From Vibrio kanaloae (GTDB taxonomy: Bacteria; Pseudomonadota; Gammaproteobacteria; Enterobacterales; Vibrionaceae): a DNA stretch of 64,000 nt. Under the pieces are notes generated by a model, which saw only the letters and a program-made list of their open reading frames with translations, made no database searches and had not been told where the DNA came from. Position 1 is the first letter of the stretch. Every line of letters starts with the position of its first letter. The translations under genes and the position numbers were made by a program. The stretch covers positions 2,542,001-2,606,000 of the forward strand of contig NZ_AP025497.1 of the NCBI RefSeq assembly GCF_024347535.1, in the 5' to 3' direction. This document shows positions 1 to 64,000 of this stretch, piece by piece.

Positions 1-890
1 CTGTTGGCTTAATCACGGCGATTGGTCTATCTGACGAACACCAAATTATGGGTGGCTTTGAGATGAGCGACATGTTCACCAACATGAACCCGAATGACCT
101 ACCACTTTGGCCTGCTCTATTCATCACCATCGCATGTGGCGCTATCTCTGGCTTCCACGCAACTCAGTCTCCTTTGATGGCGCGTTGTATGGAAAATGAG
201 AAGAACGGTCGCTTTGTATTCTACGGCGCAATGATTGGTGAAGGCATTATCGCTCTAATCTGGTGTGCCCTTGCTCTGTCTTTCTTTGGTTCAGTTGAGT
301 CTTTGTCTGACGCGATTGCAAACGGCGGCCCTGGTAACGTGGTATACAGCGCTTCATTTGGCCTACTGGGTGTATTTGGCGGTATCCTTGCTTTCCTTGG
401 CGTGGTTATCCTACCAATCACTTCTGGTGACACTGCATTCCGTTCAAGCCGTCTTATCCTTGCTGAATACTTCAACATGGAACAGAAAACACTGCGTAAC
501 CGCCTACTGATGGCTTTACCACTGTTCGTTATCGGCGGCATCCTGACTCAAGTTGATTTCGGTATCATCTGGCGTTACTTCGGTTTTGCTAACCAATCAA
601 CAGCAGTAATGATGCTGTGGACAGCTTCAGCTTACCTACTTCGTCACAACAAACTGCACTGGGTAACAACAGTTCCAGCTATCTTCATGACGTCTGTGTG
701 TATCACATTCATCTTAAACAATAGCCAACTGGGTTTTGGGCTACCTATGCAAATATCAACAATCGTAGGCGTGGTGTCATCTCTACTGATTACGGCTTAC
801 GTGATCAAGATTTCAAAAGGCAAAGGCGATATCGACCTAGCTGATGAAGAACAAGAGAAAGAAGCAAAAGGCGTAACCAAAACTGCCTAG
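1..890 (+). CDS. CstA/BtsT-family transporter, C-terminal part
   Basis: The reading frame is open from base 3, so the 5' part of the gene lies outside the window. The visible ~295 residues contain the family signature GFHATQSPLMARCMENEKNG and about six hydrophobic segments, ending in a charged cytosolic tail rich in Asp, Glu and Lys. CstA-family proteins are inner-membrane transporters: CstA is linked to peptide or pyruvate uptake in starvation, and BtsT is a pyruvate/H+ symporter. Directly downstream on the same strand lie a LytS-type kinase and a LytTR regulator, the partner type that controls btsT in E. coli, so a pyruvate-responsive transporter is the best inference. Substrate cannot be decided from this fragment. 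Confidence 0.88.
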   Translation, partial: VGLITAIGLSDEHQIMGGFEMSDMFTNMNPNDLPLWPALFITIACGAISGFHATQSPLMARCMENEKNGRFVFYGAMIGEGIIALIWCALALSFFGSVESLSDAIANGGPGNVVYSASFGLLGVFGGILAFLGVVILPITSGDTAFRSSRLILAEYFNMEQKTLRNRLLMALPLFVIGGILTQVDFGIIWRYFGFANQSTAVMMLWTASAYLLRHNKLHWVTTVPAIFMTSVCITFILNNSQLGFGLPMQISTIVGVVSSLLITAYVIKISKGKGDIDLADEEQEKEAKGVTKTA

Positions 891-1000
891 TTCTTTCAGA
901 CTCTTGATAAAAGAGACACGTCTTCATAGAGAGACAAAAGAACAGCCAAACACACTTCACTTGCTCCGGTAATCACCCAGTGATTCGTGGAAATTAAGAC

Positions 1001-1028
1001 TAAAGCCCGTCCTCTGTGATGGGCTTTA
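1001..1028 (+). terminator. Hairpin after the CstA-family gene
   Basis: An 11-bp stem (one G-U pair) with a 6-nt loop lies 110 bp after the transporter stop: arms TAAAGCCCGTC and GATGGGCTTTA. The T tract after it is short, so termination may be partial and allow some read-through into the kinase gene. Confidence 0.55.
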
Positions 1029-1145
1029 CTGTATCTCAGCATTGAGAAGCAATCGTCACTGGATATAACCAACGAAAACACAAGCAAAGCTACCGTTACC
1101 ACGCAATGAGCTTTACACTTAACAAGCGTCTCAATAGGTGAAAAT

Positions 1146-2816
1146 ATGGAACTCATTCTCTCTCTGCTGCAACAAACCTGTGTCTACTTAGTGATTGCTT
1201 ACATGTTAAGTAAAACTCCATTGATTCTCCCTTTGTTGAGCATCTCTTCACGCTTAAGTCATAAAGTCAGCTGTTATGTTCTGTTTTCTCTGTTCTGTAT
1301 TATGGGCACCTATTTTGGACTGCAGATTAATGACGCGATAGCCAACACTCGAGCGATGGGCGCAGTAATGGGCGGTCTGTTTGGTGGCCCTGTCGTTGGC
1401 TTTGCGGTCGGCTTTACTGGCGGTATTCATCGTTACTCATTAGGTGGTTTTACGGACTTAGCTTGTGCCATTTCCACCACAGCAGAAGGTTTGATTGGTG
1501 GCCTATTGCACGTTTACTTAGTCAGAAAGAATAAAGCCAGCCAGCTGTTTAATCCGCTGGTAGTGTTCTCTGTCACCCTGTTTGCAGAGATCATTCAAAT
1601 GCTGATTCTACTGGCGGTCGCCAAACCGTTTGAGCAATCCTACGCTCTGGTTTCTGATATTGCTGCGCCAATGATCATTGCAAACTCAGTGGGTGCGGCG
1701 CTGTTCATGAGCATCATCCAAGACAGGAAAACCATCTTCGAAAAGTACTCGGCTACTTTCTCGCGCCGCGCATTAACCATCGCCGAGCGTTCTGTGGGTA
1801 TTCTGCATGGTGGCTTCAATTCCGATAACGCACAAAAAATCGTGCGTATCGTTTACGAAGAAACCAACGTCGGTGCGGTGGCGATTACCGACCGAGAAAA
1901 AATCCTCGCGTTCGTCGGCATTGGCGATGAACACCATATTCCGAACACCCCTATTTCATCGCAGAGCACCCTCACCTCGATGGAACAAAACGACATCATC
2001 TACCTTGATGGTAAAGAGAACCCATACCAATGTTCTCTATCTCAAGATTGCAAGTTAGGTTCTGCGCTTATTATCCCACTGCGTGCCGGTAACGAAGTCG
2101 TCGGTACCATCAAACTGTATGAGCCTAAGCTGAAGCTATTCTCGACCATTAACATGTCGATGGCAGAAGGTATCGCTCAACTGCTTTCAAGCCAGATCCT
2201 ATTCAGCAACTATCAGCAGCAGCAGACCCTGCTCACCCAAGCTGAAATCAAACTGTTGCACGCTCAGGTTAACCCGCACTTCTTGTTTAATGCGCTGAAT
2301 ACCATCAGTGCCGTTACACGTCGTGACCCAGATAAAGCACGAGAGCTTATTCAGCACCTATCTCACTTCTTTAGAAGCAACCTTAAGCAGAACATCAACA
2401 CTGTGAAACTCAAAGACGAACTGGCACACGTCAATGCTTACCTGACCATAGAGAAGGCACGCTTTACCGACCGCTTAGAAGTGGAATTGGATATCGACCC
2501 GCTACTGTATAACTCTCAACTGCCGAGCTTTACCCTGCAGCCACTGGTTGAAAATGCCATAAAGCATGGTATTTCAAACATGCTAGAAGGCGGCAAAGTG
2601 AAGATTTATAGTGAGGCTTTCAAGGGTGGATTCAAGCTGACCGTGGAAGACAATGCAGGCAACTATCAGAAGCCGTCTCAAGACCATGTGGGTTTAGGAA
2701 TGGAAATTGTTGATAAACGACTCGCGAATTTCTTTGGACAAGACTCAGCACTAAAAATAGAATCTCAACCACAGCAATTTACTCGAATGAGCTTTATCAT
2801 ACCTATACTAAAATAA
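1146..2816 (+). CDS. LytS-type sensor histidine kinase (BtsS/YpdA-like)
   Basis: This 556-residue inner-membrane kinase has an N-terminal 5TMR-LYT membrane domain (about residues 5-205), a GAF-like domain (about 210-350), a His_kinase domain with phospho-acceptor His378 in the motif NPHFLFN, and a C-terminal HATPase with the N box PLVENAIKHG. Length and order match E. coli BtsS (about 561 aa), a pyruvate sensor. The gene lies 255 bp after a CstA/BtsT-family gene and 94 bp before a LytTR response regulator, so it probably phosphorylates that regulator to control transporter expression. YpdA is the alternative orthologue. The kinase assignment is firm; the pyruvate ligand is inferred. Confidence 0.88.
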   Translation: MELILSLLQQTCVYLVIAYMLSKTPLILPLLSISSRLSHKVSCYVLFSLFCIMGTYFGLQINDAIANTRAMGAVMGGLFGGPVVGFAVGFTGGIHRYSLGGFTDLACAISTTAEGLIGGLLHVYLVRKNKASQLFNPLVVFSVTLFAEIIQMLILLAVAKPFEQSYALVSDIAAPMIIANSVGAALFMSIIQDRKTIFEKYSATFSRRALTIAERSVGILHGGFNSDNAQKIVRIVYEETNVGAVAITDREKILAFVGIGDEHHIPNTPISSQSTLTSMEQNDIIYLDGKENPYQCSLSQDCKLGSALIIPLRAGNEVVGTIKLYEPKLKLFSTINMSMAEGIAQLLSSQILFSNYQQQQTLLTQAEIKLLHAQVNPHFLFNALNTISAVTRRDPDKARELIQHLSHFFRSNLKQNINTVKLKDELAHVNAYLTIEKARFTDRLEVELDIDPLLYNSQLPSFTLQPLVENAIKHGISNMLEGGKVKIYSEAFKGGFKLTVEDNAGNYQKPSQDHVGLGMEIVDKRLANFFGQDSALKIESQPQQFTRMSFIIPILK

Positions 2817-2910
2817 CGGTGCTTTCGTAGATGATAGCCTCTCGGTAACCGTATTATTTAGAAGCCAAGCGTGAATCAAACAGGGATAGAATCAAGATGA
2901 AGATTGTAGG

Positions 2911-3642
2911 ATGTTAAAAGCATTAGTTGTCGATGATGAGCTTTTTGCTCGTGAAGAACTGATTGAACTACTGACTGAAACTGGAGAAGTGGAAGTCATC
3001 GGTCAAGCAAGCAACGCGATCGAAGGCCTGAAGCAGATCAACCAGCTCAAGCCTGATGTAGTGTATTTAGATATTCAAATGCCGCAAGTTACCGGGATTG
3101 AACTGCTGAGCATGCTTGACCCAGACACTATGCCCTACGTGGTATTTGTGACCGCCTACGATCAATATGCGATTCAAGCCTTTGAAGACAATGCCTTTGA
3201 CTACCTACTTAAGCCAGTCGAGCCTTGTCGATTAAACAAGAGCGTTTGTCGCCTGAATAAGATCATCAAACAGAACCACAAAGCGCCAGAACAAGACATA
3301 TCAGTCATCGCCCCCTCTCATTTAGAGCAGATTCCGTGTATTGGCCATAACCGTATAGTGATCATGGCAAGCCAAACGGTCGAGTGCGCCTATTCAGACA
3401 TTAGTGGGGTACATGTTCGTAGTTCATCGCAAACAGCAACTTCACAATTAACCTTGAAGACCTTAGAAGAAAAGACCGATTTGATCCGCTGTCATCGCCA
3501 ATATTTGATCAACATAAAATCGATCCAAGAGATCAAGCTATTAGAAAATGGATTAGCCGAGATAGTCACACTGACGGGCTTTGAAGTGCCAGTCAGCCGT
3601 CGCTACCTCAAGACGTTAAAAGAGCAACTCGGCCTTCAGTAA
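2911..3642 (+). CDS. LytTR-family response regulator (BtsR/YpdB-like)
   Basis: This 243-residue protein has an N-terminal receiver domain (residues 1-120) with acidic pocket DDE at 8-10, phospho-acceptor Asp54 in YLDIQMP and a conserved KPVEP lysine loop. The C-terminal LytTR DNA-binding domain (about 140-240) includes the RCHRQYLIN motif. E. coli BtsR is 239 aa with the same layout. It follows the LytS-type kinase and is probably its partner; the target is likely the CstA-family gene just upstream, whose promoter is outside this window. The ATG is preceded by a GTAGG-like ribosome site close to the start. Confidence 0.9.
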   Translation: MLKALVVDDELFAREELIELLTETGEVEVIGQASNAIEGLKQINQLKPDVVYLDIQMPQVTGIELLSMLDPDTMPYVVFVTAYDQYAIQAFEDNAFDYLLKPVEPCRLNKSVCRLNKIIKQNHKAPEQDISVIAPSHLEQIPCIGHNRIVIMASQTVECAYSDISGVHVRSSSQTATSQLTLKTLEEKTDLIRCHRQYLINIKSIQEIKLLENGLAEIVTLTGFEVPVSRRYLKTLKEQLGLQ

Positions 3643-3677
3643 ACATACTTCAGGTCAAGACATAGCATGATCAAAAA

Positions 3678-3699
3678 AGCCAACGCATCAACGTTGGCT
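3678..3699. terminator. Bidirectional terminator between the LytTR gene and ispH
   Basis: Perfect 8-bp arms AGCCAACG and CGTTGGCT enclose a 6-nt loop, with a run of A on the left flank and TTT on the right. It sits between the convergent LytTR regulator and ispH genes and can serve both. Confidence 0.75.
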
Positions 3700-3734
3700 G
3701 TTTACTAGTCGCTAGTGTCACGAATCAATAGAGA

Positions 3735-4694
3735 TTAGTCGACTTGCTTGATCTGCAGCTCTTTTGGCACTTCGAAGAACATGTTCTCTTCACGACCTTG
3801 AATCTCTTCAACGTCAGTCGCACCCAACTCACGAATGCGGTCCAAGATTTGGTTTACTAGCTCTTCTGGAGCCGAAGCCCCCGCCGTTACACCAATTTTC
3901 TTCTTGCCTTCAACCCATTCTGTTTGAATGTCTTCAGGGCAATCCGTAAGGTAACCGGGTGTGCCTAGCTTCTCAGCCAGCTCTTTCAAACGTGTTGAGT
4001 TCGATGAGTTCTTAGAACCAACCACAATCACTACGTCTACATCATTTGCCATATCACGTACTGCGTCTTGACGGTTTTGAGTCGCGTAACAGATGTCGTC
4101 TTTACGAGGGCCTTGGATCTGTGGGAACACGCGACGTAGCTCTTCAATTACATCCGCCGTCTCATCAACTGACAAGGTTGTTTGGCTAACGTAATGTAAG
4201 TTAGTTGGGTCGTTCACTACTAGGTTTTGTACGTCCTCTGGTCTTTCAACCAAATACATTCCACCGGTTTTGCTAGCGTACTGACCCATAGTCCCTTCCA
4301 CTTCAGGGTGACCTGCGTGACCAATCAGTACCACTTCCATATGTTTGCGACTCGCACGAGCAACTTCCATATGTACTTTAGTGACCAATGGACACGTCGC
4401 ATCAAATACGGTGAGATCGCGCTCTTTCGCTTCTTTACGAACAGCTTGAGATACACCGTGAGCAGAAAAGATCACGATGTTATCGTCTGGCACTTCACTC
4501 AGCTCTTCGACAAAAATAGCACCACGTTGCTTAAGCCCTTCAACAACAAAGCGGTTATGCACCACTTCATGGCGAACATAGATCGGTGGCTGATACATTT
4601 CAAGTGCGCGCTCTACGATGCTGATCGCACGATCAACACCGGCACAGAAGCCACGAGGGTTAGCTAACATTATTTTCATTTCATTGCTCATCAT
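3735..4694 (-). CDS. ispH: 4-hydroxy-3-methylbut-2-enyl diphosphate reductase
   Basis: IspH (LytB) makes IPP and DMAPP from HMBPP in the last step of the MEP isoprenoid pathway, in the cytosol, using a [4Fe-4S] cluster. The three cluster cysteines are visible in [20 protein letters not shown] and [11 protein letters not shown]. Length (319 aa) fits the family (E. coli 316). The start is uncertain: ATG codons at residues 1, 2 and 6 compete, and starting at residue 6 (position 4679) would match the E. coli N terminus. It closes the conserved ribF-ileS-lspA-fkpB-ispH gene order, 135 bp after fkpB, and is followed by a bidirectional terminator. Confidence 0.97.
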
Positions 4695-4829
4695 TTACCG
4701 CGGTACTAAGGTTGTTTCTCTAGAGTTCGCCGTCAGCGAGGTTCGCATTCTACAGTGAAGCGCCTAGACAGTGAAGCTCTGGGTTGTGTGTCACAGCTGT
4801 AAGGCAGTGCTATTCTAACGTTAAGAGAG

Positions 4830-5261
4830 TTATTCTACCGTTAAGATATTGACGTCAAAGGTAACATCTTGACCAGCGAGTGGGTGATTAAAATCAACCG
4901 TCACTGAATCACCTGCGATCTCAGTAATAATACCTGGAATTTCCATACCGTCAGGACCTGAGAATGCCATGATAGTGCCCACTTCAACTTCAGAGTCGCC
5001 AACAAACTTAGCACGATCCATATAGTGAATATGATCTGGGTTTGGCATACCAAACGCGTCTTCCGCTTTCAATTCGATAGACTTTTCAGTGCCGGCTTCA
5101 AGTCCAAGTAAGCACGCTTCAAAGTTCTCACTTAGGCTGCCATCACCCATGACGAACTTCGCTGGTTTGCCCATGTTCTCCGTACTATCGGCAACTGAAC
5201 CATCCTTCATTTTAATCGTAAAATGTAGAGTTACTGCTGAATCATTTTTAATTGCTGCCAC
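4830..5261 (-). CDS. fkpB: FKBP-type peptidyl-prolyl isomerase, SlpA-like
   Basis: This 143-residue cytosolic protein has the SlyD/SlpA type of FKBP fold with an inserted chaperone flap: DSAVTLHFTIKMKDG at the N terminus, GDGSLSENFEACLLG in the active-site strand, and DFNHPLAGQ near the C terminus, the conserved end of the FKBP core. It lacks the His-rich metal-binding tail of SlyD, which supports SlpA/FkpB. It is predicted to speed proline isomerisation and act as a chaperone. It sits between lspA and ispH as in E. coli, but a terminator separates it from lspA, so it probably has its own promoter in the 185-bp gap. Confidence 0.93.
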   Translation of the reverse strand: MAAIKNDSAVTLHFTIKMKDGSVADSTENMGKPAKFVMGDGSLSENFEACLLGLEAGTEKSIELKAEDAFGMPNPDHIHYMDRAKFVGDSEVEVGTIMAFSGPDGMEIPGIITEIAGDSVTVDFNHPLAGQDVTFDVNILTVE

Positions 5262-5331
5262 GTTACTTTCCTTAGACTTCTTTATTATTTGGAGGACGCA
5301 TGGTGCTTTGCTTCCTTGTTGACTGAAGCAT

Positions 5332-5367
5332 AAAAAAAAGCGCCACCGGAATCAACCGACAGCGCTT
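5332..5367 (-). terminator. Terminator after lspA
   Basis: On the minus strand arms AAGCGC and GCGCTT, with an inner CGG/CCG pairing, are followed by a run of eight T. It lies 80 bp after the lspA stop and upstream of fkpB. Confidence 0.8.
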
Positions 5368-5446
5368 AGGGCTATTCTATTCTGTGAGTCATAGACTGAC
5401 TTTAGGGCAATCTATTTCAAGGCTCTTTTACCTAAGGCTTATTCGC

Positions 5447-5947
5447 CTATTTGCTCTCATCTTTCTTGCGGAAGCCATCGAGGATGATCATCGCAGCACC
5501 GATACAGATTCCCATATCCGCTAAGTTGAAGGCAGGCCAATGGTAAGTGCCCCAGTAAAAGTCTAAGTAATCGACAACAAAGCCGTGTACTACTCGGTCA
5601 AATACGTTACCAACTGCACCACCAATGATGATGGCGTAAGCAATGTTGTTCCACTTTTCTGTCGCTGGTAGTTTGCTCATCCAGTACGTCAGCATGCCTG
5701 TTACTGCAAATGCGATACCAGTAAATAACCAACGTTGCCAACCACTTTGGTCGCTCAAGAAGCTAAATGCTGCACCGTAGTTATGAACATACAAAAAGTT
5801 AAAGAACGGCAGCACCTCAATACGATTTGCCCAGCCATAACCCATGTTGTCCATGACGAAAAGTTTGATGCCGATATCTGCAGCGAAAACCAGCAGAGCC
5901 AACCATAACCAACGCACACCAGATTGTTTTAACGAAACTTCACTCAT
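5447..5947 (-). CDS. lspA: Lipoprotein signal peptidase (signal peptidase II)
   Basis: LspA is an inner-membrane aspartic protease that cleaves prolipoprotein signal peptides after Lgt has lipidated the +1 cysteine. The 166-residue protein has four predicted membrane segments and both catalytic aspartates, in [10 protein letters not shown] and FNLADMGI. Length matches E. coli (164 aa). It is downstream of ileS as in most gammaproteobacteria, although a GC-rich hairpin lies in the 159-bp gap. Its substrates include the lipoproteins encoded in this window, and lgt itself is also present near 16-17 kb. Confidence 0.97.
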
Positions 5948-6049
5948 TTCTATTCCTAGTATTTACTAAACCAGCACCCATTTCGTCACCCCGTTTAAAG
6001 GTAACAAGCACTCGACTTGGTTAAACACATTTCCTATAACTAAAAATAA

Positions 6050-6067
6050 CCCCAGTTGATACTGGGG
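6050..6067 (-). terminator. Possible terminator between ileS and lspA
   Basis: A perfect 7-bp GC-rich stem (CCCCAGT/ACTGGGG) with a 4-nt loop is followed on the minus strand by TTATTTTTA. This is a weak-to-moderate intrinsic terminator that would reduce but not abolish transcription into lspA. Confidence 0.55.
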
Positions 6068-6106
6068 CTATGATTTTTACAAAAAGTTCAGTCTTTCTCT
6101 GAGCGG

Positions 6107-8983
<2,877 letters not shown>

Positions 8984-9046
8984 CGATTCTTAATTCCGTT
9001 ATATTGGGCGAAGTTAGACATTATGTTAACCGGTGGAATCATCCGA

Positions 9047-9982
9047 TTAATTCTTTAGCTGAAGCAGCCACACCCTTGCGGCTTCAGCATCCAATTCTAT
9101 TTGATTCTTTAATGCGTCGAACGATTCAAATTTTATCTCGTCGCGCAGTTTGTGTAAAAGTCGTACTTCTAACTGTTTACCATATAAATTGGCTTTAAAG
9201 TCAAAAAAGTGCACTTCTAATTGCTGCCTTACGCCATTAACCGTTGGTCGTTGTCCAATGTTAGCCACGCCACCGACAGGAACACCGTCAATATCCAAAG
9301 CTTCAACAACATAGACTCCCGAAACAGGAGAAACGCAACGCTTTAATGGAATGTTAGCGGTAGGGAAACCTATGGTTCTCCCTAATTTTCGACCATGAGA
9401 AACACGACCACTAATACTGTAATCACGCCCTAACATGGTTGCACTTGCAGTCAAGTCATCAGCCGCTAATGCATTTCGTATCTCGGTGCTGCTTACTCGT
9501 AATTGGTTTAAGCAATAGCTCTGTGTGCTTACCACCTCAAAACCATATTTTTCGCCAGCTTCTTTAAGCATAGCGAAATTACCCGTACGGCCTTTGCCAA
9601 AACAAAAATCGTCACCAACCACCAAAAACTTAACACCAAGCTTATCAACCAGAAGATCTTTAATGAATGCTTCCGCAGATAAACTTGCAAAATACTGGTT
9701 AAAATTAACACACAGTAAACGACTGATATCTAGCTTACTCAGTTGCACGTATTTATCTCGCAAGCGAGTTAAACGTGCTGGCGCTCTATCTCGGGCAAAC
9801 AGCTCCATAGGCTGTGGTTCAAACGTCATGACAACAGAAGGGAGCCCTAATACTGCCGCTTGTTTAGAAACCTGACTTAGAACCTCTTGATGTCCTAAAT
9901 GAACACCATCGAAGTTACCTATGGTTAATACACAGCCACGATGCTGCGCTTTTATATTGTGTATACCTCGGATCAGTTCCAT
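9047..9982 (-). CDS. ribF: Bifunctional riboflavin kinase/FAD synthetase
   Basis: RibF phosphorylates riboflavin to FMN and adenylates FMN to FAD. The N-terminal FAD synthetase domain (about 1-185) has the nucleotidyltransferase motif GNFDGVHLGHQ; the C-terminal flavokinase domain (about 185-305) has GRTIGFPTANI. I chose the ATG at 9982 (MELIRGIHNI) because it matches the E. coli N terminus; a frame extending three codons further to 9991 exists. That gives 311 aa against 313 in E. coli. It lies between murJ and ileS. Confidence 0.96.
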   Translation of the reverse strand: MELIRGIHNIKAQHRGCVLTIGNFDGVHLGHQEVLSQVSKQAAVLGLPSVVMTFEPQPMELFARDRAPARLTRLRDKYVQLSKLDISRLLCVNFNQYFASLSAEAFIKDLLVDKLGVKFLVVGDDFCFGKGRTGNFAMLKEAGEKYGFEVVSTQSYCLNQLRVSSTEIRNALAADDLTASATMLGRDYSISGRVSHGRKLGRTIGFPTANIPLKRCVSPVSGVYVVEALDIDGVPVGGVANIGQRPTVNGVRQQLEVHFFDFKANLYGKQLEVRLLHKLRDEIKFESFDALKNQIELDAEAARVWLLQLKN

Positions 9983-10052
9983 TATGATCAACTAAAACCT
10001 GCTATTTGCATCATTTATTGTGTGAAACCGACGGATTATATACTAATCAGTA

Positions 10053-11630
10053 TTAATCTGTCGCTGCTTTTAAATGTTTTACTCGGACACCTAAAATCAA
10101 TACAGAAACAATATAAACAAAGCCACCAAGTCCAATCAAGCCTGTTAATGCCATCGCTCTCTGACTGAATCCCCATTCAAGCCACTTTTGCATACTATCC
10201 AACTGCCACAAAATAGCCGCTACCATCACCACACCAGAGATAATCAATTTGGCACTGAACAATAAGGTTGTCTTCGTTAATTGATATACACCCGCAAGAT
10301 GTAATCCACGATATAACAAGGCCATATTCACAAAAGCAGATAAGGCTGTCGCAATCGCTAAACCAACATAACCATAGAAATAAGCAAAGATCGCGTTAAA
10401 CACCATGTTGGTCACCATAGCGATAATGCCGTACTTAACCGGCGTTTTGGTATCTTGGCGAGAGTAATAGCCAGGGGCTAACACTTTAATCAACATGAAG
10501 TTAAGCAAACCTGACGCGTAAGCGACCAATGACATCGACGCCTGCTGCACATCGTGTGGAGAAAACTCACCACGCATGAAGAGCACCATCAGCATAGGTT
10601 TAGCCAAAACAATCAGGCCTAACATCGCCGGAATGCCGAGAAGCAAAACCATGCGTACGCCCCAGTCCATCGTATGTGCGAATCCTTCACCTTGAGCGTC
10701 TACATGTTTACGGGATAAAGCGGGCAGAATCACAGTCGCAATCGCGATACCGAATAAACCTAGTGGAAATTCAAGTAGTCGGTCTGAGTAGTACAACCAA
10801 CTGATAGAGCCCGTCGCAAGGAAACTTGCAATGAAGGTATCAAACAGTAAGTTAATTTGGCTAACAGACACGCCAAACAACGCAGGGATCATTAATGTGC
10901 GGATCTTAACCACCCCCGGATCTCTCCATCCCCACTTAGGCTTAACCAACACACCCGCTTTGATTAAGAATGGCATTTGGAAAAGGAACTGAACGAGACC
11001 TCCAAGAAACACACCAATTGCCAAGCCAATTTCAGGTTGCTCTAGGTTAGGGGAAATAAACCATGCAGCACCAATGATCATTACGTTCAAGAACACAGGC
11101 GTAAAAGAAGAGACAGCAAACTTACCTAAGGTATTGAGGATCGCACCAGACAAAGCCACAAAGGTGATAAACCATAAATAAGGAAAGGTAATTTTTAGTA
11201 TAAAGCTCGCCAACTCAAATTTTGGTGCCGCAGGGCCGTCGTTAAGCCAGTCGATAAACCAACCTGCGCCAAACATCGCGGTGATGACTCCAGACCCCAG
11301 AACCCCGGCAATCGTTACGATCGAGACTAATACTCCGAGCGTACCCGAAACTTTAGCGATTAAATCTCGAGTTTTATCTTTATCACCAGCAGCGTGATAT
11401 TCCGTTAATACAGGAACAAACGCTTGAGAAAATGCACCTTCTGCAAAAAGTCGACGTAAGAAATTAGGAATTTTATTAGCGAAGAAAAATACATCGGCAC
11501 TTGCTCCTGCCCCCATCAAATTTGCTACTACTACATCACGTACTAGCCCCAACACACGGGAAACAAAAGTCATTGCACTGACAATCAGGCCTGACTTTAA
11601 TAGTCGTTTACTCACAGAAACCTCTGACAC
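10053..11630 (-). CDS. murJ: Lipid II flippase MurJ (MviN)
   Basis: MurJ flips the peptidoglycan precursor lipid II across the inner membrane. The 525-residue protein is hydrophobic throughout, with about 14 predicted membrane segments and the family N terminus ending in FVSRVLGLVRDVVVANLMG. The following FANKIPNFLRRLFAEGAFSQ is also highly conserved in the MOP-superfamily MurJ proteins. E. coli MurJ is 511 aa. It is the first gene of the minus-strand murJ-ribF-ileS block and diverges from rpsT across a 238-bp gap, so promoters for both must lie there. Confidence 0.97.
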   Translation of the reverse strand: MSEVSVSKRLLKSGLIVSAMTFVSRVLGLVRDVVVANLMGAGASADVFFFANKIPNFLRRLFAEGAFSQAFVPVLTEYHAAGDKDKTRDLIAKVSGTLGVLVSIVTIAGVLGSGVITAMFGAGWFIDWLNDGPAAPKFELASFILKITFPYLWFITFVALSGAILNTLGKFAVSSFTPVFLNVMIIGAAWFISPNLEQPEIGLAIGVFLGGLVQFLFQMPFLIKAGVLVKPKWGWRDPGVVKIRTLMIPALFGVSVSQINLLFDTFIASFLATGSISWLYYSDRLLEFPLGLFGIAIATVILPALSRKHVDAQGEGFAHTMDWGVRMVLLLGIPAMLGLIVLAKPMLMVLFMRGEFSPHDVQQASMSLVAYASGLLNFMLIKVLAPGYYSRQDTKTPVKYGIIAMVTNMVFNAIFAYFYGYVGLAIATALSAFVNMALLYRGLHLAGVYQLTKTTLLFSAKLIISGVVMVAAILWQLDSMQKWLEWGFSQRAMALTGLIGLGGFVYIVSVLILGVRVKHLKAATD

Positions 11631-11792
11631 TAGTTGATTACTTTTAAGCGGGGGGATAAATACTATCCAGTCCTAAGAAGCATAATTATTAGCATTGGTA
11701 TAAAAATGCTGTTAGAATCCCCGCCATCTTAACCGCGATGACCTTTCTATACCAAAGTTTGTTTGGCTACGACTGGTTTTTGCACAAATCAT

Positions 11793-11868
11793 TTGACAAT
11801 TAAGCGCTAATGAGGGATAGTCCTCGCCCTTAAATTGTCACCGAACTAAGTTTTTGGGAGTTAGACCC
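11793..11868 (+). promoter_or_regulatory. rpsT leader with inverted repeat and start-deciding RBS
   Basis: A TTGACA hexamer at 11793-11798 could be a -35 box. TGACAATTAA (11794-11803) and its complement near 11830-11840 (TTAAATTGTCA) form an inverted repeat upstream of rpsT. GGGAG at 11856-11860 sits 8 nt before a TTG at 11869 and fixes the start there. S20 is known in E. coli to repress its own translation, and a structured leader with a weak start fits that; the -10 box is not clear. Confidence 0.45.
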
Positions 11869-12129
11869 TTGGCAAACAGTAAATCTGCTAAGAAGCGCGC
11901 TATCCAAGCTGAGAAACGTCGCCAGCACAATGCTAGCCGTCGTTCTATGATGCGCACTTACATGAAAAAGACTATCTCAGCTATCACAGCTGGTGATAAA
12001 GAAGCTGCAACTGCTGCTCTTGTAGAAGTTACACCACTTCTTGACCGTATGGCGACTAAAGGCCTTATTCATAAGAATAAAGCTGCACGTCATAAGTCTC
12101 GTTTCGCGGCTGCAATCAAAGCTCTTTAA
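11869..12129 (+). CDS. rpsT: 30S ribosomal protein S20
   Basis: S20 binds 16S rRNA early in 30S assembly. From the TTG at 11869 the product is 86 residues, beginning (M)[20 protein letters not shown], very basic and helical, against 87 in E. coli. An in-frame TTG five codons earlier lacks a ribosome site, while GGGAG is well spaced before 11869. E. coli rpsT also uses UUG, which is part of its autoregulation. The gene diverges from murJ and is followed by a strong terminator, so it is a single-gene unit. Confidence 0.97.
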
Positions 12130-12156
12130 TAGAAATTTGATTACAACGCAAAACGA

Positions 12157-12182
12157 AAAAAACCGGCCTAGGCCGGTTTTTT
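12157..12182 (+). terminator. rpsT terminator
   Basis: AAAAAACCGGCC and GGCCGGTTTTTT form a GC-rich hairpin with a T tail, 28 bp after the rpsT stop. The region from here to the hlyU stop at 12462 is AT-rich and shows no gene. Confidence 0.9.
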
Positions 12183-12461
12183 TATATCTAAATTTTGAGT
12201 AACGCTTTGATTTAGTTTCTTGCTGAACGTTATTTTTTCTTATTGACAGCTATGGGCTTATTGAAAAATAGTTTGTTTACTAAAAATTATTTCGTTTCCC
12301 GATAGACAAATAAGCAAATAGATAAACGGCTAACAGATCAATAAAAGAGAGTGGATTTATAAAAGATCACAGATAGGCATAAACGTTCGACGTGAAATAC
12401 TGACACTTCCTTGTGTCGACCTTATTCCTGATAAGAAATCACCTTCCTCACCAACAATAAG

Positions 12462-12755
12462 CTACTTGCAATATAGGCCATGCAGTAGGTTAATCATTGC
12501 TTTAATTTCTTCACTGCTCAATGTGTAATACACGGTTTGAGCTTCTTTGCGAGTTTCGACTAAACCATCTCTTCTCAACCAAGCAAGATGTTGAGATAAA
12601 GCCGATTGGCTCAGTTCCAACTTACCACACAACTCTCCAACCGACAGCTCAGTACCATGCAATAGGCACAAGATCTGTAAACGACGTTCGTTGGCCATGG
12701 CTTTGAGTAGAATCACAGCTTTTGCTGAGTTCTTCTCCATCTCTTTTAAGTTCAT
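12462..12755 (-). CDS. hlyU: ArcR/SmtB-family regulator HlyU
   Basis: HlyU is a winged-helix ArsR/SmtB-family dimer that activates haemolysin/cytotoxin genes in vibrios by antagonising H-NS; it is thought to be thiol- rather than metal-responsive. The 97-residue product shows the helix-turn-helix SQSALSQHLAWLRRDGLVETR and cysteines at 30, 43 and 96. I start at the ATG at 12755 because AGGGAG lies 7 nt upstream; the frame extends to 12773. The sequence agrees closely with V. cholerae HlyU as I recall it. It sits beside nhaR on the same strand, 100 bp downstream. Confidence 0.92.
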   Translation of the reverse strand: MNLKEMEKNSAKAVILLKAMANERRLQILCLLHGTELSVGELCGKLELSQSALSQHLAWLRRDGLVETRKEAQTVYYTLSSEEIKAMINLLHGLYCK

Positions 12756-12855
12756 AGTTTGGCTCCCTACCACCTCTACGCCAACTACGGGCTATCAGTA
12801 TTTCCGGTACATTGAGTGATCATAATAATCGATATCAATTCATTAACAAACTACC

Positions 12856-13746
12856 TCACTCGAACAATTTGCTAAAATCTGCGTCACATACGTTTTTTAC
12901 TGCTGGATGTTGGATCATCCTCTCAGCGAATATGACATAGTACTCCTCTTTTAACTCTTCAATGTCACCCAGCAACTGCAGCGATGTGTCTTGCTCAACC
13001 TCAGACATATAGAGTGTGGGAGCTAAGAAAATAGCATCATGGTGATAACGAGCAAAAGCTTTCATCAATGCTGCATCATCAAACTCCCCCAAGATATCAG
13101 GTTTAAGTCCTTGCCTATCGAACCATTGCAGCACTTTACGACCCATTGAGGTACGGCTACCTGGGATCAACAATTTTCTTTGCTCTAATACAGCGGGGAA
13201 ACTTACCTCTTTAACATTACCTGAACAGAAAAAACTCAGACTGCTTTCGCCCAACTTCTTGCTGAACAAGCCAGGGCTTTGGCTAGAGTCAACCGGACAA
13301 TCAGACAAGATCATATCCAGCTTATGCTGAGAGAGCTGTTCAAGCAGCATTTCGTGGGTAGATTCAAAGCAACGTAAGTGAATACTGTTGTCTGACGGAA
13401 TTGTCGACATCAATATCTTGCTGACTAATCTTTTAGATAGCGCATCCGCGACACCTACATCAAACAAAATATTTGAGTGCTGGCTGTAATTCACAATATC
13501 GAGCATTTCATAACTCAGACCAAACATACGATCGGCATATTTAAAGACCAGTTGACCAAGCTCAGTAGGCTCAACGCTGCGCCCATTACGCTTAGTCAGC
13601 TTGCCATCCATACGTTCTTCTAACGCTTTAATTTGACCAGTTACTGTTTGTGGCGTTAAAAATAGAGCTTCCGCCGCTTTAGTAACAGAGCCTTGCTTGC
13701 AGACCATCCAGAAATAGTAGACATGGTTATAGTTGAGGTGCGACAT
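12856..13746 (-). CDS. nhaR: LysR-family Na+/H+ antiporter regulator NhaR
   Basis: NhaR activates Na+/H+ antiporter and other stress genes in response to sodium. The 296-residue protein has an N-terminal LysR helix-turn-helix ([20 protein letters not shown], residues 19-38) and an effector-binding domain from about 90. The N-terminal [14 protein letters not shown] is typical of NhaR. Its place near rpsT is shared with E. coli. There is no nhaA beside it here; the divergent neighbour is the Na+-coupled transporter nptA, a possible target. The promoter side carries a 10-bp inverted repeat (13811-13854). Confidence 0.93.
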
Positions 13747-13810
13747 AAATGTGCCGTAATAGAGAGTAGATACCTTGTTATATCAAATATCCCCTTCCCA
13801 CTCAACAAAC

Positions 13811-13854
13811 TCGGAAAAACCTAAAGAAACACCAGTAAATATTTGTTTTTCCGA
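13811..13854. repeat. 10-bp perfect inverted repeat upstream of nhaR
   Basis: TCGGAAAAAC (13811-13820) and GTTTTTCCGA (13845-13854) are exact complements with a 24-bp spacer, 65 bp upstream of nhaR in the nhaR-nptA intergenic region. It could be an operator or the stem of a leader RNA; no T run follows it. Confidence 0.6.
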
Positions 13855-13878
13855 AGAGTAAGATTGAACAATGTAATA

Positions 13879-13895
13879 TGAAAATGATTATTTTC
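13879..13895. promoter_or_regulatory. Fur-box-like palindrome in the nhaR-nptA gap
   Basis: GAAAATGATTATTTTC (13880-13895) is a palindrome with 6-bp arms. Read as a 7-1-7 Fur site, TGAAAATGATTATTT agrees at 11 of 14 positions with TGATAATNATTATCA. AT-rich chance matches are common, so this is only a candidate. The rest of the gap to nptA (13896-14133) is very AT-rich, with no gene. Confidence 0.35.
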
Positions 13896-14133
13896 CATTT
13901 TCCTTACCAATCAAAAACCATATCCCCCATCATCACAAACTCAAAAAAAAACTAATAAACAAAGACTTAAATAAACGTTTTTTATAGGAAAAATATTTAA
14001 ATAGTAAATTGACGCAAAAAAGCCTCACCGAAATCAAAATGTAATATTACTGACATATTTAATCTCTAACATCTCGCTCAGATTAAACAAACAGACCACA
14101 CTCAGACTTAAACGGTCCAATGGAGAAAACATT

Positions 14134-15279
14134 ATGAACCAAGCTACTACTGCAGCAGCGCCTATTTCGAGTACCACTCGTTGGCTACGCTGGGCTAACT
14201 TGGCATTCATGCTTTACCTACTATTACTTTCAGTTTCAATGGTTGGTACAGGCTTCAAATGGGCAACAGGCGAGCAAGCAAAGGTTCTTTTTGAATTTGC
14301 TTCACACCCAGTTGCAGGCTTAATGATTGGTTTAGTGGCAACAGCACTTATTCAGTCATCAAGTACCGTTACTTCAATTATTGTTGGCCTTGTAGCAGGT
14401 GGTTTGCCTGTTGAGCTAGCCATCCCGATGATCATGGGTGCAAACATTGGTACTACGGTAACCAATACGCTAGTGAGCCTTGGTCATGTTCGTTGTAAAG
14501 ATGAGTTCAAAAGAGCATTCGCAAGCGCGACCATTCACGACTTCTTTAACCTATTAGCCGTTGCTATCTTCCTACCACTAGAGATGGCATTTGGTATTCT
14601 AGAGAAAATTTCTCACTGGTTAGTATCTCCAATGCTAGCAACAGGTGATATGAGCATGAAGGGTCTTAACTTCATAAAGCCAATCACTAAACCTGTAGTA
14701 AGCGCGATTAAAGAGCCACTATCAACATTTGGCGACACCATTGGCGGCATCATGCTTATCGTTCTTGGTATCGCGACTATCTTCGTAGCGATCACAGTAA
14801 TGGGTAAGCTAATGAAGAGCCTAATGGTTGGCCGAGCTCGTGAGATTCTAAAGAACGCAATCGGTCGTGGTCCACTTCACGGTATCGCTTCTGGCTCTAT
14901 CGTTACTATCCTTGTTCAGTCTTCTTCAACGACGACAAGCTTGATGGTTCCGCTCGTAGGCTCAGGTGTTCTTAAAGTGCGTGACGTTTACCCATTCACT
15001 CTGGGCGCAAATATCGGTACCTGTATTACCGCTCTACTTGCAGCAACAGCAGTATCTGGTGAGTTCGCTGTATTTGCACTGCAGATTGCTCTAGTACACT
15101 TGGTATTCAACATCATGGCAACGGTATTCATCTTCGGCATTCCGTTCCTACGTGAAATACCCGTTAAAGCAGCAGACATAATTTCAGACATGGCTGTGAA
15201 GAACAAAGCTGTAGTCGCGGGTTACCTTGTTGCAGTATTTCTTGTACTGCCTGGTACCGTGTTAGCTCTTACTGCTTAA
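14134..15279 (+). CDS. nptA: Na+-dependent phosphate transporter NptA
   Basis: NptA belongs to the Na/Pi cotransporter (SLC34-like) family and imports phosphate with Na+ across the inner membrane. The 381-residue protein has two inverted PNaS repeats, each with a QSSST motif (QSSSTVTS and QSSSTTTS) followed by GANIGT (GANIGTTVTNT and GANIGTCITAL), and about nine membrane segments. V. cholerae NptA has about the same length. GGAG lies 8 nt before the ATG. It is transcribed alone, from an AT-rich 387-bp region shared with nhaR, and ends at a good terminator. Confidence 0.93.
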   Translation: MNQATTAAAPISSTTRWLRWANLAFMLYLLLLSVSMVGTGFKWATGEQAKVLFEFASHPVAGLMIGLVATALIQSSSTVTSIIVGLVAGGLPVELAIPMIMGANIGTTVTNTLVSLGHVRCKDEFKRAFASATIHDFFNLLAVAIFLPLEMAFGILEKISHWLVSPMLATGDMSMKGLNFIKPITKPVVSAIKEPLSTFGDTIGGIMLIVLGIATIFVAITVMGKLMKSLMVGRAREILKNAIGRGPLHGIASGSIVTILVQSSSTTTSLMVPLVGSGVLKVRDVYPFTLGANIGTCITALLAATAVSGEFAVFALQIALVHLVFNIMATVFIFGIPFLREIPVKAADIISDMAVKNKAVVAGYLVAVFLVLPGTVLALTA

Positions 15280-15302
15280 ACACCATTCCATCGCTTACAG
15301 TA

Positions 15303-15331
15303 AACCCCGCCACCTACTAGGTTGCGGGGTT
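15303..15331 (+). terminator. nptA terminator
   Basis: AACCCCGC and GCGGGGTT enclose an inner ACCT/AGGT pairing and are followed by a T run, 24 bp after the nptA stop. Confidence 0.85.
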
Positions 15332-15445
15332 TTTCTTTTTAGAAGCCGGAGTAACGAAAGACATCTCTTTAGATAGGAAAAGCACCACTCCTACATGAAT
15401 AAACTATCCATATATCGTATATCGTTACCGAACCATAGATACAAA

Positions 15446-15469
15446 AAAGGCTGCACAGAGGCAGCCTTT
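15446..15469 (-). terminator. Terminator of the rppH-thyA operon
   Basis: AAAGGCTGC and GCAGCCTTT flank a 6-nt loop, with a T run on the minus strand, 22 bp after the thyA stop. Confidence 0.85.
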
Positions 15470-15491
15470 CAATCAAACAAAGCGGATGATA

Positions 15492-16343
15492 TTAAACCGA
15501 GAATGGGTACTTAATCGCTTCGTGGCATTCGTAACCTTCAACCCAGAAGTCATCCATCGTTACCCACGTTTCCAAATCTTCTAAAGACTTAATCTCAGGG
15601 TTGATATGGAATGTTGGGCCAGCTAACGGCTCACGCTTTAACTGGATATCACGCATTGGTGCGAGTTGATCTTCGTAAATATGAGCATTCACAAGCTTAT
15701 GGTAAGCCACGCCAGCTTTCTTACCCGTGATTTGCGCCATGATAGCTAGGAAGACATACACTTGAACCATGTTGAAGTTCAGGCCTAGCGGTACATCACA
15801 AGAGCGCTGAGTGCTGTTTAGGTACAGAGTATCACCAAGTAGAGAGAAGTGATGGCTGTACATACACGGACGCAAACAACCCATGTGGAACTCACCTGGG
15901 TTATAGAAGTTTAAGATCTCGCCACGGTCATCAATACCGTTTGTTAGATCATCAACAATCTTCTTCAGTTGGTCGATATGACCGCCGTCAGGTTTTGCCC
16001 ATGCACGTCCTTGAACGCCATAAACACGGCCCATGTCATCTTCCCCCTTGCGGTAAGGGTTATTCAGCCATGCTTCGTTCAGGTTCGAGTTTGCATCCCA
16101 GGTTTTAGTCCCTAGCTTGCGGAAGTCTTCAGCATTATCGTAACCACGGATATAGCCAAGCAGTTCAGCAACTGCCGCTTTCCAAAAGCTCTTACGCGTT
16201 GTTACCAGTGGGAATTGGTTATTACCAACATCATATTCAAGGTCAGCATTGATCACAGTTAGGCAGCGCTTGCCCGTGCGTTCATTTTCAATCCAAGTAC
16301 CGTCATCAACGATACGCTGACAGAGATCTAAATACTGTTTCAC
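15492..16343 (-). CDS. thyA: Thymidylate synthase
   Basis: ThyA methylates dUMP to dTMP with methylene-tetrahydrofolate. The 283-residue protein has the signature around the catalytic cysteine ([11 protein letters not shown]) and the dUMP-binding motif [12 protein letters not shown]. It is longer than the 264-aa E. coli enzyme and its catalytic loop differs from the usual LAPCHAFFQF, as I recall is usual for the Vibrio-type protein. It is the last gene of the rppH-ptsP-tauE-lgt-thyA operon, 9 bp after lgt, as lgt-thyA are in E. coli. Confidence 0.97.
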
Positions 16344-16352
16344 ACCAATTCC

Positions 16353-17174
16353 TTACTTCGTTTGTTGTGGTAATTCATCTTTGTAGTGACCACGCTTGTA
16401 TGCCCACACCATCATCAGCACACCGATGACAACCATTGGCAGTGACAAAATTTGTCCCATAGAGATAAATCCACCGAACAAACCTAGGTGAGCATCAGGT
16501 TCACGTACGTATTCTACTAAGAAGCGGAATGTACCATATCCAGCTAGGAATAACCCTGATACCGACCCAAGAGGGCGCGGTTTTTTGATAAACCAGTTCA
16601 AGATGAAGAACAGCAAAATACCTTCAAGCGCCATCTCGTAAAGTTGAGATGGGTGACGAGGAAGTGGACCACCGTTAGGGAACACAATCGCCCATGGCAC
16701 ATCAGTCACACGGCCCCAAAGCTCGCTGTTCATGAAGTTGCCTAAACGACCCATACCTAAACCAAACGGAACCAATGGTGCAATCATGTCAGCTACACCA
16801 AAGAAGGTGCGACCGTTCTTTTTGGCATACCAAAACATGGCTGTGATAACACCAAGCAAACCACCGTGGAAAGACATACCACCGGTCCATACCTTGAATA
16901 AGTAAAGAGGGTCTGCAAGGAAAAGGTCAAAGTTATAGAAAAGTACGTAGCCAATACGACCACCAAGCACTACACCTAGAAATCCTGCAAACAGTAAATC
17001 TGATACTTGCTCTCGAGTCCATCCACTATCAGGTTGATCAGCTCGTCGATTTGCTAGCCAAAGAGCAAACATAAAACCGACTAGGTACATTAAGCCATAC
17101 CAGCGAACTGAAATTGGTCCTAGTTCAATAAGAACAGGATCGATATTTGGGAATTCGATAAAACCCTGAGACAT
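16353..17174 (-). CDS. lgt: Prolipoprotein diacylglyceryl transferase
   Basis: Lgt transfers diacylglycerol from phosphatidylglycerol to the lipobox cysteine of prolipoproteins in the inner membrane. The 273-residue protein has seven predicted membrane segments, the signature [16 protein letters not shown] with the essential Arg-Asn residues, and HPSQLYE. E. coli Lgt is 291 aa. It is cotranscribed with thyA and lies 57 bp after the TauE-like gene. Confidence 0.97.
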
Positions 17175-17231
17175 ATTTGGCTCTCTATCTAAATTGAATA
17201 ACGGTCAGCTCAGCAGCTAACAGAAAAGACA

Positions 17232-18023
17232 CTACAGCAGCATTGTGGCTGCTATAAACATTAAAAATACCGCAAAGAATTTCTTTAGCACAGGGGTTGG
17301 CAATTGAGTGGCCAGTTTCGCACCAACTCGCGTAGTCAGCACTGAAGTACAAGAAATTGCGACCAAAGCAGGCAGGTAAACATAGCCCAGACTAAACGCT
17401 GGAAGATCATCGACAGACGAGCCATGCCAAATAAACCCGAGCATTCCTGAGATAGCGATAACAAAGCCGCACACCGAAGATGACCCTACCGCCTTGCGCA
17501 TTTCTACACCATGATGGTTAAGAAAAGGCACAGATAAAGATCCACCACCAATGCCCGCTAAGCTTGAGACTAAGCCAATACCACCACCGCATAATATAGT
17601 TTTTGCAGAACCTGGCATCGCTTTCTGACTCGTAGAACGAATCGATAACAGCATTTGTAATGCTAATACCAATACAATCACACCAAAGACTTTCGGTAGG
17701 TATTGAGCTGGAATTACGTCGGCTACAAAAGAACCTAGAAAACCACCCACTACCACACCTGGCATCAACCATTTAACGACAAACATCTCTACATTACCCA
17801 ATTTTAAGTGGTTAATCGCAGACGATCCTGACGTAACAATAATGGTCGATAATGAGGTCGCCAATGCCATTTGCATTGCAAACTCTTGAGGGATACCCGC
17901 TTTAGGAAGCAAAAACAGTAAGGCAGGAACCACCAGCAAGCCACCGCCAATGCCTAGCAACCCCGCTAAAACACCAACAACAGCCCCAAGGCCTGCTAAC
18001 AAGCCTATTAGTTCATATGACAC
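17232..18023 (-). CDS. TauE/SafE-family sulfite/organosulfur exporter-like permease
   Basis: This 263-residue inner-membrane protein has about eight hydrophobic segments in two similar halves. Each half carries a glycine-rich motif (GLLGIGGGLLVVPALLF and SLAGIGGGSLSVPFLN), the hallmark of TauE/SafE (DUF81) permeases. Family members move sulfite, sulfoacetate or other small anions, but the substrate here is unknown. It lies 8 bp after ptsP and 57 bp before lgt, in the same operon, and the same neighbour set is usual in vibrios. Confidence 0.85.
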   Translation of the reverse strand: MSYELIGLLAGLGAVVGVLAGLLGIGGGLLVVPALLFLLPKAGIPQEFAMQMALATSLSTIIVTSGSSAINHLKLGNVEMFVVKWLMPGVVVGGFLGSFVADVIPAQYLPKVFGVIVLVLALQMLLSIRSTSQKAMPGSAKTILCGGGIGLVSSLAGIGGGSLSVPFLNHHGVEMRKAVGSSSVCGFVIAISGMLGFIWHGSSVDDLPAFSLGYVYLPALVAISCTSVLTTRVGAKLATQLPTPVLKKFFAVFLMFIAATMLL

Positions 18024-18031
18024 GTTAAATC

Positions 18032-20281
18032 CTATTTTTTACCTGCTCGAATGAAGCCTGTAAATTCACGCTCTTCGAAATAGTTGAGCATCATACTATA
18101 GATGTCACAACCATACGGTTTTGAAAGTGCCTTATTTGCCAGATCTTGCAGTTCACTAAGCTTAGATTGACGAATTAAATATTTAGTCCTTGCGACATTT
18201 GAGGTATTCATACTTAACGTCTCATATCCTAATCCAATCAAGAGCAAAGCGCCCATTGGATCACCCGCCAACTCTCCACATATACACACAGGCAATTGAT
18301 ATTGCTTACAAGTATCATGAATGTGTTTCAATGCCATGATCACTGCAGGGTGCATGGATTCATAGACATCAGAGACGCGGGAATTGTTCCGATCAACCGC
18401 CAATAAATATTGGGTTAAGTCATTGGTGCCCACCGAAACGAAATCAACTTTATCCGCAATAAGCGGAAGAAGGTAAAGCATTGATGGCACTTCAATCATG
18501 ATACCGATACGTGGCATCCGAACTCGACTGTCGAGCTCATGTACTTCATCGTAGGCTTGCTCGATGAGTTGAACAGTATCATCCAGTTCTTGAGTGCTAG
18601 AGATCATTGGCAACAAGATACTCAAATTCTGGCTATCACAACTCGCACGTAACATCGCACGCAACTGGATAATAAATATATCGGGGTGATCGAGCGTAAA
18701 GCGAATACCACGCCAGCCAAGAAATGGGTTATCTTCTTCTATTGGGAAGTAAGGTAATGCCTTATCGCCACCAATATCCAAAGTTCGCATCACAACTTGC
18801 TTTTCAGGGTAACTCGCGAGGACAGAGCGATACTGCTTGAACTGTTCGTCTTCTGACGGGAACCTTTGCTGAAGCAAGAAAGAAATTTCGGTTCGATACA
18901 GACCAACCCCATCAACACCTTGGTTGATAGCTATGTTGGTATCAGCACTTAATCCCGCATTAAGTAGGATTTCAATTTGCTTGTTATCTTGTGTCTTCGC
19001 AGGTAAATAGAGCTCTCGGCTAACCATAGAAGAGAGCTCACTCTCCTCTAAAATAAACCCTTGGTATTCAATCAGTAGACTCTGAGTCGGCTCAATAAAT
19101 ATCTCACCGCTGTACCCATCAACAATGGCTTGTTTGCCATTCACTTGAGCTAGGTTGAGATTAATGCCCATTACCGAAGGAATGCCAAGCGCACGAGATA
19201 AAATCGCCGCATGCGAGTTTGCCGCCCCTTCTAAAGAAATAACAGCCAACAGCTTCTCTTTCGGTATTGAAGCTAATACTGATGCCGTCAACTCACGCAC
19301 AACCAAAATAATCGGCTTATCGAACGTACGTAACTCTTGTTCTGAATTATGGAGAAAATAGAGTAACCTTTGACCAAGCTCACGAATATCTTGTGCCCTT
19401 TCTCGAAGGTAAACATCAGACATACGAGCAAAACGGTTAGAGTAACTCTCAACAACTTGTCTTAATGCCCAATCGGCCTTATCGCCTTTCTGAATTTGGT
19501 TTTTCAGATCCTTACGTAACATAGGATCATTCAGTAAGTGCGTAAACAGGTCAAAGATCGCCAGCGCATCTTTATTAATATCACTATCCAAGCGCTTGCG
19601 CATACGCTTAAAATCATTGAGGGCATTTTCAACCGCAACCGCCAACAACTCATGCTCCCTTTCGACATTAAGCGTCGACGCAGGGTAAACATCGGTTAAT
19701 TCAGGCTGCGTGTTATCCCACCACAAATCACCAATCGCCACACCCGATGACGCAGCGACACCTTTAGTCGCAGGCAACTTTTGCTGCTCTAATAACCAAT
19801 GACCTTGGGTTTGAGCATGCGCAACAATAACGGCAAGTTGTGCTGAGAGCGTGACAAGAAAAGACTCTTCCATTTCACTGAATAAACGGGGGGACTTCTG
19901 TTGAATAACCAAAACGCCAAGCACTTGCTTGCGATAGATGATGGGAGTGCCAAGAAAAGAGTGATAAACCTTCTCTCCCAGCTCTGGAAAAAACTTATAA
20001 TCGGGGTGAGCAGAGGCTTGTGCGAGGTTGATTGGCTCTGCACTTCTTTTGACAAGGCCAACCAGGCCTTCGTCAAAACCAATGTGAATACTATTGCCTT
20101 TGAAGATCAGGCCTTGAGTTGCCATCAACTCAAGGCGCTGCATATCATTATTTGCTAAATAAACGGTGCAGCATTCAGTCTGCATCGCACTGCATGTCTC
20201 TTTAACTAAAATATCCAGAGCCGTCGACACATCTTCAACTCTTGATACGTGTTCAACTATTTCCCTTAGTTGACTGAGCAT
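18032..20281 (-). CDS. ptsP: Enzyme I-Ntr (PEP-protein phosphotransferase PtsP)
   Basis: PtsP takes phosphate from PEP and passes it to NPr in the nitrogen PTS, a regulatory relay. The 749-residue protein has an N-terminal GAF domain (about 1-165) that can sense nitrogen status, the phospho-His domain with GGANSHAAILSRALGIP, and the C-terminal PEP-utilising TIM barrel (RTEISFLL, GIMIEVPS, VSVGTNDLTQY, CGELAGDP). E. coli PtsP is 748 aa. It starts two bases after rppH ends, as in E. coli, indicating translational coupling. Confidence 0.96.
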   Translation of the reverse strand: MLSQLREIVEHVSRVEDVSTALDILVKETCSAMQTECCTVYLANNDMQRLELMATQGLIFKGNSIHIGFDEGLVGLVKRSAEPINLAQASAHPDYKFFPELGEKVYHSFLGTPIIYRKQVLGVLVIQQKSPRLFSEMEESFLVTLSAQLAVIVAHAQTQGHWLLEQQKLPATKGVAASSGVAIGDLWWDNTQPELTDVYPASTLNVEREHELLAVAVENALNDFKRMRKRLDSDINKDALAIFDLFTHLLNDPMLRKDLKNQIQKGDKADWALRQVVESYSNRFARMSDVYLRERAQDIRELGQRLLYFLHNSEQELRTFDKPIILVVRELTASVLASIPKEKLLAVISLEGAANSHAAILSRALGIPSVMGINLNLAQVNGKQAIVDGYSGEIFIEPTQSLLIEYQGFILEESELSSMVSRELYLPAKTQDNKQIEILLNAGLSADTNIAINQGVDGVGLYRTEISFLLQQRFPSEDEQFKQYRSVLASYPEKQVVMRTLDIGGDKALPYFPIEEDNPFLGWRGIRFTLDHPDIFIIQLRAMLRASCDSQNLSILLPMISSTQELDDTVQLIEQAYDEVHELDSRVRMPRIGIMIEVPSMLYLLPLIADKVDFVSVGTNDLTQYLLAVDRNNSRVSDVYESMHPAVIMALKHIHDTCKQYQLPVCICGELAGDPMGALLLIGLGYETLSMNTSNVARTKYLIRQSKLSELQDLANKALSKPYGCDIYSMMLNYFEEREFTGFIRAGKK

Positions 20282-20283
20282 GC

Positions 20284-20802
20284 TTAACCTCTACGCAATT
20301 TGCGTTTTCCTTTTGTTTTTCGCTCTTTAAACGGCATTGCCAAAGATGCGAATTCTTTCATCGCTCGACGATAAACATCTCGCTTAAAAGAAACAACTTG
20401 TCGAACTGGGTACCAGTAACTCACCCAACGCCAACCATCAAACTCAGGTGTACTTCCACGCTGCATATTGATACACGATTCATCGCAATCTAAGCGTAAA
20501 AGGAACCACTTCTGTTTTTGTCCAATACAGACAGGTTTCGAATCCCACCGAACCAGTCGTTTGGGTAGCTTATAGCGTAACCAATGACGACTTGTCGCGA
20601 CGATTTTTACATCCTTTTTTGTAAGGCCAACCTCTTCATACAACTCGCGGTACATTGCCTGTTCCGGAGTTTCACCTTCATCTATTCCCCCTTGAGGAAA
20701 TTGCCATGAATGTTGTCCGTATCGTTTAGCCCAGAAGACCTGACCATGGTTGTTACAGATTACAATACCAACATTTAATCGGTAACCATCGCCATCTATC
20801 AC
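20284..20802 (-). CDS. rppH: RNA pyrophosphohydrolase
   Basis: RppH removes pyrophosphate from the 5' end of mRNAs, which opens them to RNase E. The Nudix box [20 protein letters not shown] plus VGL is complete. I choose the GTG at 20802 because the product then begins (M)[13 protein letters not shown] as in E. coli and GAGG lies 7 nt upstream; the open frame runs 21 codons further to 20865, into the DnaA-box region. The result is 172 aa (E. coli 176). It heads the rppH-ptsP-tauE-lgt-thyA operon. Confidence 0.95.
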
Positions 20803-21419
20803 TGGCCAACCTCTATCTAAATTTTTAATTACACTGATTTTTCCACATATCCCCAATTGGAGCAAACTTAGTGACGTGACAAGCGCTATATTTATGAATA
20901 TTAACTAAGAATATGGATAAGTTTTGCTCAAATCTTAGTTACCCACACAAGAGTGAGACATAGACCACATTTATTCACCTTTTCTGTGAATAACTATGTG
21001 AAGAATTACCAGAAATCGTTTTTTTTAATCCATAAACTCATCAGAACCATAAATAACAAAATCCAAAATTAAAAATAAAAACATTAAATATCAGTAACAT
21101 AAAGCATAATGCTGTGTATTTTAGAATTAAAAAACAGCAGAAGATCTTTCAAAAATTCAATATGGTTAAAGATCAATCACCCAGCAGTTTATCCACACTA
21201 GTAAGTGAAAGATTCATTTTAAACATCATTTAGCAAGCATTTTATCCCCCACTAAACCCTGTTTATTTATCCACTAAATTAATATTTCAATTAATTACGT
21301 TTATGTCCTGTGGATAACCATGAGTTTGATCTCTTTTATAACAAGGAGATCATTTATTAACCACTCGGCATTTAGTGATAACTTCTGATAAAATCGTTTT
21401 TTTGATCATACCTTTTATT
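20803..21419. other. DnaA-box cluster between rppH and mutH (DARS2-like)
   Basis: This 617-bp AT-rich gap holds four exact matches to TTWTNCACA: 20839-20847 (TTTTCCACA, +), 20985-20993 (TTATTCACA, -), 21189-21197 (TTATCCACA, +) and 21309-21317 (TTATCCACA, -). Near matches occur at 20912 (-), 20939 (+), 20971 (+) and 21267 (+). The 20971 and 20985 boxes face each other 5 bp apart. Five GATC sites lie between about 21143 and 21407. In E. coli the DnaA-reactivating sequence DARS2 lies beside mutH, so a DARS2 orthologue is the best inference. Confidence 0.6.
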
Positions 21420-22085
21420 ATGAAACCAGAACCACAAACACAACAAGAGTTATTAGACAGAGCGTATGCGATTGCCGGAATGACTTTTAAAGAGCTCGCG
21501 GATGAAGCCGAGATGGTGATGCCAAACGACCTTAAGCGTGATAAAGGCTGGGTTGGACAATTACTGGAATGGCACTTAGGCGCGCCAGCAGGCAGTAAGC
21601 CAGAACAAGATTTTGCTAAATTAGGTATCGAGCTTAAAAGCATTCCAATTGGCTATTCTGGAAAGCCACTCGAAACTACCTTTGTTTGTGTCGCCCCACT
21701 GATGGGGGTGCAGGGATTAACATGGGAAACCAGCCACGTCCGAAACAAACTATCTAAAGTATTGTGGATCCCTGTAGAAGGTGAAAGGGAAATTCCATTG
21801 GCAGAAAGGCATGTTGGCTCTCCCTTACTCTGGACACCAAACGAAGCTGAAGATGAGCTTCTAAAAAGGGACTGGGAAGAACTGATGGAATTGATCGTGT
21901 TAGGTAATGTTGGACAGATAACAGCAAGGCACGGTGAAGCATTGCATCTTCGACCAAAAGCCGCTAACAGTCGAGTGTTAACTGAAGCTTACGGTGCAAG
22001 TGGCAAACCCATCAAGACCAAACCACGTGGTTTCTACCTGCGAACTCAATTCACACATAAATTGCTGACAACACACTACGCATGA
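21420..22085 (+). CDS. mutH: DNA mismatch repair endonuclease MutH
   Basis: MutH nicks the unmethylated strand at hemimethylated GATC after activation by MutS and MutL. The 221-residue protein has the PD-(D/E)XK core: [19 protein letters not shown] (catalytic Asp, Glu-x-Lys) and the [12 protein letters not shown] motif with [11 protein letters not shown] start at the ATG at 21420 ([11 protein letters not shown]), in line with the family; the frame extends to 21375 without a ribosome site. No strong Shine-Dalgarno precedes 21420 either. It diverges from rppH across the DnaA-box region. Confidence 0.95.
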
Positions 22086-22128
22086 TCGTAATAACAAGCT
22101 CTGTTTATAAATACCTTATATACGCCCT

Positions 22129-22440
22129 CTAATGAGGTTTGAGTGCCAGTTCAATATCACAGTAGCTGTGACTTGGCTCATTACCAAATTCATCATACGC
22201 ATTGTGTAAACGAAGATAGGCCTTTTCAAAACCAAGCCGAAGTAACTCCTCTTTTACTTGATCTAAAGATCCAAAATGAAGTGGCACACCGTCTTGTTTT
22301 ACCGGTTCCAGCTTATGTTTGTACTCCACCGCTAATAGATATTCTGAGATATCAGAACAGCCAATAACGTACACTTTGGGTGTTTGATAAGAGTCTTTGT
22401 GCTCTCCATGTAACCACATGTCTAATTGATGCTTTTGCAT
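22129..22440 (-). CDS. Conserved small protein, DUF6482-like
   Basis: This 103-residue soluble, acidic-to-neutral protein has no signal peptide or membrane segment. It includes the stretch VYVIGCSDISEYLLAVEYKH and a C-terminal SHSYCDIELALKP. I associate it with the DUF6482 family found in vibrios, from memory. Function is unknown. It is transcribed toward the mutH stop and is followed by no clear terminator. Confidence 0.7.
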   Translation of the reverse strand: MQKHQLDMWLHGEHKDSYQTPKVYVIGCSDISEYLLAVEYKHKLEPVKQDGVPLHFGSLDQVKEELLRLGFEKAYLRLHNAYDEFGNEPSHSYCDIELALKPH

Positions 22441-22510
22441 AAACGTTCTCCCCCTGCTCTATAAAGCGTAGTTGAACTCTTTTCCTTTACTAGATAACGG
22501 CTTAAAAAAG

Positions 22511-22542
22511 CAAAAAAGAGAAGCAAGTGCTTCTCTTTTTTG
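22511..22542 (-). terminator. Terminator after the DUF1127 gene, perfect 15-bp palindrome
   Basis: CAAAAAAGAGAAGCA (22511-22525) and its exact complement (22528-22542) are separated by two bases; the arms include A6 and T6 tracts. It is a strong bidirectional intrinsic terminator for the DUF1127 transcript. Confidence 0.8.
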
Positions 22543-22599
22543 TCCAGTTCTAGTTCAAAAGTTTGCATTTTCGACGCCATAACTATCACTGTAAGTTAT

Positions 22600-22632
22600 C
22601 TTAGGGGTTGAACGGTGCTATCAACCCCTAAG
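22600..22632 (-). other. 12-bp hairpin abutting the DUF1127 stop codon
   Basis: CTTAGGGGTTGA and TCAACCCCTAAG are exact complements around a 9-nt loop, one base past the DUF1127 stop. No T run follows, so it is not a terminator itself; the real one is about 60 bp further on. It probably protects the 3' end or forms part of a 3'UTR RNA. Confidence 0.65.
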
Positions 22633-22633
22633 A

Positions 22634-22885
22634 TTACGTCGGTATTCGCGCACTTAGGACACGACGAAGGTGACGTACTCGACGTTCAATAGTGACAACT
22701 TCTGGTTCAGAAAAACCAATCGGTCGACCGTCAGCTTCAAGACCAATATCTCTTAATAAATGAGTATTGTTCCAAGGTAGCTCATATGAACTACGGCGAA
22801 CTTTTCGTTGCCATTCGCGTTCTTCACGACGAAGATCGGCACGGATAAGGATTGTTGCTAATTTTAAATATACTGAGTGACGCAT
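22634..22885 (-). CDS. DUF1127-family small basic protein
   Basis: This 83-residue, Arg-rich protein carries the DUF1127 motif LLRDIGLEADGRPIG in its second half (residues about 43-57). It lacks a signal peptide. DUF1127 proteins (YjiS-type) are small, induced in stress or stationary phase, and in some alphaproteobacteria bind RNA; no function can be assigned here. GGAG lies 8-9 nt before the ATG. An 11-bp inverted repeat lies just upstream and two strong hairpins just downstream. Confidence 0.8.
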   Translation of the reverse strand: MRHSVYLKLATILIRADLRREEREWQRKVRRSSYELPWNNTHLLRDIGLEADGRPIGFSEPEVVTIERRVRHLRRVLSARIPT

Positions 22886-22914
22886 AATAACTCTCCAGTT
22901 GTTGGATCAACTGA

Positions 22915-22969
22915 GGAAAAATAGCGTGTTAGATCGTATGAGGGCTTCTCACTTAGCTGCTATTTTTCC
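22915..22969 (-). repeat. 11-bp inverted repeat in the DUF1127 leader
   Basis: GGAAAAATAGC (22915-22925) and GCTATTTTTCC (22959-22969) are exact complements with a 33-nt interval that contains an inner TGAG/CTCA pairing. It lies between the stop of the 40-codon ORF and the DUF1127 ribosome site and could be a terminator or leader structure. Confidence 0.6.
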
Positions 22970-22994
22970 GCAGCCAAATAAGGGTACGGATCTA

Positions 22995-23117
22995 TTAGTT
23001 AGGTTTATCTTGGGTGTTTCGATCGGCCATGGCTGATGTGTGTGACATATCAGTCACCATGTCAGTACACGGATCAAACGATGCGCAAATATGCTGTATA
23101 AAATCGAAATGTTTCAT
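22995..23117 (-). CDS. Small ORF of 40 codons with a strong ribosome site
   Basis: I do not recognise this peptide (MKHFDFIQHICASF... to ...NTQDKPN). The support for translation is GGAGG at 23123-23127, 5 nt before the ATG. The frame extends upstream to 23234, but those codons have no ribosome site. It has two cysteines, several His and Met, and no membrane segment. It lies 109 bp upstream of the DUF1127 gene on the same strand, with a hairpin between them, so it may be an independent small protein or a leader ORF. Confidence 0.5.
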   Translation of the reverse strand: MKHFDFIQHICASFDPCTDMVTDMSHTSAMADRNTQDKPN

Positions 23118-23393
23118 TTGCGCCTCCAAACTAACTAAAAAATCCAAAAAGAAATGGGATAGTAAAAGCAGACAAGTCTTTGTTAAATCGTTGCTTTGAC
23201 GGTTAAAGTCTAACCAAGTGAGTATATTATTCAACCGCTAATTGGTTAACATTTTTAAAACAATGTATTCGCCTGAAATATCAGTTGCATATTTATTTAC
23301 ATATAACATATTCACTATGATTATATAAAATCACAGCATATCTCTCTTAGGGTCGAACTAGAAAACAACGGACTATTCTTCAGAAACAAAAAA

Positions 23394-23411
23394 GCCACGT
23401 AGATACGTGGC
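23394..23411 (-). terminator. vpsR terminator
   Basis: GCCACGT and ACGTGGC enclose a 4-nt loop; the minus strand continues with six T. It lies 43 bp after the vpsR stop. Confidence 0.85.
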
Positions 23412-23453
23412 CTTTAATTTACGTTGACTGAATAAAATCATTTAGAACAGAGT

Positions 23454-24788
23454 CTAAGCAACCCCTTCAGAAATTAGGCTGTGTTTGTTCAGCAAGCGGT
23501 ACATCGTCGCTCGTGATACTCCAAGCTCCTTAGCCGCCAACGAAACTTGTCCACCATAAGACTCCAATACAATCAGCAATGCATCACGCTCTGAACGCTC
23601 ACGAATGCTTTTCAAGCTGCGGCGTTCATCATTTTGTTTAGGTAAATCAAGATGGTGATCTTCAATGATCACCGCATCTGACATCAGAACAACACGCTTT
23701 ATCTGATTCATCAATTCGCGAACGTTACCAGGCCAGTGGTAGCGACTCATGGAGCGCACCGCATCCTCAGAAAAGCTCTTCGCCTGAGCATTAAATTCTT
23801 TCGAGTACTCACGTAAGAAATGATTCGCCAGTACAGCAATATCACTCATACGCTCTTTCAGGCTCGGAACATGGATCCGCAGAACATTAATGTAATGATA
23901 GAGTTCTTCATTAAAGTCCCCTTCAATTAACGCTTTTTCGATATCAGAAGAGTTCGCAGCAAGAATGCGTACATCGACAGATTTTGGTCCGTTCGCGGTT
24001 TCTATCTTACCTTCTTGTAGAAAGCGCAGCAGGTTCAATTGTTGATTGCGTGGCATCGCTATAACATCATTAAGTAAGATGGTTCCGCCATCGGCTTCTT
24101 CTAGCATGCATGGCGTTGTCGCTGGCTGTGTTGAAATACCAAACACCTCGGCTTCTATTCTCATTTCAGACAAGGCACGACAGTTAACCGCTAAAAATGG
24201 TTTCTGCGCGCGCGACGAGTTTTGGTGAATAGAACGAGCAATCGTCTCTTTACCAGCCCCACTCTCGCCATAAATTAAGATACTGACATCAGTCGGCCCA
24301 ATGCGCTTTACTTGGTCTCTCAATCGCTTCACCGCCACAGAGTCGCCTAGCAAGCCCATATTGTTGTTAATACCGTAGTTTGGCCATACTTTCTGCTCAA
24401 GTTTGAGCATTCCTAATTGGTGGCCAATGGTACTCAATAGCTGAGCATCAGGGATTGGCGCCGTGAAAAAGTCGATACAGAAGTTAACGATAAATTGGCA
24501 GATCGTATCAGAGCTTAATTGTGATTCACGAATAAAAGCGAGCCACCTCACCTGTTTGTTATTACTCACAAGGTTAGCAATACCGTTAAGACTGAACTCA
24601 TCGTGGCTAAGATCCACAATACCAATGCATGGGCCAATGTCAGCAATCAAGGCATCGGCTTTTCGTAAATCCGCACACTGAGTGCATTGCCAACCCACTT
24701 GTTCTAATACAGATAACCAAGGTTCGTATGCACCACCAACAACGATAAGAGAACCTGGTAAGGAATCCATCTTAAATTGAGTTCCCAT
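23454..24788 (-). CDS. vpsR: Biofilm master regulator VpsR
   Basis: VpsR is a c-di-GMP-binding, NtrC-like activator of Vibrio polysaccharide and biofilm genes. The 444-residue protein has a degenerate receiver domain (about 1-130), an AAA+ domain (about 145-370) with Walker A GESGAGKE and Walker B GGTILLND, and a C-terminal Fis-type helix-turn-helix (AAKELGVSRATMYRLLNKH). The GAFTGA loop that contacts sigma-54 is missing: the sequence runs from AEVFGIS to EEADGG without it. That is a known VpsR trait and fits action with sigma-70. It lies upstream of lysS, as in V. cholerae. Confidence 0.95.
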   Translation of the reverse strand: MGTQFKMDSLPGSLIVVGGAYEPWLSVLEQVGWQCTQCADLRKADALIADIGPCIGIVDLSHDEFSLNGIANLVSNNKQVRWLAFIRESQLSSDTICQFIVNFCIDFFTAPIPDAQLLSTIGHQLGMLKLEQKVWPNYGINNNMGLLGDSVAVKRLRDQVKRIGPTDVSILIYGESGAGKETIARSIHQNSSRAQKPFLAVNCRALSEMRIEAEVFGISTQPATTPCMLEEADGGTILLNDVIAMPRNQQLNLLRFLQEGKIETANGPKSVDVRILAANSSDIEKALIEGDFNEELYHYINVLRIHVPSLKERMSDIAVLANHFLREYSKEFNAQAKSFSEDAVRSMSRYHWPGNVRELMNQIKRVVLMSDAVIIEDHHLDLPKQNDERRSLKSIRERSERDALLIVLESYGGQVSLAAKELGVSRATMYRLLNKHSLISEGVA

Positions 24789-25000
24789 CCTTCTTCCTTA
24801 TTCTATTTTATTTAAGTTTGGCTAATACGAGTTCCATGATTCTTAATTCTACGAAGTGCCACGAGATCATATTCAGCGCCGATATGTATAGTAGTGAGAA
24901 CTATCTTAGATTTTTCGTCTCAATAGTAAGACTACGCAAGAAATAATGATTATTCGAATCAAGAGTGCGGTACAGGCTAGGTTTTGAAGCCCAAAAACAG

Positions 25001-25026
25001 AAAAAGCCACCCGAAGGTGGCTTTTT
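25001..25026 (-). terminator. lysS terminator
   Basis: AAAAAGCCACC and GGTGGCTTTTT form an 11-bp stem with loop CGAA; the T run lies on the minus strand, 34 bp after lysS. Confidence 0.9.
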
Positions 25027-25060
25027 AATGGGATGGGCTGCTACGGCCAGTAAGCAAAAA

Positions 25061-26593
25061 TTACGCTTGTGGACGCATTGCCGGGAACAAGATCACGTCA
25101 CGGATTGTGTGCGTGTTTGTAAATAGCATTGCTAGACGGTCGATACCGATACCTTGACCCGCTGTTGGCGGTAGACCGTGCTCTAGTGCAGTAATGTAGT
25201 CTGCATCGTAGTACATAGCTTCGTCATCACCCGCGTCTTTCGCGTTAACTTGCGCTTTGAAACGTTCGTCTTGATCTTGTGCATCGTTAAGTTCAGAGAA
25301 ACCGTTCGCTACTTCACGGCCACCGATGAAGAACTCAAAGCGGTCTGTGAAGAATGGGTTGTCATCGCTACGACGTGCTAGAGGAGAGATGTCCGCTGGG
25401 TAGCCAGTGATGAACGTTGGTTGAATTAACTGAGGCTCAGCCGTTTCACCAAAGATTTCTTCAAGAAGCTGACCACATGTCCAGAACGTTTCTACGTCTA
25501 CGTGTACAGATTTAGCGATAGCGACCATCTTCTCACGGTCTTGTAGATCTGCTTCTGTTAGCGCTTGAATCTCAGCGTGCTCAGGGTTGTAGTGTTTGAT
25601 TGCATCGAACATGCTCATGCGAGCGTAAGTGCCACCGAACTCAACCGTTTCGTCACCGTAAGGCATAGAAGTAGAACCAAGAACATCCATTGCTGCCGTG
25701 CTTAACATCTCTTCAGTTAGATCCATTAGATCTTTGTAGTCAGAGTAAGCTTGGTAGAATTCCATCATTGTGAATTCTGGGTTGTGACGTGGAGACAGAC
25801 CTTCGTTACGGAAGTTGCGGTTGATCTCGAATACGCGGTCAAAACCACCAACGACTAGACGCTTAAGGTAAAGCTCTGGTGCAACACGTAGGTACATGTC
25901 GATGTCTAGTGCATTGTGGTGAGTAATAAATGGACGTGCAGTTGCGCCACCCGGGATCACATGCATCATTGGCGTTTCAACTTCTAGGTAGCCTTTAGCA
26001 CTCATGAAGTTACGGATTGAAGATACAAGCTTAGAACGCACGATGAATGCATTGCGAGAATCTTCGTTCACGATTAGGTCAACGTAACGCTGACGGTAAC
26101 GCATCTCTTGGTCAGTTAGACCGTGGAACTTCTCTGGTAGAGGGCGAAGTGCTTTAGTCAGCAGCTCAAACTCTTCCATGTTTACGTAAAGGTCGCCTTT
26201 ACCCGATTTGTGAAGCGCCCCTTTAACACCGATGATGTCACCGATATCTAGGCCTTGGTACTTCTCTTTCAGTACTTTTTGTACGTCTTTCGCTGCGTAT
26301 GCTTGGATACGACCAGAAGTTTCTTGAATCGCAAGGAATGGACCACGCTTCGCCATAACACGACCAGCGATCGCAACGATGTGGTTAAGCTCTTCTAGCT
26401 CTTCCTTAGTCTTCTCACCGAATTCCACTTGAAGATCGCCAGCTAGGTGCTCACGACGGAAATCATTTGGGTGACCATTTGCTTTGCAGTTTTGGCGGAT
26501 ATGATCCAGCTTGCTACGGCGCTCAGCAATGAGTTTATTTTCTTCAGGTGAAGAAGCTTCTTGTACGTTTTCGTTTTGAACAGCATCAGTCAT
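25061..26593 (-). CDS. lysS: Lysyl-tRNA synthetase (class II)
   Basis: LysRS charges tRNA-Lys. The 510-residue protein has an N-terminal OB-fold anticodon domain (about 60-180, with [12 protein letters not shown]) and the class II catalytic core with motif 2 ([15 protein letters not shown]) and motif 3 (GIGIDRLAM). E. coli LysS is 505 aa. It lies 81 bp after prfB, as in E. coli, in the xerD-dsbC-recJ-prfB-lysS block, and ends with its own terminator. Confidence 0.98.
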
Positions 26594-26674
26594 TAGAGAT
26601 GTACCTTGCTTTTAAAATTTGGACCGCTATATCTTTTGCAAATATAGGCATTTTTACAAATATACTTGGTAAGT

Positions 26675-27773
26675 TTACAGGCCTGATTTCAGGCTAGCTT
26701 CAATAAATTTGTCTAAGTCACCGTCAAGAACCGCTTGAGTATTACGGTTTTCGATGCCGGTGCGTAAATCTTTGATACGAGAATCATCCAGTACGTAAGA
26801 GCGGATCTGACTGCCCCAACCGATGTCTGATTTCGTCTCTTCGCTCGCTTGTTTTTCAGCATTTTGTTTTTGAATCTCAAGCTCAAAAAGCTTAGCACGT
26901 AGCTGCTTCATCGCTTGATCTTTGTTCTTATGCTGCGAACGGTCATTCTGACACTGAACCACTGTGTTGGTCGGAACGTGAGTAATACGTACCGCCGATT
27001 CCGTGGTGTTTACGTGCTGACCACCAGCGCCAGAGGCACGGTATACGTCAATACGTAGGTCAGAAGGATTAATGTCGATCGTAATGTTGTCATCAATCTC
27101 AGGATAGATAAACGCAGAGGCAAATGAAGTATGACGACGACCACTTGAATCAAATGGTGACTTACGAACTAGACGGTGAACACCAGTCTCTGTGCGTAAC
27201 CAACCGTAAGCATACTCACCAGAAATACGTACCGTTGCGCCTTTAAGGCCAGCAACATCACCATCCGACACTTCGATAACTTCAGTCTTGAAGCCTTTCG
27301 AATCTGCCCAACGTAAGTACATACGCAACATCATTGAAGTCCAGTCTTGAGCTTCTGTACCGCCCGAGCCTGACTGCAGATCGATGTAGCAATCTGATGC
27401 ATCGTGATCACCAGAGAACATACGACGGAATTCCAGCTTCTCTAGCTTAGCTTCTAGCTCGGCCAGTTCTGGTTCAATCTCATCGAACGTTTCTTGATCT
27501 TCTTCTTCAACCGCAAGCTCTAATAGGCCATCAACATCCTCAACACCTTGGTCAAGTTGGTCGATCGTTTCTACTACCGCTTCCAATGCAGAACGTTCTT
27601 TACCTAGCGCTTGAGCACGCTCAGGTTCGTTCCATACATCCGGTTGTTCTAATTCTGCGTTTACTTCTTCTAGACGCTCTTTCTTAGCGTCATAGTCAAA
27701 GATACCCCCTCAGGATATTTGTGCGCTCAGACACATCCTGCAGACGGTTTTTTATAGGATTGATTTCAAACAT
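26675..27773 (-). CDS. prfB: Peptide chain release factor 2 (programmed +1 frameshift)
   Basis: RF2 ends translation at UGA and UAA. The gene starts at ATG 27773 ([11 protein letters not shown]), reads 25 codons to CTT, meets an in-frame UGA at 27696-27698 and must shift +1 to continue from 27697; the full product is 365 aa, exactly as in E. coli. The codon-recognition motif SPF (VRKSPFDSS) and the hydrolysis motif GGQ (GAGGQHVN) are present. An uncorrected annotation would begin at an internal ATG such as 27586 and lose about 62 residues. RF2 controls its own level through the shift. Confidence 0.97.
27696..27711 (-). promoter_or_regulatory. prfB: prfB frameshift site
   Basis: On the minus strand the sequence AGGGGGTATCTTTGAC combines an internal Shine-Dalgarno (AGGGGG), the slippery codon CTT, the in-frame TGA as codon 26 and a following C, the canonical RF2 recoding signal. 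Confidence 0.97.
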
Positions 27774-28009
27774 TTTAGCTCATCATTTATGAGTAGAATT
27801 TAACCGAAGAATTGTACTCAAAAGTGTGACGGAGATACAGAATTTTTTAGAGCGGTGAACCAAGATTCAATAACTTAATGGGATATAAAATTGACAGGCA
27901 GAAAAAACACGTAAAATTTGTAAGGGAAGGAAAGAGAACAAGCCCTGTTTTTGAATAGAGCTTGTTGAATTTGGCGCTATATGATGAGAATTGTTGAGCC
28001 TAAAAAGAA

Positions 28010-29746
28010 CTATTTGGCTTCGATATGATCAATCATCAGCTGCAACGATTGGTTGCCACGAAATTCGTTAATATCGAGCTTAAATGCAAGGTGAACGGTT
28101 TTCACCGAAGCATCGGGCCAGCGACGTAAATCAACATTGAAAGCAATACCATCGATCATTACGTTGGTTGGGTGGCCTTTGTACAACGGTTCTAACATCA
28201 ATTTAAGGTGCTTCTCACCCACCAGCTTTTGGTGCAGCACTTTAAACTCGCCATCAAAGATTGGCTCAGGGAACGCTTGTCCCCACGGGCCACCAGCACG
28301 CAGTGTTTCAGCGGTGTGCATAGAAAACTCTTCAGGTAACAACTCACCATCAGACAAGATAATACCTTTAAGGGCTGTTTCTCCAAGCTCATTCTTCACG
28401 ACATCGTTAAACAGCTGACTGAAGCGTTCAAAGTCCTTTTCCATGATGGTTAAGCCAGCCGCCATTGCGTGGCCACCAAACTTAAGAATCAAGCCTGGGT
28501 TTTGAGTGTCGATACGGTCCAAAGCATCACGCATGTGCAATCCCGGAATTGAACGACAAGAGCCTTTAATACTCCCTTCGCCGCCATCTGCAAACGCAAT
28601 CACAGGGCGGTGGTATTTGTCTTTGATACGCGAAGCCAAGATACCAATCACACCTTGGTGCCAATCACGTTGGAACAGGGCTAAACCAGAAGGCAGGTCG
28701 TCTTTACCAAATTCAAGGCGCTCACAAAAAGCCATCGCTTCTTGCTTCATACCCTCTTCGATCTCTTTACGGGTTTGGTTCAAGCCATCTAACTCACTCG
28801 CCATTCGGCGCGCCGCATGGATGTTGTTGCTCATTAGCAGCTCAACACCAAAAGACATATCATCCAACCGGCCAGCTGCGTTAATACGAGGGCCGAGTGC
28901 AAAACCAAAATCAGAGGCGACTAATCGCTTAGCGTCTCGCTTGGCAATTTCGATCAAGGCTTGAATGCCCGGACGAGCTTTACCCGCACGAATACGTTGC
29001 AAACCTTGATGGACCAAGATTCGGTTGTTCTCATCGAGTGGCACCACGTCGGCTACGGTGCCTAGCGCCACAAGGTCAATCAACTCCATCAGCTTAGGCT
29101 CGGTCATGCCACGCTCTGCAAACCAATTCAGCTTACGCATGTGAACACACAGTGCCATCATCAGGTAAAAAGCGACGCCAACACCCGCTAGGGCTTTCGA
29201 AGGAAAAGCACAACTCTCAAGGTTTGGGTTAACCATCGCATCGACCATTGGCAGTTCATTGCCCGGCAAGTGGTGATCGGTAACCAGAACTTCTAGTCCT
29301 TTCTCTTTGGCAAAACGCACACCTTCAATCGAAGAGACACCGTTATCGACCGTCATGATCACTTCAGCGCCAAGCTCGATTGCCTGTTCGACAACCTCAG
29401 GGCTCAAGCCATAACCATCTTCAAAACGGTTTGGTACCAGATAATCGACGTTAGAGCTGCCCAACATACGAAGAGCAAGCACTGATAACGCAGAACTCGT
29501 CGCGCCATCGGCATCAAAGTCACCGACAATGATGATGCGTTTTTGCTGCTGAATAGCGTTGAACAACAGCTCAACCGCAGCATCAATGCCGCCCAGTTTT
29601 TGATAAGAGTGCAAGCCTTTCGCTGCTGTCTCTAGTTGGTCGGCACTGTCGATTCCGCGACTCACATAAATGCGCTTTAACAAGTCAGGTAAGTGAGCAG
29701 GTAAGACTGAAATGTCGACCTCAGGGCGGCGTTGGATCTCTATCAT
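28010..29746 (-). CDS. recJ: Single-strand-specific 5'-3' exonuclease RecJ
   Basis: RecJ degrades single-stranded DNA 5' to 3' in recombination, mismatch and base-excision repair. The 578-residue protein has the DHH phosphoesterase motifs GDFDADGATS, MTVDNGVSS and VTDHHLPG in the N-terminal half, DHHA1 (GGHAMAAGLT) around 415, and a C-terminal OB domain. E. coli RecJ is 577 aa. It lies between dsbC and prfB, the same order as in E. coli. Confidence 0.97.
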   Translation of the reverse strand: MIEIQRRPEVDISVLPAHLPDLLKRIYVSRGIDSADQLETAAKGLHSYQKLGGIDAAVELLFNAIQQQKRIIIVGDFDADGATSSALSVLALRMLGSSNVDYLVPNRFEDGYGLSPEVVEQAIELGAEVIMTVDNGVSSIEGVRFAKEKGLEVLVTDHHLPGNELPMVDAMVNPNLESCAFPSKALAGVGVAFYLMMALCVHMRKLNWFAERGMTEPKLMELIDLVALGTVADVVPLDENNRILVHQGLQRIRAGKARPGIQALIEIAKRDAKRLVASDFGFALGPRINAAGRLDDMSFGVELLMSNNIHAARRMASELDGLNQTRKEIEEGMKQEAMAFCERLEFGKDDLPSGLALFQRDWHQGVIGILASRIKDKYHRPVIAFADGGEGSIKGSCRSIPGLHMRDALDRIDTQNPGLILKFGGHAMAAGLTIMEKDFERFSQLFNDVVKNELGETALKGIILSDGELLPEEFSMHTAETLRAGGPWGQAFPEPIFDGEFKVLHQKLVGEKHLKLMLEPLYKGHPTNVMIDGIAFNVDLRRWPDASVKTVHLAFKLDINEFRGNQSLQLMIDHIEAK

Positions 29747-29826
29747 ATAAAAATGGGCCCGATATCAATCAGGCCACTCCTTAAATCAAAAACATGGAAG
29801 ATAAATTGGCGATACAAAAAACGAGA

Positions 29827-30606
29827 TTATTGCTCTAAACGCTGAAGAAGTTGTGCTGGCGGTAAGTAACCACTCACCAACTCACCGCTTTCTAATACGA
29901 TAGCTGGCGTACCATTGATACCAAGCTCACGGCCTAGTTGGTATTGTTTCACGATGATCTGCTTTTGCTCTGCTAGATCTTTACCAGATGCAGGCATTTG
30001 ACGGTTTACTTTAGCGTCATGCATCGCTGTTTTTGGATCATCTGAAGCCCAAATTGCTGCCATTTGATCGGCAACTTGTCCTGTCGCACCTTGGCGTGGG
30101 TAAGCCATGTAACGAACAGTGATACCCAGATCGTTGTAGCCCTGAATTTGGCTGTGTAGACGAACACAGTAGCCACACGTAATATCAGTAAACACAGTCA
30201 CAACGTGCTTTTCGTTATCCGCTTTATATTCGATAACCGTATCCGACATCGCCGCGACTTTTTCAGCATTCAGCGGCGCTTGACGCTCAGCCAAAACATC
30301 GCTGAACTTACCGTTGTCATCCAAAGAGTAAAGTGTGCCGGCTAGAAAGTGATCGCCCTCTGGAGAAGAGAAGATAACGCCGCTATTGGTTTGAACTTCT
30401 AACAGGCCATCGATATCCGAAGGAACAATCTTATCGACCTTAATACCGATTTTTTCAAAGCGCTTCGTTAACGCAGCAGTATCAATAGCTTGAGCTGAAG
30501 CAGCTTCTACGACTGTTGATGTTGGTTCTACTTTCGCTTCTGATGCATTACATGCAGTAATCATAAGAGGAAGCGCTAATAGAGGAAGACGGCGTAATAC
30601 GCTCAT
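29827..30606 (-). CDS. dsbC: Thiol:disulfide isomerase DsbC, with a lipobox
   Basis: DsbC rearranges wrong disulfides in the periplasm and is kept reduced by DsbD. The 259-residue precursor has an N-terminal dimerisation domain (about 50-110) and a thioredoxin domain with active site CGYC at Cys144 and Cys147, plus a cis-Pro loop (GTPAIVL). I start at the ATG at 30606, with AAGG 8-9 nt upstream. The signal peptide ends in ITAC at Cys19, which fits a lipobox, followed by a low-complexity linker of some 25 residues; E. coli DsbC is soluble. It precedes recJ. Confidence 0.93.
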   Translation of the reverse strand: MSVLRRLPLLALPLMITACNASEAKVEPTSTVVEAASAQAIDTAALTKRFEKIGIKVDKIVPSDIDGLLEVQTNSGVIFSSPEGDHFLAGTLYSLDDNGKFSDVLAERQAPLNAEKVAAMSDTVIEYKADNEKHVVTVFTDITCGYCVRLHSQIQGYNDLGITVRYMAYPRQGATGQVADQMAAIWASDDPKTAMHDAKVNRQMPASGKDLAEQKQIIVKQYQLGRELGINGTPAIVLESGELVSGYLPPAQLLQRLEQ

Positions 30607-30632
30607 TAAGTTCACCTTAAAAATAAATGGAT

Positions 30633-31547
30633 TTAAGCACGTGGATGATGCTGAGCGTGAATTTGCTTCAGCCTTTCGGTCGCCACGTGAGTATAAATTT
30701 GGGTTGTCGATAAGTCACTATGCCCAAGCAACATCTGTACGACCCTGAGATCGGCACCATAGTTCAGTAAATGCGTCGCAAAAGCGTGTCTTAACACGTG
30801 CGGTGACAACAAGTCAGTATCGATACCAGCGATAACCGAATAATGCTTAATACGATACCAGAACGTTTGTCGGGTCATTTGCTTAGCACGCTTACTCGGA
30901 AAAACGACGTCGGAGCTCTTTTCACCAAGCAGCTGAGAGCGACCTTGTTCAATAAACGTCTCGATCCAATCCACTGCATTTTCGCCCATTGGCACCAAGC
31001 GCTCTTTACCGCCCTTACCAATAACACGTACCACGCCTTGTCTTAGGCTGATGTTTTCCATCGTCAAGCTAACAAGTTCCGTCACACGTAAACCAGTGGC
31101 ATAGAGTAACTCAAGCATGGCTTTATCGCGAAGCTCGATAGGATCGTTCGGATCCGGCGCATCGAGTAAGGCATCCACTTGTTCTTCGCTCAAATCTTTT
31201 GGTAAGCGCTGTGGCAGCTTAGGACTGATCAACAAGGCGCTTGGGTCATCCGCTCTGATTTTCTCGCGGTGTAAGTATTGAAACAGGCGACGAATTGCCG
31301 ACAACATACGTGCACGAGAAGTCTGCTTAAAATCAGCGTCGGCTAACCAGCCTTGATAATCCTGCAACCCTGAAAGGCTAATAAAATCGAGGCGGTAGTT
31401 GTTCTTTTCCATCCAGGTCAGTAGTTTGGACAAATCAGTACGATATGAAACAAGCGTATTCTCAGATAACCCTCGCTCCATCCACATAGCATCTAAAAAC
31501 TGCTCAACGAGACCGTGGTCTGCGCTCTGCCCTTGAGGCGACTGCAT
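30633..31547 (-). CDS. xerD: Site-specific recombinase XerD
   Basis: XerD acts with XerC at dif to resolve chromosome dimers. The 304-residue tyrosine recombinase has an N-terminal SAM-like domain (about 10-95) and the catalytic residues in ATGLRVTEL (Arg), SPHVLRHAFATH (His-x-x-Arg) and LGHSDLSTTQIYTHV (His and nucleophile Tyr). I start at the ATG at 31547 because family proteins are about 298 aa; the frame extends to 31595. It lies 26 bp upstream of dsbC, as in E. coli, and diverges from fldB. Confidence 0.95.
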   Translation of the reverse strand: MQSPQGQSADHGLVEQFLDAMWMERGLSENTLVSYRTDLSKLLTWMEKNNYRLDFISLSGLQDYQGWLADADFKQTSRARMLSAIRRLFQYLHREKIRADDPSALLISPKLPQRLPKDLSEEQVDALLDAPDPNDPIELRDKAMLELLYATGLRVTELVSLTMENISLRQGVVRVIGKGGKERLVPMGENAVDWIETFIEQGRSQLLGEKSSDVVFPSKRAKQMTRQTFWYRIKHYSVIAGIDTDLLSPHVLRHAFATHLLNYGADLRVVQMLLGHSDLSTTQIYTHVATERLKQIHAQHHPRA

Positions 31548-31697
31548 AGTGTTACTCACAATGTTGGAAACTGTTTTGAGAGTATGCCAGAGCAAATATG
31601 AATGCCATAAAAATTACGACTTGGGCGGATAATCGCTGCAATCGAAGTCGATTTATGGTTAGAATTCGCCATCTGAAATTAAAATCGAACGTTTGCT

Positions 31698-32219
31698 ATG
31701 AAAATTGGATTATTTTACGGCTCAACCACCTGCTACACAGAAATGGCAGCAGAAAAGATTCGCGGCATTATTGGTGAAGACCTAGTTGATATCCATAACG
31801 TGAAAGAAAGCCCACTTTCATTGATGGCTGACTACGACCTTCTGCTGCTCGGTATTTCAACGTGGGACTTCGGTGAAATTCAAGAAGATTGGAATGAACT
31901 GTGGGACGACATAGCAACAACGCCAGTTAAAGGCAAAGTTGTGGCACTGTTTGGTTTGGGTGACCAAGAAGGTTACGGCGAATGGTTCTTAGATGCGATG
32001 GGGCTCTTGCATGACGAACTGAAAACCGCCGGTGCAGAGTTTGTTGGCTTCTGGCCAAACGATAACAGCTACGAATTCGAAGCGTCTAAAGCGTTAACGG
32101 AAGACCAATCACAATTCGTAGGCTTAGCTCTCGATGAAGATTCACAGTACGAACTGAGCGACGAACGTATCGCAACTTGGGTAGAACAAGTTCTGGTTGA
32201 GTACAGCGAAAAGCTATAA
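31698..32219 (+). CDS. fldB: Flavodoxin FldB
   Basis: This 173-residue flavodoxin carries low-potential electrons through bound FMN. The FMN phosphate loop is near the N terminus ([10 protein letters not shown]), and the isoalloxazine loops include GISTWDFGE and [13 protein letters not shown]. The overall acidity is typical of flavodoxins. It is divergent from xerD as fldB is in E. coli, which separates it from FldA. It ends at a strong bidirectional terminator shared with brnQ. Confidence 0.93.
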
Positions 32220-32269
32220 GCACACATACGCTCTCAAACACCTGCTCATGTAAGATGAAGCAGAATACA

Positions 32270-32305
32270 AAAAGGCCTCATTACTGCGAAGTAATGAGGC
32301 CTTTT
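32270..32305. terminator. Bidirectional terminator between fldB and brnQ
   Basis: A perfect 16-bp stem, AAAAGGCCTCATTACT with its complement and a GCGA loop, sits between the convergent fldB and brnQ genes and carries T runs on both strands. Confidence 0.95.
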
Positions 32306-32336
32306 CTATGTCATGTCGATAATCTCAACGGAAAGA

Positions 32337-33650
32337 TTAAACCGTTTCTTCTGCCATTTCTTGTTCTGTTGACTTGCCAACGAAGAACATACAGATGATT
32401 GCCGCTGTCGTTGGTAGCAACCAACCCATACCGATATCGAACAATGGCATTATGTCTAGTGCTGATACATCGATACCCGCAACCTTAGCACCATCGATAA
32501 GAGCGAACAGCAGTGACACTAATACCACTACGCGGTAAGCCACTTTTGGGTTAGGGAAGCGACTACGCAGGAACGTCAGCGCTACCAAGGCAATGGCTAC
32601 TGGGTAAAGTGCAAATAGCACAGGTACCGATAGGGAAATCAGTTGAGAAAGACCCACATTCGCTACCGTTGCACAAGCCACACCATTAATGATCACCCAA
32701 GTCTTATAAGGCAGAGGCGTTAGCGAGCTGAAGTAATCAGAACATGCTGATACAAGACCAATCGCTGTTGTTAGACACGCCAATAGTACGATCACAGAAA
32801 GCACTAGCTGACCAGAAGGACCAAACAACGATTGAACATAAAGGCTTAAGATAGCGCCGCCATTGTCTACACCCGCAGCGACTGTTGCACTTGTGGCACC
32901 CAAGAAAAACAAAGAGATATAAACAAAGGCTAGGCCAGCAGCCGCGATGCAACCTGCGCTAATTAAATACTTAGTTGTTGCCGTACGATCAGTAATACCT
33001 TTGCTACGAATAGCCTCAACAATCAACATACCAAACATCAAAGAAGCAAAAGTATCCATGGTGTTGTAGCCTTCAAGGAACCCTTTGGTTAGTGGCTGCG
33101 TAATGTACTCACCATGAGCAGCAAGAATATCACCCTGAGGGTTAACAAACACAGCAACGGCTAGTATAACCAAACCAACGAATAACGCTGGTGTTAGTAC
33201 CTTGCCAATCACGTCAATTAGCTTCCCTTGCGACCATGAGAAGAAGATCGTAACGACAAAAAATGCAATAGAAAAGAGAGTAAGGTGAGCTTGAGATGCA
33301 TCGATGAAGAACGGTTTCACCGCCATCTCATAGGCAACAAGGCCGGTACGAGGTGCAGCAAATGCTGGGCCAATAATAATAAAGATCAGCACAGCCATGA
33401 TAGTCGCAGCTTGCTTAGGAAGATCTTTTGTTAAGTGCCCCCAAGAACCACCCGCCACTGCAACAGCAACGATAGTGATTAACGGCAGACCAACGGCAGT
33501 CAGCAGAAAACCAGACATCGCTGGAAGGAAGTGATCACCGGCTAATTGGCCAGCTAGAGGTGGGAAGATGATGTTACCCGCACCCAAGAAAAACGCAAAA
33601 AGCATAAAGCCCAATGCTAATACATCTGTTAGTTTAAGACTCTGTTTCAC
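32337..33650 (-). CDS. brnQ: Branched-chain amino acid:cation symporter BrnQ
   Basis: BrnQ imports leucine, isoleucine and valine with Na+ or H+. The 437-residue protein has about 12 membrane segments and the family N terminus LTDVLALGFMLFAFFLGAGN followed by IIFPP. E. coli BrnQ is 439 aa. It diverges from trmN across a 314-bp AT-rich gap and stands alone. A perfect 7-1-7 palindrome, ACAGCCTGAGGCTGT, lies 52 bp before its start and could be an operator. Confidence 0.94.
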   Translation of the reverse strand: MKQSLKLTDVLALGFMLFAFFLGAGNIIFPPLAGQLAGDHFLPAMSGFLLTAVGLPLITIVAVAVAGGSWGHLTKDLPKQAATIMAVLIFIIIGPAFAAPRTGLVAYEMAVKPFFIDASQAHLTLFSIAFFVVTIFFSWSQGKLIDVIGKVLTPALFVGLVILAVAVFVNPQGDILAAHGEYITQPLTKGFLEGYNTMDTFASLMFGMLIVEAIRSKGITDRTATTKYLISAGCIAAAGLAFVYISLFFLGATSATVAAGVDNGGAILSLYVQSLFGPSGQLVLSVIVLLACLTTAIGLVSACSDYFSSLTPLPYKTWVIINGVACATVANVGLSQLISLSVPVLFALYPVAIALVALTFLRSRFPNPKVAYRVVVLVSLLFALIDGAKVAGIDVSALDIMPLFDIGMGWLLPTTAAIICMFFVGKSTEQEMAEETV

Positions 33651-33964
33651 AGATAATCCTTAATTATATTTATGAATTTGTGTTGTGCTTACATGAATGT
33701 TACAGCCTGAGGCTGTCAATCAATCTATAAAATAGTCGCGCATAATGACGAAACACTTGGCTAGCTGCAAGTCACCATAAAAAAACACCATATAAATTTG
33801 CATATTCAAACAAAAAGCAGTGGATTCCACTGGATATAGAAAAATAGACATAATTATAAACTAACCATAAATTTTAACAACATTCAATCATACAGAACAT
33901 TTACTTATACAATTGACTAACATCAGAGCCAATCACTTAAAATATATCGATAGCCAGAACATTC
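33651..33964. other. brnQ-trmN intergenic region with a 7-1-7 palindrome
   Basis: The gap is AT-rich with no ORF that looks real. The one clear element is the palindrome ACAGCCTGAGGCTGT (33702-33716), whose one-base centre is too small for a good RNA loop, so a protein operator is more likely. Confidence 0.45.
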
Positions 33965-34693
33965 ATGAAAGATAAAATAGTAGAAACCAAAAGCTTCAAT
34001 TTTAAACAATTCTCTATTTACGGTGGACAAAGCGGTATGCCTGTCAGCACCGATGGCGTATTACTCGGAGCATGGGTTAACCTTGCGAAAAAAACATCCG
34101 TACTCGATATAGGGACAGGGACAGGGTTATTGGCTTTAATGGTTGCACAACGTTTCCCAGAGGCCTCAATCTCAGCCATTGATATTGATCAGCACGCGAT
34201 CCATGCCGCGGCCATCAATATTGAACAGTCGCCTTGGCAAGATCGTATTTGCCTTCATCACGGCAGTATTTTAACGACAGATTTTCCGCAACAGTTCGAT
34301 GCCATCATATGTAACCCACCCTACTTCAACTCTGGAGCACAGGCACAACAAAGCCAAAGGGCCACGGCTAGACACAGTGACAGCTTGGATCATCTTCAAC
34401 TGGCCAATCGTTGTTTCGATATAACGACAGAGTCAGCAACCGCCAGCTTTATCCTGCCAACACCAGAAGGGGAAGGCTTCATCAAACTTGCCCAACAATG
34501 TGGCTGGCACTTAGCAAAACGTCTTGATGTGAAAACAACAGACAAAAAAACTGCGAGCCGAATCTTGTTTGAGTTATCTAAAGATCCTGTTTGCGAGCAA
34601 GATTTGCAGCGTGAATCGCTGACAATTCATCATCAAGGTGGTTATAGCGCCGCATTTATTGCACTTACTAAAGATTTTTATCTCAAGATGTAG
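33965..34693 (+). CDS. trmN: tRNA1(Val) (adenine37-N6)-methyltransferase
   Basis: TrmN (YfiC) methylates A37 of tRNA1(Val). The 242-residue protein has the SAM-binding motif [19 protein letters not shown] near residue 45 and the N6-adenine methyltransferase motif NPPYF ([10 protein letters not shown]) near 118. E. coli YfiC is 245 aa. It lies just upstream of srmB, on the same strand; in E. coli the two genes are neighbours too but divergent. A good Shine-Dalgarno is not visible. Confidence 0.9.
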
Positions 34694-34800
34694 CAAATAC
34701 CATGTGATCCTAATCACTAATGCTTCTATAATGTCCGACTACTCTTTTTTATCGTCTGCTTTTTGAGGCAGAAACATTTATTGCTTGTGGAGAAACAACA

Positions 34801-36066
34801 GTGATCAGAACCTTTGCAGAACTCGATCTAAACCAAGAGCTGCTAAAAGCAATTGACGAAATGGGCTACGAACGCCCAACACAGATACAAGCTGAAGCGA
34901 TCCCACAAGCGTTAGATGGAAAAGACGTTTTGGCTTCTGCGCCAACAGGCACTGGTAAAACAGCATCATTTGTTCTGCCTGCGCTACAGTACTTACAGGA
35001 TTTCCCTCGTAAAAAAGCGGGTCCTGCCCGTATGCTTATCCTGACACCAACTCGTGAACTGGCAATGCAAATCACTGAGCAAGCTCGTGAGCTAGCAAAG
35101 TATACGGCACTAAACATCTTCACCATCACCGGTGGTGTAATGTACCAAGAGCACGCTGATATCCTTGGCACAACGCAAGACATCGTAGTTGCAACTCCAG
35201 GTCGCCTGATGGAATACATCGAAGCAGAGCGCTTTGACTGTCGTGCTATCGAATGGCTAATCTTAGATGAAGCCGATCGCATGTTAGATATGGGCTTTGG
35301 TCCTGTTGTTGACCGTCTGTCTGCAGAGTGTCGCTGGCGTAAACAAACTTTACTTTTCTCAGCAACACTAGAAGGTAAAGGTGTTGAAGGCTTCACTGAA
35401 GATCTACTGAAGAACCCAGCGGAGATCGATGCGAAATCATCACTTCGTGAGCGCAAGAAGATCACTCAGTGGTATCACCGTGCTGACACAGCAGAACACA
35501 AACTTGAATTGCTAAAACACATCATTACCAAGGAAGCTGAACGCAGCATCGTGTTCTTGAAGACGCGTGATCGCCTAGGTGATCTACGAGCTCAACTTGA
35601 AAGTGCGCAAATCCCATGTGCATGGATCCAAGGCGAAATGCCTCAAGACCGTCGTAACAATGCGATTGCTCGTTTCCGTGACGGTTCTGTCAACGTACTG
35701 CTAGCGACTGACGTTGCTGCTCGTGGTATCGACCTTCCCGACGTAAGCCACGTAATCAATTACGATATGCCTCGCACGGCTGACGTCTACCTTCACCGTA
35801 TTGGCCGTACCGCTCGTGCTGGTAAGAAAGGCAACGCGGTTTCTATCATCGAAGCGCACGATCAACTGATGATTGAACGTGTGGCTCGTTACACTGACGA
35901 AGCAATCAAGGAACGCTTTGTTGAAGGCATGCGTCCAACACATAAGAAAGCAGCCGTAACGAAGAAAAAGAAACCAAAGAAAGAAGATAAGAAAGCGGTA
36001 GAGAAACAGAAGATCGCGAAGAAGAAGAAAATCGCTAAGAAAAAGAAAGCGGTAAAAAACAAGTAA
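34801..36066 (+). CDS. srmB: DEAD-box RNA helicase SrmB
   Basis: SrmB helps early assembly of the 50S subunit. The 421-residue protein has all DEAD-box motifs: Q motif GYERPTQIQ, Walker A APTGTGKT, PTRELAMQ, DEAD (LDEADRMLDMG), SAT, and HRIGRTARAG. The last 35 residues are almost all Lys and a few Ala/Ile, a likely RNA-binding tail that is shorter and more Lys-rich than in E. coli. The start is GTG with GGAG 9-10 nt upstream (tgtGGAGaaacaaca). It is followed by a strong terminator. Confidence 0.95.
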   Translation: MIRTFAELDLNQELLKAIDEMGYERPTQIQAEAIPQALDGKDVLASAPTGTGKTASFVLPALQYLQDFPRKKAGPARMLILTPTRELAMQITEQARELAKYTALNIFTITGGVMYQEHADILGTTQDIVVATPGRLMEYIEAERFDCRAIEWLILDEADRMLDMGFGPVVDRLSAECRWRKQTLLFSATLEGKGVEGFTEDLLKNPAEIDAKSSLRERKKITQWYHRADTAEHKLELLKHIITKEAERSIVFLKTRDRLGDLRAQLESAQIPCAWIQGEMPQDRRNNAIARFRDGSVNVLLATDVAARGIDLPDVSHVINYDMPRTADVYLHRIGRTARAGKKGNAVSIIEAHDQLMIERVARYTDEAIKERFVEGMRPTHKKAAVTKKKKPKKEDKKAVEKQKIAKKKKIAKKKKAVKNK

Positions 36067-36100
36067 TCTGAGCATTTGTTAACTTCTAAATGATTCAACA

Positions 36101-36134
36101 AAAAGCCCTATGCAGTTCGCTGCATGGGGCTTTT
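36101..36134. terminator. srmB terminator with UUCG loop
   Basis: AAAAGCCCTATGCAG pairs over 15 bp (one T-G) with CTGCATGGGGCTTTT around a TTCG tetraloop, with T and A tracts on each side. It can serve both srmB and the convergent yaaA. Confidence 0.9.
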
Positions 36135-36188
36135 CTCTATCTGGATGGTATCTCGCCGTACAGCGTGACTGCCTTTAATCAATAACGT

Positions 36189-36965
36189 CTAGTTTTGCTC
36201 TTCACGCTTAAATACAAGCTCTTTCGCGTTCGACTCTTCTTCAACGAAATAGTAACCCGCGGTATCGAACTTGGTCAGCGCTTCGACTGAGTCCACTTTG
36301 TTTTCGATAATGTAGCGAGCCATCATGCCACGTGCTTTCTTTGCGTAAAAACTGATGACCTTGTATTGGCCGTTCTTGCAGTCTTTGAATACCGGTGTAA
36401 TCACTTGGCCATCTAGGTTCTTCGGCTTCACGGCTTTAAAGTATTCATTCGACGCTAGGTTGATCAACACATTGTCGCCTTGAGCATTCAGCGCCTCATT
36501 CAGCTTGTCTGTGATGATATTTCCCCAGAACTGGTACAAGTTAGTACCACGAGCATTCGCTAAGCGTGTCCCCATCTCTAGGCGGTATGGCTGCATCAAA
36601 TCGAGCGGCTTAAGCAAGCCATATAACCCAGAAAGCATGCGCAGGTGGTTTTGTGCGTAGTCAAAATCTTCATCCGATAGCGTTTCAGCGTCTAGGCCAG
36701 TGTATACATCACCCTTAAAGGCTAGGATTGCTTGGCGTGCGTTATCTTGGGTAAAGGTCTCACTCCACTGCTCAAAACGCGCTACGTTCAACCCTGCGAT
36801 TTTATCGCTGACTTTCATCAATGCTGAAATATCTGCTGGCGTCAGCTTACGGCACTCTTCAATCAACTCGGCAGAGTGTTCAACAAACTCTGGCTGGCTG
36901 AAGCGCTCCGTCGCTAATGGTGATTCGTAATCAAGTGTTTTGGCTGGAGAAACGACAACTAACAT
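36189..36965 (-). CDS. yaaA: Peroxide stress protein YaaA
   Basis: YaaA (DUF328, UPF0246) limits free iron and oxidative damage to DNA under peroxide stress and binds DNA. The 258-residue protein begins [17 protein letters not shown], the family signature, and contains [20 protein letters not shown] and [13 protein letters not shown], also conserved. E. coli YaaA is 258 aa. It is a single-gene unit convergent with srmB. In E. coli it is under OxyR, but no OxyR site was looked for beyond a visual check here. Confidence 0.95.
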
Positions 36966-37105
36966 AACTTTACCCTAATCGGTTATCTAACTGGATGCTG
37001 CTAGAGTATAGAAAAAACATCAACTTGTCTTTATGACTCTTCCTATTACTTCGATAGAGAGAATTAGCTTTGATAGACAAAATGAGACAAATGGCAGATA
37101 AAGAA

Positions 37106-37133
37106 AAAGGCTAAGGTCGAAACCTTAGCCTTT
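37106..37133 (-). terminator. Terminator after the alanine/glycine symporter gene
   Basis: AAAGGCTAAGGT and ACCTTAGCCTTT form a 12-bp perfect stem with a 4-nt loop and a T tail on the minus strand, 40 bp after the stop. Confidence 0.9.
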
Positions 37134-37173
37134 CTAATCATTTTAGGGTGAGCGGTTTAGTGCCCCAACAATA

Positions 37174-38601
37174 TTATTTCTTGTTGTTATCCCAAATACC
37201 GTCTTCCAGTTGAGATTTAAGCTCAGGGAAATCATTCGAATCGAATGTCGGTACTTTACCCGCGTCGAGTTGGCGGTTGTAGTCTTTCGCTAGCTTAATC
37301 ACGATGCCTGACAACAGGATAATCGCCACCAAGTTAACAATCGCCATTAGGCCCATCGATACGTCAGCCAGTGCCCATACCGTTGGCAGTGTCGCGAGAG
37401 AACCGAACATAACCATACCTAATACAACAATACGGAACAGCACTAGGCCTTTCTTGTTGTTGTGCTCTAGGAAGATAAGGTTCGTTTCAGCGTACGAGTA
37501 GTTTGCAATGATTGAAGTGAAAGCGAAGAAGAAAATCGCTACCGCCACAAAGACACCGCCCCATTCGCCAACTTGCGCCGTTAGTGCACGTTGCGTTAGC
37601 TCGATACCCGTAACTTCACCGTGTGGTACATACTCACCAGACATTAAGATAATTGATACGGTTGCGGAACAAATAACAATAGTATCCATAAACACACCTA
37701 GCATTTGCACATAACCTTGTGATGCAGGGTGCGGTGGGTAAGGCGTAGCAGAAGCTGCTGCGTTTGGCGCAGAACCCATACCGGCTTCGTTCGAAAACAA
37801 ACCACGTTTGATGCCGTTAATCATTGCTTGTGCGATTGCGTAACCTAGGCCACCCGCCGCAGCTTCTTGCAGACCGAATGCACTCTTGAAGATAAGAGCC
37901 AGTACTTCAGGCAGTTTCTCGATGTTCGCGAACATCACGTACATTGCGATCAATAGGTAAGCCAATGCCATGATTGGAACAATGATTTCTGCAGTACGCG
38001 CAATCTTACGGATACCACCGAAGATAACGAATGCCGAGATAATTACGATACCAACACCAACGTAACTACGCTCAAGGTCGAATGCCGTGTTCATTGCGCT
38101 TGCAATCGCGTTTGCTTGAACCGCGTTGAATACAAGACCAAATGCAATGATTAGGAAGATAGAGAATAGAACCCCCATCCAACGCATGCCTAGGCCTTTC
38201 TCCATGTAGTATGCAGGTCCGCCGCGGTAGTTACCGTCGTTATCACGCGTTTTGTATAGCTGTGCAAGTGTACTTTCCGCAAACGATGTTGCCATACCTA
38301 GCATTGCGATTAGCCACATCCAGAAGATAGCACCAGGGCCACCAGCGGTGAGCGCTACAGCAACACCCGCCATATTACCCGTACCAACACGAGCAGCGAG
38401 ACTAGTACAAAGAGCTTGGAAAGAAGAGATACCAGCACTGTCTGCTTTACGGCTGTTTCTTAGTACAGAGAACATGTGGCCGAAATGGCGGAATTGAATG
38501 AAGCCTAGTCGTATCGTGAAGTAGATCCCCACACCAACCAGTAAGTAAACTAAGATAGATCCCCAAAGGAGATCGTTCATCAAATTGATTAAGTCTGTCA
38601 C
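37174..38601 (-). CDS. Alanine/glycine:Na+ symporter (AGCS family)
   Basis: AGCS carriers import alanine or glycine with Na+. The 475-residue inner-membrane protein has about 11 membrane segments and the signatures SFQALCTSLAARVGTGNMAG and FSNEAGMGSAPNAAA. I start at the GTG at 38601 (VTDLINLMNDLL) because GAGG lies 5-6 nt upstream; the frame extends to 38628 with no ribosome site. It stands alone, with a long upstream region carrying nested inverted repeats. Alanine versus glycine cannot be decided, and no glycine riboswitch motif was seen. Confidence 0.92.
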   Translation of the reverse strand: MTDLINLMNDLLWGSILVYLLVGVGIYFTIRLGFIQFRHFGHMFSVLRNSRKADSAGISSFQALCTSLAARVGTGNMAGVAVALTAGGPGAIFWMWLIAMLGMATSFAESTLAQLYKTRDNDGNYRGGPAYYMEKGLGMRWMGVLFSIFLIIAFGLVFNAVQANAIASAMNTAFDLERSYVGVGIVIISAFVIFGGIRKIARTAEIIVPIMALAYLLIAMYVMFANIEKLPEVLALIFKSAFGLQEAAAGGLGYAIAQAMINGIKRGLFSNEAGMGSAPNAAASATPYPPHPASQGYVQMLGVFMDTIVICSATVSIILMSGEYVPHGEVTGIELTQRALTAQVGEWGGVFVAVAIFFFAFTSIIANYSYAETNLIFLEHNNKKGLVLFRIVVLGMVMFGSLATLPTVWALADVSMGLMAIVNLVAIILLSGIVIKLAKDYNRQLDAGKVPTFDSNDFPELKSQLEDGIWDNNKK

Positions 38602-39312
38602 GTGAACCTCGTAATTGAGTTTAAGCACTGATCTTGCTTCCGAGCCTTCCTCTAGATCACCTATGCCAGTGTCAATAGTTGTGTCGGCATTAGTTTTTGA
38701 TTTATTTGCTGCGATCTAGATTGTAAATGTCGCTTCATGCATCCATTTTACGTATCAGTGTATTTTTTGACGGGCGGATAATGCAGCGAGACGGGCTAAA
38801 AATCAATATGAAATTAAACCCATACAAGAATGACATTTCACTAATAATACACCTTTCGTTAACACAAACCTCAACAATTTCGCCAAACAAAAGTCACATT
38901 ATCGGGACATAATATCAACAAAAACCACAGCTCAATCAAAACGAGAACAGCATCCTATAAAAATGCGCGAGCCTAGGTTTTACAAGGTATAGTGAAGATC
39001 TGCGTTTTTTTCTCGGGCAACGAGATACCCATCCTACACAATACTGTACGCAGCTGAATGCATTGTGGTTAGAGTGTTATTCCTTTCGCACAATGAATTA
39101 ACATTCCTCCCCCCTTAATTTAATCGTTTACCTAAGTTTGTTTGCTTGTTTTTTGTACAAAAAAGTCACCACAATGTGTGAGCATACATAAAAAATCAAA
39201 ACAAAATCTTCATATACTTGAAACAAATGAGAAATAAATCAAGGTTATTGTAAGCCTAAATATGATATTCAATGGTTCGTAGGAACCAGTCCCACGGAAG
39301 GAGATATGACTT
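38602..39312. other. Long noncoding gap with nested inverted repeat
   Basis: In the leader of the symporter gene, TCTAGATC (38651-38658) pairs with GATCTAGA (38713-38720), and inside it ATGCC (38663-38667) pairs with GGCAT (38686-38690). Closer to the plus-strand gene, TGGTTC/GAACCA (39273-39288) forms a small hairpin before the DUF3545 start. The rest is AT-rich with short ORFs that have no ribosome site; I see no gene in it. Confidence 0.4.
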
Positions 39313-39501
39313 ATGGATAGCTTTCACTTCGATGATGTATCAGAACTAGAAATGCGTCGAGCAACTCAAAAAACACGCTCTAAACCGCTCAAGCGTAAAT
39401 GGCGCGAAATTGAAGAAATAAATGACAGACGTCGACTCCAAAAAGAACTAATGGATATGAATTTAGGACTCGATTTTAGCCTTGACGATATAAAGCTTTA
39501 G
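39313..39501 (+). CDS. DUF3545-family small charged protein
   Basis: This 62-residue soluble protein has a very charged centre (KPLKRKWREIEEINDRRRLQ) and an acidic end, probably a single long helix, matching DUF3545 proteins of vibrios as I recall. Function is unknown. AGGAG lies 9 nt before the ATG; an earlier ATG at 39305 opens only a four-codon frame. It is a single-gene unit between a 700-bp noncoding region and two tandem terminators. Confidence 0.8.
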   Translation: MDSFHFDDVSELEMRRATQKTRSKPLKRKWREIEEINDRRRLQKELMDMNLGLDFSLDDIKL

Positions 39502-39543
39502 CCAGTACAAAAAGCTTTGAGCAGTACAAGTGGATAGCACAAT

Positions 39544-39567
39544 AGGCATCTTAACGGTGCCTTTTTA
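39544..39567 (+). terminator. First terminator after the DUF3545 gene
   Basis: AGGCATC and GGTGCCT (7 bp, one G-T) with a 5-nt loop are followed by TTTTTATTG. Confidence 0.75.
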
Positions 39568-39575
39568 TTGTTTAG

Positions 39576-39607
39576 AGCAGCGCCTTTTTTAATAGCGCTG
39601 CTTTTTT
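39576..39607 (+). terminator. Second, stronger terminator after the DUF3545 gene
   Basis: AGCAGCGC and GCGCTGCT flank an 11-nt loop and are followed by T6. Two terminators lie in tandem within 65 bp; the second could also act on the hemerythrin gene from the other side. Confidence 0.8.
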
Positions 39608-39646
39608 ATAGCAAACTCAGCAATCAAATATTAGGGCTCGCTTGCG

Positions 39647-40198
39647 CTATAAGCACTCTTGCTCATTTTGACGAACTCGGTCAGCTAACTGGCGATATTG
39701 ATCTGCAATCGTATCACCGAATACAGGGTCATTTTCAGGTTGAGACCATTGTGATTCCACCTCTTGCCAGTCTTTCACCGTAAATAGTGTGATGATCATG
39801 GGCAAAACGTATTTCTCTTCATACTCCATATGCTTACGTTGGGTATGAACAAACTCCTCAAGCTGTTCAATAAAGACTTCTTGAGGTACGACGGCATCTT
39901 GAAGAATCATATCCACCACACCTAAAAAGTCAGCGGTTTTCTCGGCAAGCAATTGATGTTCTAGTTCAAGATCTTCAATGGCTTGATCATTACCATACTT
40001 ATTGAGGTAATAACGATAGATGATATCTTCTTTAGGGTGATGCACCTTATCAGAATGATTCATCAAATAATGAACCACTTCAGCGATAAGGCTGTAGTTG
40101 ATTTCACGCTCTTGCTTGAGTAACTCAAGTTTATTTTTGAGAATCGCGAGCAAGCGAGCCATATAGCCATGCTCCCGTCTTATCCTTTCAATCATCAT
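39647..40198 (-). CDS. Hemerythrin-domain protein
   Basis: This 183-residue cytosolic protein is predicted to be a four-helix hemerythrin-like bundle. The likely metal ligands include His in REHGYMARLL, HYLMNHSDKVHHPKED, LELEHQLL and RKHMEYEEKYVLP. Hemerythrin domains bind a di-iron centre and sense or store O2 or NO. I choose the ATG at 40198 because GGAG lies 8 nt upstream; the frame extends to 40327, overlapping the end of ung. It follows ung on the same strand by 85 bp. Confidence 0.85.
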   Translation of the reverse strand: MMIERIRREHGYMARLLAILKNKLELLKQEREINYSLIAEVVHYLMNHSDKVHHPKEDIIYRYYLNKYGNDQAIEDLELEHQLLAEKTADFLGVVDMILQDAVVPQEVFIEQLEEFVHTQRKHMEYEEKYVLPMIITLFTVKDWQEVESQWSQPENDPVFGDTIADQYRQLADRVRQNEQECL

Positions 40199-40283
40199 AA
40201 TATCGACTCCATTACACCTACTATTTCTCAGTGTATACGAAGATGCCAATTTATGGTTTGACTCTGCTCGAAAAATAATCAAT

Positions 40284-40964
40284 CTATACTTCAGTAGGTA
40301 ATCGCCAATCGATAGGGTTTTGATCAATCGAGCAAAGTATCTTATTAGTCATTGAAAAATGCTTACAGCCAAAGAAGCCGCGGCGTGCTGATAATGGGGA
40401 TGGATGCGGAGCTGTCAATACATGATGCCTTTCCGAATCAATAGCTTGGCCTTTCTTCTGGGCATGCGCGCCCCACAGTAAGAAGATGATTGGCTCAGAA
40501 CGCTGGTTCAGCTCAGTAATGATGGCACCGGTAAACGTTTCCCAACCGCACTTAGCATGTGAGTGTGCTTTTGCCTCTTCTACGGTAAGGACTGTGTTCA
40601 GCATCAACACCCCTTGCGATGCCCAAGAATCGAGATAACCATGATTAGGGATCTCAAATCCCTCTATATCTTGTGCAAGCTCTTTGTAAATATTGCGCAG
40701 AGAAGGAGGAATTTTCACACCAGGAAGCACTGAGAATGCTAAGCCATGAGCTTGGTTGGCACCGTGGTAAGGGTCTTGACCTAAAATAACCACTCGCACG
40801 GACTCGAAAGGCGTCATATCAAAAGCATTGAATACCTGCTCTTGTGGCGGGTAGATGGTTTTCCCACTATTACGTTGCTGCTCAACAAACGCGAGGACAC
40901 TCTGAAAGTACTCTTTGTCACGTTCATCATTAATAATGGATTCCCAAGTCTTTGGTGCGCTCAT
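40284..40964 (-). CDS. ung: Uracil-DNA glycosylase
   Basis: Ung removes uracil from DNA as the first step of base-excision repair. The 226-residue protein has the water-activating loop [18 protein letters not shown] with catalytic Asp, and the leucine-loop motif [19 protein letters not shown]. coli Ung is 229 aa. GGGAAG lies before the ATG. The next gene is the hemerythrin protein; upstream lie a hairpin with a T run (45 bp before the start) and a His-rich small ORF. Nfo, the next enzyme in the pathway, is encoded nearby on the same strand. Confidence 0.97.
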
Positions 40965-41008
40965 CGTTTACTTCCCAATCATCAAGGTTTCTAGGGGCTT
41001 TCGCCAGA

Positions 41009-41072
41009 CAAAAAAATAGCTGTATCGGCTAACTGTCCTAAATAAGGCTCTAGTTATACCTCATACAGCTAT
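41009..41072 (-). terminator. Terminator-like hairpin upstream of ung
   Basis: ATAGCTGTAT and ATACAGCTAT (41063-41072 and 41016-41025) pair over 10 bp, with an inner AGTTA/TAACT pairing, and the minus strand continues with seven T. It ends 45 nt before the ung start and lies about 70 nt after the stop of the His-rich ORF, so it is either that gene's terminator or an attenuator of ung. Confidence 0.7.
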
Positions 41073-41142
41073 CAATAAACATGATGTGTAGGGTTCACTT
41101 GTTGATGAATCATAATAATCAGTTCAAGTTGTGTTTACTCGA

Positions 41143-41253
41143 TTAACCACTTTTCTGCTGCGTACGGTGGTGGCCGTGGTTATGCACGTGACGGTTTGGT
41201 GTTGGTAAACGACTTGCGACAGCAAAAATTGAAGTTTGGGTGATTGAATACAT
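41143..41253 (-). CDS. His-rich small ORF (36 codons)
   Basis: I do not recognise this peptide. It starts MYSITQTSIFAVASRLPTPN and then has RHVHNHGHH, with five His in nine residues, ending in TQQKSG. A full AGGAGG (41261-41266) sits 7 nt before the ATG, one of the strongest ribosome sites in the window, so translation is likely. It lies between nfo and ung on their strand and is followed by a hairpin with a T tail. It may be a metal-binding small protein or a leader peptide sensitive to His-tRNA. Confidence 0.55.
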   Translation of the reverse strand: MYSITQTSIFAVASRLPTPNRHVHNHGHHRTQQKSG

Positions 41254-41359
41254 AAAGGCACCTCCTCTAAGACTTCGTGAACTACATATTCACTTTAAGA
41301 CTATGAAAAAAAGGTGCCAATTTTTAGAAATAGACGGAAATAAATTTACCCCTCTATTA

Positions 41360-42274
41360 TTACGCTTCTTCGATCGCTAGCGTTGCTGAGCGATGAAACA
41401 TTCTAAGTTGTTGAATTTCCTCTTTCCAGATCGTCGAATCAATGGTTTCCAAGATAAGAGGGATACCATTAAAGCGAGAATCAGAGGCAATATACTCAAA
41501 ACAATCCCAGCCAATTTTGCCTTTTCCTAAAGAATGGTGTCTATCGACTCGGCTCGCGAACTCAGCTTTTGAATCATTGATGTGCATTGCTCTTAGATAG
41601 TGCATGCCCACAATGCGGTCGAACTCTGCAAAAGTATGGTCACACGCAGCTTTTGTTCGTAGGTCATAACCAGCAGTAAAGGTATGGCAAGTGTCTAAAC
41701 ACACACCAACACGCGACTTATCTTCTACTTGATCTATGATCTCCGCTAGGTGCTCAAATTTCCAACCAAGATTACTGCCCTGTCCAGACGTATTCTCGAT
41801 CACTGCGACCACATCTGGCACAGCTTGATGAGCTAAGTTGATCGATTCGGCGATCTTAGCCAAACATTCGCTTTCTGAGATTTTCTTTAAATGACTACCC
41901 GGGTGAAAATTCAGTAGCGTTAGTCCAAGTTGATTACAACGCTCCATTTCATCAATAAAAGCAGCACGTGACTTCTCGAGTTTCTCTTCTTCAGGCGCCC
42001 CTAGGTTAATCAGATAGGAGTCATGAGGAAGAATATGTTCAGCAGCAAAGCCCAACATTTTGCAATTGGCTTTGAAGGCACTAATAGTTTTGGCTTCTAG
42101 TGGCTTCGCGGCCCACTGTCTCTGGTTTTTAGTAAACAGTGCAAACGCATTAGCACCGATCTCTTGCGCACGCATTGGGGCTAGATCAACACCGCCCGCA
42201 GCCGACACATGAGCACCAATAAACTTAATATTGGTTTCAGTTTTAGTTTTGGAGGATGAATTTTTGTTTGTCAT
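41360..42274 (-). CDS. nfo: Endonuclease IV (AP endonuclease)
   Basis: Nfo cuts DNA 5' of abasic sites and uses three Zn ions. The 304-residue protein has the TIM-barrel motifs [46 protein letters not shown] and [16 protein letters not shown], the conserved metal ligands. E. coli Nfo (285 aa) starts at KYIGAHVS; here there are some 15 extra N-terminal residues rich in Ser, Thr and Lys. The start is the upstream ATG with only a weak ribosome site, so a later start cannot be excluded. Confidence 0.95.
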
Positions 42275-42435
42275 TAAATCACTTTACACTTTCAGAATGC
42301 ATCATAAATCAGGGCTCATATCGGTTGTAGTTCAATAAAAACACAATATATGTAGTAAATTTACACCAAGTAGAGCTGTTAAATATTTTTTATACTTTAA
42401 AATATTTTGTAATCACTTTGTTTTCAAAGGTTTTA

Positions 42436-42449
42436 TTGATTTACCTCAA
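42436..42449 (+). promoter_or_regulatory. Upstream FNR box of grcA
   Basis: TTGATTTACCTCAA agrees with TTGATNNNNATCAA at all but one conserved base. It lies 53 bp upstream of a second FNR-like box. Confidence 0.75.
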
Positions 42450-42488
42450 TATAATACCCACCATAAAAGAGTGGTTTTTGGTTGTTTT

Positions 42489-42532
42489 TTGACTTAAATC
42501 AATATACACCTTACAAATATTAGGTATATATT
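42489..42532 (+). promoter_or_regulatory. Proximal FNR box and promoter of grcA
   Basis: TTGACTTAAATCAA (42489-42502) agrees with the FNR consensus at all but one conserved base. A -10-like TATATT follows at 42527-42532, so transcription would start near 42536-42538 and the box centre would fall near -40.5, the class II position. Confidence 0.7.
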
Positions 42533-42600
42533 AGCCAACTCAACAAAAATCGAAAGTTAACACCATAATCAAACCACATTTAGTGGACTAGGAGATAGTT

Positions 42601-42978
42601 ATGATCCAAGGTATTCAAATTACGAAAGCAGCAAACGATGACCTATTAAACTCAATCTGGCTACTAGATAGTGAGAAGAATGAAGCTCGTTGCGTTGTTG
42701 CTACTGCAGGTTTCGAAGCTGACCAAGTTATCTCAGCGGCAGACCTAGGCGAGTACGAAAGCCGTGAAGTTGCAATCGAAGCAGCACCACGCATCGAAGG
42801 TGGTCAACACCTAAACGTTAACGTTCTTAAGCGTGAAACGCTAGAAGATGCAGTTGCTCACCCAGAGAACTACCCACAGCTAACAATCCGTGTATCGGGT
42901 TACGCTGTACGTTTCAACTCTCTAACAACTGAACAGCAACGTGACGTTATCGCACGTACGTTCACTGAGTCTCTATAA
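42601..42978 (+). CDS. grcA: Autonomous glycyl radical cofactor
   Basis: GrcA (YfiD) replaces the damaged C-terminal part of pyruvate formate-lyase after oxygen exposure and carries the glycyl radical. The 125-residue protein ends with the PFL C-terminal motif [13 protein letters not shown], radical Gly100 (E. coli Gly102, 127 aa). AGGAG lies 7-8 nt before the ATG. Tandem FNR boxes show anaerobic control. It is a single gene with a strong terminator. Confidence 0.97.
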
Positions 42979-43004
42979 TTTTTTAGAGCTTGAATTAAAA
43001 TACA

Positions 43005-43031
43005 AAAACGGCGCTCATTGAGCGCCGTTTT
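43005..43031. terminator. Terminator between grcA and thrC
   Basis: AAAACGGCGCT and AGCGCCGTTTT form an 11-bp stem with a 5-nt loop; T and A tracts lie on both sides, so it serves the convergent grcA and thrC. Confidence 0.9.
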
Positions 43032-43057
43032 CATTTGTTCGACAATTCCGATGAACG

Positions 43058-44341
43058 TTACGGTTGAACTCGACGAAGTACTGCTTTTAGCGCTTCAAAA
43101 TCATTATCAAGATCTTCAGACAACAGCTCCATCGCCGCGTGTTTTGCTAGCGGGCCTGGCAGTTCAATATCTGTACCTAAAATATCATCAACCACTTCTT
43201 TGAACTTCGCTGGGTGCGCTGTACATAGGAACAAGCCAGTTTCGTTCTCTTGCAGTTGCTCTTCCAATAGACGGTACGCAATCGCACCATGTGGTTCACA
43301 TAGGTAACCTTGTGCTTTTAGGTCGCGTACTGATTCAGCGCTCTGCTCGTCAGATACTTTACCCTTGCCTAATGTATCTAAGCCCCAACCTTTCAGTTGG
43401 CAAAGCTCTTCGATACGAGGCCAGTTGTTCGGTTGGCTTACGTCCATCGCGTTCGATGTTGTTGCAACGGTCGGTTTTGGATCCCATTGACCTGTTTCTA
43501 GGTAACGAGGAACCGTGTCATTTTCGTTGGTTGCTGCAATGAAACGCTTAACTGGTAGACCAAGCGCTTTCGCTAACAGACCAGCCGTTAGGTTACCAAA
43601 GTTACCACTTGGCACAGAGATAACAAGATTTTCACGTTGCTCTTTAGTCAGCTGAGAAGCCGCTTCAAAGTAGTAACAGATTTGAGCCATTAAACGGCTG
43701 ATGTTGATTGAGTTTGCTGAGTTTAAGCCAATCTCTTTACGCAATTCAGCGTCATCAAATGCGTCTTTAACCAATGCCTGACACGCATCAAAGTCGCCAT
43801 CAATCGCGACAGTGTGGATATTCTTACCTAGTGTACAGAACAGCTTTTCTTGCAGTGGGCTGATCTTGCCTTTCGGGTAAAGGATCACAACGTTGATGTC
43901 TTCCATGCCATAGAAAGCATGTGCAACCGCCGCACCAGTATCACCTGATGTTGCCGTCAAGATAGTGATTTGACCGCCATCAGAAACCGCTGCCAAAGAT
44001 TGAGCCATAAAACGGCCACCGAAATCTTTAAATGCTAACGTTGGACCGTGAAACAGTTCAAGTGCATAAACACCGTCTTTCACTTGGTTGATCGGAGCTG
44101 GGAATTGGAACGCCGCATCCACTAGTTGATCAATCGTCTCTTTCGGTAATTCATCACCGATAAGCGCTGACAAAATCTTTGAGCTACGAGGGACAAAGTC
44201 CTCTGCAAGTAGTGCATCGATGTCATCGAACTTAGGCAGCTCTGATGGGAAAAATAGACCTTGATTACGACCTAAACCTTGACGAACGGCTTGGCCAAAA
44301 GAGACTTGCTCATCGTTTTCTTTGATGTTGTACAGCTTCAT
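43058..44341 (-). CDS. thrC: Threonine synthase
   Basis: ThrC converts O-phosphohomoserine to threonine using PLP. The 427-residue protein has the PLP-lysine motif [13 protein letters not shown] near residue 107, the phosphate-binding loop [15 protein letters not shown] and [14 protein letters not shown]. coli ThrC is 428 aa. Its ATG overlaps the thrB stop by 4 bp, a sign of translational coupling in the thrLABC operon, which it ends. Confidence 0.98.
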
Positions 44342-45309
44342 AACTCACTTCCTGTAACGATCGAACCCTGCTTATCTAAGCGACAAACGTGGACGAATCC
44401 TTCTTCATTTTGTACGTAATTTTGTTCTAACCAACGTGCAACACGCTCGGCGACATCTTGTTCTTTGCAAATGCTAAACAGAGTTGGGCCACTACCGGAA
44501 ATACCAGTAGCCAATGCACCTGCCGACAACGCGTATTTACGAGCATCAGCAAACCCTGGAAGTAGTCTCTCACGATATGGTTCAGCGATCACGTCTTTGA
44601 TCATCTTCGCCGCCAGTTCAGGTTGACCTGAGTGACACGCGTGGATAAAGCCCGCTAAGTGGCGACCATGAGCAATGATATCCTGACGACGATATTGAGA
44701 TGGTAGGATCTCTCTCGCTTCCGCCGTAGATACTTTAATGCCCGGATAAGCCATCACCCAGTACCAGTCATCAAAACATGGGACTTCTTGGCTAATAATG
44801 CCTAGCTCTTCAAGCATAAGCTGCACACCACCAAGGTAACATGGCGCAACATTATCGTAGTGAATACCGCCTGAAATTTTACCTTCCATTTCGCCCATCA
44901 GATCAAGCAGTTCAGTTTCATTCAGAGGCTGACCGTGAAAACGGTTTAGCGCATCAAGCGCCGCTACGATTGAACATGCACTTGAACCTAAACCAGAACC
45001 AATAGGCATGTTCTTTTCGAGTGTCATTTCCAAAGGCTTAAGCGTAACACCTTTTTTATCTAGCTCTCTAGAGAACACCACCCAGCAGTCGTAGACGATG
45101 TTTTCTTTTGCTTCAGTTGGCAGCTTAGAAACAAAGCTGCCTGCTGTTTTTAGTGAGAATGGTTGATCGCCAGCTTTAACCATTACTCGGTCACCAAGCA
45201 ATGTGCCATCCACTGGAGACACAGCGGCCCCCAGCACATCAAACCCTACACTGACATTACCGATTGATGCCGGAGCATAAACGACAACATCCATATCACT
45301 TGAACTCAT
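44338..45309 (-). CDS. thrB: Homoserine kinase
   Basis: ThrB phosphorylates homoserine. The 323-residue GHMP kinase has the ATP loop [17 protein letters not shown] and the C-terminal motif [13 protein letters not shown] start at the ATG at 45309 because AGGAG lies 7 nt upstream and it follows the thrA stop by 2 bp; the frame extends to 45330, inside thrA. E. coli ThrB is 310 aa. A second ATG five codons in (MDVVVYAP) is also possible. Confidence 0.96.
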
Positions 45310-45311
45310 TC

Positions 45312-47771
45312 CTAAACTCCTAATTTCCAACCAAGAGTACGCATCACATCAGAGAATACGCCTGCTGCTGTAACTTCAGTACCTGCACCGTAGCCACGTA
45401 GAACGAGTGGGATTGGCTGGTAGTAACGGCTGTAGAATGCCAGAGCGTTCTCGCCATCTTTAATCTTGAACATCGGGTCGTCGCCATCAACAGCTGCGAT
45501 ACGAACCTTACATTTACCGTCGGTGATCTCACCAACATAACGAAGTACTTTGCCTTCTTCTGCGGCGATAGCTGACTGCTCTTTGAAATAAGCATCCGCT
45601 TCTGGCAAGCGAGCCATAAACTCGTCAACCGTACCTGAATCATCGAAACCTGGTGGCAATGCTTGGTCAACTTCAACGTCTTCAAGTTCAAGTGCCATGC
45701 CAGCTTCACGAGCAAGAATCAGCAGCTTACGCGCGACATCCATACCAGACAGATCATCACGAGGATCCGGCTCAGTAAAGCCGTTATCTTTAGCAATGTT
45801 GGTTGCTTGGCTTAACGTCATGCCTTCATCAAGCTTACCGAAGATGTAAGACAGTGAACCAGAAAGGATACCGTTGAACTTCTCAAGTTCATCACCTGCA
45901 GAAATTAGGTTCTGTAGGTTTTCGATTACCGGCAGACCTGCTCCTACTGTTGTCTCGTACATCAGCTTACGACGTGAGTTACGTGCCACTTCACGAAGCT
46001 GATGGTAGTAAGCCATGCTTGCAGTGTTCGCTTTCTTATTTGGTGTTACCACGTGGAAACCAGCCGCTAGGAAGTCTGCATATTGCGCAGCAATACCTTC
46101 GCTAGACGTACAGTCAACCAATACAGGGTTGATGATGTGGTTACGTTGAACCAGAGCCGCTAAGCGCGCTAGGCTGAATTCTTCTGTCGCGCTCGACATG
46201 CGGTCACGCCACTGTTCTAGCGGTAGGCCATCGCTGTCTAGCAACAAACCTTTGCTATTTGCCAAGCCACATACGCGGATCACGATGCCTTTTTCAGCCA
46301 GTTTGCCTTGTTGACGTTGGATTTGGTCAACCAGCTCGCCACCAACACCGCCAACACCCACAACGAATACGTCAAGAAAGTGCTTAGAGTTAAATAGGTT
46401 TTCGTGACACGCTTTGATCGCTTCTGAGATTTTATCTTCAGGGATAACCGCAGAGATAGCGCGCTCTGAAGAGCCTTGAGCAATAGCAACAATGTTAACG
46501 TTCACTTCGGCTAAAGAAGAGAAAAACTGAGAAGCAACACCGCGTGAAGTGCGCATACCGTCACCCACCAGTGTCACAATCGCTACGTCGTCCATGAATT
46601 CAACCGGCTCTAACAAGCCATCTTTGAGTTCAAGTTCAAATGCGTCAGACAGTACTTGCTTCGCTTTTACTTTGTCTGCTGACTCAATACAGAAGCTGAT
46701 GCTGTATTCAGAAGAAGATTGAGTAATAAGGACAATAGAAACGCCAGCAGAAGACATCGCGCCGAATACACGGCTCGCCATGCCTACCATGCCCTTCATG
46801 CCAGGGCCTGATACGTTAACCATCGTTAGGTCACTTAGCGTAGTAATACCTTTGATTGCTAAGTTATCTTCGCCAGTGTCTTGGCCAATCAAAGTACCTG
46901 CACCCTGAGGATTAAAGCTGTTTTTGATCAGACAAGGAATGTGGAACTGTGCGATAGGCGCGATAGTCTTCGGGTGAAGAACCGAAGCGCCAAAGTAAGA
47001 AAGCTCCATCGCTTCTTGGTAGCTTAATGACTTAAGAAGACGAGCATCGTGTACTAAACGCGGGTCGCAATTGTAAACACCGTCTACGTCTGTCCAAATC
47101 TCACAGTAATCGGCACGAAGACACGCCGCCAATACCGCTGCAGAATAGTCAGAGCCATTACGGCCAAGCGTGACTAACTCGCCTTTATCATTACCAGCAG
47201 TGAAGCCCGGCATGATGTTAACGTGACCTTGTGGAAGTGGCGATTGACGGAAGTTCTGAGTTGACACATCCACATCCACCATAGCTTCAAGGTGATCACC
47301 TTTAGCGTATAGGTATTGAACTGGGTCAATCAGGCTTGCTGGTTGGCCTTTCGCTTCAAGTACCGCTTTCATCAACTGGATTGAGATTCGCTCACCTTTA
47401 CTGATGATGCGAGCATTGACGTGGTTCGGACACATACCCAGTAGGTTAATGCCGTTCACGAACTGCTTTAACTGAGCAAGAGAGGTATCGACCTGCTCTT
47501 GGAATGCCGAACCATCGATAGAAGGAACGGCGGTTTTGATCTCTTCAAACAGTGCAACAAATGATGATTCGATCTCTGCAATTTGCGTATCGGCTTCACC
47601 ATGTTTCAATGCTGCTTCAATAACAGCGACCAACTTATTGGTTGTTTTTCCTGGAGCCGACAGTACAACAGCTAGCTCTTCTTGCTGGGCATTATTAGCG
47701 ATGATATCAGCCGCTCGTAAAAAACGATCTGCATCAGCTAGTGATGAACCTCCAAACTTTAAAACGCGCAT
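45312..47771 (-). CDS. thrA: Bifunctional aspartokinase I/homoserine dehydrogenase I
   Basis: ThrA does the first and third steps from aspartate to threonine and is inhibited by threonine. The 819-residue protein has the aspartokinase domain (about 1-300, starting [16 protein letters not shown]), two ACT regulatory repeats (about 310-460) and the homoserine dehydrogenase domain (about 465-815, NAD(P) motif [11 protein letters not shown]). I start at the ATG at 47771, with GGAG 6 nt upstream; E. coli ThrA is 820 aa. A frame extends four codons further to 47783. A leader peptide and terminator lie upstream. Confidence 0.98.
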
Positions 47772-47801
47772 CCCTTTCTCCATAAGTCATAAAAATGGTA
47801 C

Positions 47802-47842
47802 AAAAAAAGGCCTGTATCTTGTTGGATACAGGCCTTTTTTTT
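47802..47842 (-). terminator. thr operon attenuator terminator
   Basis: AAAAAAAGGCCTGTATC pairs with its complement through a 6-nt loop, giving a long GC-cored stem and T run on the minus strand, between the leader peptide stop and thrA. In the E. coli design ribosome stalling on Thr/Ile codons prevents this stem. Confidence 0.9.
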
Positions 47843-47854
47843 AAAATCCGTTAC

Positions 47855-47932
47855 TTAGCAGCCTGCCCCAACAATGTTAATGTCGGTAATAATAATGGTT
47901 GTGGTCATTACTAGGTGGCGTACGTGCTGCAT
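47855..47932 (-). CDS. thrL: thr operon leader peptide
   Basis: This 25-codon ORF encodes MQHVRHLVMTTTIIITDINI followed by VGAGC. It holds four Thr and five Ile codons in 12 residues, like the E. coli ThrL peptide (21 residues of mostly Thr/Ile), and sits directly before the attenuator. A second ATG at codon 9 also fits. The upstream ribosome site is only moderate (GAGA). It senses charged tRNA-Thr and tRNA-Ile in translation. Confidence 0.85.
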   Translation of the reverse strand: MQHVRHLVMTTTIIITDINIVGAGC

Positions 47933-47963
47933 ATCAAATTCTCTGCTTGTGCTTTACTCTACG

Positions 47964-47991
47964 TGTATCAATTTTTACCACTAGACGTCAA
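47964..47991 (-). promoter_or_regulatory. Candidate thr operon promoter
   Basis: On the minus strand TTGACG and GATACA are separated by 16 bp, so transcripts would start about 20-25 nt before the leader ORF. The -10 match is poor. The rest of the gap up to 48237 holds no other gene that I can see. Confidence 0.45.
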
Positions 47992-48237
47992 TGAAAAGTT
48001 GCGTTTTTTTTACATTCACACCGCTTTTCAGAGCAAACCGCCATTTAAGGGATAAAACATCCCGTTTACACCTTCAATTCAGATACTGGGTTTCCCCTTC
48101 AGAACAAGAAAGGTAACTAGGCTCATATAAAGTCATGACAAATTTACATATCACTTGGGCAGCGAACATACAGGTTTTGTGCTTTAATTAACCGATAACG
48201 TTTTTAAAACAACAATAATGATATCAGGAGTGGGGAA

Positions 48238-48714
48238 GTGAAGAGATTGCTTATTCTTTTAACCTTTGCTGCGCCTGTTGTTTGTTCAGCAAATAGCTTG
48301 CCTCTGTTGAGCAATCTGCCTCTACTACCCGCTCAAGTTGATCGCTCTTCTCATAAATTCTTTATTTCAACTCAAAATGCCTCGAGTGAAAGCTTTGACA
48401 CTTGGAAGATCGACAGTGGCTACTCTTATAGCTTGTTTGCTGATGTCGATCTTTATGTCGGTACACGTATTAACAGTGCTTCACTGAAATATGAAAGCGG
48501 ATTCTTGAGTGGTGTCAGTTATCAATTCTCAGAAAAGGTCTCTTTCAACAGTTCGTTGCATACCTATAAAGATGAAGAAGAGGACAGCGAAAATTCGGTA
48601 GCAGCAGAAATTTCAAGCCGAGTACAACTGACTGATAATTTAGATCTGCATGCCACCCTTGATTATGAAGAGTGGCAGCAAGGTGTTGAAGTCGGATTAG
48701 GGTTTCGCTTCTAA
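48238..48714 (+). CDS. Probable outer-membrane beta-barrel protein, unknown
   Basis: I do not recognise a named family. The 158-residue product starts at GTG 48238 (AGGAG 7 nt upstream), has a signal peptide (KRLLILLTFAAPVVCSANS, cleavage near residue 19), then alternating polar/hydrophobic strands and a C-terminal aromatic GLGFRF, the BAM-recognition type of end. It also has an acidic stretch KDEEEDSEN. A small outer-membrane barrel is the best guess. It is divergent from the thr leader and convergent with an RraA-like gene. Confidence 0.7.
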   Translation: MKRLLILLTFAAPVVCSANSLPLLSNLPLLPAQVDRSSHKFFISTQNASSESFDTWKIDSGYSYSLFADVDLYVGTRINSASLKYESGFLSGVSYQFSEKVSFNSSLHTYKDEEEDSENSVAAEISSRVQLTDNLDLHATLDYEEWQQGVEVGLGFRF

Positions 48715-48759
48715 TTCAATAAGCTTGTTACCCATTAACAATTGCGAATCAAATCGCCG

Positions 48760-49245
48760 TTATGATTCAAGCAACAGCTCCGACGAAATTAACACGCCAT
48801 TCCAATCTGCATAAATGTAATCACCAGGCTGCACCAACTGGTTATGTACTGTCAGCGTCACGTTCACTTGGCCAACACCACGCTTCTCAGTTTTGAATGG
48901 TGATGCACCTAGAGCTTGAACGCCCAAATCCATTTGCGACATCATACCAACATCACGCACAGCACCATTCACAATCACGCCTTCCCAGCCATTTTCTATC
49001 GCGAGAATAGCAAGTTGGTCACCAAGCAGCGCTTTCTGGCACGAGCCATTTCCGTCAACAACCAGCACTTTACCGCTGCCGTCGGTTTCTAAAACCTCAC
49101 GAACCTTAGAATTATCGTGATAACAACGAACTGTTACAATTTTTCCCCAGAACGCACCACGTTGACCAAAGTTCTGTAGCGGCAGGTTCAGTTGGGTAAC
49201 TTTGCTTTCAAACTCATCACATAAGTCTGGTGTTATATCGTGCAT
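48760..49245 (-). CDS. RraA-family protein (RNase E regulator-like/HMG aldolase fold)
   Basis: The 161-residue protein has the RraA fold: [13 protein letters not shown] at the N terminus, the glycine-rich RVLVVDG-like sequence [20 protein letters not shown], and [11 protein letters not shown]. The GxxxxD and R-D residues that bind a metal and acid in HMG/CHA aldolases are largely present. Family members either inhibit RNase E or act as aldolases, and the two cannot be told apart by sequence alone. Vibrios can have more than one RraA, so I give no symbol. GGAGG lies just before the ATG. Confidence 0.85.
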
Positions 49246-49549
49246 ATATCCTCCGTGAGTAAGGCACTACCTATAAAACAAGGTAAACCTCTATGCTTTT
49301 ATATGTAATTGAACTTAATCCTTTGTTTTCATCATATTATGCTCAATTCAATAATGAATAAAAATTTGATTAAGCATATTTATCTACTAGACTATCAGAA
49401 CAGCTTGGCTTCCTTGGTTCATTATCATGTCTTAAACAAGTCAGATATGAGAACAATCACGAATAACCATTCTGGTTTGCTATTAAATAATTAACCATAA
49501 TATCGGTTAAGTTGTAGCCATACTATTAAAGTTTGTTGCGATTCGGCAA
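49246..49549. other. rraA-like/arcA gap, distal part
   Basis: The AT-rich half of the 577-bp gap before arcA. Short open frames occur (for example 49309-49494), but none has a ribosome site or a recognisable product. Confidence 0.4.
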
Positions 49550-49608
49550 TTGATGTAAATCAACAAAGTGAATGGAATTAACATTCTCACGTTGTTAGCA
49601 TGCTGTTA
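49550..49608 (+). promoter_or_regulatory. arcA promoter region: perfect FNR box and ArcA-type repeats
   Basis: TTGATGTAAATCAA (49550-49563) is a perfect FNR site. Two TGTTA repeats 11 bp apart (49593-49597 and 49604-49608) resemble the spaced direct repeats bound by ArcA. TATAGA (49613-49618) could be a -10 box. arcA is FNR-activated in E. coli, so the FNR site is well supported; ArcA autoregulation is inferred. Confidence 0.7.
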
Positions 49609-49822
49609 ACATTATAGAATCCTCTACAATCACTAAGAGAATGATTAAAAGGCGTACTGGATCTACGTTATTGGGCAATACTTCAAGGAAGGCAGATAAC
49701 TGGAAGTAAGTGTTTTTTTGAAAACTTTAAGTTATCATCAAAATTACATTACCTGTATGTTATGTTTTTGCCTAGAATTTATTCTATTAGCACAGTTTCG
49801 TCACAAATTTAGGTACCGCCAA

Positions 49823-50539
49823 ATGCAAACCCCGCAGATTCTGATCGTTGAAGATGAGCAAGTAACTCGTAACACTCTAAAGAGTATTTTTGAAGCAGAG
49901 GGATATGCTGTTTTTGAGGCTAGCGACGGTGAAGAGATGCACCAAGTGCTATCTGACAACCAAGTTAACCTTGTAATTATGGACATCAACCTTCCAGGTA
50001 AGAATGGCTTACTACTTGCGCGTGAACTACGTGAGCAAGCAAATGTAGCACTTATGTTCTTAACGGGTCGTGATAACGAAGTTGATAAAATTCTTGGCCT
50101 AGAGATAGGGGCAGATGATTACATCACTAAGCCTTTCAACCCTCGTGAACTGACTATTCGTGCACGTAATCTTCTTAACCGTTCAATGAGCACTAGCTCT
50201 ATTCAAGAAGAAAAGCGTAGCGTTGAAAAGTACGAGTTCAACGGTTGGGTACTAGATATCAATAGCCGTTCTCTAGTTAGTCCAGATGGCGAAGGCTACA
50301 AGCTACCTCGTTCAGAGTTCCGTGCTCTACTTCACTTCTGTGAGAACCCAGGTAAGATCCAAACACGAGCAGACCTTCTTAAGAAGATGACTGGCCGTGA
50401 GCTTAAGCCACACGATCGTACTGTAGACGTGACAATTCGTCGTATTCGTAAGCACTTTGAATCCATTTCTGGTACGCCAGAAATCATCGCAACGATTCAC
50501 GGTGAAGGCTACCGCTTTTGTGGTGACCTAGAAGACTAA
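49823..50539 (+). CDS. arcA: Redox response regulator ArcA
   Basis: ArcA controls respiratory and TCA genes under low oxygen after phosphorylation by ArcB. The 238-residue OmpR-type regulator has receiver Asp54 ([12 protein letters not shown]), Thr and Lys of the pocket ([14 protein letters not shown]), and a C-terminal winged helix (about 135-235). I choose ATG 49823 because the product then matches E. coli ArcA (238 aa) with AGGT 8 nt upstream; the frame extends to 49718. arcB lies convergent, less than 600 bp past its end. Confidence 0.98.
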
Positions 50540-50616
50540 TTTGATTACGCTTCTGCCCGTTTAGTCCTTCTAACCGGTTAGCACTTCTAACATCAGAAGC
50601 ACAATCAATCGTTATT

Positions 50617-50649
50617 AAAAAGGGAGATGCCAACGCATCCTCCCTTTTT
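50617..50649 (+). terminator. arcA terminator
   Basis: AAAAAGGGAGATGC pairs with GCATCCTCCCTTTTT (one bulged C) across a 4-nt loop, with T tail, 78 bp after arcA. Confidence 0.85.
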
Positions 50650-50672
50650 TATTGATCATGAATCCGAAAGGT

Positions 50673-51116
50673 CTAGTAGACAGTATCAACCTTCACATCT
50701 TTCTCCACTAACCACTTTACGATTTCGCCATCTCTAAGTTGTACTGCAACATCAACAGCTTTCTCACTTTCGATATCTAGCTGCCATACAAAAGCGACTT
50801 CCCACTGAGTTTCACTTTGAATTCTCAAATCAAGATCGTCGGCAGTTACCAGTAAGGTATCCGCCCCCTGCTTAACTGTAACACTCTCGACAGCAAGCGT
50901 TGCTGGTAATTGAGAGGTTGACTCTAGATAAATAACACCATGCAAAGTCTCATCTTGATCCTCTCCAATCATCGGCATTTTATTTAGCCAAAGGTTGCTT
51001 TTCATTGTGACTATCGCGGTTGAGACTTCAACCTGAGTACCTTTTTGCCATTCTACTTGTGGCGTAGAACAACCCGCTAATGCCAACACACATGCGGAAA
51101 ATGCTAATTTTTTCAT
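50673..51116 (-). CDS. Predicted lipoprotein, unknown
   Basis: The 147-residue product has a type II signal peptide with lipobox LAGC (KKLAFSACVLALAGCSTPQ), so it is an Lgt/LspA substrate anchored to the outer or inner membrane. The rest looks like a beta-rich soluble domain. I recognise no catalytic motif. It lies 7 bp after arcB, in the same operon, and might be part of the same response; it ends close to the arcA terminator. Confidence 0.85.
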   Translation of the reverse strand: MKKLAFSACVLALAGCSTPQVEWQKGTQVEVSTAIVTMKSNLWLNKMPMIGEDQDETLHGVIYLESTSQLPATLAVESVTVKQGADTLLVTADDLDLRIQSETQWEVAFVWQLDIESEKAVDVAVQLRDGEIVKWLVEKDVKVDTVY

Positions 51117-51123
51117 TATTCTT

Positions 51124-53457
51124 CTACCTTTGGTTTAACCAACTTTTTAGGACTTCAATGTCATTCTGATATTCATTATTAATTTCATCCACCCAATCTG
51201 AAATATTCTCCCACCACGCAGGCAGATCGGGAGATTGCGCTTTCTGAGCGACTTGCTGTATGCGTTTCAGGCCAATTGAACCTGCCGCACCTTTAATCTT
51301 ATGCGCTTCAGAAACGATGCTGGCTTGATCTTTCGCGACCATGTTGGAGTTCAATATTTCCATATACTCCGGCATCATATCTTCAAACATCGCTATGCTA
51401 TCTAAAACCGGTTTCGGCCCAACAATATCAACGTAAGACTCTAGCATATCAATATCAAGCAAAGCGGTGTCAACCAATGAAATAGTAGGCGTATCCTCTG
51501 CTACTTTCTCGATAACCTCGGGAACACCTTCGATCAATTTGCTGATCACATCTTGAATAGCACGAACAGACAGTGGTTTACTGATCGCTTCATCCATGCC
51601 TTTTTGTAGGTATTCTTGCTTGTTATTTAAAACATTCGCGGTTAATGCGACCAAAGGAGGTAACTGACTGTATTTCTCTCGGTAATACTGGGCGATATCA
51701 AAGCCTGTCATGTCAGGTAATTGAATATCTAACAACACCAGATCGTAGTCTTGTGGGTTGAATACGATTTGAGCCTCTTTACCTGTCATCACCACTGTCA
51801 CTTCGTGACCTAGGCTTTCAAGTAGAGAGCGAGCCACCGTGATATTAAGTTCAATATCTTCGACCATGAAGATCTTAAGATGCGATTGCTTTCGTGGTGC
51901 TTTAATGAGTGCTTGAGTGTCGTAATTGACAGGAACTCGAATCGAAACGGTAAAGGTACTGCCAAAGCCTTCTTCACTGGTTACTTCGATGTGACCATCC
52001 ATCATGTTGATCAGCTGCTGAGATACCGCGAGGCCAATACCTGTACCCACCGCATGCAGATTATCCGTTCCAGATTTCACCTGATAATACATCGCGAAGA
52101 TCTTCTCGATTTCACTTTCAGGTATACCAATGCCGGTGTCTTCCACTTCCATAGTAATGTTAGCAAAGTCGCCATCAATATCGGCGCTAACTGTCATTAC
52201 CACACCACCATCTTTGGTGAATTTCATCGCGTTGCTGACGAGATTCCACAGCACTTGTCTCAGGCGAGTACCATCCACTTCAACCGCAGCAGGAAGGTCG
52301 GATAATCTTTCTAAATCAAACCTCAACCCTTTTTGCTCCGCCATCAATGCAGAAATACTTTCGATCTCGACAACAAAGTCTTCAAAGTTGATCGGCGTTG
52401 GGAATAACTCAAGCTTACGACGATCGAATTTGTCCATATCAATAATGTCGTTAAAAATATTACCCAGAGTCACCGCACTCACCTTGATGGTTTGCATGTG
52501 CTTGCGCTGCTCGGTAGTCAGCTGGCTATCTAATAGCATGCGGCTCAAGCCAATAATACCGTTGAGCGGCGTTCTTAACTCGTGACTAATGGTTGAAATG
52601 AACGTGGTCTTGTCCCGACTGGCTTTCTCTAGCGACTTTTGATGCTCTCTACGTTCAGTAATATCACGGCCATAGCCCACTAAGCCCAAGTGACGCCCAT
52701 CTTTGCTGTAAAAAGGCACCTTACGCAGCTCGAAATAGCTTTTTCGCCCATCAGGGTATTCTAGCCATTGGTCATAGGTCAGGGCCTGATTATCAGCAAA
52801 CACTTTCTTATCAGTTTCAACAACTTGTTGAGCGATCTCTTTGCTGTATACATCCCAAGGTGTCAAACCAACCAGATCTTTTTCTGTTTTTCCAGTGAGT
52901 TCTTCAACCGCGCGGTTACAACCTGAAAACACACCATCTTCATTACGATAGTAGATAAGGTCGGGTGAAGCGTCGATAAACGAGCGCAGGAGTGCGGTAC
53001 GTTCTGCTAATTCAAGCTGAGTTCGTTCACGCTGAAACACCTCATTTTCTAAATCCTGCATCGCTTCAGCACGTGCTTCTTCCGCTTTTTCTCGCTCTTC
53101 AATTTCTTGATTAAGCTTCTCGATATTAAGTTGTAACTGGCTATTTAGCTCTTGGTCTCGCTCACGCATATCGCCAAGCTTAGAAACCAGCTTCGCCAAT
53201 CTTTGACGAGACTCTTCCAGTTGATCAACAACCACTGAAAGAAAATAAACCGCCCATGGTGTAATGACTAAACCGAAGAAAGCAGAACGAATAATGTCGA
53301 TATCATCAACATTACCTTTGAGTGCGAGGGTTATGCCGACCTGCACAACTACGGCGAGGGCAACAAGCGCTAAGGCAAGCAAGATAGAAAAGCGGACAAT
53401 TCCCAATTTTACGAGTAGATCCACGTAATATTGAGCAAGATTTTTCATGGGTTTCAT
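51124..53457 (-). CDS. arcB: Hybrid sensor kinase ArcB
   Basis: ArcB is an inner-membrane tripartite kinase whose activity follows the quinone pool redox state. The 777-residue protein has two membrane helices (about 20-75), a coiled coil (about 78-150), a PAS domain (about 155-270), the transmitter with His292 (ISTISHELRTPLNG), a receiver (Asp in LVLLDIQLP) and a C-terminal HPt (EAHKIKGAAGSIG). Numbering matches E. coli (778 aa). Cys180 is kept, but residue 241, the second redox cysteine of E. coli, is Tyr (GRKSYFELRK). GGAG precedes the ATG. Confidence 0.98.
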   Translation of the reverse strand: MKPMKNLAQYYVDLLVKLGIVRFSILLALALVALAVVVQVGITLALKGNVDDIDIIRSAFFGLVITPWAVYFLSVVVDQLEESRQRLAKLVSKLGDMRERDQELNSQLQLNIEKLNQEIEEREKAEEARAEAMQDLENEVFQRERTQLELAERTALLRSFIDASPDLIYYRNEDGVFSGCNRAVEELTGKTEKDLVGLTPWDVYSKEIAQQVVETDKKVFADNQALTYDQWLEYPDGRKSYFELRKVPFYSKDGRHLGLVGYGRDITERREHQKSLEKASRDKTTFISTISHELRTPLNGIIGLSRMLLDSQLTTEQRKHMQTIKVSAVTLGNIFNDIIDMDKFDRRKLELFPTPINFEDFVVEIESISALMAEQKGLRFDLERLSDLPAAVEVDGTRLRQVLWNLVSNAMKFTKDGGVVMTVSADIDGDFANITMEVEDTGIGIPESEIEKIFAMYYQVKSGTDNLHAVGTGIGLAVSQQLINMMDGHIEVTSEEGFGSTFTVSIRVPVNYDTQALIKAPRKQSHLKIFMVEDIELNITVARSLLESLGHEVTVVMTGKEAQIVFNPQDYDLVLLDIQLPDMTGFDIAQYYREKYSQLPPLVALTANVLNNKQEYLQKGMDEAISKPLSVRAIQDVISKLIEGVPEVIEKVAEDTPTISLVDTALLDIDMLESYVDIVGPKPVLDSIAMFEDMMPEYMEILNSNMVAKDQASIVSEAHKIKGAAGSIGLKRIQQVAQKAQSPDLPAWWENISDWVDEINNEYQNDIEVLKSWLNQR

Positions 53458-53629
53458 TTAGCGCTCCATGCGATAAGACTAGCAGTATTCTACCTTGTTT
53501 GAAGGTAGGAGGTAAGCTAGCTACATCACATGCAGCAAGAGATCCAACGCAATATCATGGTTAATGAATCAATATAAATATTAACTAAGCCCAAATGCAC
53601 CTGTTAACAAAATCACAGAGTTTATAGGG

Positions 53630-55381
53630 TTAATGAGTTGAAGAAGGGTGCACAATCGAACGATTTCGACCCTCAGACTTAGCTTGGTAAAGCGCACTAT
53701 CTGCTAAGGCAACCGCCGACTCCATTTCGTCACCGGGCATCGGTATATAAGAGATGATACCGATGCTGACAGTGATGAATTCAGAGACTGTCGACTTCTC
53801 ATGATCCAATTCCAATTTAAGGACTTCATCATGGATACGCTGTGCCACCAGCTGAGCACCTTCGGTTGTCGTGTTTGGCAGAATAAAGCCGAACTCTTCA
53901 CCACCATAACGAGCCACGCAATCAGAAGAGCGATTGAGTACCTGCTTAAATGCCTGAGAAACTTTAATCAACGCATTATCACCTTGTTGATGTCCGTAAA
54001 AATCGTTATACCCCTTAAAAAAGTCGATATCACACAGCATAATGGTCAATGGCAACTTTTCTCGAGCATGGTAATACCACAATGCCGACAGCTGCTCATC
54101 AAAACGGCGTCGGTTCGAAACCGAAGTTAAGCTATCCATGAAACTGAGACGTTCTAGCTCAAGGTTGGCTTCTTCAAGTTTTTGCTCTGCTAGATAGCGC
54201 TCGGTAATATCACGCGCCATAATCAACACACCATTTGTACTCGATGCCGGATCCTTAAACGGTGATTTCACCACATCATACCAAGTGCACTCACCATCAC
54301 TAGAAACAACCTTATCGATATAGCGTAATGATTTGCCTTGATGAAGCACTTGGTGATCAGTATTAGAAAGGCGCATATAAATATTGTTTGGCACTACATC
54401 TTGCAAGCGCTTACCAACTAAGTCACTCACTTCAGAGATACCAAGAGCTGTAACAAACGGCTTGTTACACGCTTGGTAAACCATATTTTCGTTAAAGATA
54501 CCGATAGAGTCAGGGCTTGCTTCTAAGATATTTTGTAAAATGGTGTCACGTTGAGCAAGCGCAACCTCAGTGTCTTTTCGCTTTTCCATTTCGCCACGCA
54601 GTTTTTGCTGCATATCATGCCAATCGGTCACATCATGACTGATGGAAAGCGTACCAATCGCTTCCCCATCTTGAGAAAGTAAAACGCTTTGATAGGTTTC
54701 CAGCAAACAGCCCTTTCCATCTTGGTCTGTGGTCCATGCTCGCTCACTCACTCGGCCTTTTAGTGCATCATTGGAAACACTCAAAGTGCCCTCTTCAGGG
54801 CGACCATACCAAAATTTTTTAAACGAACGATTACTAGCGACCAACTCACCCTTCTGATTTTTCACATAGATCAACTCAGATAAAGAGTCCAAAGCAGTGC
54901 GTGCGACATTAAGCTCACGAACCTCTTGGGATAGTTCTTCATTGGTATTGTTATAAGGCGAGGCATGAATCATCCAAGCCCTTTTGCCTCTAAAAAGGAT
55001 CCTGCGACCAACCAAGTTGATCTTAAAATGCTCAAATTCAGAAAGTGTCCAAATTGAGAGTTGTTCAAATGATTGAGAGTTTATGTGATTGGCTAGGTGA
55101 TGACGGAAGCTGTTTTCACTTTCTACGGTAGGGAAACGAAAGTTAACGCCAAGCTGGCGGATGCCAAGCAACTGCATGGCTTGGCGATTGGCATATAAAA
55201 TCTCACCACTTCGAACATCAACAAAATAGAGGGGTGATGGAGTAGCAACTAGAAGTTTTTCTATATGTAACTGATAACGTGAATAAAGGTGCCAGCAGAT
55301 GAGGATAGTCAGCAATACGATAACGATATAGATGCCGTAGCCATATGCTCTATCCCACAACCAAGTCATAACCAGTTCCAT
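53630..55381 (-). CDS. Membrane-bound PAS-GGDEF diguanylate cyclase
   Basis: This 583-residue protein is predicted to make c-di-GMP. It has an N-terminal membrane helix (about 13-35), two or three PAS-like domains (about 38-400), and a GGDEF domain (about 410-575). The active motif is GGEEF (RYGGEEFGFIL), and RSSD lies five residues upstream of it, the RxxD inhibitory site, so product inhibition is likely. It is 172 bp upstream of arcB. GGAA before an internal ATG at codon 5 is a possible alternative start. Confidence 0.92.
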   Translation of the reverse strand: MELVMTWLWDRAYGYGIYIVIVLLTILICWHLYSRYQLHIEKLLVATPSPLYFVDVRSGEILYANRQAMQLLGIRQLGVNFRFPTVESENSFRHHLANHINSQSFEQLSIWTLSEFEHFKINLVGRRILFRGKRAWMIHASPYNNTNEELSQEVRELNVARTALDSLSELIYVKNQKGELVASNRSFKKFWYGRPEEGTLSVSNDALKGRVSERAWTTDQDGKGCLLETYQSVLLSQDGEAIGTLSISHDVTDWHDMQQKLRGEMEKRKDTEVALAQRDTILQNILEASPDSIGIFNENMVYQACNKPFVTALGISEVSDLVGKRLQDVVPNNIYMRLSNTDHQVLHQGKSLRYIDKVVSSDGECTWYDVVKSPFKDPASSTNGVLIMARDITERYLAEQKLEEANLELERLSFMDSLTSVSNRRRFDEQLSALWYYHAREKLPLTIMLCDIDFFKGYNDFYGHQQGDNALIKVSQAFKQVLNRSSDCVARYGGEEFGFILPNTTTEGAQLVAQRIHDEVLKLELDHEKSTVSEFITVSIGIISYIPMPGDEMESAVALADSALYQAKSEGRNRSIVHPSSTH

Positions 55382-55475
55382 TTACTCTCAATCTATACCA
55401 TCAATTCTGTAAGGGGGAAATGTTACCACTAATTATAGGGATTATCTGCTGTTACCTACTTTCTGTTCAAATCTA

Positions 55476-56429
55476 TCAATTCCCGCTGTTTAATACCGGT
55501 AATCTGTATTCAAATGCAGCGCCCGTCTCAATACCTTGGGCACCCGTCTTGTCTAACGAGCGGCCAATTTCAGTCATCGCTAGCCATCGGTTTTCACACC
55601 ATAAAGGAGAAAGCAAAGTTGGACGTCGTGCGGCAGAAGAAACTCGATGATAGACCACATGAGCAGGTGTGCGTTGGATAATTGTGCAGGCAATATCAAT
55701 GTACTCCTCCAAGGTTGGCGCCTCGAGCTTGCCAGCTTTCCACGCCTTAGCCATGGTACTGCCCTCGACAATATGCAGGCCATGCAATTTGATACCATCG
55801 GTGCCCACCGCCAATACCTTATCCAAGGTTTCAAGATTATCCGCTTTAGTCTCTTTTGGTAGACCAACAATCAGATGAGTACACACCTTGATCCCTAAAG
55901 CACGTGCACGCTGGGTGATCGTTTCATACACCGCAAAATCATGACCACGATTAATCCGCTTCAATGTTTTATCATTTGCGGTTTGTAAGCCTAGCTCAAG
56001 CCATATTTCATAGCCTTGCTCCACATAATCCGCCAGCAGTTCCAACACCGAATCTGGAACACAATCAGGTCTTGTTCCTACACACAAACCAACAATGTCA
56101 GCACCCGGAGCTCTAAGGGCTTCCTCATACATATTCTTGAGCACTTGTACTTCAGCATAAGTACTGGTGTAAGCCTGAAAATAGGCAAGGTACTTCTTAG
56201 CTCGGGCAATTTCACCCGCACGATCTTTTAACTGATCAGCAATACTTTGAATTTGAGTTTGTTCGTCGGCAAATGAAGCGACATTACAGAAAGTACACCC
56301 ACCACGGCCGATTGTTCCGTCGCGGTTTGGGCAGCTAAAGCCACCGTGCAGTGTCAGTTTGTGAACCTTTTCGCCATAACGGCGCTGAAGGTCTTGGCCG
56401 ATAGTGTTAACCAACTCGTGTAATTGCAT
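55476..56429 (-). CDS. yhcC: Radical SAM protein YhcC
   Basis: The 317-residue protein belongs to the TIGR01212 radical-SAM family. The cluster cysteines 33, 45 and 48 (CPNRDGTIGRGGCTFC) are spaced differently from the classical CxxxCxxC because of the longer loop usual in this family. Function is unknown. E. coli YhcC is 309 aa and is also found between arcB and gltB, as here, where the GGDEF gene has been placed between arcB and yhcC. It diverges from gltB. Confidence 0.92.
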   Translation of the reverse strand: MQLHELVNTIGQDLQRRYGEKVHKLTLHGGFSCPNRDGTIGRGGCTFCNVASFADEQTQIQSIADQLKDRAGEIARAKKYLAYFQAYTSTYAEVQVLKNMYEEALRAPGADIVGLCVGTRPDCVPDSVLELLADYVEQGYEIWLELGLQTANDKTLKRINRGHDFAVYETITQRARALGIKVCTHLIVGLPKETKADNLETLDKVLAVGTDGIKLHGLHIVEGSTMAKAWKAGKLEAPTLEEYIDIACTIIQRTPAHVVYHRVSSAARRPTLLSPLWCENRWLAMTEIGRSLDKTGAQGIETGAAFEYRLPVLNSGN

Positions 56430-56746
56430 ATTTTGAAAGTGCTCAAGTAAATAAGAATGAATATCAGTCTATTTCTGAAAAAAAATTACATCCCTGCAAA
56501 ATTCAACCAATTAGTTTACTCAAGGCCTTTTGCGAGCAACCTATCAAATATCAATAAACATGCAAAAATTCGGCTCTATTTGCCTAATGTTGCACATTTG
56601 TTAGACATTAAATTCAAAATAAAACGAAAAAAATGGTCTACATGGGTCAACTTTCATTGCAATTCGCCTAGACAAAATTGTAGGATACTTACACATATTG
56701 GCTATTTTTGTGTATTTACTTACAACGAAAACTTGTTAATAAGTCG
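56430..56746. other. gltB upstream region, distal part
   Basis: AT-rich. A possible promoter for gltB is TTGCAA (56657-56662), 18 bp, TAGGAT (56681-56686), giving a start near 56693 and a leader of about 265 nt. No gene is seen. Confidence 0.4.
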
Positions 56747-56882
56747 GTGATATCCATATCCCACCTATATAAACCACTAGTTTGTGGCTAAAAATAAACG
56801 GATATCACTAAGGATTGTTTTTCTCGCAATACTTTTCCTGCGAGATACGGAAAGGATTCAAACCGCCAGCATAGGCAGGTTT
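56747..56882 (+). promoter_or_regulatory. Structured leader of gltB (candidate cis-regulatory RNA)
   Basis: Four pairings occur in order. GTGATATCC (56747-56755) with GGATATCAC (56800-56808), enclosing CCAC/GTGG (56774-56777, 56784-56787). TCTCGCA (56822-56828) with TGCGAGA (56839-56845). CTTTTCC (56832-56838) with GGAAAGG (56849-56855), which overlaps the previous one in a pseudoknot order. AAACCGCC (56860-56867) with GGCAGGTTT (56874-56882), one bulged A. I know no named RNA motif for this set. Confidence 0.5.
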
Positions 56883-56959
56883 AGACCCATAAATATAAAA
56901 GGACAAGGCTGACTTTATACAAATAAGTTGCGCCTAGATTTAACTGGAAGGATGTATCT

Positions 56960-59900
56960 ATGGTAGATCAAGAGCAGAACTCACAGGGTCTGTATACTCC
57001 TGAACTGGAGCATGACGCTTGTGGTATCGGTTTTGTTGCGCATCTAAAGAATCGCAAATCTCATGATGTAGTAACTCAAGCACTCGATATGCTTGCACGT
57101 ATGGAACACCGTGGCGGCCAAGGCTGTGATCCGTGTTCTGGTGATGGTGCAGGTATCCTGCTACAGAAGCCACACGAATTCTTACTAGAAGAAGCCGTAA
57201 AACTTGGAATTAAACTGCCATCTTTTGAAAAATATGGCGTTGGTGTTGTACTTTTCCCGAAAGATGAACACAAACGTGCACAGTGTCGTGACATTCTAGA
57301 ACGCAATGCACAGCGCCTAGAGTTAGAAGTTATCGGTTACCGTGAACTTCCAACGGACAATTCAATGATTGGTGCTGACCCATTAAGCACTGAACCTCAA
57401 TTTGAACACGTATTTATCTCTGGCGGCCCTGGTACTACACCAGAAGAGCTTGAACGCAAACTGTATGTTCTACGTAACTACACGGTTCGTGTATGCCTAG
57501 AAAGCGTGTCAAACATTGGTGATGACTTCTACATCAACTCAATGTCTTACAAAACATTGGTGTACAAAGGTCAGCTAACAACAGAACAAGTTCCTCAGTA
57601 CTTCCTAGATCTGCAAAACCCAACCATGGTGACAGCTCTAGCACTAGTACACTCTCGCTTCTCTACCAATACATTCCCACGTTGGCGTCTGGCTCAACCT
57701 TTCCGTTATATCGCGCATAATGGCGAAATCAATACGGTACGCGGCAACCTAAACTGGATGAAAGCACGTGAAGCAATCCTCGAATCGGATCTGTTTACAC
57801 AAGCTGAAATCGACATGCTACTGCCTATCTGTCAGGAAGGTAGCTCGGATTCGTCAAACTTCGATATGGCACTTGAGCTACTTGTTCTTTCAGGTCGTAC
57901 TCTGCCGCATGCATTAATGATGATGATCCCTGAAGCATGGCAAGAAAACAAAAACATGGATCCAACTCGTCGTGCGTTCTACCAGTACCACGCGAACGTA
58001 ATGGAACCATGGGATGGCCCGGCATCAGTATGTTTCACCGATGGTGTTCAAGTTGGTGCAACGCTTGACCGTAATGGTCTGCGTCCTTCTCGCTACACAG
58101 TAACTAAAGACGACTTCCTAGTAATGGCGTCTGAATCTGGCGTAGTTGAAATCGCACCAGAAAACGTTGAATACCGCGGTCGTCTACAACCAGGTCGTAT
58201 TTTTGTTGCTGACCTTGAGCAAGGCCGCATTATTTCTGATGAAGAAGTAAAAGATGGTATCGCGAAAGCGCAACCTTACGAGAAATGGGTTGAAGAGAAC
58301 CTTCTGAGCTTGAAAAAGCTGCCAGATGCGAGTAACGAATCTAACCAACCTTCTCCAGAGAAACTTCTGCACAAACAACAATCGTTTGGCGTGAGCTCTG
58401 AAGAAGTAAACGAAATCATTCTACCGCTTGCGAAAACGGGCTACGAGCCACTTTCTGCAATGGGTGCCGACTGGCCGCTAGCGATTCTTTCTCACCAATC
58501 GCAGCACCTTTCAAACTACTTCAAACAGTTGTTTGCTCAAGTAACTAACCCGCCAATCGACCCGATTCGTGAGCGTATGGTTATGTCTCTGAACACCTAC
58601 CTAGGTAAAGATCAGAACCTACTTGCAGAAACACCAGAACACTGTCAAAAAGTAGAACTTGAATCGCCAGTTCTATCTAACTCTGAGTTAGAAAAACTGC
58701 GTGCAATCGATAACGATCACCTGCAATCAAAGACACTTGATATCGTATTCCAGGCAAACGGTGGTGAAGGGAAATTGGAACGTGCGTTAAAACGCATCTG
58801 CCAATATGCTGAAGATGCCGTGATTGATGGTTACTCTATCATCCTACTGACAGACCGTGCGGTTAACTCAAACCACGCCGCTATCCCAGCGATGCTGGCA
58901 GTTGGCGCGGTTCACCACCACCTAATCCGCAAAGGTTTACGTGCTAAGTGTGACATCGTGGTTGAAACGGGCGATGCTCGTGAGACACACCACTTTGCAA
59001 CGCTTATCGGGTACGGTGCAAACGCCGTAAACCCATACCTAGTTATCGAAACGATTATTGATCTGCAACGTACTAAGAAGCTCGATCCAAACGTACACCC
59101 ACGTGAGTTATTCGCGAACTACCGTAAAGGCGTTAACGGCGGTCTACTGAAGATCTTCTCTAAGATGGGGATCTCTACGCTGCAGTCTTACCACGGTGCA
59201 CAAATATTTGAAGCACTTGGTGTTAGTAAATCAGTCGTTGAAAAGTACTTCACCGGTACTGTGTCTCGTATCCAAGGTCTAACGATCGACGATATCGCAC
59301 GTGAAGTTCTGGTTCGCCACCGTGTTGGTTACCCAGCTCGTGAAATCCCAGCTCAAATTCTTGATGTTGGCGGTGTTTACCAGTGGAAGCAGCGTGGTGA
59401 GAAACACTTATTCAACCCAGAAACGATTTCTCTACTACAAGAATCAACGCGTAATAAAGATTACGGTCAGTTCAAGAAGTACGCAAAAGCCGTTGATGAC
59501 CAAGGCGACAACGCAGCCACGCTACGTAGCCAACTGGACTTCATCAAGAACCCTGCTGGCTCTATTCCTCTTGCAGAAGTAGAACCCATCGAGAACATCC
59601 TTAAGCGCTTCGCAACAGGCGCAATGAGCTTTGGTTCAATCTCGCATGAGGCTCACTCAACACTGGCAGTGGCAATGAACCGCATTGGCGCTAAATCAAA
59701 TTCAGGTGAAGGTGGTGAAGATCCCGTACGTTTCGAACGCAAAGAAAACGGTGACTGGGAACGTTCAGCAATCAAACAGGTGGCTTCTGGTCGCTTTGGT
59801 GTAACGTCTTACTACCTATCTAACGCTGATGAGCTACAAATCAAGATGGCTCAAGGTGCGAAACCGGGCGAAGGTGGTCAACTACCTGGTGATAAGGTTG

Positions 59901-61507
59901 ATGACTGGATCGGCGCAACGCGTCACTCGACTCCGGGCGTAGGTCTTATTTCTCCACCGCCACACCACGATATCTACTCAATCGAAGATTTGGCTCAGCT
60001 GATCTACGATCTGAAAAATGCGAACCGTAACGGCCGTGTCAACGTGAAGCTAGTATCGGAAGCAGGCGTTGGTACGATTGCATCGGGTGTAGCGAAGGCG
60101 AAAGCTGACGTAGTACTTATCGCAGGTTTTGATGGTGGTACGGGTGCATCTCCGATGTCTTCAATCCGTCACACTGGTCTGCCTTGGGAGCTGGGTCTAG
60201 CGGAAACGCACCAAACACTACTGAAAAACGGCCTACGTAACCGTATCGTTGTTCAGTCTGATGGTCAGATGAAAACACCACGTGACCTTGCAGTAGCAAC
60301 GTTACTTGGCGCTGAAGAATGGGGCGTAGCAACAGCAGCACTTGTTGTTGAAGGCTGTATCATGATGCGTAAGTGTCACAAGAATACATGTCCTGTTGGT
60401 ATCGCAACACAGAACAAGACTCTACGTGAACGTTTCGACGGCCGCGTAGAAGACGTAGTCACTTTCTTCCAATACATGGCTGAAGGTCTACGTGAAGTCA
60501 TGGCGGAACTTGGCTTCCGTTCTATCGATGAAATGGTTGGGCAATCTCACAAACTGAAAGTTCGTGATGACATCGGTCACTGGAAGTACAAGAACCTAGA
60601 CCTAACACCAGTTCTGCATATTGAGCATGCTCGTGCAGAAGATGGTATCTACAACCAGACACAACAAAATCACAACCTAGAGAACGTTCTAGACCGTAAG
60701 TTGATTCAAGCTGCGATTCCAGCGCTTGAGAAAGGCGAAGCCGTGAATGCGAGCTTCCCTATCATCAACACAGACCGCTCTACGGGTACCATGCTGTCGA
60801 ACGAAATCTCGAAGGTTTACAAAGACCAAGGTTTACCACAACCAATGAACGTTAAGTTCCACGGTAGCGCGGGCCAATCTTTCGGTGCATTCCTGGCGAA
60901 AGGCGTTAAGTTCGAAGTAGAAGGCGACGCGAACGATTACTGGGGTAAAGGTCTATCTGGCGGTACGTTGGTACTGTACCCAGATGCGAAATCTACGATC
61001 GTTGCTGAAGACAACATCGTTGTAGGTAACGTATGTTTCTACGGTGCGACTTCAGGTGAATCTTTCATTCGCGGTATGGCTGGCGAACGTTTCTGTGTTC
61101 GTAACTCTGGTGCGAAGGTTGTTGTTGAAGGCGTTGGTGACCACGGTTGTGAATACATGACTGGCGGTGTTGCAATTATCCTCGGCTCAACAGGTCGTAA
61201 CTTTGCTGCTGGTATGAGTGGCGGTGTGGCTTATGTTTGGGATAAAGCGGGTGACTTCGAAACCAAGCTTAACCCTGAACTGGTAGACCTAGATCCAATT
61301 GAACAAGAAGATAAAGATCTTCTACTGGATATGCTAACTAAGCATGTTGAATTCACAGGAAGTGAAGTTGCTCAGTCTTTCCTAGACAACTTTGAAGCAA
61401 GTGTTGCATCGCTAGTTAAAGTAATGCCACGCGACTACAAAGCGGTTCTTGAAAAGCGTAAAGCTGAAGCACAACAAGCACAAACGGAAGAAGTGGAGGC
61501 AGTATAA
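56960..61507 (+). CDS. gltB: Glutamate synthase (NADPH) large subunit
   Basis: GltB makes two glutamates from glutamine and 2-oxoglutarate with GltD. The 1515-residue precursor has a 20-residue propeptide before the Ntn nucleophile Cys21 (EHDACGIGFVAHL), the amidotransferase domain (about 21-450), a central domain, the FMN/2-oxoglutarate domain (about 830-1230) with the 3Fe-4S cysteines in CIMMRKCHKNTCPVG, and a C-terminal beta-helix (GXXG repeats). E. coli GltB precursor is 1517 aa. gltD overlaps it by one base. The leader is structured. Confidence 0.98.
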   Translation: MVDQEQNSQGLYTPELEHDACGIGFVAHLKNRKSHDVVTQALDMLARMEHRGGQGCDPCSGDGAGILLQKPHEFLLEEAVKLGIKLPSFEKYGVGVVLFPKDEHKRAQCRDILERNAQRLELEVIGYRELPTDNSMIGADPLSTEPQFEHVFISGGPGTTPEELERKLYVLRNYTVRVCLESVSNIGDDFYINSMSYKTLVYKGQLTTEQVPQYFLDLQNPTMVTALALVHSRFSTNTFPRWRLAQPFRYIAHNGEINTVRGNLNWMKAREAILESDLFTQAEIDMLLPICQEGSSDSSNFDMALELLVLSGRTLPHALMMMIPEAWQENKNMDPTRRAFYQYHANVMEPWDGPASVCFTDGVQVGATLDRNGLRPSRYTVTKDDFLVMASESGVVEIAPENVEYRGRLQPGRIFVADLEQGRIISDEEVKDGIAKAQPYEKWVEENLLSLKKLPDASNESNQPSPEKLLHKQQSFGVSSEEVNEIILPLAKTGYEPLSAMGADWPLAILSHQSQHLSNYFKQLFAQVTNPPIDPIRERMVMSLNTYLGKDQNLLAETPEHCQKVELESPVLSNSELEKLRAIDNDHLQSKTLDIVFQANGGEGKLERALKRICQYAEDAVIDGYSIILLTDRAVNSNHAAIPAMLAVGAVHHHLIRKGLRAKCDIVVETGDARETHHFATLIGYGANAVNPYLVIETIIDLQRTKKLDPNVHPRELFANYRKGVNGGLLKIFSKMGISTLQSYHGAQIFEALGVSKSVVEKYFTGTVSRIQGLTIDDIAREVLVRHRVGYPAREIPAQILDVGGVYQWKQRGEKHLFNPETISLLQESTRNKDYGQFKKYAKAVDDQGDNAATLRSQLDFIKNPAGSIPLAEVEPIENILKRFATGAMSFGSISHEAHSTLAVAMNRIGAKSNSGEGGEDPVRFERKENGDWERSAIKQVASGRFGVTSYYLSNADELQIKMAQGAKPGEGGQLPGDKVDDWIGATRHSTPGVGLISPPPHHDIYSIEDLAQLIYDLKNANRNGRVNVKLVSEAGVGTIASGVAKAKADVVLIAGFDGGTGASPMSSIRHTGLPWELGLAETHQTLLKNGLRNRIVVQSDGQMKTPRDLAVATLLGAEEWGVATAALVVEGCIMMRKCHKNTCPVGIATQNKTLRERFDGRVEDVVTFFQYMAEGLREVMAELGFRSIDEMVGQSHKLKVRDDIGHWKYKNLDLTPVLHIEHARAEDGIYNQTQQNHNLENVLDRKLIQAAIPALEKGEAVNASFPIINTDRSTGTMLSNEISKVYKDQGLPQPMNVKFHGSAGQSFGAFLAKGVKFEVEGDANDYWGKGLSGGTLVLYPDAKSTIVAEDNIVVGNVCFYGATSGESFIRGMAGERFCVRNSGAKVVVEGVGDHGCEYMTGGVAIILGSTGRNFAAGMSGGVAYVWDKAGDFETKLNPELVDLDPIEQEDKDLLLDMLTKHVEFTGSEVAQSFLDNFEASVASLVKVMPRDYKAVLEKRKAEAQQAQTEEVEAV

Positions 61508-62976
61508 TGGGTAAGCCTACTGGATTTTTAGAACACGGTCGTGAGCTTCCAAAGAAGCTCGACCCGTCAGTTCGAATTGAAGACAACAAAGAGTTCGTAC
61601 TCAACGAAGAGTTTGGTAACAAGATCAATACTCAAGCCTCTCGCTGTATGGACTGTGGCGTACCTTTCTGTCACAACGGCTGTCCGATTGGTAACATCAT
61701 CCCAGAATTCAATGATGCGGTTTACCGTGACAGCTGGGAAGAGGCTTGGAATATCCTAAGCTCTACCAACAACTTCCCTGAGTTTACAGGTCGTGTTTGC
61801 CCTGCTCCTTGTGAAAGTGCCTGTGTTCTTGGTATCAACCAAGACCCAATCACTATATGTAATATCGAGAAAACGATTGTAGAAACTGCGTACCGTGAAG
61901 GGTACGCAAAACCTAAAACACCACGCTCTCGCACAGGTAAAACTGTCGCAGTTATCGGTTCTGGCCCTGCTGGTTTAGCCGCCGCTGAGCAGCTAAACAG
62001 CGCTGGTCACTCGGTGACGGTATTTGAACGTGACGAGAAAGTCGGTGGTCTACTTCGCTTCGGTATCCCAGATTTCAAACTGGGTATGGACGTGATTGAT
62101 CGTAAGATCAACCTAATGGCTGAAGCTGGCGTTGAATTTAAAGTTAACCAACACATCGGTGTTGATGTTAATGCTCAACAGTTACGCCAGGAGTTTGATG
62201 TAGTATTGCTAACGGGTGGTTCTACGGTGCCACGCGACTTACCAATCCCAGGTCGTGAGCTGGAAGGCGTTCACTTTGCCATGGAATTCCTTGGTCAAAA
62301 CAACCGCCGTGCTAACGAATTAGATCTTAAGACAGAAGAGATTCACGCTAAAGATAAGCACATTGTGGTTATCGGTGGTGGTGATACAGGTTCTGACTGT
62401 GTGGGCACATCAAACCGTCATAAGGCAGCAAGCATTACTCAGGTTGAGATCATGCCGATCCCACCAGAGAAGCGCCCTGCAAACATGCCTTGGCCTCAAT
62501 ACCCAATGATCATGAAAACCACCACTTCTCACGAAGAAGGTTGTGAACGTCACTGGAACATCTTAACCAAAGAGTTCATCGGTAACGAACAAGGTCAAGT
62601 GACGGGTCTACGTATTGCTGACATCGTTTGGCAAGATGCAAAACCAGGTGAACGTCCAGGTTTTGACGAAGTAGCGAACTCTGAACGTGTTATTCCTTGT
62701 GACATGGCATTTCTAGCAATGGGCTTCTTACACCCAGAGCCAACAGGCGTACTTGCTCAACTAGACATTAAACTGGACGAGCGCGGTAACGTCGCTTCTG
62801 AAGGTTTTGCGACGAACCAGAAAGGCGTTTTCGCTGCTGGTGATATGCGTACTGGTCAATCTCTGGTTGTACGTTGTATTAATGAAGGTCGTGAATGTGC
62901 CATTGCCATTGATGATTTCTTAATGGGTAACTCAAACTTAGAAGCGAAAGCGGATTCACTCATGCTTTCCGCATAA
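61507..62976 (+). CDS. gltD: Glutamate synthase (NADPH) small subunit
   Basis: GltD moves electrons from NADPH through FAD and two 4Fe-4S clusters to GltB. The 489-residue protein has cysteine clusters CMDCGVPFCHNGCPIGN and CPAPCESACVLGI near the N terminus, an FAD motif VIGSGPAGLAAAEQL, and an NADPH motif VIGGGDTGSDCVGTS. E. coli GltD is 472 aa. It starts at the last base of gltB (TAATG), with AGTGGAGG upstream. A pair of hairpins ends the operon. Confidence 0.98.
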   Translation: MGKPTGFLEHGRELPKKLDPSVRIEDNKEFVLNEEFGNKINTQASRCMDCGVPFCHNGCPIGNIIPEFNDAVYRDSWEEAWNILSSTNNFPEFTGRVCPAPCESACVLGINQDPITICNIEKTIVETAYREGYAKPKTPRSRTGKTVAVIGSGPAGLAAAEQLNSAGHSVTVFERDEKVGGLLRFGIPDFKLGMDVIDRKINLMAEAGVEFKVNQHIGVDVNAQQLRQEFDVVLLTGGSTVPRDLPIPGRELEGVHFAMEFLGQNNRRANELDLKTEEIHAKDKHIVVIGGGDTGSDCVGTSNRHKAASITQVEIMPIPPEKRPANMPWPQYPMIMKTTTSHEEGCERHWNILTKEFIGNEQGQVTGLRIADIVWQDAKPGERPGFDEVANSERVIPCDMAFLAMGFLHPEPTGVLAQLDIKLDERGNVASEGFATNQKGVFAAGDMRTGQSLVVRCINEGRECAIAIDDFLMGNSNLEAKADSLMLSA

Positions 62977-62986
62977 TATTTCTCGG

Positions 62987-63007
62987 GCTAGCGTTGATGA
63001 CGCTAGC
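62987..63007 (+). repeat. First hairpin after gltD
   Basis: GCTAGCGT and ACGCTAGC, 5-nt loop, 10 bp after gltD, with no T run. It shares the GCTAGC core with the terminator 40 bp further on. Confidence 0.6.
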
Positions 63008-63045
63008 TTAGAGGAAAGGCAACACCCTTCCTAACTTTTATGTTT

Positions 63046-63072
63046 GGCTAGCACTTGATGCTAGCCTTTTTT
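63046..63072 (+). terminator. gltBD terminator
   Basis: GGCTAGCA and TGCTAGCC, 5-nt loop, followed by T6. It ends the gltBD transcript. The sequence from here to 63399 is AT-rich upstream DNA of the next gene, in which I see no element with confidence. Confidence 0.85.
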
Positions 63073-63399
63073 CTATCCGCCCGTAGCTTTCCATTTCACC
63101 TTGTTGCATACGTTAAATATCGTTAATACCCAGCCTCTTATATCTCATTGATATCCATCGACTATTTTAGATTATTAAGTGGCTAATCGCGTTTATGCAT
63201 GATAATTAACCATGAACTTGACCTTAAACACAATTAGCTATACGTTGTAAATCTGGTGAAAACAAAACCGAACGGTATTGTTCATACAACCAATACGTTT
63301 TAACTAGCTAAAAAATAATAAGTTTATAAAAAATAACAAGTACATGAATAGTTAGTCATTTACTGTCTGGATGACAGAGAAGCAAAAGGGAGAATTGCA

Positions 63400-64000
63400 A
63401 TGGCTCTATATGATCCTAGTCTTGAAAAAGACAACTGTGGATTTGGTTTAATAGCGCAAATGGAAGGCCAACCGAGTCATAAGTTGGTACGAACTGCTAT
63501 TTCAGCCCTCGATCGCATGACACACCGTGGTGGTATTGCTGCGGATGGTAAAACAGGAGATGGCTGTGGCTTATTGCTTCAGAAGCCAGACTCTTATCTC
63601 AGAATTATTGCAGAAGAGAATAACTTCAAGCTCGGCAAGCAATACGCTGTCGGCATGATTTTCTTCAGCCAAGATCCAATCAAAGCGCAATCCGCGCAAG
63701 ACATCGTCAATAAAGAGCTCGCTCAAGAAACCTTAACTGTTGCAGGTTGGCGCGTAGTGCCGACCAACACTGACGTATTAGGTCCGATTGCCAAAGATTC
63801 TGTTCCCAATATTCAGCAAGTGTTTATCTCAGCTCCTGCTGGCTGGCGTGAACGCGATATTGAACGACGCCTTTATATCGCGCGTCGTAGAATTGAAAAA
63901 CAGATCACCGAAGACAAAGATTTCTATATTTGTAGCCTTTCAACACAAGTCATGGTTTACAAAGGTCTGTGTATGCCGGCCGATCTTCCGCGATTTTACC
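63400..64000 (+). CDS. Second glutamate synthase large subunit, 5' part
   Basis: The frame runs off the window after 200 codons. The product begins MALYDPSLEKDN and then the Ntn nucleophile Cys13 (NCGFGLIAQ), so the propeptide is 12 residues, shorter than in the first gltB. The following MTHRGGIAADGKTGDGCGLL is the glutamine amidotransferase motif of GltB. GGGAG lies 7 nt before the ATG. A second gltBD set next to the first is known in V. cholerae as I recall, but paralogue roles are unclear. Confidence 0.93.
   Translation, partial: MALYDPSLEKDNCGFGLIAQMEGQPSHKLVRTAISALDRMTHRGGIAADGKTGDGCGLLLQKPDSYLRIIAEENNFKLGKQYAVGMIFFSQDPIKAQSAQDIVNKELAQETLTVAGWRVVPTNTDVLGPIAKDSVPNIQQVFISAPAGWRERDIERRLYIARRRIEKQITEDKDFYICSLSTQVMVYKGLCMPADLPRFY

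Follow-up and report, generated by a model that had tools for sequence, protein, structure and literature searches.

The intergenic gap between rppH and mutH in Vibrio kanaloae carries a dense group of DnaA boxes, which raises the question of whether it is the counterpart of DARS2, the DnaA-reactivating site found beside mutH in E. coli. We addressed this question in a window of 64,000 nucleotides around the gap (the whole stretch of DNA that was analysed), in the complete V. kanaloae genome, whose contigs are designated C1 and C2, and in related genomes. Our analysis indicates that the gap is very probably the Vibrio DARS2 orthologue, with DnaA reactivation predicted by homology to E. coli, and the same search uncovered a third core of this type on chromosome 2. 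The identification as DARS2 is right but already in print for V. cholerae and is therefore not new: according to a review (PMC6090056, citing Fujimitsu 2009), that species has DARS-like sequences at uvrB and mutH, and strain N16961 was included in an alignment of DARS2 homologues in 2021 (PMC8682772, Figure 8). The published V. cholerae DARS2 likewise lies at mutH but belongs to a different species from the present one. In V. kanaloae, the rppH-mutH element confirms a replication-control site that was already known.

A cluster of DnaA boxes between rppH and mutH

The preliminary description placed the gap between rppH and mutH, and the flanking proteins do match the NUDIX and MutH families of Pfam; the bounds in Table 1 assume a GTG start at 20800-20802 for rppH and an ATG start at 21420 for mutH. 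PEP-utilising enzyme domains were matched by Pfam in the gene beyond rppH, an order that agrees with ptsP-rppH-mutH of E. coli. An RNA gene in the gap was considered and rejected, as the single Rfam match up to E = 1 within 19500-23000 (22597-22635) falls outside the gap and far under the cut-off.

Four exact matches to TTWTNCACA were located in the gap, at 20839 (+), 20985 (-), 21189 (+) and 21309 (-), in agreement with the number that had been described, and those at 21189 and 21309 both read TTATCCACA. The four near matches of the preliminary description have to be revised to seven boxes with one mismatch (20912, 20922, 20939, 20971, 20997, 21217 and 21267). Across the 64-kb window there are seven exact boxes, a total at chance level (mean 8.2), and it is the clustering of four of these seven within the gap that counts. 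Dinucleotide shuffles of 20818-21419 contained 0.16 exact boxes on average, with four or more in 0 of 2,000 shuffles.

Geometry of the core and correspondence with E. coli DARS2

Three of the boxes form a DARS-type core in which box I is opposed to boxes II and III, with starts at offsets of 0, 14 and 26. As had been claimed, the boxes at 20971 and 20985 point towards each other across a 5-bp spacer; the former (TTATTCACC) has one mismatch. We compared 484 geometries over the whole window, allowing at most one mismatch in box I and at most two in boxes I and II together: only (14,26) reached ≤2 mismatches, while the runner-up had 4. Together with the shuffles, this control rules out a chance cluster of DnaA boxes.

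Table 1 Coordinates of the features in the window and elsewhere in the V. kanaloae genome (window positions unless a contig is given)
Feature	Position	Strand or replicon	Remarks
rppH (NUDIX protein), flanking gene	20284..20802	-	Pfam PF00293
rppH-mutH intergenic gap	20803..21419	no strand	probable DARS2 orthologue; gene neighbours as in E. coli
Upstream DnaA box TTTTCCACA	20839..20847	+	Vibrionaceae addition; TTTTYCACA, near -132
Weak upstream box TTACCCACA	20939..20947	+	one mismatch
DARS-type core, three DnaA boxes	20971..21005	+	offsets 0/14/26 as in E. coli DARS2 and DARS1; geometry control
Core box I TTATTCACC	20971-20979	+	one mismatch
Core box II TTATTCACA	20985-20993	-	exact box
Core box III TTCTTCACA	20997-21005	-	one mismatch
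Candidate IHF-bent stretch (IBS1-2 position)	21074..21101	+	21074-21086 (1 mismatch), 21089-21101 (2 mismatches); weak
Fis-type site, FBS2-3 counterpart	21164..21178	+	one mismatch to Fis consensus; motif AAAGATCAA at 21168-21176
DnaA box TTATCCACA, E. coli box V position	21189..21197	+	putative box V, assigned from position
mutH-side DnaA box TTATCCACA	21309..21317	-	+338 from core start
mutH, flanking gene	21420..22085	+	Pfam PF02976
DARS1 counterpart	C1:2124787-2124821		upstream of uvrB; three-box pattern
datA counterpart	C1:2843663-2843690 (L099:1501-1528)		between queG and tRNA-Gly/tRNA-Met array; facing boxes, 10-bp spacing
Third DARS-type core	G000 C2:1107272-1107306 (L061:1989-2023)	chromosome 2	offsets 0/14/26

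The three boxes of E. coli DARS2 (ATCC 8739, locus L009) have the orientations seen in Vibrio, with starts at 1369, 1383 and 1395, and box I of the E. coli site is letter-for-letter identical to the Vibrio box at 20971. The same 0/14/26 core is present in E. coli DARS1, which lies at a different locus, between bioD and uvrB (starts 393, 407 and 419 in L115). DARS sites have been described as three boxes, spaced equally at both sites, with box I opposed to II and III (PMC5742627), and the geometry and orientation of the Vibrio and E. coli cores agree with that description. The E. coli site is located between rppH/ygdT and mutH, and the Vibrio element lies in the same rppH-mutH gap. The correspondence extends beyond the core: measured from the core start, the Fis-type motif AAAGATCAA is at +197 in the window and +190 in E. 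coli DARS2, the TTATCCACA box after it at +218 and +211, and the reverse TTATCCACA near mutH at +338 and +330, respectively.

Differences from the E. coli site were also found: Vibrionaceae carry one extra conserved upstream box, the Vibrio gap is shorter, no ygdT reading frame was seen in it and its IHF matches are weaker. E. coli DARS2 requires IBS1-2 plus FBS2-3, and these sites are conserved in related species (PMC4245941), while IHF and Fis are not required at E. coli DARS1 (PMC5742627). A counterpart of FBS2-3 beside the putative box V is recognizable at the level of sequence, with one mismatch to the consensus and a retained alignment block. The two candidate IHF sites (21074 and 21089), with one and two consensus mismatches, have few conserved columns in an alignment of 29 sequences. 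Because E. coli DARS2 needs IBS1-2 as well as FBS2-3, this weakly conserved stretch is the weakest point of the proposed homology. One mismatch each in boxes I and III could also be held against it; the E. coli box I, however, has the same sequence.

As rppH and mutH are divergent and the entire gap is their upstream DNA, the boxes might instead regulate the two promoters and play no part in nucleotide exchange, and transcriptional regulation by DnaA is indeed known from other sites in E. coli (PMC11317965). We consider this very unlikely, since the three-box geometry and the long-range spacing match a site with a known nucleotide-exchange function and the same core geometry recurs at uvrB and elsewhere; promoter control and nucleotide exchange could also both operate at the gap. 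The crtS site of V. cholerae, an extra-origin site that remodels an initiator and has been likened to DARS in print, was rejected as an identity for the gap: crtS acts on RctB, whereas DARS acts on DnaA, and the likeness is one of analogy only.

Our observations on the DARS2 orthologue concern its sequence and geometry, its place among the genes and its conservation; that DnaA, IHF and Fis bind there, that ADP is released and that timing may be affected we infer from E. coli. By this homology, ADP-DnaA would bind the three core boxes at 20971-21005, with a head-to-head contact between the proteins on boxes I and II and release of ADP. The freed apo-DnaA could then take up ATP and regain the ability to initiate at the origin of chromosome 1. 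The Fis-type site and the next box (21164-21197) would activate the core during growth, perhaps also helped by the IHF-bent stretch near 21074-21101.

Conservation of DARS2 across genomes

We next compared 53 sequences: 31 of 42 usable MutH loci, the window, E. coli and 20 further regions (two loci with a truncated MutH, L051 and L052, were excluded from this comparison and from the MutH-locus core scan). At ≤3 mismatches, a core was found upstream of mutH in all 31 Vibrio sequences, 442 to 489 bp ahead of the gene, in 7/8 sequences from other Vibrionaceae genera (G001 being the exception) and in 8/8 from E. coli and other Enterobacterales. Among the other six sequences, that of Gallibacterium (L034) has a 3-mismatch site at a different distance and five have no core. 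In the scan of the 42 usable MutH loci, 16 showed no core at ≤5 mismatches (eight Pasteurellaceae, four Methylophaga and four others).

The offsets 0/14/26 were constant over all sequences of the 53 having a core. In the 31 Vibrio sequences, the box after the Fis-type motif was invariably at +216 to +219 and the mutH-side box at +335 to +338. The extra upstream box, TTTTYCACA, was at -131 to -133 in 31/31 Vibrio and at -132 to -149 in all seven other Vibrionaceae with a core, and was absent from all eight sequences of E. coli and other Enterobacterales. The place of the weak box at 20939 (-32) is occupied by an exact TTATTCACA in L144, L023 and L024. Conserved blocks in the 29-sequence alignment comprise the core, an AAAgATc block with TTATCCACA after it, and TGTGGATAA close to mutH. 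The preliminary description had proposed a Vibrio DARS2 orthologue that a lack of box conservation across vibrios would contradict, and the gap position, core geometry and orientation, near-equal offsets and presence of the core before mutH in 31/31 Vibrio sequences all point to such an orthologue. This constancy also bears on the idea that the gap only titrates DnaA and takes no part in nucleotide exchange. Several strong boxes do stand in close array, and chromosomal titration has been argued for E. coli (PMC12371093), yet titration needs no set geometry and 0/14/26 is held in every core-bearing sequence, so that we regard this explanation as highly improbable.

A second, degenerate three-box core was seen at the mutH end of DARS2 in E. 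coli (L009:1675-1717) and several Enterobacterales (L025-L031), with 4 to 5 mismatches; the Vibrio sequences of the same scan had none.

Counterparts of DARS1 and datA

Facing box pairs 5 bp apart occur at four places in the V. kanaloae genome, one of them on contig C2. A three-box pattern allowing ≤3 mismatches matched three sites in the genome, namely DARS2, a DARS1 counterpart upstream of uvrB and a site on C2, and its reversed control matched none, although this is not a blind test because the pattern was written after such sites had been seen.

Another pair of facing boxes, C1:2843663, was set aside as a further DARS core on account of its 10-bp spacing and datA position: its double box resembles that of E. 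coli datA and occupies the same place, which in E. coli is between queG and tRNA-Gly genes. Facing pairs of this type, identified by box pattern rather than by neighbours and with one-base spacing variants included, were present in 15/19 Vibrio genomes. With the mnmG start (gene named by eye) taken as oriC, the datA, DARS2 and DARS1 counterparts of V. kanaloae are 20.3, 38.0 and 65.6% of the half chromosome away from it. The E. coli values, calculated from the genome length and the coordinates in Table 1 of PMC11317965, are 20.1, 41.2 and 65.8%. Medians in 11 or 12 Vibrio genomes were 17.3, 36.5 and 59.5% (ranges 13.7-26.8, 30.1-46.1 and 56.7-78.1%), and the agreement with E. coli is thus approximate.

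On chromosome 1, two DnaA boxes with a 5-bp spacer form a perfect palindrome (C1:1147066-1147088; L054:667-689). Having no third box in register, this pair was rejected as a DARS core; pairs of this type recur in most of the 19 Vibrio genomes, often near a FocA-type and an NapC-type gene (named by eye).

A chromosome 2 site with DARS-type core geometry

The exact pattern of the chromosome 2 core was found in 117 of 138 Vibrio genomes, once per genome, with no control matches, and one of the 21 genomes lacking it (G132) has a variant core. In a subset of 19 Vibrio genomes, all had a core of this type (18 exact and the G132 variant). It was never on the DARS2 contig in the 18 genomes in which DARS2 was matched in the same search, and it shared a contig with ori2-type iterons in at least 14 of the 19. 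It is mostly found close to the terminus of its replicon: its median distance from these iterons was 95% of the half replicon in 13 genomes (>90% in ten; 85.3, 78.5 and 53.8% in the remaining three), a figure that assumes complete circular contigs and comes from related genomes that are not independent events. Cores were also found on two replicons deposited as plasmids (NZ_CP045339.1 and NZ_CP045356.1) and on contigs of 4.07 and 3.24 Mb (G231 C1 and G204 C1), which are perhaps fused or rearranged replicons.

Conservation is concentrated in the core itself, with an identity of 0.91 over its 35 bp in 18 Vibrio, versus 0.39 and 0.41 in the flanks, and of 0.86 versus 0.33 and 0.36 after six more sequences were added. 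There was no Rfam match at gathering score in 13 loci with the core. The geometry alone is not a mark of chromosome 2, since such cores were detected at ≤2 mismatches in 42/65 genomes of the same order beyond Vibrionaceae (31 with one core, nine with two, one with three and one with four). Nor is the chromosome 2 core needed by all Vibrionaceae, given that 6/7 genomes of g10 have the mutH site alone among the matches listed; among the same matches, g6 and g8 have C2 look-alike cores at other loci.

In most cases a YbbP/FtsX-type permease gene ends on one side of the core (17/18 loci) and a FAD-dependent oxidoreductase gene begins on the other (18/18), and the core could be an operator of the oxidoreductase gene. 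The frame of the FAD gene starts 136 to 314 bp past the core start in all 18 Vibrio loci, the gene also follows the core in three other genera (L117 to L121; g4, g9 and g11), and a conserved GTCAAG and T-tract separate the two. Against this, three loci (L098, L164 and L165) combine the core and permease gene with no FAD gene match within 2 kb on either side, and two (L078 and L161) have the core and FAD gene with the permease absent, arrangements that show the core to be tied to neither gene. The FAD gene was likewise not matched at look-alike loci L122 to L136 (g3, g6, g7, g8 and a second g9 site; loci taken from the matches listed). On balance, we view the operator explanation as somewhat doubtful. 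A more speculative reading, which we hold to be somewhat less likely than not, is that chromosome 2 of most Vibrio may harbour a third DARS, in general distant from the origin of that chromosome, and that replication of chromosome 2 would feed back on the ATP-DnaA pool for initiation of chromosome 1.

Known communication between the two chromosomes runs from chromosome 1 to chromosome 2, via crtS. If the third DARS is real, the DARS2 of the window would be one of three DnaA-reactivating sites distributed over two chromosomes, and the chromosome 2 core would represent a return signal, opposite in direction to crtS. Blocked initiation of chromosome 2 does not prevent chromosome 1 replication (PMC5991422), and a core that reactivates DnaA would offer a testable route for a milder signal from chromosome 2 to chromosome 1. 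A 'speculated DARS3' has been mentioned for E. coli (PMC4585315), and the chromosome 2 core is a candidate for a site of that kind. No DARS on chromosome 2 is described in the searched text of PMC5991422, PMC5854411, PMC3937223, PMC8826520 and PMC11711613 or in the other literature searched, which lay mostly outside subscription papers, and within these limits the core is apparently new.

In L061-L078 and L098, the DNA downstream of the chromosome 2 core contains a conserved GTCAAG with a T-tract after it. Read on the opposite strand, this segment looks like an A-tract and a TTGAC promoter element aimed at the core.
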